Virus record (IMG/VR): IMGVR_UViG_3300046491_000453
Span: 1-27,000 of that record
DNA length: 27,000 nucleotides
Strand: one strand, 5' to 3'
DNA from: a virus
Shown: positions 1 through 27,000 of the stretch, piece by piece
Position numbering within the stretch: the stretch's first letter is position 1
How the letters are laid out: each line of letters starts with the position of its first letter
The notes under the pieces: generated by a model
Seen by the model: only the letters and a program-made list of their open reading frames with translations
Told to the model about the DNA's origin: nothing
Database searches by the model: none
Translations under genes and position numbers: made by a program

Positions 1-267
1 ATGAGCCTCAAAGCCACGCTAGCCGTAGGTTGGTTCTCCCTGACGCTAGTCGCCCTGGGCGGCTGCACCACCACTCAGGAAATCAAGCGTCCTGATGGCA
101 GCGTCGAATACCTCATTGCGTGCGGTGCCAGTCTCGGTTGGAACATTTGCTACGACGAGGCGAATAAGGTCTGCCCCACTGGCTACAAAACTCTCGCCGA
201 GGATGCCGGGTTCAACCGCAAGGAACTACGAATCTCTTGTCCTAGTGCCCGCAAACCCTCCTCATGA
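1..267 (+). CDS. Small predicted outer-membrane lipoprotein
   Basis: This 88-aa protein starts with a short positively charged end, a hydrophobic stretch (about residues 5-20) and a lipobox LGGC with the lipidated cysteine at residue 22. That is seen directly and indicates export and lipid anchoring. The mature part has five further cysteines and a W-x-I-C-Y / C-P-x-G-Y pattern, which suggests a disulfide-stabilised small fold. I do not recognise a family by name. Phage lipoproteins of this size can be superinfection-exclusion or outer-membrane spanin components, but nothing here decides between these. The ATG lies at the first base of the window, so the ribosome binding site is not visible and an upstream start cannot be excluded. 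It converges with the leftward gene ending at 369. Confidence 0.6.
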   Translation: MSLKATLAVGWFSLTLVALGGCTTTQEIKRPDGSVEYLIACGASLGWNICYDEANKVCPTGYKTLAEDAGFNRKELRISCPSARKPSS

Positions 268-269
268 AT

Positions 270-329
270 GAGCGTTCGCGCTCTAACAGCGTGTTATTGA
301 CCGACATGTTAGGCTTGCGGCTACGCCGC
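270..329 (+). other. Two small hairpins between convergent genes
   Basis: GAGCG-TTCG-CGCTC (270-283) and GCGGC-TAC-GCCGC (317-329) follow the lipoprotein stop codon. Neither has a T-run, so they are not classical intrinsic terminators. They could still stabilise the mRNA 3' end or act with Rho. Confidence 0.35.
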
Positions 330-368
330 GTTGCGGACATGGTCAGAACGAGTCTGAGCCATTACAGA

Positions 369-719
369 TCACCAACTAAACAACGAGCCATCGTCTGCAA
401 GTAGCAAATCGTTGCTCGTGTCACGCTTGGCCTTTGCCGTGACCTTAGCAGTCGCTGCACGACGTTCCGCGTGCAGCCAGTCATAACGATCCCTATAGAC
501 TTTCTTCTTGGCGATGTGATCCCATTGCAAGCTGCGGATTACGTATGTCATTACATGATAGCGTTCGCCTACAACTAGCGCAGTCGTATCGAAACTGCTC
601 TCCGCTGGTATCTTCCACTTCTCAGATTGACCATTCCCTGTCAGGTCATAGAAAACCGTCTTGTTAGTGATCTTGGTGATCATGATGTCCAGATTGCGTG
701 CTTTCAGTTCAGTCTTCAT
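369..719 (-). CDS. Unrecognised 116-aa protein, leftward
   Basis: The reading frame is open further upstream, but the start is placed at the ATG at 719 because GGAGAAAGG lies just before it. The protein begins MKTELKARNLDI, is rich in charged residues, and has a predicted beta-rich first half followed by a basic alanine/lysine helix (about residues 80-100) and an acidic end. It has no signal peptide or membrane segment, and I do not recognise a family. It is transcribed divergently from the gene at 923. A TAAATA motif on the same strand (764-769) lies 44 nt before its start, exactly as for the leftward gene starting at 7034, so both may be read from the same class of phage promoter. Confidence 0.6.
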   Translation of the reverse strand: MKTELKARNLDIMITKITNKTVFYDLTGNGQSEKWKIPAESSFDTTALVVGERYHVMTYVIRSLQWDHIAKKKVYRDRYDWLHAERRAATAKVTAKAKRDTSNDLLLADDGSLFSW

Positions 720-763
720 TTTCCTTTCTCCAGTTAAACGAGCCTTATGTCTCGCGTACATGG

Positions 764-769
764 TATTTA
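764..769 (-). promoter_or_regulatory. TAAATA motif, candidate phage promoter core
   Basis: TAAATA on the minus strand with 44 nt between it and the start codon at 719. Its flanks (G before, CC after) match those of the other leftward copy at 7079-7084. A promoter role is inferred from recurrence only. Confidence 0.4.
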
Positions 770-852
770 CAAGGAACCTTCGATTCTGACGAAATAGCGC
801 GAAAGAACTGTCAATCTGGTTCGTTGTGTGTTGGCACTTCGTCAATCTTCGC

Positions 853-882
853 TTGATGGGCCGTAAACCTGAATGCCTAATA
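853..882 (+). promoter_or_regulatory. Possible sigma70-type promoter for the 153-aa gene
   Basis: TTGATG (853-858), an 18-nt spacer and CTAATA (877-882) preceded by an extended -10 TG (874-875). The gene starting at 923 has no TAAATA motif upstream, so a host-type promoter is plausible. The match is only moderate. Confidence 0.3.
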
Positions 883-900
883 GCGTTACTGCGATAACGC
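883..900 (+). promoter_or_regulatory. Inverted/direct repeat in the leader of the 153-aa gene
   Basis: GCGTTA-CTGCGA-TAACGC is a perfect 6-bp palindrome that can also be read as two adjacent 8-mers, GCGTTACT and GCGATAAC. The same two 8-mers recur in reverse order at 13940-13957, before another gene. It could be an operator or an mRNA hairpin. Confidence 0.35.
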
Positions 901-922
901 AGCAACTTAACGGAGAAACAAA

Positions 923-1384
923 ATGGCAACCAAAGGCGCAACCAGCAACCAAGTTACCCCAATCACCGAACAAGCTGCCCCAGTTGTTGAGCAAGCGGTT
1001 TTGAGCTTCCTCGACCAACTGACCACGCTTGCAACGCCAATTACTGACCTCTCGGAAGTTGCAGCTAAAAAAGACCCACTCGCGGGTGCGCGTACCAAGT
1101 TCGCTGCAAACTGCGATGAGGCAATCAAGCTGATCAAAGCTTCTGCGGACACTGCCAAGTTCTTCCGCAAGCTTCCAGACGGCTACCTGATCAATTTCCG
1201 CAACGGCAACCGCTCCATGGAATTGAATGGCGCTGCTTACTTCAAAGTGCCAAATGCAGTCGCGGCCATAAATCTGATCGAAGCTGCCAAGTCAGCAAGT
1301 GAAACCGGCGAACTGGACAAGGCCTTCCGAGATAGCGCAAGGGAGCCAAAAAAGCCGAAAGCTGAATCGGCACCAGCAGCCTAA
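923..1384 (+). CDS. Unrecognised 153-aa protein with basic Ala/Lys/Pro tail
   Basis: The start is supported by ACGGAGAAAC about 8 nt upstream. The N-terminal third is helical and rich in Ala, Thr, Val and Gln. The middle has a compact segment with FRKLPDGYLINFRNGN, and the C-terminal 25 residues are rich in Lys, Pro and Ala, ending PKAESAPAA. No signal peptide, membrane segment or known catalytic motif is visible. A strong hairpin terminator follows within 25 nt, so the gene appears to be a single transcription unit. It reads away from the 116-aa gene across a 203-nt divergent control region. It could be an abundant small virion or nucleic-acid-binding protein, but I do not recognise the family. 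Confidence 0.65.
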   Translation: MATKGATSNQVTPITEQAAPVVEQAVLSFLDQLTTLATPITDLSEVAAKKDPLAGARTKFAANCDEAIKLIKASADTAKFFRKLPDGYLINFRNGNRSMELNGAAYFKVPNAVAAINLIEAAKSASETGELDKAFRDSAREPKKPKAESAPAA

Positions 1385-1404
1385 AAGATTAATCGATTAT
1401 CTGA

Positions 1405-1432
1405 GCAGCGGCGAAAGCCGCTGTTTTCGTTT
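1405..1432 (+). terminator. Intrinsic terminator
   Basis: A 7-bp perfect stem CAGCGGC / GCCGCTG closed by a GAAA tetraloop and followed by TTTTCGTTT. It lies directly after the 153-aa gene. Confidence 0.85.
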
Positions 1433-1533
1433 GGCCAACAGAATGACGCTTGAAGTCACTCTTCTGTTGATGGCTTGTCAACATGGCGTTCCAATGTGGT
1501 ATGGCAGCAGTTAAACCAACCGGGAACAGCAAA

Positions 1534-1722
1534 ATGAACCAAGCACAAATCGACCAAGCAGTCTTCCGTGAATACATGGATTACATCGACACAGGCGCGA
1601 CAGAAGCCGAAGCACTAATGCAGGTTGCAACTGCCAATGAGCTGACTTATGGCGATGTATACGATGCATTGTTGCGCGAAGGTTTGCATAACCCGTGCGG
1701 TTACTCGGATAGCTATTGCTAA
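1534..1722 (+). CDS. Unrecognised 62-aa acidic protein
   Basis: The start is placed at the ATG at 1534, giving a protein beginning MNQAQIDQ. Upstream in-frame starts at 1501 and 1483 have no better ribosome binding site. The ribosome binding site here is also weak (CGGGAA, about 10 nt upstream). The product is acidic and helical (YIDTGATEAEALMQVA), with a short C-terminal tail containing two cysteines. Its size and charge resemble the many small early proteins of phages, but no function can be read from it. Its stop codon overlaps a TAAATA hexamer and a strong terminator follows within 30 nt. Confidence 0.55.
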   Translation: MNQAQIDQAVFREYMDYIDTGATEAEALMQVATANELTYGDVYDALLREGLHNPCGYSDSYC

Positions 1723-1748
1723 ATAGACCTGGCAGTTTGCTGTTGTGT

Positions 1749-1786
1749 AGGGCACTTGAGAAAGGGATTCCTCAAGTGCCCTTTTT
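1749..1786 (+). terminator. Strong intrinsic terminator
   Basis: A 12-bp perfect stem (AGGGCACTTGAG / CTCAAGTGCCCT) around a 10-nt loop, with a T-run at 1782-1786. It ends the 62-aa transcription unit. Confidence 0.9.
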
Positions 1787-1819
1787 CATGACTATCGCGA
1801 CCTAAAGGCGACTTGAGAA

Positions 1820-1825
1820 TAAATA
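1820..1825 (+). promoter_or_regulatory. TAAATA motif before the 166-aa gene
   Basis: TAAATA 21 nt before the ATG at 1847 and just downstream of the terminator at 1749-1786. A new promoter is expected in this position. Confidence 0.4.
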
Positions 1826-1846
1826 CCTGACACAACAGGAGTCCTT

Positions 1847-2347
1847 ATGACAACCATCACCCTTATCAAGCAACTCAAACATCTACTCAACGGCGCATTG
1901 CAGCCTACTCGATTAAAACGCAAACCTAAACCATCAGACTGGTTGGTTGAACCAACTATTGCAGTGACTCAGCAACCTGCTGCGCCACAAGCCAAACACC
2001 AATCTGTTTCTCAACTTGCCTGCGCTAACGCATTGCAGCAACTCATGCAAGCCAACCAGCCAGGCCATCAAGGACACTGGTACAAGCTGCCTGATCGCTT
2101 TGATAGTTACAAGGAAAAGATCATGCCCAAGCTTCATGAGCAAGGCTATCTGTATTTCCGCGCAGCCAGCAGCAATGGATACCAGATGCACGAAGAATGG
2201 TGTCACGAGCATTGCGATGAGCCTACGTTGCCACATTGCGATGTCTGGCAGTTTGATACCCAGTACCCACGCGCATTCAAGAACGAAACCGATGCAACGA
2301 TGTTTGCACTGACATTCGACACAATCGGGATCGAAACCAATAAATAA
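1847..2347 (+). CDS. Unrecognised 166-aa protein with His/Cys-rich segment
   Basis: A good ribosome binding site, AGGAG, lies 6 nt before the ATG. The N-terminal 45 residues are basic and low-complexity. A middle segment reads LQQLMQANQPGHQG, followed by a folded-looking C-terminal domain with EEWCHEHCDEP and HCDVW. This clustered Cys/His arrangement could bind a metal, but it does not match a zinc-finger family I can name. The LQQLMQA region is nearly identical in DNA to part of the portal gene (28 of 29 bases, 2036-2064 against 10727-10755), which suggests a past recombination. The gene sits between two terminators and so is probably expressed alone. Confidence 0.6.
   Translation: MTTITLIKQLKHLLNGALQPTRLKRKPKPSDWLVEPTIAVTQQPAAPQAKHQSVSQLACANALQQLMQANQPGHQGHWYKLPDRFDSYKEKIMPKLHEQGYLYFRAASSNGYQMHEEWCHEHCDEPTLPHCDVWQFDTQYPRAFKNETDATMFALTFDTIGIETNK
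2036..2064 (+). repeat. 29-bp repeat, copy 1 (other copy at 10727-10755)
   Basis: Begins CAGCAACTCATGCAAGCCAA and ends CAGCCAGG, with one base different from the copy in the portal gene (C here, A there). Both copies are read in the same frame relative to their genes, encoding QQLMQA(N/K)QP. Confidence 0.85.
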
Positions 2348-2370
2348 CTCCGTAGTCTCCCCAAAACCTG

Positions 2371-2402
2371 AAAATGCCCGGCACACGCTGGGTATTTTTT
2401 TG
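2371..2402 (+). terminator. Intrinsic terminator
   Basis: ATGCCC pairs with GGGTAT (one G-U pair). The stem continues inward as GC-ACAC-GC after one mismatch, and is followed by a run of at least seven T. It ends the 166-aa gene. Confidence 0.75.
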
Positions 2403-2475
2403 GCCTTTACGCCACGTTTGATAACCTGGCACGCAGGCATTAAACTCGCGACCCCACACTCACGAGGCCACTGCC

Positions 2476-2883
2476 ATGCTCCATTTTAGCGTATTTGAAG
2501 AAGCACAAAAAATCCGTGATCTACTAATCAGTAATCCTTCACAAGCTCCAATGTTATGCAATGACGACGATCTAAAGGCCTTACCATTCAAGCCAATCGA
2601 TCTGGGTTTCTTCATCCTTCTAGTCCCAGGTAAAAAGAATAGCCTGACTGGTAGCTTCACCTACGTGGCAGATGAGCGTATGCGTGATCAAGCACGAGCA
2701 TTCGTGACCAAGCATACTGTCCAGCAGTTAGACGAACGACTCTTGCTGGTCAGTACAGCCTGCACGTGGGATGTAGTGCCTAGTAAAGTCAGGGAAGCAA
2801 TCGCATTGGGCTACGGTGCAATGGCTTTCACTACACCTGAACGATTGCAGATACTTGGTGAGAATCCGCAGCACATGAAATGA
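2476..2883 (+). CDS. Unrecognised 135-aa soluble protein
   Basis: The start is supported by CGAGG about 10 nt upstream. The protein begins MLHFSVFEEAQKIRDLL and appears to be mixed alpha/beta. A hydrophobic central stretch (LGFFILLVPG, about residues 43-52) is too short and too well flanked to be a clear membrane span. I see no catalytic signature or cysteine cluster. It lies directly downstream of a terminator and is followed, from its stop codon onward, by a strongly structured leader belonging to the next gene. Its function is unknown, and it is probably an early or accessory phage gene like its neighbours. Confidence 0.6.
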   Translation: MLHFSVFEEAQKIRDLLISNPSQAPMLCNDDDLKALPFKPIDLGFFILLVPGKKNSLTGSFTYVADERMRDQARAFVTKHTVQQLDERLLLVSTACTWDVVPSKVREAIALGYGAMAFTTPERLQILGENPQHMK

Positions 2884-2939
2884 ATAACTGACTGCCGTCG
2901 TATCCTGACACAGTTATTGATTTCTAGATACCACGGCAG
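2883..2939 (+). promoter_or_regulatory. Pseudoknot-like structured leader before the 69-aa membrane protein
   Basis: Two interleaved helices can form: AATAACTG (2883-2890) with CAGTTATT (2911-2918), 8 bp perfect; and CTGCCGT-C-GTATC (2892-2904) with GATAC-C-ACGGCAG (2927-2939), 12 bp with one C/C mismatch. Their order is that of an H-type pseudoknot or a two-state switch. The ribosome binding site of the next gene follows 20 nt later. Confidence 0.45.
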
Positions 2940-2970
2940 CAGACTCCAGACATCTAAAAGGGAGGTTCAA

Positions 2971-3180
2971 ATGATTAAACTCGCTTCAACGGCACTTGCA
3001 GTGCTGGTCGGTATCTGGGTTCGCATGGCATTCCTACCCGGTGATCTCACTAACAGTATTTCAATGAACGTCGCGGTTGGTTGCAGTATGGCTTGGCTGG
3101 CTGTCTTTGGCAGCTACTTCGCATGGAAGCTACTACTGATCATGATACGTCAACTGGGAGCCGCTTTGCGAGGTAAATGA
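2971..3180 (+). CDS. Small two-span inner-membrane protein (69 aa)
   Basis: The start is placed at the ATG at 2971 because GGGAGG lies 5 nt upstream; the open frame continues further upstream without support. The protein has two hydrophobic stretches (about residues 4-22 and 31-57), with a short polar loop FLPGDLTNS between them and a basic C-terminus GAALRGK. It is therefore a predicted two-span membrane protein. Small phage membrane proteins of this shape include holins, antiholins and exclusion proteins. It is far from the lysis genes near 26 kb and has a structured leader, so an exclusion or regulatory role is as likely. It converges with the leftward gene ending at 3211. Confidence 0.6.
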   Translation: MIKLASTALAVLVGIWVRMAFLPGDLTNSISMNVAVGCSMAWLAVFGSYFAWKLLLIMIRQLGAALRGK

Positions 3181-3210
3181 AATTCAGGCGAGGCCAACAC
3201 CAGTCAGAAT

Positions 3211-3651
3211 TCAAGTCTTGCAAATGTAATTGAAAGCAGCTTCATAGGCCGACCCCGGTTCAAAATCGAATTGGGGCTTTTCAATGGAATCTCGCGAAGG
3301 TGCTAACGGTATTCCAATCACTTCCACTTCAGGGCCCACAAGGACTGTGTGCTTAAAGTATCTTGCCGAGGCACCTTGCATCGTGTGATGGACGCAGTCA
3401 AAATAAACCATCATTTGCGCTGATTGGTAAGTATCTCGCACAATATTATTGTGCTGCGGGGAAAGCCAATTGAACATAAACCAAGCTTTACGGACAGCCC
3501 CGCTACTGACCTTCGTTTTTTCCTGAACATAGACAAAGCCGCCGGGAAAGTCATTAGCACGTTCCCAACCTGGAGCAACATTGGCTGCATTGCCAGTCAT
3601 AGGCGCCAGTGTGCAAGAGAGAGTCAATGCTGCCATAAGTGCTATCTTCAT
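3211..3651 (-). CDS. Secreted protein, possibly surface-adhesin-E-like
   Basis: The 146-aa product has an N-terminal signal peptide (hydrophobic residues 3-17, probable cleavage after TGNAA near residue 23). The mature part has the layout W-x(n)-YV-x(n)-KVSSGAVRKAWFMFNW and then YFDCVHHTMQGASARYF. This resembles small periplasmic or surface proteins of the surface-adhesin protein E type common in Proteobacteria. Two cysteines (in FDC and YICKT) could form a disulfide. The start is supported by AAAGGA. It lies 30 nt downstream of the membrane-anchored 218-aa gene in the same direction, so the two are probably co-transcribed. A secreted protein in a phage suggests alteration of the host surface in the lysogen, which is inference. 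Confidence 0.55.
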   Translation of the reverse strand: MKIALMAALTLSCTLAPMTGNAANVAPGWERANDFPGGFVYVQEKTKVSSGAVRKAWFMFNWLSPQHNNIVRDTYQSAQMMVYFDCVHHTMQGASARYFKHTVLVGPEVEVIGIPLAPSRDSIEKPQFDFEPGSAYEAAFNYICKT

Positions 3652-3681
3652 CAGCTATTTTCCTTTGGAGACTTAATTAGA

Positions 3682-4338
3682 TTAGATGCCTTGCGCTGGT
3701 AGTTCGAACTGTATTTGAAGGACTTTTCGATTTGGATAAAGATCCTTCATCACGCCATTAATTTTCTCATGCTGACTCTTTAAGGAAACAAGGTCCTGGT
3801 CTACATGTGTGTAGATACTGGCAGTGATTTGTTTGAGCATGTGCGTTACGTCAGTGCCAAGAATTTTTTCTATTTCTGGCTCGGTTAAAGAATGGCCGAC
3901 ATTGACATTTGCTGTTGCCATCTTCGGAAATACCTCCTCTAATACGATTTTCGACCGGCTACTAATTAAGTCCATTGCGATGGCGAAACGCTGCGCCTCA
4001 AGCATAAGCTCGGCATAAACTTCAGGGCTATCAGACTGGAGCAGAAATTGCAATTCGTTCGCCTGGAAGGTATTCTCTCCGGTTGGGATGGTGGGATTAG
4101 CCATTACATTAAGCCACGCGTCCGCCTTCGCGCGATGAGGTTCAAGGACATTCTTTCGGTAATTCTCAAGGACGTTCCAGAGATTGAACAGTGTATAGAT
4201 GGCACGATTAGAAGCGCCTATGTTCCGATCTTGCTCTTCTCTCTTTCGTCTTTGATTTTCAAGGTGAAAGGCAGCCCACGAACCAGCAAAAGCCGCTACC
4301 AAGGTCGAGAGTACGGCGAGGATGTCTTTGTATTCCAT
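3682..4338 (-). CDS. Membrane-anchored helical protein (218 aa)
   Basis: One hydrophobic segment at residues 5-24 (DILAVLSTLVAAFAGSWAAF) is followed by a highly charged stretch (ENQRRKREEQDR) and about 180 mostly helical residues. The likely arrangement is one N-terminal anchor with a cytoplasmic helical domain. I cannot name a family. The start codon has no clear ribosome binding site, but it fits the beginning of the membrane segment. The gene is preceded by the 689-bp gene-free stretch and followed by the secreted-protein gene. Its build is strikingly like that of the 228-aa gene at 5028-5714. Such anchored helical proteins in prophage accessory regions are often exclusion or defence factors, but nothing here proves that. 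Confidence 0.6.
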   Translation of the reverse strand: MEYKDILAVLSTLVAAFAGSWAAFHLENQRRKREEQDRNIGASNRAIYTLFNLWNVLENYRKNVLEPHRAKADAWLNVMANPTIPTGENTFQANELQFLLQSDSPEVYAELMLEAQRFAIAMDLISSRSKIVLEEVFPKMATANVNVGHSLTEPEIEKILGTDVTHMLKQITASIYTHVDQDLVSLKSQHEKINGVMKDLYPNRKVLQIQFELPAQGI

Positions 4339-4495
4339 TAGCGGCTTTGTGACCTTATGTGGAGTTAAGAACGCGCAGCGCTTATGGCTAAACGTTTACG
4401 ATTGCCATTACACGCGATGCCGATTTTAGGCTAGAGATCGAAAGCAGTGATCTCCTGATGTTCGAGCGGCATAGACGACAACCGCAACCGACACC

Positions 4496-4521
4496 TTGCA
4501 TGACAATCGTACGGCATGCAA
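4496..4521. repeat. 7-bp inverted repeat
   Basis: TTGCATG and CATGCAA are perfect complements around a 12-nt centre that itself contains CGTACG. Confidence 0.5.
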
Positions 4522-4657
4522 TACATGAACAACATTAGTTGCATCGTCATTGCTTCACCAATGACGCTACGCGACCCACGTTGCTGCTGTGCAATAGTCA
4601 CCAAACGTGTCGAGCATCGTTCAGCTACCCTGTGTCGAACTATGCCGTTTGACATGG

Positions 4658-4676
4658 CTGGTGACGTCTGGTGACG
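4658..4676 (+). repeat. Tandem CTGGTGACG, two copies
   Basis: CTGGTGACG occurs twice with one base between the copies, followed by a weaker ATGACG at 4681-4686. The arrangement is iteron-like, but very short. Confidence 0.45.
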
Positions 4677-4733
4677 CCCTATGACGTGTTGCGCGTCCGC
4701 TAACCCTGCCGTAAGCTGTTCGGATAGCTGTGT

Positions 4734-4750
4734 TGTCGGTCAAACCGACA
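4734..4750. repeat. 7-bp hairpin
   Basis: TGTCGGT-CAA-ACCGACA is a perfect stem with a 3-nt loop and no T-run on either side. Confidence 0.5.
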
Positions 4751-4909
4751 TGTCCTTTGCGCATTATTTGCACACGACAGCCTGGCGTCATGTAAGTGCT
4801 TGATACCAAAGGCATTCTGGCGAGGTCAGTAATACTAAAGCTATTGCGCAGGTCAGAAGGCCGCACTGTCGAGTCACGTAAGCTCATGTTTCCTCTGATG
4901 TTCCTGCAC

Positions 4910-4941
4910 TTATTCACACTTTGCAATCAGCCTGTGAATAA
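4910..4941. promoter_or_regulatory. Facing TTATTCACA sites (DnaA-box-like)
   Basis: TTATTCACA (4910-4918) and its perfect inverse TGTGAATAA (4933-4941) are separated by 14 nt. Both fit the general DnaA-box consensus TTATNCACA. They could mark a replication origin, or simply form a 9-bp hairpin. Confidence 0.4.
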
Positions 4942-5027
4942 CTCCCCAAACCTTGATCCCGAAAATGACATGCTGCCCTGCTTAGCTGCTAGGTGGTAGG
5001 TGGCATCAACCAAAAATTCGACTTACT

Positions 5028-5714
5028 TCAATTACTAGGCTTCGAATTCGCATGACGGTCACTGGACGGTAACTCGCTTTCGAAGTGTGCTCGCAACTCG
5101 GGAATCAGGGTGTGCATTCCAGGGTTGGTCACATACGAGTTGCGCCGGGTGTCAATAACGGACTGAAAATGTGTTATCAAATATCCTAGCTCGCCGTCAC
5201 CGGCCTCAATCTCGATACGAATCTCAGAAGCAAGCTTACATGCATTCAGCCCATAATAAGCCAGTCGCTCCTCCTCAAGTTCATAAGCCTCGTCCAAGCC
5301 TGCCCATAGTTGAAATTGCGTTTCGATCCATGAATTGCACTGTTCAAAGCGATTTGTGAGAGACTTTAATTTGGCAACGAAAGGGATAGGGAGTGCTGTC
5401 CAGTCGGGTTCTGGGCTGAACTCGAATAAAATACTCGATAGTCCATCAAACACCGAGCTGTCATGCTCAGTACGATAACGTTCAATCCCAATTCCGATGT
5501 CATAATGCCGCTCATTGCATTGTCTCGCAAAGCCTTCGAGTTGGAGCACGAGCGCAAGGTACACATGACCGACTTTCTGAGCTTCCTTCGCCGCCTCCTT
5601 TTTACGTTCGCCCCATTTTGCATACGCATTCCAACCGACATTCACGACAGCGCTGATGACTGCACTGGACATGATGAGTGTAAGGGCACTGACGTCCTGT
5701 GATCCTGTTGCCAT
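5028..5714 (-). CDS. Membrane-anchored helical protein (228 aa)
   Basis: The start is placed at the ATG at 5714 (protein begins MATGSQDV). The longer open frame adds a basic stretch that overlaps the ribosome binding region (GAGGGAAACGTAAAGGA). Residues 8-27 form one membrane segment, followed by a charged coiled-coil-like stretch (GERKKEAAKEAQ) and about 180 helical, acidic residues with EPDWTALP near the middle. This arrangement is typical of a widespread group of unnamed bacterial proteins with one N-terminal anchor and a cytoplasmic helical domain. It is the last gene of the leftward set starting at 7034. Its match in build to the 218-aa gene suggests related jobs. Confidence 0.6.
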   Translation of the reverse strand: MATGSQDVSALTLIMSSAVISAVVNVGWNAYAKWGERKKEAAKEAQKVGHVYLALVLQLEGFARQCNERHYDIGIGIERYRTEHDSSVFDGLSSILFEFSPEPDWTALPIPFVAKLKSLTNRFEQCNSWIETQFQLWAGLDEAYELEEERLAYYGLNACKLASEIRIEIEAGDGELGYLITHFQSVIDTRRNSYVTNPGMHTLIPELRAHFESELPSSDRHANSKPSN

Positions 5715-5751
5715 TCCTTTACGTTTCCCTCTTTTAAATGCTAGGCGAAGA

Positions 5752-6222
5752 TCAACGTATTCCTGCGGTCGCGCAGATAGCTGCAACGACGCTTTTGGAA
5801 TCCTTCAAACCAGCGGCTAGGTTGCCGTCATGTGCAGCCGACACATACGCGTCAATGTTGTTTACCGTTATTGTGCAGCCGTAACCAAAGTCATAGCGGC
5901 GGAGCTTATCCACTTTACTTTTCAACAGCTCTTGTGTTCCAGACTCTGCAATGGACATCAGTTCCTCCAAGTCACCAAGATGCTCAACCCTTGCAGATAG
6001 TTCCATCAAGAAACCTTCTGTGCTCGCTCTCAGCGTCGCATCGGAAGCCAACTTTAGGTTGTAGGCTTGCAATTTAGAGATTGCCTCGCTCAGTGCTTTT
6101 TTTTGCATTAAACGGTTCTCAGCATTGGCATTCGATGCAAAGCCCGCGCACACCAGCGCAAACGAAATAACAGCCACCAACTTTGCAGATGGAGAATCCA
6201 AATAATTGGGTAATTTATTCAT
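5752..6222 (-). CDS. Secreted/periplasmic 156-aa protein
   Basis: The N-terminal signal peptide has hydrophobic residues of about 14-29 and an AxA-type cleavage site in SNANA-ENR near residue 35. The mature part is helical, with heptad-like leucines and alanines, and ends in a small domain with two cysteines (YGCTITV and AAICATAG). The start follows the H-NS-like stop codon by 4 nt and has no ribosome binding site of its own, so translation is probably coupled to that gene. I do not recognise a family. The coupling to a DNA-binding protein is notable because the products act in different compartments. Confidence 0.6.
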   Translation of the reverse strand: MNKLPNYLDSPSAKLVAVISFALVCAGFASNANAENRLMQKKALSEAISKLQAYNLKLASDATLRASTEGFLMELSARVEHLGDLEELMSIAESGTQELLKSKVDKLRRYDFGYGCTITVNNIDAYVSAAHDGNLAAGLKDSKSVVAAICATAGIR

Positions 6223-6226
6223 CGGA

Positions 6227-6541
6227 TCAGCCAGCTACTTTTGCGCTCGACAGGTCAGCACCAGATGCAACGAGTTCTTTCACCCATTTCGGCTGACGGC
6301 CACGACCAGACCATTCCTGTGCTGCATTGGCTGGGTTACGGAATTGCACTGCGACTTTGCTAGTGGGCTTACGGATTCCGGTTCCGATCAAATCTTTGAG
6401 AGGCATACCGAGTCGGTGAGCGATTGCGTAGATTTCATTGCGAGCAGCTTCAACATCTGCCTTCGCACGCTTCTTTTCTTCCTCCGTTACCCGCAACGAC
6501 AAATCCCGCAATTCAGCCAAGCTCAGTTTCGACAAATCCAT
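6227..6541 (-). CDS. H-NS-like nucleoid-associated DNA-binding protein
   Basis: The 104-aa product has the two-part build of the H-NS family. Residues 1-50 form an N-terminal coiled coil for self-association (LSLAELRDLSLRVTEEEKKRAK), followed by a linker and a C-terminal DNA-binding domain. That domain carries FRNPANAAQEWSGRGRQPKW, where GRGRQP is the minor-groove-binding loop. The form with WSGRGRQPKW is typical of betaproteobacterial members. AGGAGGG lies 6 nt before the start. Family members bind AT-rich DNA and silence foreign genes. A phage copy could substitute for, or interfere with, the host protein, or control the accessory genes around it. It lies in a leftward operon, 4 nt from the next gene. 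Confidence 0.88.
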   Translation of the reverse strand: MDLSKLSLAELRDLSLRVTEEEKKRAKADVEAARNEIYAIAHRLGMPLKDLIGTGIRKPTSKVAVQFRNPANAAQEWSGRGRQPKWVKELVASGADLSSAKVAG

Positions 6542-6608
6542 TTTGCAACCCTCCTAGTGAAATTAACCATAATGATGGCACACATTGGCCGCGACATACA
6601 AAGAAACG

Positions 6609-7034
6609 TCACGTTCTAAACTTAGGCGGTGGTTTGCCTGCTGCTGCACGATTTTTTATCAGCATCTTGCGCTTGTAAGCCTTCCAACTCTGCCCCATTC
6701 GACCATCATTCCTGCGTTTCCACTCACGTTCGGTTAGGTTCAGCATTGGCATCCATCTGGGACTAGGACCAACACTTGCGAAATGCATGGGACTGGCTAT
6801 CTCGGCCTTCCAGCGGTCGATGATGTCCTGAAAGGGCAGTGACAGTTGATCCCAATAGCCAGATTTCCAAGCTGCTTCAAACGTCCTTAATAGCAGCAAT
6901 TCCCGTTTTCGTGCTTCCTGTTCTCGTTCCCAGAAGCCTTCACTGAACAAGTCAGTTGGCAGACCCAGGTCACGTAATCTCGTCATGTTTTGCAACTGCA
7001 CGCTGCGCAGTGCGCGTCTATCGCCTTCCTTCAT
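6609..7034 (-). CDS. Unrecognised 141-aa Arg/Trp-rich basic protein
   Basis: The ATG at 7034 is preceded by a perfect AGGAGG, and a leftward TAAATA motif lies 44 nt upstream. The protein is basic and rich in Arg, Trp and Glu, with long helices in the first half (WEREQEARKRELLLLRTFEAAW) and a basic tail GKPPPKFRT. It has no membrane segment or signal peptide. It faces away from the terminase genes across a 51-nt gap. Some phages place small packaging or regulatory proteins in this position, but I do not recognise a family. It heads the leftward set that continues with the H-NS-like gene after 67 nt. Confidence 0.6.
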   Translation of the reverse strand: MKEGDRRALRSVQLQNMTRLRDLGLPTDLFSEGFWEREQEARKRELLLLRTFEAAWKSGYWDQLSLPFQDIIDRWKAEIASPMHFASVGPSPRWMPMLNLTEREWKRRNDGRMGQSWKAYKRKMLIKNRAAAGKPPPKFRT

Positions 7035-7044
7035 AGGTTCCTCC

Positions 7045-7050
7045 TAAATA
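7045..7050 (+). promoter_or_regulatory. TAAATA motif before the small terminase gene
   Basis: TAAATA 35 nt before the GTG at 7086. A 5-bp hairpin GGCTC-CAGGT-GAGCC lies between the motif and the start. The motif overlaps the leader of the leftward gene. Confidence 0.4.
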
Positions 7051-7078
7051 GCTCGTGGCTCCAGGTGAGCCGATGAGG

Positions 7079-7084
7079 TATTTA
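7079..7084 (-). promoter_or_regulatory. TAAATA motif before the leftward 141-aa gene
   Basis: TAAATA on the minus strand, 44 nt before the ATG at 7034. It faces the rightward motif at 7045-7050, so any two transcripts would overlap by roughly 35 nt. Confidence 0.4.
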
Positions 7085-7085
7085 C

Positions 7086-7487
7086 GTGGAAGACAGCAAT
7101 AAACCGACCAAGGCGGTCGCGGAGATCAGCGCCGAAACGCTGACCAAGCTTGCAAGCAGAGAAGAAGACATTCGCCAAAGCGGATTGATCGACATTTTCG
7201 AACAGCACTTGCCAGCCATTCCAGCCGATTACGTGTTCAAGAACCGGGATCGCCAATTTGTCGCGGACGCACTCAATGTCGCGTTTGATCTGATTGGTGG
7301 CATACCGCGACTTGCGCAGTACGGCCATGAAAACCCGGGTGAGTTCTACAAGCTATACGCCCGTCTATTGCCGGAAGCGGAGAAGAAGGAGTCAGGTCCG
7401 GCAGTCGTGCAGGTATTCCACAACGTGCCTGCTTCCGCGCTAGACATGGGCGATGTGGTTGAAATGGATGATGACGAAGATGAGTAA
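7086..7487 (+). CDS. Probable terminase small subunit
   Basis: The 133-aa acidic protein directly precedes the large terminase gene and overlaps it by a few bases, the usual place for the small subunit. That subunit recognises the phage genome and regulates the packaging motor. The segment HENPGEFYKLYARLLP matches the pattern I associate with small-terminase-like phage proteins. The C-terminus is strongly acidic (EMDDDEDE), which may contact the large subunit. The start is GTG, chosen because GAGG lies 7 nt upstream; there is no suitable ATG. The identification rests mainly on position and this segment. Confidence 0.65.
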   Translation: MEDSNKPTKAVAEISAETLTKLASREEDIRQSGLIDIFEQHLPAIPADYVFKNRDRQFVADALNVAFDLIGGIPRLAQYGHENPGEFYKLYARLLPEAEKKESGPAVVQVFHNVPASALDMGDVVEMDDDEDE

Positions 7488-8940
7488 CGGCGTTCAAACC
7501 GTCCATCTTCCGTACGTTCCCCGCCCAGCATTCTTACCTTTCCACAATCGCAGCAAGCGCAAAACGGTAATCGTCGCCCATCGCCGCGCCGGTAAGACGT
7601 ACAGCGTTATTCAGGACTTGGTTGCTCGTGCGCTCAACTTTCAGAAGAAGAACGGTAAGACCGGCAAGTTGTTCAGCAAACCCATCTTCGCCTATTTGTG
7701 TCCGTACAAGGGTCAGGCCAAGAAGGTTGCTTGGGAATACCTGATCGAGTTCACGAAGGCAATCCCCGGCATCAAGAAGAACGAGACTGAACTGTGGATT
7801 GAAATCCCAACGGTTACTGGCGACAAGGCACGCATCTTCCTCGCCGGCGCTGACAACCCAGATAACCTGCGTGGTCTGTACTTCGATGGCGTCGTGCTTG
7901 ATGAGTACGGCGACATGAAGCCAGAGGTCTACAGCAAGGTCATCCGTCCCGCACTTTCCGACCGCTTTGGCTGGGTTGTGTTCATGGGCACGCCGAAGGG
8001 CAAGAACGACTTCTACAAGCGCTGGCAGCTCGCCCAGCAAAAGCCCCACGAATACTTTTCCATCTGCCTAAAGGCCAGCGACAGCGGCATTCTGGACCCT
8101 CGCGAAATCGAAGACATGAAGTCTGAGATGGAAGTTGAGGAATGGGAGCAAGAGCTTGAATGTTCATTCGACGCCGCGTTCCGTGGATCGTTCTACGGCA
8201 AGCACATTGCAGTCGCCCAATCACTGAACAGGTTCCGCAGTCTGATCGATAAGCAATGCCCATACGGGTATGTGGTTGATGAGCCTGTGTCACTTGCGAT
8301 GGACTTGGGCCGCGCCGATGCGGCCGTAATCTGGTTCTGGCAAGTGATCAATGGCGAAGTGCGTTTCTTCGACTACTGGGAGCAAAGTGGGTTTGATGCC
8401 GAAGAGGTATGCGACATGCTCGCGCTCAAGCCGTACACCTATGAGGCTGTTTGGCTTCCGCATGATGCCAAGCACCGGACGTTTCAGACCAAGCAGTCTG
8501 TCATTGACACCTTCATGGCGCATGACCTGCCAGCACGCATTGCACCAGACCCGAATCTGGGCCGCCGCATCATGCACGGCATTGACGCGGTACGAAAATT
8601 CCTGCGACTCGGTAACTTCGCCATCGATTCCGACAGATGCCATCGCGGCATCGAGGCATTGAAAAATTACTCAAGAAAATTCAACCGTACCACCAACACG
8701 TTCGGCAGTGATGCCGACCACAACGAATGGTCACATGGTGCCGATGCCTTCCGCTATGCAGTGCTGTCAATCCGCGATGACGACATTGGCCGTTCAATCG
8801 AGCGACATCGTGATCGCCAATACCGCATTGAAAATCCCAATCAAGTAAATACCAGACGCATGACCTTTGACGAGGCGTTAGCTGATCGTGACCGCCAGCT
8901 TGCAGCCCGATCAAACAATTTAAGTCGAGCATACGACTGA
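7480..8940 (+). CDS. Terminase large subunit (packaging ATPase/nuclease)
   Basis: This motor protein cuts the DNA concatemer and pumps DNA into the prohead. Numbering from the ATG at 7480 (486 aa), the ATPase domain shows a Walker A motif AHRRAGKT (33-40), a Walker B motif VVLDEY (138-143) with the catalytic Glu, and a coupling motif GTPKGKNDFY (170-179). The RNase H-like nuclease domain shows its first acidic residue in AMDLG (D275) and a late one in SHGADAFRY (D422). All expected parts are present and the length is typical. Upstream in-frame ATGs at 7453, 7468 and 7471 exist, and the start is uncertain because the gene overlaps the small subunit gene and has no clear ribosome binding site. 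Confidence 0.93.
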   Translation: MSNGVQTVHLPYVPRPAFLPFHNRSKRKTVIVAHRRAGKTYSVIQDLVARALNFQKKNGKTGKLFSKPIFAYLCPYKGQAKKVAWEYLIEFTKAIPGIKKNETELWIEIPTVTGDKARIFLAGADNPDNLRGLYFDGVVLDEYGDMKPEVYSKVIRPALSDRFGWVVFMGTPKGKNDFYKRWQLAQQKPHEYFSICLKASDSGILDPREIEDMKSEMEVEEWEQELECSFDAAFRGSFYGKHIAVAQSLNRFRSLIDKQCPYGYVVDEPVSLAMDLGRADAAVIWFWQVINGEVRFFDYWEQSGFDAEEVCDMLALKPYTYEAVWLPHDAKHRTFQTKQSVIDTFMAHDLPARIAPDPNLGRRIMHGIDAVRKFLRLGNFAIDSDRCHRGIEALKNYSRKFNRTTNTFGSDADHNEWSHGADAFRYAVLSIRDDDIGRSIERHRDRQYRIENPNQVNTRRMTFDEALADRDRQLAARSNNLSRAYD

Positions 8941-8974
8941 GACATTAAGTGCGCGCAAGACGCACGGAGACCAG

Positions 8975-11080
8975 ATGATCACCGATAACAACGAAAAAGA
9001 AGGGATGGATAGCGGCGTCAGCGAAGAGCCGTTCGACCACGATCCAGTCCTTGCGCAATACCAAAATGAAGGCGAGCAGGACAAGTGGCAAAAGGCATTA
9101 GAGGCATGCCGCAAGGAGCGCAAAAGCTTCAATGAGGAAGCGGTCAAATCGCTGAACCGCTACGGCGATGTGCGTAAGGATGGCTTCGCCAATTCCAAGA
9201 TGTACAACATCTACTTCATGAACACGGACATCAAGCTTGCCGCCTTGTATGCGAAAACGCCGAAGCCCGACATCAAGCGCCGCAATGACGACAGCCAGGA
9301 TGACGTGTCGCGTGTCGCTGCCTTGATCCTACAGCGCAATCTCAGCTACGAAATGGACAACTGCAATTTCGACGACACGTTCAAACAAGTGCTGTTCGAT
9401 AACGTGGTAACGGGCATCGGCGTTAGCTGGCTGCGCCAGGAGCAGGAAGAACAGCAGCAGCCCGACCTTATCGACCACATGACCGGCATGTCGATGCCGC
9501 AACCAGCACTGGTAACGCATCAGGAAGCATGTACCGATTACGTGGCATGGGATGACTTCTTCTGGAGTCCCTGCAAAGTGTGGAGTATGTGCAGTTGGGT
9601 TGCACGTCGTATCCCGATGACCAAGCAAGCCATCAAGGCGCGCTTCGGCGATAAGGTCGATGACGCCATCATGAAGGAGATCACGTACAGCACCAAGTCG
9701 GAATCGCAGGACTCCAGCAAGGCGAAATTGAATCCGCAAAACCAGACGGAGCCGACCGCTGACGTATACGAAATCTGGGACAAGCAGCGCGAGTTGATCT
9801 TTTGGGTTACCGAGTCGTCGCCAGTGCCCTTGGACGTGCAGGAAGACACGACCAACTTTGACGGGTTCTATCCGACGCCGATGCCGCCGCTTGGTCGCTT
9901 CACTACGTCCAATACCATTCCTATCAGCGACTACCATCTGGTGAAAGGAAAGTATGCGGAACTGGACGAGTTGAACCAGCGCAGCACGGCATTGACGAAA
10001 GCCCTCGGTGTTCGATTTGTGTACGACGCCGCCAGCCCCGAAATAAAAGAGCTGTACACGAGCGTTGCGGAGAACTCCGGTATCGGCGTCAAGAACTGGG
10101 CGTCATTCGCAGGCGACAAAGGCGGTTTGGCTGGCAGCATCCAATTCGCACCGCTGGATCAGATCGCCAGCGCGTCAGCAATCGCAACACAGCAGATCGA
10201 GCGCATCAAGGCCCAGATTTACGAGGTTGAAGGCATCAGCGACATCATGCGCGGTCAAGCCACGCCGTATGAAACCGCCACAGCTACAACGGCAAAAAGC
10301 CAGCAATCGTTTGGCCGCTTTGCTGGTCGTCAGGCCGATGTCGCAACCTACGTGGCGAAGCTACTGCGCCTTAAAGCACACCTGATGTGCAAATTCCACG
10401 ATCCAGCCTTATTGGCAAAACGCGCAATGCCACTGTCGCCAGCCGATCAGCAGTTCATCGGTCCTGCGCTACAGCTTCTGCAAGATGAGCTGATGAGCAG
10501 CTTCCTATTGAGTGTCAGCGTGGACAGCTTACAGCTCGATAACTGGAATACCGAAAAGGCAGAACGCAGCGCATCGCTTCAGGCGATTACTGGCCTGTTG
10601 GGTCAGATTCTTCCGGCTGTTCAGCATACGCCTGAGATCGCACCGTTCGGCCTTGAGATGATTAAGTGGGCTGTCAGCGGCTTCAAGGGCGCGCAGCCCG
10701 TTGAAGGCATGATCGATCAGACCCTACAGCAACTCATGCAAGCCAAACAGCCAGGTGCTCAAGGTCAGGGCGCACCTAAGCCGCCATCACCTGACGACGC
10801 GAAGGCACAAGCGATCACGCAAAAAGCGCAGATCGATTTGCAGATCTCGCAGATGCAAGAGCAGACCAAAATCCAAATCGCGCAGATGCAAGCCCAACTC
10901 AAGCAGCAGGAAATGCAATTGGCGCAGATGCAGAACGAACGCGACAGCCAATTACGTGAAACCCAAGTGCAGCTTCGCCAAGGCGAGTTGGCCGCGAAGG
11001 TCGCTCATGAACAAGCCGCAACGATCCTGACCCACTCGGCAGCGCTCATGAATTCCAAACCACCATTTACAGGCCAGTAA
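8975..11080 (+). CDS. Portal protein
   Basis: The 701-aa protein follows the large terminase by 34 nt, with a ribosome binding site GGAG 8 nt before its start. Its length and composition fit the large portal proteins of P22-like short-tailed phages, which form the dodecameric ring through which DNA enters and leaves. Segments such as KTPKPDIKRR, VTGIGVSWLRQ, GISDIMRGQATPYETATAT and QSFGRFAGRQADVA fit the portal crown, wing and stem regions. Residues of about 590-690 form a long Gln/Met-rich coiled coil with repeated QMQ units, comparable to the barrel of long portals. A 29-bp stretch at 10727-10755 is shared with the 166-aa gene. Confidence 0.9.
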   Translation: MITDNNEKEGMDSGVSEEPFDHDPVLAQYQNEGEQDKWQKALEACRKERKSFNEEAVKSLNRYGDVRKDGFANSKMYNIYFMNTDIKLAALYAKTPKPDIKRRNDDSQDDVSRVAALILQRNLSYEMDNCNFDDTFKQVLFDNVVTGIGVSWLRQEQEEQQQPDLIDHMTGMSMPQPALVTHQEACTDYVAWDDFFWSPCKVWSMCSWVARRIPMTKQAIKARFGDKVDDAIMKEITYSTKSESQDSSKAKLNPQNQTEPTADVYEIWDKQRELIFWVTESSPVPLDVQEDTTNFDGFYPTPMPPLGRFTTSNTIPISDYHLVKGKYAELDELNQRSTALTKALGVRFVYDAASPEIKELYTSVAENSGIGVKNWASFAGDKGGLAGSIQFAPLDQIASASAIATQQIERIKAQIYEVEGISDIMRGQATPYETATATTAKSQQSFGRFAGRQADVATYVAKLLRLKAHLMCKFHDPALLAKRAMPLSPADQQFIGPALQLLQDELMSSFLLSVSVDSLQLDNWNTEKAERSASLQAITGLLGQILPAVQHTPEIAPFGLEMIKWAVSGFKGAQPVEGMIDQTLQQLMQAKQPGAQGQGAPKPPSPDDAKAQAITQKAQIDLQISQMQEQTKIQIAQMQAQLKQQEMQLAQMQNERDSQLRETQVQLRQGELAAKVAHEQAATILTHSAALMNSKPPFTGQ
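10727..10755 (+). repeat. 29-bp repeat, copy 2 (other copy at 2036-2064)
   Basis: 28 of 29 bases match the copy in the 166-aa gene. It lies just before the coiled-coil tail of the portal and encodes QQLMQAKQP. Confidence 0.85.
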
Positions 11081-11083
11081 GCG

Positions 11084-11452
11084 ATGCCCACTTACGTATC
11101 ACGATGCCATACATGCGACGAATCGTATGACTACATTCGCAAGGTCGCCGACCGACACCAAACGCCTGAATGCTGCGGCAAGCCAACTGTAATGGGCCTA
11201 ACGACACCAGCCATTGGCGCGATGACGTTCAGCGGACATAAGGGCTTTCACATGCCAGATGGGAAGCAGGGCGGCAAAGGCACTTGGATCGAATCTGGCA
11301 ACGACTATAAGAAGTACCTGCGCGACAACAACAAGCTGCCAGCTCACGAAGCGGAGTCGGAAGCCAAAATCCAAAAGAAAAACATTGCAGCAGCCGATGA
11401 CAAAAAACGCCGTGATGCAGTAATCAAAGTCGTGACGCAGCAAGCACCTTAA
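11084..11452 (+). CDS. FmdB-type zinc-ribbon protein
   Basis: The N-terminus MPTYVSRCHTC with a second pair in PECCGKP gives C8, C11, C30 and C31. This is the layout of the short zinc ribbon found in FmdB-family proteins, whose members usually begin MPTY-x-Y-x-C. The remaining 85 residues are basic and helical, with a long Lys/Ala/Glu tail. Homologous-looking genes often sit beside portal genes in phages, and the role is not established. It starts 3 nt after the portal stop codon with only a weak ribosome binding site, so it is probably translated by coupling. Its stop codon overlaps a TAAATA motif. Confidence 0.7.
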   Translation: MPTYVSRCHTCDESYDYIRKVADRHQTPECCGKPTVMGLTTPAIGAMTFSGHKGFHMPDGKQGGKGTWIESGNDYKKYLRDNNKLPAHEAESEAKIQKKNIAAADDKKRRDAVIKVVTQQAP

Positions 11453-11455
11453 ATA
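11450..11455 (+). promoter_or_regulatory. TAAATA motif (distal) before the scaffold gene
   Basis: Overlaps the stop codon of the zinc-ribbon gene and lies 45 nt before the ATG at 11501. A 5-bp hairpin CCACA-TAG-TGTGG (11464-11476) lies downstream. Confidence 0.35.
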
Positions 11456-11477
11456 GGTTCGATCCACATAGTGTGGG

Positions 11478-11483
11478 TAAATA
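11478..11483 (+). promoter_or_regulatory. TAAATA motif (proximal) before the scaffold gene
   Basis: A second copy, GGGTAAATAAC, only 17 nt before the ATG at 11501. The flank GGG is shared with the copies at 13885 and 23772. Confidence 0.35.
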
Positions 11484-11500
11484 ACAATAAGAGTGACATC

Positions 11501-12535
11501 ATGGAAGACTCCAAAATCAACAGCGTAGAGCTGGAAGAAGGAATCACGACCAACGTCCCAGAAGTAGCAGAAATCGAAGTAGCTGCGCCGGAAGTCGTTG
11601 AGTCGCCTGAACCGAAAAATCTGCGCGATGCAGTGATGAAGGCATTTGAAAAAAACTCGGATAAAGAAATCATGGCGGAATCCGCAAGCGCAGAACCCGC
11701 GAAAGAAGTAGACCCGATTAGCGGTCGCGAAATCGAACCGATTCGCGCACCTAGCACCATGACGCCGACCTTGCGTGAGAAGTGGGGCACAGTCCCCCGT
11801 GAATACCAGAAATTCTGGGTTGATCGTGAACGCGACATGCAGGTAAAGCTTCAAGAGACTGCCGACCAACGCAAGCTGGCTAAAGACTTTCATCAGGCCG
11901 CCGAACCGTATCAAGATACGTTCCGCCAAAATGGCATTAGTGCGGTTGAGCATGCAAAGGACTTGTTCAGTATGTCTCACCAACTGCACACTGGCAATGC
12001 CCAACAAAAGGCACAAATCATTCACAAGCTAATGGTGCAGTTCCAGCCAGACGCGCAAACATTAAGTCATCTGTTTAATGGCGGGCAAGTCCAGCCGGTC
12101 CAATCGCCACAGCCAGCTCCCAGTGTTGATGAGTTGGTTAATCAGCGCCTTCAAGCCCGCGAGGCAGAGCAGCAGCAAGCCGCCATCCAAGCTTCCATTG
12201 ATCAGTTCAAAGCTGATCCACGTTATGAATTCACCGACGACCTGGGCGAATTGATGGGTAAAGCGATTGAAGCTGGCTTTGTAAAGGGCGACGACTTCCC
12301 GACATTGTTCCGTAATGCATACGAATTCGCAGCGAACCAACATCCCGAAGTAAAGCAGATTCTAGCGAGTCGTGCCGCTGACTTGTCGGCTCAACCGACA
12401 ACCGTTAAAGCGAAAGCAGTTCAAAGCGTCAAGCCTTCGCTTGCATCTAATGGCCGAGGCGGTCAGACGCAGCCGCGTCCAAAGAGTTTGCGCGAAGCCG
12501 CAGAACTGGCGTGGAATAAGCACACTGGCGAATAG
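11501..12535 (+). CDS. Probable scaffolding protein
   Basis: The 344-aa product lies between portal and major capsid genes, where scaffold genes are found. It is acidic, hydrophilic, rich in Glu, Gln and Ala, and predicted to be mostly helical. There is a central coiled coil (about residues 95-130), a Gln-rich linker around QPVQSPQPAPS, and a helical end with a basic patch (RPKSLREAAELAWNKHTGE), as in scaffolds that bind coat protein through a charged C-terminal helix. The ATG at 11501 is chosen over a GTG at 11471, which would put the proximal TAAATA and the leader inside the gene. No protease is visible nearby, so the scaffold may leave intact. Confidence 0.78.
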   Translation: MEDSKINSVELEEGITTNVPEVAEIEVAAPEVVESPEPKNLRDAVMKAFEKNSDKEIMAESASAEPAKEVDPISGREIEPIRAPSTMTPTLREKWGTVPREYQKFWVDRERDMQVKLQETADQRKLAKDFHQAAEPYQDTFRQNGISAVEHAKDLFSMSHQLHTGNAQQKAQIIHKLMVQFQPDAQTLSHLFNGGQVQPVQSPQPAPSVDELVNQRLQAREAEQQQAAIQASIDQFKADPRYEFTDDLGELMGKAIEAGFVKGDDFPTLFRNAYEFAANQHPEVKQILASRAADLSAQPTTVKAKAVQSVKPSLASNGRGGQTQPRPKSLREAAELAWNKHTGE

Positions 12536-12547
12536 AAGCCATTAGGC

Positions 12548-12553
12548 TAAATA
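12548..12553 (+). promoter_or_regulatory. TAAATA motif before the 75-aa capsid-region gene
   Basis: TAAATA 34 nt before the ATG at 12588, in an A-rich leader containing the ribosome binding site GAAGGGG. Confidence 0.4.
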
Positions 12554-12587
12554 GATAAAAATACAAACACACGAAGGGGATTGACCA

Positions 12588-12815
12588 ATGACTGTTTCGC
12601 TTTTCTCTTTGACTGTGGCGCGAGGTGCCGAAGTGCCAGTTGTCGATCCTAGATTGACAACACACGTCGAATACTCATCGCGTGTCGAAAACCAAGACCA
12701 AGGTCCAGCCGAACAACCTGATCAAACTGCGGACACAAATGCTCTGGATGCGCATCCAGACAACGCGAGTGAAAGCGGCAAGGCAGATGTAACAGCAACC
12801 GTAGGTGATGAATAA
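12588..12815 (+). CDS. Unrecognised 75-aa acidic protein between scaffold and capsid genes
   Basis: The start has a good ribosome binding site (GAAGGGG, about 8 nt upstream). The first 20 residues (MTVSLFSLTVARGAEVPVVD) are moderately hydrophobic but do not make a convincing signal peptide. The remaining 55 are acidic, Asp/Asn/Gln-rich and probably disordered. Small acidic genes beside the capsid gene sometimes encode decoration or assembly-chaperone proteins; this is inference from place alone. It has its own TAAATA motif and lies 45 nt before the capsid gene. Confidence 0.6.
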   Translation: MTVSLFSLTVARGAEVPVVDPRLTTHVEYSSRVENQDQGPAEQPDQTADTNALDAHPDNASESGKADVTATVGDE

Positions 12816-12860
12816 AGACTCGATTAGAAACGGTCGCTTCGTCTACTAAGGACAATAAAA

Positions 12861-13832
12861 ATGGCATTTCCAAATCTTAGTGACCTCGCGGCAACCACCA
12901 TCGAATACCGTTCGAAGGACATCGCCGATAACGTCACACAACATAACGCCGCACTTCTGGCAATGAAGAAAAGTGGTGGCTTCGCCACCTTTGATGGTGG
13001 TACTTACATCAACGAAAACCTGTCGTTTGCGGAAAACGGCAACGGTGGTTCGTACAGTGGTTACGACACGCTGCCAACAGCAACCGCAGATGTGATCTCA
13101 GCAGCTCAATACACCTTCTCGCAGTACGCTGTTCCAGTGACCTTCTCCGGTCGTGAAACATTGATCAACAGCGGTAAGGAAGCATTGATCGACCTCGTTG
13201 AAGCTCGCGTCAAGGTAACTGAAGCAACTATGCAAAATCTGTTGAACCGACACTTCTATCTGGATGGTACGGGCAACAGCGGTAAGAACATCACCGGCCT
13301 GGCTGCTGCTATCCCGCTAGCTAACACCCTCGGCACCTACGGTGGTATCAGTCGCGTTACGTCAAGCTTCTGGCGCAATCAAAAGTACCAAGCATCGGTC
13401 GATGGTGGTGCGGTAGCGGCTACCGGCACTGCGTTGATCAACCAGTGGAACACTTTCATTCTGAGCATGACACGTGGCACTGATCGTCCGAAAATCATCT
13501 TGGCATCGCCAACCGTGTACTCCCTGTTCCAATCAGGTCTGCAAGTCATGCAGCGTGTTTCTGATTCGAGCATGGCTGACGCCGGTTTCGTGACAACTCA
13601 GTTCCAGAACATTCCGGTCGTTTTCGACACTAATGCTGCTGGTATTGGCGCGCAGTCTGCTTACTTCCTGAATACCGACTACATGAAATGGCGTACCCAC
13701 AAAGATCGCAACATGATCGCTTTGGACGACAAGAATGCCGTCAATCAGGACAGCACTGTCAAGACCTTGGTATGGGCAGGTAACTTGACCATGAGTGGTC
13801 CGCAGTTCTCAGGGATTTATTCTAATACGTAA
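12861..13832 (+). CDS. Major capsid protein
   Basis: The 323-aa protein lies after the scaffold gene and is followed by a strong terminator, as expected for the most abundant virion protein. Segments such as ADNVTQHNAALLAMKKSGG, GGTYINENLSFAENG, VTFSGRETLINSGKEALIDL, MQNLLNRHFYLDGTGNSG and a late WAGNLTMSGPQFSG follow the pattern of a common short-tailed-phage coat family. It is expected to have the HK97-type fold. There is no N-terminal delta domain and no sign of a fused protease. The ribosome binding site is AAGGA about 9 nt upstream. A near-match TAAAGA lies about 41 nt before the start, so the capsid gene may rely on read-through from the scaffold promoters. Confidence 0.88.
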   Translation: MAFPNLSDLAATTIEYRSKDIADNVTQHNAALLAMKKSGGFATFDGGTYINENLSFAENGNGGSYSGYDTLPTATADVISAAQYTFSQYAVPVTFSGRETLINSGKEALIDLVEARVKVTEATMQNLLNRHFYLDGTGNSGKNITGLAAAIPLANTLGTYGGISRVTSSFWRNQKYQASVDGGAVAATGTALINQWNTFILSMTRGTDRPKIILASPTVYSLFQSGLQVMQRVSDSSMADAGFVTTQFQNIPVVFDTNAAGIGAQSAYFLNTDYMKWRTHKDRNMIALDDKNAVNQDSTVKTLVWAGNLTMSGPQFSGIYSNT

Positions 13833-13849
13833 TCCGCTTTGATCTCGTG

Positions 13850-13875
13850 AAAGGCTCCTCCGGGAGCCTTTTTTG
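13850..13875 (+). terminator. Intrinsic terminator after the capsid gene
   Basis: A 7-bp perfect stem AGGCTCC / GGAGCCT with loop TCCG, followed by six T (13869-13874). Confidence 0.92.
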
Positions 13876-13884
13876 TTGGCTGGG

Positions 13885-13890
13885 TAAATA
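13885..13890 (+). promoter_or_regulatory. TAAATA motif after the capsid terminator
   Basis: GGGTAAATAGG, 10 nt downstream of a strong terminator and 92 nt before the ATG at 13983. A new promoter is needed here if the terminator is efficient, which makes this one of the best-placed copies. Confidence 0.45.
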
Positions 13891-13939
13891 GGAGAGCAGG
13901 GCAATGATGCTTTGATGTTTGCCACCAGATCGGAGAGCC

Positions 13940-13960
13940 GCGATAACAAGCGTTACTCGC
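13940..13960 (+). promoter_or_regulatory. Hairpin / repeated 8-mers in the leader of the 234-aa gene
   Basis: GCGATAAC (13940-13947) and GCGTTACT (13950-13957) can form an 8-bp stem (GCGATAAC with GTTACTCGC, one bulged C). The same two 8-mers occur in opposite order at 883-898. It lies between the TAAATA motif and the ribosome binding site. Confidence 0.35.
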
Positions 13961-13982
13961 TCCATCATGGCAGGAGAAATTA

Positions 13983-14687
13983 ATGAATACAGATACCAAC
14001 CTGAATGAAATCAACCTCGATGTAGCAATCGCCAATCAAGGCGGCATCAATCGATTCGCTGAAGAAGAAACACGCGGCGTTCGTGATCCACGAACTGGCC
14101 GACTGATGAAGCACACAGACTACGGCGACGACACGGGGCTGAACGTGAAATTCACCGTCGAATCGGTGTTTTCCAAGCGCGAGACGTATTTTGCTGGCGG
14201 CGTGCCCAAGTACATCGACATGGATTTCATCACGATCACGATACCGGGCAATCGCGATCTGATCGTACATGCGCCAGTGACCGACTTCTACGAATGGCGT
14301 TTTCCTTTGGAGTACGCGCAGTTTAAGCAAGGGCAAAGCGCGGTCGTGATGGGGACTCCATTGGACTTGTGGCCAGCTATGCAGCCGGCGCAAATCGCTG
14401 AGTTGAAGCATCACGGCATTCGTACGGTTGAACAGCTTGCCGACCTCTCGGACAGTTCAAGCGGCGTGTTGCGCGGCTTCTACGCCTGGAAGCACAAGGC
14501 CAAGCAGTTTTTGGAAGATGCGAAAGACAAGAATTCTACCGCTGTAGTGCGCGCCCAGATGGAAGAACAGGAAGCACGCCACAAGGCCGAACTCAAGGCG
14601 ATGGAAGATCGCTTCGCTGCCATGTTGGCGCAAGCGCTCCCGAAAGAATCCAAGAAGGCAAAACCAAATGAAGACGGCATCCACTAA
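13983..14687 (+). CDS. Conserved-looking virion-region protein (234 aa)
   Basis: A ribosome binding site AGGAG lies 7 nt before the start. The protein has an N-terminal mixed domain (about residues 1-115), then GTPLDLWPAMQPAQIAELKHHGIRTVEQLADLSD (residues of about 120-155), which reads like a helix-hairpin-helix-type element. A long charged coiled coil follows (about 180-220) and the C-terminus is basic. I associate this combination with an unnamed phage protein commonly found directly after capsid genes. It may be a head-completion or DNA-contact protein, but the role is not established. Its stop codon overlaps the next TAAATA motif. Confidence 0.62.
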   Translation: MNTDTNLNEINLDVAIANQGGINRFAEEETRGVRDPRTGRLMKHTDYGDDTGLNVKFTVESVFSKRETYFAGGVPKYIDMDFITITIPGNRDLIVHAPVTDFYEWRFPLEYAQFKQGQSAVVMGTPLDLWPAMQPAQIAELKHHGIRTVEQLADLSDSSSGVLRGFYAWKHKAKQFLEDAKDKNSTAVVRAQMEEQEARHKAELKAMEDRFAAMLAQALPKESKKAKPNEDGIH

Positions 14688-14690
14688 ATA
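14685..14690 (+). promoter_or_regulatory. TAAATA motif before the adaptor gene
   Basis: CACTAAATAAG, overlapping the stop codon of the upstream gene and 26 nt before the ATG at 14717. The CAC flank is shared with the copy at 17825. Confidence 0.38.
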
Positions 14691-14716
14691 AGGATTTAAC
14701 GAGGCGACACAACGAC

Positions 14717-15433
14717 ATGGTTCAGAAGACCCTTTTAGAGATCGCGAAGACGATCACCACTGAACTTGGATTTCCCGCACCGACAACTGTTGTGTCGTCT
14801 ACCGATACCAACATCTTGAAGCTGCTTGGCATGATGCAAGCCACTTGCGATGACTTGCTTCGCGAGTACGATTGGCAGGTTTTACAGAAGAGCTACACAT
14901 TTATCACGACTCCCGGAGTTGATAACTACGCGTTTCCAACCGACGAAGAGCGCTTCATCGGCAGTACGTTCTTTGACCAGAATAATCGCTGGCCAATGGT
15001 GGGGCCACTGACCGGGCCTGAGTGGGAGCAGGTCAAGGTTTCGCAGTTGGCTTCAAGCCCATTCACGCGCTATCGAATAATGAACAACCGGGTGTACCTG
15101 TATCCCGTGCCTGGATCGACGCCCTACACATTCGTCTACGAGTACATCAGCAATGCGTATTGCACCAGCAGCGCAGGCATTCCACAAAGCGCATTCCAGC
15201 AGGACAGCGACAAGATCGTTCTTGACCATCGTTGCGTGACCTATGGTGCGAAGCTGAAATGGCTCGCGAGTGTGAACATGGATACGACGGCTGCATTGGT
15301 CGATTACGCCCGCGCTTTGGAATACGCGAAAAGCACCGACACCGCGCCACGCCGCTTAAACATCGGCGGTGGCACTGGTGGCATTCCGTTGCTATCGACT
15401 GCCAACATTCCAGATACGGGCTTTGGTGCGTAA
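14717..15433 (+). CDS. Head-tail adaptor (connector) protein
   Basis: The 238-aa protein begins MVQKTLLEIAKTITTELG, with a following DTNILKLLGMMQATCDDLLREYDWQVL. This is the characteristic start of adaptor proteins of the P22 gp4 / SU10 type, which bind below the portal and seal the packaged head. The middle has a beta-rich insertion (YTFITTPGVDNYAFPTD, RVYLYPVPGSTPYTFVYEY), and the helical C-terminal part ends in a flexible Gly-rich tail. Its stop codon overlaps the next start codon (TAATG), so the nozzle protein is translationally coupled. The ribosome binding site is distant (GAGG about 13 nt upstream). Confidence 0.72.
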   Translation: MVQKTLLEIAKTITTELGFPAPTTVVSSTDTNILKLLGMMQATCDDLLREYDWQVLQKSYTFITTPGVDNYAFPTDEERFIGSTFFDQNNRWPMVGPLTGPEWEQVKVSQLASSPFTRYRIMNNRVYLYPVPGSTPYTFVYEYISNAYCTSSAGIPQSAFQQDSDKIVLDHRCVTYGAKLKWLASVNMDTTAALVDYARALEYAKSTDTAPRRLNIGGGTGGIPLLSTANIPDTGFGA

Positions 15434-17082
15434 TGGGAAAAACGTCATTCACGCCGCAACAGCGCAGCGCGCAGAACGTGCAGATGCCCGCCCCATTCCG
15501 AGGCATCAACACGCTCGATCCCTTGCAGTCCATGGACCCCAGCTACGGCTTAAGCATCCAGAATTTCGTCGCTACTAATCAGGGCTTGGCTGTACGACCT
15601 GGCTATCGCAAATGGGCGACTGGTTTACCGGGAACGGTTACTAGTCTGCTCACGTATCACGGACGTTTCAACGGTGCCAGCAGGTTGTTTGCATGCAGTG
15701 GTAGTGGCATCTACGACGTGACCAGCGGCGGCGTCGTGGGTGCGCCGGTGGTGTCTGGCCTCAGCGCAACGAACAGCTACTGGCAAAGCGTCGTGCAGAC
15801 GTACACGCAGGCATCAGCGAGCATCCTGATTGCAGTTAATGGCGCCGATGCACCGCGCCTGTATGACGGCTCCGTTTGGAAGACATGCACTCAGGTCGCA
15901 AGTCCAGCGGGTGTCGGCCAGTTCGCGGCAGCCGACGCCAATTCCAATCCAGTCAGCATCAGCAATTTCGTCGATGTCTTGCTGCATCAGCAGCGGCTGT
16001 GGTTTGTTGCGAACAATACGACTGTCGGCTACTACTGCGACATCGGTCAAGTCGGCGGGGCATTGCATCCGTTGGACTTCGGCCCATTCTTCCCTAACGG
16101 CGGCAAGTTGCAAAAGCTCGCAACGTGGACGATGGATAGCGGTGGATCGAGTGGCACGCAGGCGATGCTGGTCGGCGTTTCCGACAGGGGCGATGTCGTT
16201 GTTTTCCAAGGCACGAATCCAAGCGATGCAACGGCATGGACGATGATCGGCCAATACAAAATCGGTTCGCCAGTTGGCCGACGTTGCACTACACAGTATG
16301 AAGGCGATTTGCTCATCTTGACTCAAGATGGCTTGAACCCGATGAGCAAATACCTGCAAAGCGCACGCGTCGAAAGCTCATCGGCGCTCACGTACAAAAT
16401 TTCACCGACCATCAGCAATCTGGTTGCTTCGCTTTCCAATACTCCGGGCTTTGAAGCATCGGTGTATCCAGGTGTGAACGTGATGCTGTTGAACATTCCG
16501 CAAAGCCTGCAAGCTAATAATTTCCAGTTCTGCTTCAACACCATCACTCAGGGCTGGACTCAATTTACGGGCTGGCCTGCACAGTGCTACGGCCTATTCA
16601 ACGACGCCTTCTACTTCGGTGGTACGGGCTTCGTAGCACTTGCGTTCATCGGCTATCAGGACGGAGCCGACATCAATGGGGCAGGGGGCAACAACATCAT
16701 CGCCACGGCCATGACCGCGTTCAGCTCCATGGATGCAGCCTTCGGCAGTGGCGTCGTCAAGCACGTCAAGCAGGTCAAGCCGTTTCTGGTCACTGGCAGC
16801 TCAAGTCCGAACGTCTATGTGGGCGTTAACACGGACTTCGATCTGACTCCGATCATTGGCAGTGCGACCGTCAATCCGGCCACAGGTGCAGTCTGGGATA
16901 CCGCTAGATGGGATGACCCAAACACCACATGGGTAGGCAACCTCACTACTGTGAACCGTTGGACGGGTGTCTCGTCGTTCCCAGGTACGTATGTGGCGGT
17001 TACGGTATCCGTCAGTGCGACCGCCGACACTCTTTGGAGCGCGACAGATTTGCTAGTCGCGCCGGGTGGCCCCTTTGCCTAA
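15433..17082 (+). CDS. Tail-nozzle / tail-hub structural protein (gp10-like)
   Basis: The 549-aa product starts at the ATG that overlaps the adaptor stop codon; the frame is open 200 nt further upstream, inside the adaptor gene. It begins with PAPFRGINTLDPLQSMDPSYGLSIQNF and contains many beta-rich blades (SRLFACSGSGIYDV, DVLLHQQRLWFVANNTTVGYY, GDVVVFQGTNPSD, EGDLLILTQDG). This fits the beta-propeller tail-tube or nozzle proteins of short-tailed phages, equivalent in place to P22 gp10. The neighbouring adaptor supports this. It is probably the main short-tail component to which fibres attach. The family assignment is by pattern and position. Confidence 0.65.
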   Translation: MGKTSFTPQQRSAQNVQMPAPFRGINTLDPLQSMDPSYGLSIQNFVATNQGLAVRPGYRKWATGLPGTVTSLLTYHGRFNGASRLFACSGSGIYDVTSGGVVGAPVVSGLSATNSYWQSVVQTYTQASASILIAVNGADAPRLYDGSVWKTCTQVASPAGVGQFAAADANSNPVSISNFVDVLLHQQRLWFVANNTTVGYYCDIGQVGGALHPLDFGPFFPNGGKLQKLATWTMDSGGSSGTQAMLVGVSDRGDVVVFQGTNPSDATAWTMIGQYKIGSPVGRRCTTQYEGDLLILTQDGLNPMSKYLQSARVESSSALTYKISPTISNLVASLSNTPGFEASVYPGVNVMLLNIPQSLQANNFQFCFNTITQGWTQFTGWPAQCYGLFNDAFYFGGTGFVALAFIGYQDGADINGAGGNNIIATAMTAFSSMDAAFGSGVVKHVKQVKPFLVTGSSSPNVYVGVNTDFDLTPIIGSATVNPATGAVWDTARWDDPNTTWVGNLTTVNRWTGVSSFPGTYVAVTVSVSATADTLWSATDLLVAPGGPFA

Positions 17083-17554
17083 GCACGTGATCATTACCGA
17101 CCAGCGGCACGCGCCGTTGTTCCTGAAATGGATGCAGGAGCGCATTGGCTGCATCGGGGATTTTAATGCGAGCGATTGCAGGACGATCGCGCACTTGATC
17201 ATGCACGAGGATCGCGCACCAGAAATCCTCGCTGTCGTTGCCATCAACCGATGGAGCCCCTTCGCATGCGAGGGGAACATTGCAAGCAATGGCTCGCGTC
17301 GATGGCTTACCCGCGACTTCGCGTTCACGGTTTACGACTTCGTTTTCCGCCATGCAGGCAGGACCCGTTTCAACTTTACGGTGTCGGTAGATAACACGGC
17401 AGCAATCACCATGCACGAAAAATTAGGTCATGTCTACGCTGCGCGTCTGGAAGATGCGTTTGGCGAAAGCAAGGATGCGTTGATCTATGGATTGACGCGA
17501 AAACAATGGTTGACAGGCCCATGGTCAAAGCCTTCAAAACATCAGGAAAAATGA
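17066..17554 (+). CDS. GNAT-family N-acetyltransferase, phage tail-module type
   Basis: The 162-aa protein ends its core with VDNTAAITMHEKLGHVYAARLEDAFGESKDALIYGLTRKQW. This is the hallmark C-terminal part of phage GNAT proteins: the Asn-x-Ala-x-x-x-H-x-x-x-G turn followed by a strand and an R-x-x-W end. The GNAT family transfers acetyl groups from acetyl-CoA. The substrate here is unknown and might be a virion or host protein. The frame begins with GTG at 17066, overlapping the upstream gene by 17 nt. A second GTG at 17087 is also possible, and neither has a good ribosome binding site. Confidence 0.75.
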   Translation: MAPLPKHVIITDQRHAPLFLKWMQERIGCIGDFNASDCRTIAHLIMHEDRAPEILAVVAINRWSPFACEGNIASNGSRRWLTRDFAFTVYDFVFRHAGRTRFNFTVSVDNTAAITMHEKLGHVYAARLEDAFGESKDALIYGLTRKQWLTGPWSKPSKHQEK

Positions 17555-17555
17555 A

Positions 17556-17783
17556 ATGGGCCAAGGCACATCAACACCACCAGAACCGGCAGCACCAGCA
17601 ACGGCTGCAAAAAGTACGTCGGCATTGAACGACAACCAAATGAAGGCGATAACGATGATCTTGTCGCAGTTGGGTAAAGGCGGCGGCGCAATGCCAGTCG
17701 GGTCGCAGCAGCAAGCCCGACCAGCAATGCAGACGCAAACGGTGCAAGGCGGCACGATGTTCAATCCGAGTCAGCAGCGGTAA
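17556..17783 (+). CDS. Unrecognised 75-aa low-complexity protein
   Basis: It starts one base after the GNAT stop codon, with AGGA about 9 nt upstream. The first 20 residues are Pro/Ala/Thr-rich and probably disordered. A short helix follows (LNDNQMKAITMILSQLGKG), then a Gln/Gly-rich tail ending MFNPSQQR. It resembles small, disordered virion-associated proteins found near ejection genes. Family unknown. Confidence 0.55.
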   Translation: MGQGTSTPPEPAAPATAAKSTSALNDNQMKAITMILSQLGKGGGAMPVGSQQQARPAMQTQTVQGGTMFNPSQQR

Positions 17784-17824
17784 TTCATTTGTCGGCGACG
17801 ACAGGAAGGAGTGGCATCACCCAC

Positions 17825-17830
17825 TAAATA
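17825..17830 (+). promoter_or_regulatory. TAAATA motif before the 387-aa gene
   Basis: CACTAAATAGC, 33 nt before the ATG at 17864 and 41 nt after the previous stop codon. Here the TAA is not a used stop codon, so the motif is not a by-product of one. Confidence 0.45.
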
Positions 17831-17863
17831 GCAACTGAACACACATTATGGAAGGACGCACAG

Positions 17864-19027
17864 ATGTCCAAAGGATCAGCACCACCAGCACCGGATTACA
17901 CAGGTGCAGCGCAAGCGACTGCCGCAGGCAACGCACAGAATTTAGCCGCCCAAACGGCAGCTAACCGTCCCGACCAATACACACCTTGGGGTTCATCCAC
18001 CTGGACAAGTACCAAAAATGCTGACGGAACTGATAAGTGGACGCAGAACTTATCATTGACGCCGCAAGAACAAGCGGCTTTGAACTCGCAGCAGCAAATT
18101 CAGCAAAACCAGTCGTCATTGGCTACGACCCTACAGCATCAAGTTGCTAACCAGATGGCGAACGGCTACAAGCCGCCTGACATGTCTTCCTATTTGGGTG
18201 GTGTAGGTGGAGTCAATAGCAATTTCCAAAACTTCAATCCGCCTTCTGGTCAGGTAAAAACCGATCCGAGCGCGTACACGGCGGCATCAGGGAACGTCAA
18301 TCTGAATGCGCCCAAGTATGATCAGGCGACAGCGGATGCAGGAACCCAAGCAGCCTACAAGGCAGCGACTGGCTTGCTTACCGATGGATGGCAGCAAGAC
18401 CAAAACAATCTCGATTCCAAACTGCGTATGCAGGGTCTTACGCCGGGAACCGAAGCGTACAACAACGCGATGCAGAACACGTTGCGCGTTCAAGGCCAGC
18501 AGCAAGACCAGTTGGCGAATCAAGCTGTCGTTACCGGCAATCAGCTCGCTAACAACAATTACGCGTCAGCGCTGGCTGGCTATCAGGCGGGCAACTCGGC
18601 ACAAAATCAAGCCTACTCGCAAGGACTGAGCAGCTTCGATGCAGCCAATGCGGCAAATGGTCAAGCCTACAGTCAGGCACTTGGGACATACGGCGTAAAC
18701 CAGCAAGCTATTCAAAACAGCAATGCTGCCCAGCAGCAGTCCTATTCCCAGGCGATGCAGAAATACCAAACTGCTTACGCAAATGCATACCAGGACTACT
18801 TGCAGCCGTTGAACAGCATGAATGCTGTGATGTCTGGACAGCAGGTTAACGCGCCAACGATGCCTGGCTTTGCGTCGTCGGGTTACTCGCCCGGTGCGGA
18901 TTATTCGGGAGCAGCCAGCGCGACAGGACAATACAACTCTGGTGTCGCTGCACAAAACAGTGCGAATGCGAGTTCGACCATGGGTGGCGTGGGCGCGCTG
19001 GCGATGGCGGCGGCGGTCGCATTCTAA
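17864..19027 (+). CDS. Probable internal virion (ejection) protein, Gln/Ala-rich
   Basis: The 387-aa protein has GGAAGGA before the start. It begins MSKGSAPPAPDYTGAAQATAAGNAQNLAAQ and contains PWGSSTWTSTKNADGTDKWTQNLSLTPQEQAAL, a pattern I associate with a protein found beside ejection genes of many short-tailed phages. Residues of about 200-310 carry imperfect repeats of the type QAYSQ-L-x-x-Y within a Gln/Asn/Ala-rich helical stretch. The last 20 residues are Ala/Gly-rich and hydrophobic (STMGGVGALAMAAAVAF), which could insert in a membrane during DNA delivery. The stop codon overlaps the next start (TAATG). Confidence 0.62.
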   Translation: MSKGSAPPAPDYTGAAQATAAGNAQNLAAQTAANRPDQYTPWGSSTWTSTKNADGTDKWTQNLSLTPQEQAALNSQQQIQQNQSSLATTLQHQVANQMANGYKPPDMSSYLGGVGGVNSNFQNFNPPSGQVKTDPSAYTAASGNVNLNAPKYDQATADAGTQAAYKAATGLLTDGWQQDQNNLDSKLRMQGLTPGTEAYNNAMQNTLRVQGQQQDQLANQAVVTGNQLANNNYASALAGYQAGNSAQNQAYSQGLSSFDAANAANGQAYSQALGTYGVNQQAIQNSNAAQQQSYSQAMQKYQTAYANAYQDYLQPLNSMNAVMSGQQVNAPTMPGFASSGYSPGADYSGAASATGQYNSGVAAQNSANASSTMGGVGALAMAAAVAF

Positions 19028-19782
19028 TGGCAAACGTGGACTTCAACTTCGTGATCGATGCCCATAAGCGCATCGCTGTTCAGTTCAGCGGTGGCCGCGA
19101 TAGCTTGGCTTTGCTGCTTGCCTTGCGCCCGTATTGGGATCGCATCACGGTCTACTACACGAACAGCGGCGACGCGTATCCAGAAACCCAAGCACTCATC
19201 GACGCGGTGAAAAACGTCGTGCCGCACTTCGTTGAAATTATGGGGCGCGTTAACGAGGTTCATGAGCAGATGGGCTGGCCCAGTGATGTCATGCAGCCGG
19301 GTACTGGCTTTCAGTTTGCCCGCGAAGACATTGACGGCTATGTGCCGCTGATCGACCGCCACAACTGCTGCTACCACTCGATTATGGTTCCCATGCACGA
19401 GCGCATGAAAGCTGACGGCATCACGTTGCTGATGCGCGGACAGCGTGATCAAGATAGCACCAAAAGCCATGTCGTGAATGGATCGGTAATCGAAGGCATC
19501 CAACTGCTATTTCCGATAGCCCATTGGACAACGGCAGATGTCGAAAAGTGCATAGTGGATCACGGCATTCCGCTGCCGCCGTTCTATGCCGCAGGTATGA
19601 CATCCACGCCCGACTGTATGCGCTGCACGGCATGGCTTGAACACGGTGCCCATAAATACCTTGCAGTGAACCATCCAGAAGTTGCGTCCGAAGTGAATGC
19701 GCGTCTGATAAAAATAAGAGTGGTCGTTGAGCCGTTTATTCGTCGTCTCAATGTAGCACAGGAGACATTGAATGACAAATAA
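19027..19782 (+). CDS. PP-loop ATPase of the PAPS-reductase / DndC-like family
   Basis: Residues 21-26 are SGGRDS, the ATP-binding PP-loop shared by PAPS/APS reductases and related ATP pyrophosphatases. A double cysteine C114-C115 and a C197-M-R-C200 pair, 81 residues apart, match the CC-x(about 80)-CxxC arrangement that binds an iron-sulfur cluster in APS reductases and related enzymes. The C-terminal catalytic Cys motif of sulfonucleotide reductases (ECGLH-like) is absent, with no Cys after residue 200. A sulfur-transfer or nucleotide-modifying role (as in DndC-like proteins) therefore seems likelier than sulfate reduction. Such genes recur in the late regions of several short-tailed phages, with unproven roles. 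The start is coupled to the previous stop codon, and the gene overlaps the next by 11 nt. Confidence 0.82.
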   Translation: MANVDFNFVIDAHKRIAVQFSGGRDSLALLLALRPYWDRITVYYTNSGDAYPETQALIDAVKNVVPHFVEIMGRVNEVHEQMGWPSDVMQPGTGFQFAREDIDGYVPLIDRHNCCYHSIMVPMHERMKADGITLLMRGQRDQDSTKSHVVNGSVIEGIQLLFPIAHWTTADVEKCIVDHGIPLPPFYAAGMTSTPDCMRCTAWLEHGAHKYLAVNHPEVASEVNARLIKIRVVVEPFIRRLNVAQETLNDK

Positions 19783-21580
19783 CTGGTTCGGCGGTTCCTC
19801 TACGCCATCTGATCCGAGTACGTTTAATTACGACGTTGAAGCGCAAAAGTTGGCGCGACAGCGGCAAGCTGCTCAGGCATTACAGGCATTGGGCGCGCAG
19901 TCCAATCAAGGGCAGTTCATCAAGAGCGGCGACTTTACTGGCTTCGCAGCTGGCAATACGGTTGGCTCCACACTTGCCCGTATCCTCGCAGGTGCTCTCA
20001 GTGTTAAGGCAAATGACGCAGCCGACGATAAGCAAAAACAACTCACGCAGGATTCGCAAGATGCATTGACCTGGGCAATGGACCCCAAGAACTCGCCAGC
20101 CGGTCAACGTGCTGCCGCAGAACAGACGCAAAGAGAAGCAGATGCAGAGCTTCAACGCGAAGCGAATCGCACGCTTCAAGGCGGCGAGCGTATCGACCCG
20201 AATGCGGATCAATCACCTGATGTGCAGACCTTTGCAGTCGATACGCCGAGCACCACCATTATTCCACTAGCAAAGGCAGCAGCTACGGCGCTTGGATCGA
20301 AAACAGGTGCCGGGGCAGGTGCAGCGATGCCTGCCGCGAATGTGCCGACAGGGCCAGCGCAAACAGTTACAGGTGGGCCGCAAAGTTTCGGATCAGGCAG
20401 CGGCTTGTCGCGCAAGCTTGGCCCATCGACTAATCTGCCGACAGGTGCTAGTGGTGGCCTAAGCCCAGACGACATTGCGACTGCTGCAAAATTATTCGGT
20501 GGCGGTTCGCCATCGCCAGCTCCGGCACCAGCACCAGTAGGCAATGTGCGTGGCACGTCACAGAACGTCACCAGTGCGATTACACCAGTCCCTTCAGCTC
20601 CTATTCAAGCTCCGATGCCCGCGCAAAGCCAAGCGTCTATGCCGCAGCCGCAAATGGCAGCACCACCAGCGCCACAGCCCCAGCAGGAGCCAACAGCTCC
20701 AATCGGTGATCCACGTTCCATGATTGATCAGGCTGTCGCCAATGCGCAGCCGACACAAGCTGACCAGATCGCGCAACTACAAGCCATTGCCCGCACTGGT
20801 CCGATGGGTCAGCAGATGGCAACGGCACAAATGAATGCAATGTTCGGCAGCAAAGTTGGCCGCTACAAAACGACTGTCATGGCTGATCCGGTTAACGGCG
20901 GCTTTATTCAAGTCACGGAAGATTCAGCAACTGGCGCAACGCAGCATCAGCGCATTGGTGGTGGTGGCGACAAGATCGTTACAGGGCAAACCACAGACGA
21001 ACGCGGCAATCGCCTGAACGTACACAAAGACGGCAGCACATCAGCAATGCTCGATGGCAGCGGCAAGCCGGTCGTTGATTCCAGCGTCGTTGCCCGCAAT
21101 GACGAGCAGACAGCGAAGATCGGCGCCGCCGTTCAGTCGAATGCAAATGCGTTGGCAGCAATTGATACGGCCTTGGCGCGAAACAAGCGAATCGAGGAAC
21201 TATACGACTCGACAGAGACAGGCGTAGTGGCGGGCCATCTGCCTAACTGGACACCGGGCCGTCAAGAGCTAAACGCATTGCTTGCGCAGGACTTGTTCTC
21301 CGAAACGCGGAATGCATTAGCGGGTGCCGGTGATGCTGGCGGCGCTCCACGTATGGCCCAAAGCGAGTTTCAGTACATGCGCGATAACGGCGGCTTGAAG
21401 CAGACAACCGACGCGAAGGCGGCGAAGAACATTATCGCCAGCATGAACGAGCAGTTGCTTAGACAAAAGCAGGCATTGCAGGATCACGCGGCAAGATTGC
21501 AGACCACGGCTCCAGGTGCGGCGGCTGCTGTTCCGGGTCGCGGCCAACAAGTTAGCGCCGCACAATACGGGTTCAAATAA
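19772..21580 (+). CDS. Probable large internal virion (ejection) protein
   Basis: The 602-aa product has the ribosome binding site AGGAGA, located inside the end of the PP-loop gene. It has an N-terminal helical region (ARQRQAAQALQALGAQ), a glycine/alanine segment FAAGNTVGSTLARILAGALSV that could contact membranes, and a long Pro/Ala/Gln-rich low-complexity middle (about residues 170-320). The C-terminal helical part contains MAQSEFQYMRDNGGLKQTTDAKAAKNIIASMNEQL. Large helical proteins with flexible linkers next to a transglycosylase gene are typical of the set injected with DNA by short-tailed phages. The stop codon overlaps the next start (TAATG). Confidence 0.6.
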   Translation: MTNNWFGGSSTPSDPSTFNYDVEAQKLARQRQAAQALQALGAQSNQGQFIKSGDFTGFAAGNTVGSTLARILAGALSVKANDAADDKQKQLTQDSQDALTWAMDPKNSPAGQRAAAEQTQREADAELQREANRTLQGGERIDPNADQSPDVQTFAVDTPSTTIIPLAKAAATALGSKTGAGAGAAMPAANVPTGPAQTVTGGPQSFGSGSGLSRKLGPSTNLPTGASGGLSPDDIATAAKLFGGGSPSPAPAPAPVGNVRGTSQNVTSAITPVPSAPIQAPMPAQSQASMPQPQMAAPPAPQPQQEPTAPIGDPRSMIDQAVANAQPTQADQIAQLQAIARTGPMGQQMATAQMNAMFGSKVGRYKTTVMADPVNGGFIQVTEDSATGATQHQRIGGGGDKIVTGQTTDERGNRLNVHKDGSTSAMLDGSGKPVVDSSVVARNDEQTAKIGAAVQSNANALAAIDTALARNKRIEELYDSTETGVVAGHLPNWTPGRQELNALLAQDLFSETRNALAGAGDAGGAPRMAQSEFQYMRDNGGLKQTTDAKAAKNIIASMNEQLLRQKQALQDHAARLQTTAPGAAAAVPGRGQQVSAAQYGFK

Positions 21581-23766
21581 TGGCTGACCTACTCATCAAC
21601 AATCCGAACTGGCAGCAGTTCGCAGGCGGGCTTGAACAGGATCGCGGATTGCGACCGGGCTTGCTCGCTGGCGTCTTGAAAAACGAGACGGCGGGCGGTC
21701 ATCCAGATGTGGTTGGCCGTACATCGTCCGCGGGCGCGCAGGGTGCATTCCAGTTCATGCCCAGCACTGCAAAACAGTACAACGTCAATGTCCTCGATAC
21801 AGCAGATTCAACTCGTGGTGCTGCCGACTACCTGGGCGACTTATCGAAGAAGTACGGTGATCCCTTGCTTGCTGGTGCTGCTTACAACTGGGGGCCGGGT
21901 AACGTGGATAAAGCCATCAAGGCGGCTGCGGGCGCGGGTCTTCCCACCGACGCGCTGTCGCTTGCCAATCACGGCTTCCTACCGAAAGAAACGTCCGCGT
22001 ATGTTGCGAAGCTGGCCGGTCATTTGGATACATCGTCGTCCGTTCAGCCGTTTAGCCCCGACGTAGTGGCATCGACTCAAAATGCAGTCGTGGGCATGAT
22101 TCAAAGTGGCGCATCGCCGCAAGCAGTCGTGCAATCACTTGCGAAGTCGCCTGTGTCGTCCATGATCCAGCACATGACATCGAGCGGCATGTCGGCAGAC
22201 GACATCGTGCAGCAAGTCGGCGGTTCGCCATTGGCGCAGTACCAAGCAGCTCGACAGAAGGTAAATGAGCAAGGCTTCGCGACGAACCTTGCGCAAGGCG
22301 CGGGCAATGCCGTTTCTGACATTGGTAGCGGTGTTCGCCAATTGGCAAATCGCGTTACTGGCGACGATGCCACGCTCAAGCAGTTACAAGCACAACAGGC
22401 CAAGGCCGAAGCCGATCCAATGCGCCAGGCACTCGGCAATACAGCAGGCGGTCAGATCGGTAATGTGGGCGTCAAGGCATTGCCGTACGTCGCTGCTGGC
22501 GTGCTTGCTCCCGAAGGATTGATTCCGGCCTTGATAGCAAACGGCGCTGCCGGTGCTGCGTCGGGTGCATTGACGCCGACAACTGGCGACGGTCAGATTT
22601 TGAAGAACATCGCTACGGAAGGCGCACTTGGCGCAGTCGGCGGTGGCGTCGGTTACGGGGCAGGGAAGGGCTTGGCTGCTATCGCTGGTAAGGCGCTAGG
22701 TGGTGATGCCGCTGCAACTGCTCGACTCGCTGACGCACAAGCGCAGGGACTGCCGACCACTGTCGCGGGCGTCAATGGCCCGAATGGCTTCTGGCGCAAC
22801 ATCGCGGATTCGATGCCGACATCAAAGGCCGTAATCAGTAGTCAGGCAGACGGCGAAGCTGCAATCGCGGGCAAGGTCGCGGAAGGCATGGGACTAAAGA
22901 ACTATGCGGGACCAATCGATACCAACATGCTGAATGCTGCGCGTCCCGGCATCAAGCAGGCATTGGACGACGCCACGAACGTGCAAATCCTGTTGCCGCA
23001 GTCGATGAAAGCTGACCTTCAAGCACTCGTGAAGCAGGGCACGAATCCACTCACGGAAGGTATCGCTAATAACAACGTCGTGCATACCGCAATCGGAAAT
23101 CTCACCAAAGCCATCGACGCCGGAACGCCGGTCGCTGGTGCTGATGTGCAGGGACTAGCAAGCGAGCTGAAAAGCGTTCTGTACAGCCAAGGCACGACGC
23201 ATGGCGAGAAGCAGTTGGCCGGACAGGTCATCGACAAGATCAACAATGCGCTGACCAGCAACATGACGCCTGAACAGCAGAGCGCTTTCAAGGCCGCGAA
23301 CGATCAGTATCGCAGTCTGCTTGCCGTACAGAAGATGGTCAAGGCCAGCAACGATACTGGCATCGTCACTCCGCGCCAAATGCTGCAAGCAGCAAAGACA
23401 GGTTCGTTCAGCAATGCATTCCTTAAAGGCGATGCGCCGTATCAAGACCTCGCGGGCGTTGCGGCCGATTTGTACGGCCCATCAGGCGGGCACGGATTGG
23501 GTTCGATTATCGGCAAAGCTGTTGGCGGTCATGGACTCGACACGGCAGCGGTGCTCGTGCATCCAAGTCCGGTAACGCTCGCGGGCGTAGGTGCTAAGCA
23601 GCTTGTGTCAAGTCTGTTGGCCAGGGCAGCAACTTCGCAGAACCCGACCATGATCCGTATGCTGACGGGTGCCGGTGGTAAACCACTCGATCCTGTATTG
23701 GCAAGCGTGATCGCGAAAGCATTAGGCGCGACTACGGCAGGAAGCGCAGGTTCGCTTGGCGAATAG
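21580..23766 (+). CDS. Virion-associated lytic transglycosylase / ejection protein
   Basis: The 728-aa protein has an N-terminal soluble-lytic-transglycosylase domain (about residues 5-150). The probable catalytic Glu is E36 in VLKNETAGG, followed by the family motifs SSAGAQGAFQFMPSTAKQY and AAYNWGPGNVD. This domain cuts peptidoglycan glycan strands so that DNA can cross the wall at infection. The rest is a long helical, Ala/Gly-rich region with a hydrophobic stretch (about residues 300-360: VGVKALPYVAAGVLAPEGL and GALGAVGGGVGYGAG), suggesting insertion in or passage through the inner membrane. It is the last of a coupled set of ejection genes and is followed by a TAAATA motif. Confidence 0.85.
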   Translation: MADLLINNPNWQQFAGGLEQDRGLRPGLLAGVLKNETAGGHPDVVGRTSSAGAQGAFQFMPSTAKQYNVNVLDTADSTRGAADYLGDLSKKYGDPLLAGAAYNWGPGNVDKAIKAAAGAGLPTDALSLANHGFLPKETSAYVAKLAGHLDTSSSVQPFSPDVVASTQNAVVGMIQSGASPQAVVQSLAKSPVSSMIQHMTSSGMSADDIVQQVGGSPLAQYQAARQKVNEQGFATNLAQGAGNAVSDIGSGVRQLANRVTGDDATLKQLQAQQAKAEADPMRQALGNTAGGQIGNVGVKALPYVAAGVLAPEGLIPALIANGAAGAASGALTPTTGDGQILKNIATEGALGAVGGGVGYGAGKGLAAIAGKALGGDAAATARLADAQAQGLPTTVAGVNGPNGFWRNIADSMPTSKAVISSQADGEAAIAGKVAEGMGLKNYAGPIDTNMLNAARPGIKQALDDATNVQILLPQSMKADLQALVKQGTNPLTEGIANNNVVHTAIGNLTKAIDAGTPVAGADVQGLASELKSVLYSQGTTHGEKQLAGQVIDKINNALTSNMTPEQQSAFKAANDQYRSLLAVQKMVKASNDTGIVTPRQMLQAAKTGSFSNAFLKGDAPYQDLAGVAADLYGPSGGHGLGSIIGKAVGGHGLDTAAVLVHPSPVTLAGVGAKQLVSSLLARAATSQNPTMIRMLTGAGGKPLDPVLASVIAKALGATTAGSAGSLGE

Positions 23767-23771
23767 CAGGG

Positions 23772-23777
23772 TAAATA
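23772..23777 (+). promoter_or_regulatory. TAAATA motif before the tail-fibre gene
   Basis: AGGGTAAATAACG, 45 nt before the ATG at 23823. It is followed 6 nt later by a 5-bp hairpin GCGGC-ATGA-GCCGC (23784-23797) and the ribosome binding site AGAGGG. Confidence 0.45.
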
Positions 23778-23822
23778 ACGATAGCGGCATGAGCCGCAAA
23801 GAATAATAAGAGGGTCAACCCC

Positions 23823-25436
23823 ATGTCATACAACGGTTCCGGGACCTATGTTCCGCCTGCTGGTCAACCAGTAGCAACAGGCACTGTCATCCAGTCTGCC
23901 ACGTTCAATACGCTCGTGACAGACATCGGCAATACGTTCAATAACGTGCTGCCACGCGACGGCCAAGCGTCAATGTCTGGTCAGCTTAAGCTCATAGACG
24001 GCACCAGCAGTGTGCCGGGTATCGCGTTCAACAGCGAAGCATCGTCAGGCATTTTTCGTCCCGCATCTGGAATGCTGGCACTGGTTGCTTCGGGTGTGGA
24101 GAACCTGCGTATCAACAGTTCGGGCCGTGTGCTGATTGGCACTACGACAGACGACGGCACCAACAAGCTACAGGTCAACGGCCCCACCAAGATAATCGGA
24201 GCTTTAACTGCAAATGGCATCGTTACCGTGAACGGTAATACAATCGAGCTAGGCCCGAGCACTGCTGGCTCCACGCTAATTGATTTTCACTCTTCCGGCA
24301 CAGGCAACGACTATGACGCCCGTATCCTGGTGGTCGGCGGCTCTGCTACAGTGGGTCAAGGTTCCATGCAGATTACGGCTACATCCGTTGGGATGAGCGG
24401 GCAGCTTACCAATACCCAGAGCGGCAATCCTACAACTGCTACCGCAGCTATCACCACCAGTGGCTCATTCGGCGGCGGCTACAAAATGATCGATGGTGCC
24501 ACGCAGTCTATGCAATGGATGCAGGCTGGCACGGTGGCATGGGGGTTTGGTAGCGGGGGCGTTATCAATACAGCAATGTCCTTGACCAGTGGTGGCGTAT
24601 TAACCGCCACTTCGTTCAACGGCGCAGCTACATCGGCACCAGTGGTTTCGGCCTTGCCTAACTACACCTGGAATGCTGCAACGTTGCCAGCTTCTTACCC
24701 GCTTGGTATTCAGTCGAGTTTTGTTCAAGGTATCGACGGTTGGCCTAACTACGGCTCCGTGATGACGATGAAGACCATTTCGAGTAGTGGTGGCAGCTTG
24801 CAGATGTACGTTCCGTATTCGCCAGTCAATGGCGGCGTCAGCATGAAAGTCCGTTTCGGTAACTTCGACGTAAGCAGCGGTAATTCATGGACCGGCTGGA
24901 AGACTGTACTTGCCGACGACAACTTTGCTAGTTACGCATTGCCCCTCACCGGTGGCAATCTGTCCGGGGCGCTATCGTTGAATAATGGCACACCCATCCG
25001 AATGAAAGACGCAGGTGGAAATCCACGCGACGTCGTATGGGTTGCTAATGATAACTGGCTGAACTACTTTGGCTTTGCGGCGGGCACGCGCTGGTGGAAC
25101 TCAGGCAACACCACCATACTTGCCGTACTGTCCGATGCCGGTGCATTCTCAGCAGTCACCGTGTCGCAGTTCTCCGACGAGCGTAAGAAGACGAATTGGA
25201 AGCCGTTGACGAACGCCCAGCTTGACGCCCTGGCAGACATGAAGCTGGCTGGCACCTTTGACTGGATCGATGGCACTGGTCCGTCAGTTGGTGGTTCCGC
25301 GCAGGAGATTCTGGCCATTGTTCCAGAAGCGGTACATGTATCAGATGATGATGCGCGCAGCTTGACCGTGAACTATGGTGGCTTGAACTTCGCCATCCTT
25401 CAGGCAATGCTGCTCCGTCAGAAGGGGGCTGTATGA
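23823..25436 (+). CDS. Tail fibre with S74-type chaperone/autoprotease end
   Basis: The 537-aa protein begins MSYNGSGTYVPPAGQPVATGTVIQSATFNTLVTDI, a recurring N-terminal virion-attachment pattern of phage fibres. The middle is beta-rich, Ser/Gly/Thr-rich shaft and receptor-binding sequence. The C-terminal 87 residues start with SDERKKTNWKPL and contain GTFDWIDG, SAQEILAIVPEAV and LTVNYGGLNFAILQAML, matching the intramolecular chaperone of the S74 peptidase family. In that family, a Ser-Lys pair releases the domain after trimer folding. Cleavage is therefore predicted just before S451. The next gene overlaps by 4 nt (ATGA), so the two are co-translated. Confidence 0.88.
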   Translation: MSYNGSGTYVPPAGQPVATGTVIQSATFNTLVTDIGNTFNNVLPRDGQASMSGQLKLIDGTSSVPGIAFNSEASSGIFRPASGMLALVASGVENLRINSSGRVLIGTTTDDGTNKLQVNGPTKIIGALTANGIVTVNGNTIELGPSTAGSTLIDFHSSGTGNDYDARILVVGGSATVGQGSMQITATSVGMSGQLTNTQSGNPTTATAAITTSGSFGGGYKMIDGATQSMQWMQAGTVAWGFGSGGVINTAMSLTSGGVLTATSFNGAATSAPVVSALPNYTWNAATLPASYPLGIQSSFVQGIDGWPNYGSVMTMKTISSSGGSLQMYVPYSPVNGGVSMKVRFGNFDVSSGNSWTGWKTVLADDNFASYALPLTGGNLSGALSLNNGTPIRMKDAGGNPRDVVWVANDNWLNYFGFAAGTRWWNSGNTTILAVLSDAGAFSAVTVSQFSDERKKTNWKPLTNAQLDALADMKLAGTFDWIDGTGPSVGGSAQEILAIVPEAVHVSDDDARSLTVNYGGLNFAILQAMLLRQKGAV

Positions 25437-25918
25437 CCCTTCAAGCAAGTGGCAACATCAGCCTCACCGATGTAATGAATGAGATTCGCCTAGTCAATCC
25501 GGGCCGTGCTTACCCGATAAGCCTTGGCGATGCCGACGTGCGTGCGCTGGCCGGTGTGCCGTCCGGCGCTATCGGCCTGTCCAATCTGTACGGAAAAAGC
25601 TCCTACATTCCCATGAATGTGACGGGTCACAGTGACAGTTGGGGTGCAAGCTCGGCGAGTGGGGGCACGGTGACCTGCCATCCAAGCGTATCCGTCACCA
25701 ACGGTAGCGGCGGCTACACTTACGCGTGGTCATTTACCAGCAATCCTAATAGCTGCGGGCTGGGCGCATCAACGAGTGCTGCCTGCAACGTCTCGCACAG
25801 CTACACCACGAACGCCAATGGCGGCGCCACTGCTACGCTTCAATGCATCGTGAACGACAACACCGGGCACAGCGTCACTGCTACGGGCATCACCGCCGCC
25901 TTGGATTGGTCCAACTAA
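25433..25918 (+). CDS. Fibre-associated protein with C-terminal Ig-like domain
   Basis: Residues 8-57 read NISLTDVMNEIRLVNPGRAYPISLGDADVRALAGVPSGAIGLSNLYGKS. This is a module I recognise from many phage virion proteins, where a regulated turn is followed by VRxLAGVPSGAI and a final YGKS. The remaining 100 residues form a Ser/Gly/Thr-rich beta domain with three Cys and YTYAWSFTSNPNSCGL ... TATLQCIVNDNTGHSVTATG, typical of Ig/PKD-like folds that bind surfaces. The gene overlaps the fibre gene by 4 nt. A role at the fibre tip or on the virion surface is inferred. Confidence 0.7.
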   Translation: MTLQASGNISLTDVMNEIRLVNPGRAYPISLGDADVRALAGVPSGAIGLSNLYGKSSYIPMNVTGHSDSWGASSASGGTVTCHPSVSVTNGSGGYTYAWSFTSNPNSCGLGASTSAACNVSHSYTTNANGGATATLQCIVNDNTGHSVTATGITAALDWSN

Positions 25919-25931
25919 CAGGTAATAGGCA

Positions 25932-26159
25932 ATGGACTTTTTCAAACACATCATCACTGGCATCGACAATCAGACTGTCGATGTCGCCCGCGTACTCTGG
26001 ATCATAGGCGCGCTGTCGTTCCTTGGCTTATCGGCTTACGACACCTACAAGTCAGGGCATTTCGACATGGCTAACTTCGCACTCGGGTATACGGGCTTGC
26101 TGACTGGTGGTGCGGCGAGCGTGCGGATCAAAGCAATCACGGAGCCTGACCCCAAATGA
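25932..26159 (+). CDS. Small two-span membrane protein, candidate holin
   Basis: The 75-aa product has two hydrophobic segments (about residues 18-36, ARVLWIIGALSFLGLSAY; and 47-65, MANFALGYTGLLTGGAAS) and charged ends. It sits right after the fibre genes, where lysis genes often begin, and overlaps the next small membrane protein by 4 nt (ATGA). Two-span proteins of this size are typical of class II holins, which form membrane pores that let endolysin out. No endolysin is found next to it; it may be encoded beyond the window. Confidence 0.6.
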   Translation: MDFFKHIITGIDNQTVDVARVLWIIGALSFLGLSAYDTYKSGHFDMANFALGYTGLLTGGAASVRIKAITEPDPK

Positions 26160-26356
26160 GCAATGAAGTAATAGCAGCAGTTAAACATACCCTAGACGTT
26201 ATCGCAGCGAGTGTGACCGTGCTTACAATCATCAAGGTCTTACCAGCGATCACGGCTGGTCTTGCGGCAATCTGGTATGTGATGGGGCTGTATGAAAAGA
26301 TTACAGGTCGGGCTTTCAGCGAGTCCCGTTTCGCTCGATTCCTGACCGGCAGGTAA
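26156..26356 (+). CDS. Small membrane protein, second candidate holin/antiholin
   Basis: The 66-aa product has a hydrophobic stretch from about residue 12 to 46 (VIAASVTVLTIIKVLPAITAGLAAIWYVMGLY), enough for one long or two short membrane spans. It ends in a basic tail with SESRFARFLTGR. It is coupled to the preceding candidate holin by a 4-nt overlap. Paired small membrane proteins after the fibre genes are commonly a holin with its inhibitor or partner. The 584-bp gene-free stretch starts directly after its stop codon. Confidence 0.6.
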   Translation: MSNEVIAAVKHTLDVIAASVTVLTIIKVLPAITAGLAAIWYVMGLYEKITGRAFSESRFARFLTGR

Positions 26357-26564
26357 AAGGCAGCTCATGGCTGAATAGGTCGGGGCTTTTTTACGTCTGT
26401 AGATTTTGCATCTGGCCGATCCGTGCCGCATAGGCTCTGGCTTTCCCATCGAGGAAATCGCTCTCCTGTACCACTACACGCGAAATCCCCGATTATCAGG
26501 TATTTCATGCGCTGCTCGCGGCGCGTTCATACTCTCAGTGTTTATCAACCATCTTCTGGGAAAT
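26357..26564. other. Gene-free stretch after the candidate holins
   Basis: No credible gene. A T-run at 26387-26392 follows GGTCGGGGC, but only a weak 5-bp stem with a G-U pair (AGCTC 26362-26366 with GGGCT 26383-26387) can be drawn, so termination here is uncertain. The rest, to about 26564, shows nothing I can interpret. Confidence 0.35.
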
Positions 26565-26570
26565 AGCGTA

Positions 26571-26812
26571 GCGACCTAATCAATTACGGCTTCTGGTGTT
26601 TGATTTTCTTCCAGGTGGCGAGCCGGGACGTAGCGAAGCGAAGTAAGGCCGCTGGAACGAAGTGACTTCTGGGTTTTGAAAAGGAAATTGGCTTCGGCGA
26701 AAGCGACTTCAATGCCAGGTAACTGAGCGGCAGCGAAGTTCGGCATTGAAGTCCCTCGACACCTGGAGCGAAGCGAACAGGTGTTGAGTGTCATTGATTA
26801 CGAAGGAATCGC
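26571..26812 (+). ncRNA. Candidate structured RNA (or ssDNA) element
   Basis: Long-range closing helix: TAATCAAT (26577-26584) with ATTGATTA (26793-26800), extended by CC/GG and GCGA (26571-26574)/TCGC (26809-26812) across two one-sided bulges. Inside it lie CCAG-TGGC (26611-26619, one bulge) with GCCGCTGG (26648-26655), the perfect 12-bp GACTTCAATGCC (26705-26716) with GGCATTGAAGTC (26742-26753), and the 11-bp CTCGACACCTG (26755-26765) with CAGGTGTTGAG (26778-26788, one G-U). No gene overlaps it. The helices were found by eye; whether it acts as RNA or DNA is unknown. Confidence 0.5.
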
Positions 26813-26859
26813 CAAGAATCGCCAAGAATTCTGTTGAGAGAAATAGCTAGTAGCGAAGC
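26633..26859 (+). repeat. Three copies of GCGAAGC
   Basis: GCGAAGC at 26633-26639, 26768-26774 and 26853-26859. The first and third are embedded in the longer GTAGCGAAGCGAARTAAG, and the second forms the loop of the 11-bp hairpin. As single-stranded DNA, GCGAAGC is known to form an unusually stable mini-hairpin. Confidence 0.7.
26808..26827 (+). repeat. Tandem 10-bp repeat
   Basis: ATCGCCAAGA occurs twice head to tail. The TCGC of either copy could pair with GCGA at 26571-26574. Confidence 0.6.
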
Positions 26860-26883
26860 GAAATAAGAATAACGTCGAGGGTG

Positions 26884-26889
26884 TAAATA
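26884..26889 (+). promoter_or_regulatory. TAAATA motif before the last gene
   Basis: GGGTGTAAATAAT, 51 nt before the ATG at 26941. A transcript starting shortly downstream would begin at the start-codon hairpin at 26900-26949. Confidence 0.42.
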
Positions 26890-26899
26890 ATATTGTGTA

Positions 26900-26949
26900 A
26901 ACGGTCATTTGGCAGGAAACTGCCAGCTCAAGGAGAAATGATGACCGTT
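26900..26949 (+). promoter_or_regulatory. Hairpin enclosing the ribosome binding site and start codon
   Basis: AACGGTCAT (26900-26908) pairs perfectly over 9 bp with ATGACCGTT (26941-26949), which includes the start codon. Inside it lies a 6-bp hairpin TGGCAG-GAAA-CTGCCA (26910-26925) with a GNRA tetraloop, followed by the ribosome binding site AAGGAG. It looks like a translational operator. Confidence 0.5.
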
Positions 26950-27000
26950 GTAAAGCGTAATAAGCGGGCCAAGCCCGATCCAGAACTGCTCAAATTGGCC
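26941..27000 (+). CDS. Start of an unrecognised gene, cut by the window end
   Basis: Only 20 codons are visible, beginning MTVVKRNKRAKPDPELLKLA, a basic, hydrophilic N-terminus. The start is well supported by AAGGAG 6 nt upstream. The ATG is predicted to be sequestered in a 9-bp helix with the leader, so expression may be controlled at translation. Family unknown. Confidence 0.6.
   Translation, partial: MTVVKRNKRAKPDPELLKLA

Follow-up and report, generated by a model that had tools for sequence, protein, structure and literature searches.

A conserved leader with an invariant 13-nt loop segment lies between two genes, A and B, of the phage studied here, and it co-occurs with gene B among relatives. 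We tentatively read this leader as an intercistronic hairpin with a recognition loop, through which a putative trans-acting factor would control or process the mRNA of gene B, and this is the explanation that we place first. Control of gene B by the leader is plausible because six relative contigs, like the window, have a conserved and structured leader with its invariant loop 5′ of the gene. The window, i.e., the whole stretch of DNA that was analyzed (27,000 bases), is the entire record, and terminase and portal family matches identify it as phage DNA. The relevant features, by window position, are as follows.

2418-2446, plus strand: promoter-like sequence TTGATA-17-TAAACT, sigma-70-like, before gene A (pattern scan)
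2476-2883, plus strand: gene A, 135 amino acids, with its TGA stop codon at 2881-2883
2877-2890, plus strand: extended 5′ arm of helix 1 (2883-2890 in the initial annotation)
2892-2904, plus strand: 5′ arm of helix 2
2911-2924, plus strand: extended 3′ arm of helix 1 (2911-2918 in the initial annotation), mostly the invariant loop of helix 2
2913-2925, plus strand: invariant loop segment GTTATTGATTTCT, columns 39-51 of leader alignment A4
2927-2939, plus strand: 3′ arm of helix 2
2944-2947, plus strand: CTCC, possible weak anti-Shine-Dalgarno partner of 2961-2964 (consensus-fold prediction)
2960-2965, plus strand: ribosome binding site GGGAGG, with GGAGG kept in six of six sequences
2971-3180, plus strand: gene B, with ATG at 2971 and a 69-amino-acid, membrane-protein-like product
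3253-3276, plus strand: terminator-like hairpin after gene B (pattern scan)

The two genes appear to form a small transcription unit, for which we infer the order promoter, gene A, hairpin, gene B, terminator. Neither gene product matched a named family above cut-off. The case for the promoter rests on conservation, because the scan returned fewer promoter-like sites than shuffled sequences did (2 versus 7.1); the TTGATA and TAAACT hexamers and their spacing were identical in all six sequences examined (window, L001 to L004, and L006), L007 being left out of this count as its contig begins at gene A. Terminator-like sites were about as frequent as expected from shuffles (7 versus 7.2), which makes the scan weak when taken alone. 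By eye, a G+C-rich hairpin followed by T's lies 3′ of gene B in four of six sequences (L001, L002, L003, and L007), and the terminator-like site of the window differs from it. We also considered an N-terminal extension of gene B from an in-frame TTG at position 2917, which is open in the window but was not taken as coding because a TAA directly abuts the ATG in L003.

Elsewhere in the window, an accessory region on the minus strand (3211-6222) separates gene B from the terminase genes. One of the proteins encoded there is Adhesin_E-like (PF16747; E = 5e-9), and gene content differs at the matching places in L003 and L006. A 41-nt direct repeat (2036-2076 and 10727-10767; 88% identical) was found between a 166-amino-acid gene and the portal gene. 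A phosphoadenylyl-sulfate-reductase-like gene (best E value of 2.5e-10, below the NCBIfam cut-offs) lies at 19027-19782, downstream of the head genes.

Gene A, used to scan viral contigs, yielded seven relative loci, six of which carry the leader together with the 69-amino-acid gene B, the leader always directly 5′ of that gene. As L003 and L005 are identical in sequence here, there are five distinct leader-bearing relatives, and alignment A4 accordingly holds six of eight possible rows (window, L001 to L004, and L007), omitting L005 and the leaderless L006. In L006, gene A is present without the leader and without gene B at that place. An intrinsic-terminator-like sequence, GAGGCTTAGGCCTCTTTTT (L006:743-800), follows gene A there instead; the last codon of gene A is CAA rather than AAA, and an RNA model built from the six leaders had no match in the L006 record. 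Further searches of viral contigs, by the gene A alignment, by gene B, or by either of two leader patterns, added no relatives to these seven. Among named phages, DNA searches gave nothing beyond short matches at an E value of 3 and searches with protein A or B gave none at E values up to 1, and the protein A alignment had no match in bacterial and archaeal genomes. Two leader-pattern matches in bacterial or archaeal genomes (L022 and L023) have the pattern alone in common with the leader and were taken as chance. Extra copies were likewise absent, apart from the antisense of the same hairpin and weak matches (E values of 2.5 to 9) with the RNA model and an imperfect helix 1 complement in pattern searches for the element or its loop.

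In L003, as in L005, gene B is followed by a second, diverged 3′ end of gene A (L003:4670-4870; 85% over 101 nt), and the sequence past this partial copy resembles the sequence past gene A in L006 (77% over 193 positions). On the basis of this partial duplication and the L006-like downstream match, the leader and gene B resemble an inserted cassette that came in behind gene A and left part of that gene duplicated.

The initial annotation described two interleaved helices in H-type pseudoknot order, and we recovered their geometry in the window as described. The perfect 8-bp helix 1 pairs AATAACTG (2883-2890) with CAGTTATT (2911-2918) at eight of eight positions, and helix 2, given as 12 bp with one mismatch, pairs CTGCCGTCGTATC (2892-2904) with GATACCACGGCAG (2927-2939) at 12 of 13 positions around a C·C mismatch (2899/2932). 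The helices cross in that order, with base 2891 alone as the 1-nt linker between the two 5′ arms. Helix 1 starts in the stop codon as claimed, at the last base of the gene A TGA (2883), and the gap between helix 2 and GGGAGG is exactly 20 nt (2940-2959). Helix 1 is longer than had been stated, however: GAAATGA, at the end of gene A, can pair with the loop as well, so that the helix reaches 13 of 14 pairs (2877-2890/2911-2924) and runs through the stop codon. Searched as eight exact pairs crossing 13 with at most one mismatch, the crossing pattern occurs at a single place in the window, and of 400 dinucleotide-shuffled windows just one contained it. Lone 13-bp hairpins with no more than one mismatch are no rarity, as 21 of 40 shuffled windows had one or more.

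In the window, positions 2881 to 2945 are predicted to fold at −21.9 kcal/mol (z = −4.75) as one helix 2 hairpin. Fold z-scores in the other leaders were −2.39 (L001), −1.33 (L002), −1.18 (L003), −0.91 (L004), and −6.08 (L007), with L002, L003, and L004 folding little better than shuffles. In a 161-nt context, the probability of the helix 2 core was 1.00 in the window, 0.97 in L001, 0.38 in L002, 0.98 in L003, 0.09 in L004, and 1.00 in L007. Taking z-scores and core probabilities together, the predicted hairpin appears well supported in the window and L007, fairly in L001 and L003, and weakly in L002 and L004.

In the comparison of homologous leaders, which had been proposed as a check, helix 2 keeps standard pairs in 76 of the 84 cells of the six-row A4 (90.5%), whereas helix 1 degrades. 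When one side of helix 2 was slid by 1 to 3 columns, 19.0 to 59.5% of cells were paired. Pair-keeping changes in helix 2 were one-sided, to or from G-U, with no two-sided compensatory change on A4, and pair counts showed no excess over shuffled 3′ letters (500 of 500 shuffles were as high or better). We also simulated mutation by placing the observed transitions and transversions randomly outside the loop, with the consensus as ancestor (a simplification). A summed hairpin energy as low as the observed one arose in 1.7% of simulations (P = 0.017); as many helix 2 pairs as observed arose in 20% (P = 0.20), i.e., the pair count is not above simulation. Across the six sequences, the stem arms are not clearly better conserved than neutral sites. 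Evidence for RNA structure is modest, and the hairpin itself is supported by prediction. An intrinsic terminator at the hairpin was rejected, there being no T run (CAGACTCCAG follows the stem on the plus strand and TCAGTTATTC on the minus strand); the terminator scan did not list the hairpin at 2892-2939, and a pattern scan found no sigma-70 promoter within it.

The strongest signal in the leader is the invariance of the loop. Its 13 nt show 0 of 195 pairwise differences, and all 13 columns are invariant in six sequences, compared with 182 of 864 differences (21%) at 4-fold sites of gene A and 128 of 377 (34%) at those of gene B. Within the leader, the 5′ side has 89 of 340 differences and the 3′ arm has 42 of 225; conservation is high, too, between helix 2 and the ATG (25 differences in 270 and 15 in 180). 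At the frequency of invariant 4-fold sites in gene A (28 of 50), 13 invariant columns would arise by chance with a probability of about 5e-4, for a segment that was picked after seeing it. Because the AATAACTG side has diverged in all relatives, pairing with gene A through helix 1 accounts at most for part of this invariance, and not for that of GTTATTG. A recognition sequence would be the simplest reason for it. Downstream, the probability of the CTCC/GGAG pairing over the ribosome binding site ranged from 0.00 to 0.67 across the six sequences, and covariation lends this pairing no support, since neither of its sides varies among them.

Only the window has a perfect helix 1. Of the eight pairs, the relatives keep 7, 6, 6, 6, and 6, with G-U pairs and interruptions. 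On A4, its cell counts were no better than those of shuffles (295 of 500 as high), and one pair is altered on both sides in two sequences. As a 1-nt loop cannot span 13 bp, the earlier suspicion that both full helices may not coexist probably holds for the full helix 2, while a 7-bp version of helix 2 could stand beside helix 1. Such a truncated pseudoknot sums to −26.1 before penalty, versus −21.9 kcal/mol for the complete hairpin. With a pseudoknot penalty of 7 to 10 it would probably be less stable than the simple hairpin, a figure that is an estimate because none of the programs used folds pseudoknots. The suggestion of a riboswitch-like element found no backing in Rfam, of which no family reached its gathering score in the window; at E values up to 5, the matches were two minus-strand miRNA models only, far below cut-off. 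Of the initial annotation, the part that stands is a structured leader that may respond to a protein; the comparisons do not support a conserved pseudoknot or switch.

A pseudoknot, or an RNA that switches between helices 1 and 2, perhaps with a ribosome stopping at the end of gene A as its gate, is in our judgment very improbable, even with a crossing pattern so scarce among shuffles and an extended helix 1 that takes in the gene A stop codon. The GAAAU/AUUUC core of helix 1 is unchanged in six of six sequences, and the leaderless L006 has GCAAT where the others have GAAAT; yet GAAAT also codes for the C-terminal HMK-stop of gene A, so its constancy needs no switch. In all six sequences, the probability of the helix 1 core was 0 to 0.03, and the ensemble energy with helix 2 beat that with the GAAAU/AUUUC core forced (in kcal/mol, helix 1-forced versus helix 2: window, −23.8 versus −31.6; L001, −25.7 versus −26.1; L002, −22.1 versus −23.8; L003, −23.4 versus −26.0; L004, −27.2 versus −28.3; L007, −26.0 versus −39.6). 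The two states lie within 0.4 to 2.6 kcal/mol of each other in four relatives, and the single best 126-nt fold of L001 contains helix 1 (that of L002 contains neither helix core), but in the window helix 2 is ahead by about 8 kcal/mol. Alternation would also leave the invariance of GTTATTG unexplained, given the diverged AATAACTG arm. The most specific version, in which a ribosome terminating on gene A covers GAAAUGA, leaves the loop free or paired, and so determines whether the membrane protein is made, is the least probable of the readings considered here; if true, it would make the leader a phage-specific riboregulator of an unrecorded class.

Two other explanations dispense with a regulator. 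Next most likely after a trans-acting factor, though in itself unlikely, is a putative mRNA processing or stability element, in which RNase III cuts the stem or an RNase E-type enzyme cuts the loop, and the cut would uncouple gene B mRNA from gene A mRNA. An imperfect stem with an internal mismatch does sit between the two cistrons, and the A/U-rich loop is partly unpaired in the ensemble (mean unpaired probability of 0.30 to 0.70) and contains GAUUU, which fits the RNase E preference RN/WUU. However, 12 to 14 pairs plus a short outer stem are near the lower size for RNase III, and 13 invariant loop bases are not obviously needed by a nuclease. We rank behind it, as doubtful too, the absence of any RNA function, with the palindromes as by-products and the invariance reflecting recent common descent or a DNA-level element at the edge of a cassette that recombines. 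This would suit the presence or absence of leader and gene B as a unit at this site, the diverged copy of the gene A 3′ end after gene B in L003 and L005, and the fact that the five distinct relatives are all close. Loop invariance above that of the 4-fold sites in both flanking genes speaks against it, as does the thermodynamic excess (P = 0.017), which is not expected from descent alone.

Under the trans-acting-factor reading that we favor, the RNA would fold mainly as one imperfect hairpin, with helix 2 forming two stem blocks around a 1-by-1 mismatch, and the large hairpin loop would expose the invariant A/U-rich 13-nt sequence. A trans-acting factor, either a small RNA or an RNA-binding protein of phage or host, would recognize this loop about 45 nt upstream of the start codon and thereby set the translation of gene B or the processing of its mRNA, possibly assisted by weak CUCC/GGAG pairing at the ribosome binding site. 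On modest evidence, the element would be an intercistronic cis-acting hairpin, a known kind; in the portions of the published literature available, no work on this leader was found. If real, the hairpin would act in cis through a strictly conserved recognition loop, in phages that were met here in metagenome-derived contigs only. It would also offer a short, testable candidate binding site for an RNA-binding factor and an entry point for studying a small membrane-protein gene. The case also illustrates how a handful of related sequences can set a conserved helix apart from another, just as attractive, whose pairing is perfect in one genome only.

Several known systems offer comparisons. Phages such as T7 have intercistronic RNase III sites, in which an imperfect stem lies between two cistrons as it does here; unlike those sites, the present leader has an invariant loop. 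Moron-type units of temperate phages consist of one or more accessory genes with their own promoter-like and terminator-like sequences and vary between relatives. Genes A and B resemble them in each of these respects and differ in that they are two in number and are separated by a conserved, structured leader.

The autoregulatory pseudoknot of T4-type gene 32, described as lying 67 nt upstream of the start codon (PMC3014915), is a parallel for the pseudoknot first proposed here, by analogy and not as a claim of membership. Both are phage leaders 5′ of a ribosome binding site, with helices in pseudoknot order (in our case, in the window). In contrast to the gene 32 element, helix 1 is not kept in our relatives and the hairpin is favored, and the gene B product does not look like a single-stranded-DNA-binding protein. 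The nearest parallel in working is the T4/RB69 gene 43 operator, again without a claim of membership. The same source presents it as a hairpin of 18 or 16 bases that is bound by its own product, DNA polymerase, is reported as no pseudoknot, and has loop bases conserved between the phages (PMC3014915). The hairpin described here is larger (∼48 nt) and ends 31 nt before the ATG, and, unlike the gene 43 product, the gene B product is membrane-protein-like, with no known RNA binding. What the two would share is a hairpin 5′ of a start codon with conserved loop bases (PMC3014915).

Follow-up and report, generated by a model that had tools for sequence, protein, structure and literature searches.

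A conserved noncoding row of hairpins in Mx8-like prophages, possibly acting as folded single-stranded DNA

In integron attC sites and at the ends of IS200-IS605 elements, one folded DNA strand carries the function. The hairpin element described here, found in a 27-kb stretch of a virus record (the window), differs from these in that no recombinase of such a type was identified beside it. REP and BIME sequences are clustered, imperfect intergenic palindromes, and their transposases recognise the single-strand fold (PMC8266576, PMC3733652). The element is likewise a cluster of imperfect intergenic palindromes; unlike them, it has conserved linkers between its hairpins, and several different stems are kept in order. 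REP elements also occur in many copies per genome and carry a conserved GTAG or CGTC tag at the palindrome foot, whereas the hairpin element occurs once per phage record, with stems that all differ, and lacks a conserved tag: in the window GTAG stands before two of the tips (26630 and 26850), and the relatives lack it there.

The promoter hairpins of the phage N4 virion RNA polymerase combine a G..A triloop closed by a C-G pair with a required sheared G-A pair, and they are extruded by supercoiling and stable on one strand only (PMC4496689). N4 offers a precedent for strand-specific loops of the kind found here: the element shares the C-G closed G..A loop and the strand specificity. It is set apart by having more than one long hairpin, by tetraloops, and by tandem G-A mismatches. 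Nothing shows the element to be an N4-type promoter, and no giant virion RNA polymerase gene was found in the 27 kb of this partial record, whose longest ORF has 728 aa. REP clusters and N4 hairpins could nevertheless resemble the element in their mode of action. ROOL and GOLLD are structured noncoding elements of prophages (PMC12286853). Compared with these, the element is much shorter, has no adjoining tRNA genes, matches no Rfam family, and does not conserve a closed architecture.

Location and hairpins of the element

The window encodes a terminase, a portal protein, and a major capsid protein with 47% identity to the capsids of phages Mx9 and Mx8. Its source is a temperate phage of the Mx8-like prophage group, and the element adjoins the last late genes: two small ORFs (25932-26159 and 26156-26356) are followed by a gene-free gap containing the hairpins, whose plus strand is the late-gene strand. 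Among the structural genes, 19027-19782 has by eye the look of a phosphoadenosine-phosphosulfate-reductase-type gene (SGGRDSLALL motif). The element spans about 300 bases, with strong similarity to relatives at 26588-26819 and weaker similarity over about 26563-26876. An IS256-family element, overlooked in the first description, begins at 26876 and cuts off the window copy, which is why that copy stops there and perhaps why the contig ends. Positions 26876-27000 hold the left end and first codons of this insertion sequence, inside which the contig ends; it is 91% identical to a copy on a Massilia putida plasmid, and this match, the sole pointer to the host, hints at a Massilia-like bacterium. 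The features of the element are as follows.

26563..26875, plus strand: whole conserved noncoding element as preserved in the window, from blastn alignments and block identities with the four distinct relatives
26564..26574, plus strand: mini-hairpin tip TAGCGTAGCGA with a GTA triloop, from the motif scan
26577..26584, plus strand: 5' arm of the closing helix, which pairs with 26793-26800 and is not conserved among relatives
26611..26655, plus strand: hairpin A, with an invariant bulged base of CCA/GCG/GCC with GGC/CGC/TGG
26655..26665, plus strand: mini-hairpin D, GAACGAAGTGA, with a GCA loop in three relatives
26697..26704, plus strand: mini-hairpin E, GCGAAAGC, with a GAAA loop
26705..26753, plus strand: hairpin B, with 12 bp, an internal loop, ACT/AGT, tandem GA, a GC stem, and a GGCA loop (z about -5)
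26755..26788, plus strand: hairpin C, with 11 bp, tandem GA, a GC stem, and a GAA loop (GATA or GACA in relatives)
26793..26800, plus strand: 3' arm of the closing helix, which is not conserved
26851..26861, plus strand: mini-hairpin tip TAGCGAAGCGA, absent from relatives

The gap is indeed without a gene, as originally predicted: there is no conserved ORF, and stops and indels exclude a conserved protein. A 72-aa minus-strand ORF (26576-26794) was considered as a gene and rejected, its frame running into stops in relatives L036, L039, and L040. Equally, no site combining a GC-rich hairpin with a T-run lies at 26300-27000, in keeping with the earlier view that the hairpins are not a terminator, and the plus strand of the same interval contains no consensus promoter-like site. 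The element had been said to match no nameable RNA class, and none of 4227 Rfam families, ROOL and GOLLD included, matches at gathering score. A search for tRNA and tmRNA genes found none. Elsewhere in the window, 3336-3407 gives a sub-threshold match to the Rfam family iscRS, scoring 26.7 bits where the gathering cutoff is 40, and is probably a chance hit.

The individual hairpins hold up better than the architecture proposed for them. The perfect 12-bp hairpin is confirmed as B, with arms at 26705-26716 and 26742-26753, and the 27 kb has just one other perfect inverted repeat whose arms reach 12 or more, where a Markov model expects 0.1 such repeats. The window's other strong inverted repeat is a perfect hairpin, GGGCACTTGAG.., at 1749-1782, which is followed by a T-run and is evidently an intrinsic terminator. 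Hairpin B is nearly invariant among relatives, with a GACA loop in some and a GA/GA double mismatch in the stem of three. The predicted 11-bp hairpin is found at 26755-26788 with one G-T pair among its pairs; on the plus strand the wobbles of helix C are G-T, and their minus-strand counterparts would be C-A. The bulged hairpin A (CCA..GCG.GCC / GGCCGCTGG) is present with nine pairs and bulges, but its energy alone is no better than that of shuffled sequence (z = +0.16). Its base is invariant, and its tip, which carries a motif at 26631-26641 described below, differs between phages.

Hairpins B and C together fold significantly as RNA (z = -5.9, with 0/200 shuffles equally good) and as DNA (z = -5.1 against shuffles). 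With standard DNA energies the minus strand does well too (z = -5.3). Across the whole 321 nt the fold is not convincing against shuffles, with z = -1.08 on the plus strand (13/100 shuffles as good) and z = -1.58 on the minus strand (5/100). The original prediction nested four helices inside one closed, multi-branch RNA junction. The sequence pairing of its 8-bp closing helix (TAATCAAT at 26577-26584 with ATTGATTA at 26793-26800) does exist in the window, but not as a conserved part of a junction: the minimum-free-energy fold does not use it, and the 5' arm has a different sequence in all relatives. Since this helix is private to the window, the closed junction is unsupported. An RNAalifold consensus of the whole element was also discarded, its long-range helices being broken in several rows and its covariation term unfavourable.

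Relatives and the pattern of sequence change

A search with the 75-aa ORF returned ten loci, and pattern scans located the element in five of those IMG/VR contigs, all related Mx8-like prophages (L013/L035, L015/L036, L014/L037, L016/L040, and L012/L039). L035 and L036 are near-identical here, leaving four distinct relatives. The element is 86-87% identical to these, compared with 82-85% for the adjoining 66-aa gene. Upstream sequence differs among the window, L036/L040, L037, and L039, giving the element a sharp left edge and implying that any promoter there is not common either; L040 diverges from L036/L037 immediately after the element.

Helix C supplies the evidence of compensatory change. 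Compared with the relatives, two of its pairs have both bases substituted and two have a single base substituted; all nine scored pairs form throughout, and the tenth becomes C-A in the relatives. These figures come from five sequences in an alignment fitted to the model, one sequence against four, and 23/500 shuffles equal them. A plain MAFFT alignment, in which the window row is misaligned, gives no helix C covariation, and the structure-fitted recount leans towards structure. What endures of the first proposal is a structured noncoding element that is conserved among related phages and shows a measure of compensatory change in helix C; the single closed fold does not.

Blastn found no match to the element in annotated phages or plasmids, and its core pattern, which can miss diverged copies, was absent from 84,980 genomes. 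When viral and genome contigs were scanned with broader patterns, everything outside the five contigs above proved to be unrelated sequence that lacked the remainder of the element. A covariance model found no copy in the distant relatives L163-L166. A sample of 369 genomes from the class that includes Pseudomonas gave a single weak hit (28 bits).

The surroundings have other conserved noncoding sequence. One block (window 26425-26501, L036 5781-5856) precedes the element in the window, whereas relatives have it some 900 nt beyond the element on the downstream side, so the region has been rearranged. Another long conserved noncoding stretch lies downstream of the element (L036 about 5000-5880, L037 about 5560-6440, L040 about 5560-5940) and is partly replaced by unrelated sequence in L040. 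It contains a terminator-like hairpin at L036 5472-5506 and L040 5499-5535, and the overlapping loci yield no Rfam match.

A shared hairpin tip and the readings it allows

The hairpins share a tip motif, [A/G/T]A-RC-GN(1-2)A-GY-GA, consisting of tandem G-A mismatches, a 2-bp stem (GC or AC/GT), and a GNA or GNNA loop; this common tip and its strand bias are new here and were missed earlier. Six copies occur in the window, all on the plus strand and within the element, with none elsewhere in the 27 kb and 0.5 expected per strand, a count that is descriptive and no independent test, because the motif was first noticed inside the element and counted afterwards. Each of the four relatives has four or five tips within its element. 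With all six tips on the plus strand, one strand would fold rather than a symmetric cruciform, and since tips on the minus strand would have T-C mismatches and other loops, selection, if any, would act on the plus strand. The tandem G-A pairs are probably sheared.

Our preferred reading, with a probability of about 0.4, is that this is a conserved cis-acting noncoding element whose single-stranded plus strand forms a row of separate hairpins, most likely acting as DNA. Strands might separate through supercoil-driven extrusion, lagging-strand synthesis, or recombination, although the route by which a double-stranded DNA phage exposes its plus strand is conjecture. Once separated, the plus strand would retain its hairpins more readily than its complement, and the folded form might be recognised by a protein, as the N4 promoter hairpins are. 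We know of no protein that binds the element. The element sits where modules meet: its neighbours change on either side and an insertion sequence abuts it, which suggests that it takes part in DNA exchange or is exposed to it.

Several loops of the element are of the GNYA type (GGCA, GACA, GATA) rather than GNRA. The sequences d(cGNNAg) and d(gCNNGc) are stable DNA tetraloop motifs (Nakano et al. 2002, as cited in PMC5090098), and the GNYA loops fit these better than they fit the GNRA loops of RNA. In other noncoding hairpins that have the tip and at least three outer pairs formed, the third loop base is likewise mostly a pyrimidine (18/26). The choice between DNA and RNA is close, and we slightly favour DNA because of the loop types, the strand-specific tips, and the lack of a shared promoter. 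The strong DNA fold of hairpins B and C and the plus-strand G-T wobbles of helix C also speak for it. Two results count against folded DNA, namely RNA energies at least as significant as DNA ones and a minus strand that also folds well as DNA, and the reading draws on only four distinct relatives.

A structured RNA is a serious contender, though also short of even odds; it could be a noncoding RNA of the phage, or a late transcript read from the plus strand beyond the small late ORFs could have a structured 3' end here. The element lies on the late-gene strand, no terminator-like site separates it from the 66-aa ORF in the window, hairpins B and C fold strongly as RNA, and helix C keeps its pairing through two double changes. 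An RNA sits less easily with the absence of an Rfam match, the insignificant whole-region fold, the GNYA loops, and relatives without common upstream sequence.

Less likely is a group of intergenic palindromes akin to REP, or the decayed remains of a non-autonomous mobile element, either of which would do nothing for the phage and persist only because the relatives share a recent ancestor. Templated repair of quasi-palindromes can also yield compensatory changes, and the sharp left edge with differing flanks agrees with this reading. The tip itself is widespread, topping hairpins in numerous intergenic regions of viral contigs that are otherwise unrelated. About 100 further viral loci have pairs of the GNNA form, many outside ORFs of at least 90 aa and many being hairpins of unrelated sequence. 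Paired motifs are noncoding in 40/88 cases against 6/32 for a rearranged control (Fisher p = 0.01), three of the 40 being the element itself. A relic is nonetheless hard to reconcile with one copy per phage, different stems in fixed order without a dispersed repeat, conservation at least equal to that of the adjoining gene, and no conserved GTAG tag. Nothing favours the packaging site once suggested, and the terminase gene is about 18 kb away, at 7453.

If confirmed, the element would be a compact, strand-specific folded element directly testable in induced lysogens. More speculative, and quite improbable in our estimate, is a dedicated folded single-stranded platform in a double-stranded DNA phage, with hairpins that share a tip code (tandem sheared G-A plus a GNA/GNNA loop). 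The same code recurs in intergenic palindromes across many genomes with no relation to one another, which on this reading would mean that one protein or process recognises them all. Simple probing could settle whether this recurring hairpin-tip design in intergenic DNA has meaning at the DNA or the RNA level. Intergenic hairpins with a GAGC-GNNA-GCGA tip occur in L057, L074, L093, L132, L140, L148, and others, which are unrelated viral contigs.

Follow-up and report, generated by a model that had tools for sequence, protein, structure and literature searches.

A start-codon hairpin in an IS256-family element inserted in a phage genome: a likely RNA brake in cis on translation of the transposase

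We find that a 27,000-nucleotide stretch of viral DNA (positions 1 to 27,000 of IMG/VR record IMGVR_UViG_3300046491_000453, hereafter the window) ends in the left end of an IS256-family insertion sequence (IS), in the leader of which the transposase start codon can be paired within an RNA hairpin, and it is likely that this hairpin serves as a cis-acting brake on transposase translation. In the transposase mRNA, sequence at the inner margin of the left terminal inverted repeat (IRL) would pair with the start codon, and the Shine-Dalgarno (SD) sequence would be enclosed together with a GNRA hairpin. The resulting structure would block 30S binding, and translation of the transposase would stay low on any transcript that carries the left end, including read-through from a neighbouring gene. 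The start-site hairpin probably keeps transposase scarce in this way; both the effect on translation and the benefit of a low transposase supply are what we infer.

The outer stem of the structure consists of a pair of exact 9-nt complements, the second of which (ATGACCGTT) begins with the start codon, with 32 nt separating the two arms (Table 1). The initial 5 nt of the 5' arm are shared with the inner end of the IRL and the remaining 4 lie outside it, while the inner hairpin is composed of TGGCAG (26910-26915), a GAAA loop (26916-26919) and CTGCCA (26920-26925). Folding of the 64 nt at 26897-26960 yields -22.7 kcal/mol, compared to a mean of -11.6 for shuffled sequences (z = -4.56; none of 200 shuffles match), with the z-score shrinking as the folded segment is widened (-2.92 at 101 nt, -1.67 at 121 nt). 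The preliminary description of this locus had reported the exact 9-bp complement over the start codon, as well as the inner GNRA hairpin and a ribosome binding site within the enclosed segment, and these observations are borne out by our analysis. In-frame ATGs exist at both 26938 and 26941, of which the latter is better placed relative to the SD and serves as the start in homologues.

Table 1 Features of the IS256-family left end in the window
Feature	Position	Strand	Basis
Left terminal inverted repeat (IRL), IS256-family, GAGGGTGTAAATAATATTGTGTAAACGG	26877..26904	+	Identity to the Massilia element; inverted right ends of relatives; break in the phage alignment
-10-like box TAATAT in IRL (speculative)	26888..26893	+	By eye only; the consensus scan gave no plus-strand promoter
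5' arm of outer stem, AACGGTCAT	26900..26908	+	Complementarity, folding, covariation in relatives
Inner hairpin TGGCAG-GAAA-CTGCCA with GNRA loop	26910..26925	+	Folding; relatives
Shine-Dalgarno sequence AAGGAG, within outer stem	26930..26935	+	Sequence; kept in relatives
3' arm of outer stem, transposase codons 1-3 (ATG ACC GTT)	26941..26949	+	Complementarity, folding, covariation
5' end of IS256-family transposase gene (MTVVKRNKRAKPDPELLKLA...), cut at the window end	26941..27000	+	20/20 residues identical to Massilia putida transposase

Among the 989 ATGs tested in the window, one further site (approximately 16316-16342) is preceded within 60 nt by its exact 9-nt complement, against an expectation of 0.2, and chance is ruled out for the hairpin at the transposase start mainly because its pairing is conserved in related elements. 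The further site (16316-16342; ATGAGCAAA / TTTGCTCAT, with a 25-nt loop) lies within an ORF and probably arose by chance. A covariance-model search of the leader against Rfam returned no match, even at E = 1. An intrinsic terminator or attenuator was also considered and rejected, as no site of the hairpin plus U-run type is present in 26340-27000. A promoter consensus scan detected no plus-strand promoter at the leader, and none between the arms; on the minus strand a weak promoter-like match exists at 26915-26887, which is at chance level (1 found, 0.5 expected).

The identity of the element was exposed by a tblastn search of plasmids with the 20 visible residues of the downstream gene, which form the N-terminus of an IS256-family transposase from a plasmid of Massilia putida. 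The full-length homologue in M. putida matches the Pfam family Transposase_mut (PF00872; E = 1e-124) and is a Mutator-type DDE transposase; the window holds 20 transposase codons, and the catalytic part of this copy and the right end of the element lie beyond it. At the nucleotide level, 26876-27000 is 91% identical to the M. putida element, and copies on Pseudomonas plasmids reach 82% identity across a somewhat shorter span. Characteristic of the IS256 family are inverted repeats of about 25-30 bp at the ends and a short duplication of the target site. The IRL matches that of relatives having both ends, as well as their right end when inverted, the window stopping before the right end of its own element. 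Related phages align with the window up to 26876, where similarity ends, and none of them contains the downstream gene. Given the IS256-family identity and this break in the phage alignment, the hairpin belongs to the IS and not to the phage. On sequence grounds, 26877-27000 is the left end of an IS256-family element inserted between genes of a podovirus-like phage, the contig of which encodes terminase, portal, capsid and tail proteins. The possibility that the downstream gene has a homologue among phages was rejected, since DNA patterns in viral contigs were unmatched and phage relatives carry other DNA at this position. The closest elements to the window IS are from Oxalobacteraceae (Massilia and Pseudoduganella, with 95-97% transposase identity among them), and this kinship suggests that the host of the phage belongs to the Oxalobacteraceae.

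Leaders for comparison were gathered from 80 bacterial-genome loci, plasmid copies and loci from approximately 1100 genomes, resulting in 153 usable sequences, 57 of which are non-redundant. Pairing is kept despite sequence change in related elements with transposases that are 44-100% identical, and almost all of these relatives possess a differently spelled hairpin over the same start site, with weak pairing in a few (leaders L106, L116, L186 and L129). The close group of 39 leaders retains the pairing seen in the window, and 6 pairs have changed on both sides, compared to 1.7 in shuffled data (0 of 500 shuffles). Examples are AAATGGTCAT opposite ATGACCA in Nitrosomonas, AACGTCATTTT opposite AAAATGACG in Methylotenera and its relatives, and AGTCATTTT opposite AAAATGACT in a genome of the Methylococcaceae. 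The inner hairpin is paired in 97% of cells among relatives and displays compensatory changes, with variants that keep the pairing including GGTAG-GAAA-CTACC, GACAG-GAAA-CTGTC and CCGGC-GCAA-GCCGG, and some relatives possess different inner stems with GCAA or GAGA loops. Moreover, the second transposase codon is ACC, ACG or ACT (all of which encode threonine), and the choice among them tracks the opposite strand.

The register of the pairing also varies over phylogeny. In a clade of 8 of the 53 transposases on our tree (support 100/97), with members from Xanthomonas, Comamonas, Hydrogenophaga, Herbaspirillum and others, the partner of the 5' arm is the SD region and not the start codon, and a GTGT-ACAC pairing just before the ATG extends the stem. 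For the 13 leaders of this group, 10 cells of the outer stem have changed on both sides, compared to 3.5 when shuffled (0 of 500), a count limited to the outer stem as the MAFFT alignment misregisters the inner hairpin. More distant relatives (44-63% transposase identity) possess unrelated arm sequences that again cover either the start codon (e.g. GCTCATTTT with AAAATGAGC) or the SD (e.g. TGTCAATCC with GGATTGAC). The same leader design is found in ISRm3, ISAba26 and IS256 itself, where GTGTAAAAGT forms a duplex over the start codon with ACTTTTACAT. Spacing between GTGT and the ATG ranges from 38 to 57 nt among elements.

A fold over a start region is in itself weak evidence, given how many ordinary genes fold alike: a loose MFE occlusion criterion picks out 11 of the 19 ordinary phage genes in the window, for which reason occlusion counts were dropped as a test, and equally strong local duplexes occur at some of these genes. 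The claim is instead carried by tests in which arms are swapped between elements. Across the 57 non-redundant leaders, own arms pair with a mean of -13.98 kcal/mol, compared to -9.26 for swapped arms, and the lowest value among 5000 permutations is -10.64 (0/5000). The same outcome (0/5000) is obtained for near (29) and far (28) leaders separately, and in each of ten random draws limited by relatedness, in which all transposases had to share less than 75% identity (20-23 elements) or less than 65% (10 elements). A set of 17 deep lineages chosen by hand gave the same swap result, and the random draws took its place to avoid selection. The 3' arm also pairs better with the inner sequence of the left end than with that of the right end of the same element (-13.99 versus -9.68; n = 52, Wilcoxon p = 3e-7), and consequently the terminal repeat alone does not account for the arm. 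A leader structure over the SD or start codon that is maintained by selection is therefore well supported by these comparisons of sequence. The preliminary description had proposed covariation between the leader and the first codons as a check, and had regarded loss of pairing in relatives as evidence against a regulatory role. Arm-specific coevolution is indeed found, in relatives of the IS, and these keep the pairing, whereas related phages are without the structure.

Several alternative hypotheses may account for a hairpin in this location. In IS10/Tn10 and IS50, the left-end inverted repeat covers the transposase start on read-through mRNA, and the native mRNA lacks the 5' arm. The window element resembles these systems in that left-end repeat RNA lies over the transposase start, and it is possible, if on balance doubtful, that it likewise provides protection from outside transcripts only, with native mRNA from an internal promoter lacking the 5' arm and being translated, and read-through mRNA folding and remaining silent. 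The 5' arm is at the edge of the element, which is the right place to sense outside transcripts, and stops in all three frames precede it in the IRL, such that incoming ribosomes would halt short of the hairpin and could be kept from opening it. However, three-frame stops exist in just 20 of the 57 leaders, and were accordingly rejected as a feature of the family. Furthermore, what lies between the arms is a conserved, GC-rich hairpin without a promoter match, and TAATAT, the most -10-like sequence, is located upstream of the 5' arm; because of these two observations, the native mRNA of the window element probably begins at or before the 5' arm and so also carries the hairpin, unlike that of IS10 and IS50. 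Alternatively, the sequence may function as DNA, as a subterminal palindrome that is bound by transposase or forms a cruciform in transposition, its overlap with the start codon being incidental. We regard this as decidedly unlikely: the outer arm overlaps the terminal repeat, and sense pairing is not significantly better than antisense pairing (p = 0.10), yet the 3' arm follows the start codon or SD in nearly all elements despite varied spacing, an equivalent arm is absent at the right end, and pairing is kept while sequences vary widely. From the position of the 3' arm, we infer that the sense RNA is the selected molecule.

A third potential function is as a landing site for an antisense RNA that sets transposase levels, which would be the chief role of the hairpin. 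In enterococci, an antisense RNA over the start region of IS256 lowers transposase (PMC10266640), and the weak minus-strand match noted above could be taken to point in the same direction, but that match is within chance expectation, and we consider an antisense target improbable as the main explanation. The two elements are alike in belonging to the same IS family and in having a start codon paired with its own leader; they differ in that the control published for enterococcal IS256 is the antisense RNA, the passages located in that account not describing the hairpin. Interplay of the hairpin with antisense RNA in IS256 is possible. By far the least credible alternative is the one advanced in the preliminary description, namely a translational operator in which the hairpin is bound by a phage protein that represses its own or another gene. 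The general appearance of the locus, with a start codon in a stem and a stable capped hairpin, is indeed reminiscent of phage coat-protein operators, where the start region also lies in a stable hairpin, and the suggestion of translational control through RNA structure over the start is upheld by the coevolution of arms in relatives. However, the gene is an IS transposase and not a phage gene, the IS elements of many bacteria and plasmids have the structure while related phages do not, and the arm sequences vary freely, without a constant sequence across the family for a protein to recognise. Nothing among our tests points to a repressor protein.

The brake on translation that we favour has parallels in other IS families. 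In IS200, an inverted repeat in the tnpA leader hides the translation initiation signals, with the ribosome binding site sequestered in a stem-loop, according to a secondary account (PMC12594629). The leader described here similarly covers initiation signals, but the transposases are unrelated, and in the window element the edge of the terminal inverted repeat contributes to the outer arm, with the start codon itself paired in the stem. In ISPpu9, of the IS110 family, the structured 5'-UTR of tnp likely includes the ribosome binding site and lowers translation, and mutations that weaken the structure raise expression (PMC8450116). Unlike the window element, ISPpu9 has no clear terminal inverted repeats, and its leader is opened by an antisense RNA, Asr9. 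A limited literature search revealed no earlier account of a start-site lock for the IS256 family, and the coevolving lock is, as far as the searchable literature shows, new.

Elements of the IS256 family are among the most widespread bacterial ISs, and they help to spread drug resistance and rearrange genomes, yet the means by which they hold transposase low have been described only partly. A leader structure that coevolves among elements whose transposases share less than 50% identity would represent a general brake for the family, and would explain the joint evolution of N-terminal codons and terminal repeats. It is conceivable, although we would not expect it, that throughout the IS256 family the left-repeat edge is a fast re-spelled RNA lock that switches between start-codon and SD registers, and that a trans factor (antisense RNA, Hfq or the transposase) opens or reinforces it. 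If this were true, an RNA switch would set transposition across one of the commonest IS families. For the window itself, the IS256 identification corrects the reading as a phage operator.

Several further observations concern the surrounding phage genome. Immediately before the IS, and after presumed lysis genes, a noncoding block of approximately 290 bases (26588-26876) is 79-86% conserved in related phages (L004 11908-12193, L006 15514-15799, L008 15533-15753 and L002 14445-14670). It is rich in AGCGAAGCGAA-like repeats and is predicted to be highly structured, with 82 consensus pairs and little covariation, and could be a phage noncoding RNA. A segment of 76 bases to the left of this block (26426-26501) is 96% identical to L004 12986-13061; in relatives it lies approximately 1 kb to the right of the block, just upstream of a gene encoding 214 amino acids, and we interpret it as a rearranged or repeated regulatory segment. 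Genes at 568-1629 of the window correspond to L009 15575-16580 and L010 15718-16488, relatives at the 72% level in which they are inverted and located to the right of the tail genes. Finally, an apparent sensor histidine kinase, recognised by eye only and unusual for a phage, is encoded on the minus strand beyond the tail genes in L004 (15350-16507), L006 (18956-20113) and L008 (19616-20746).
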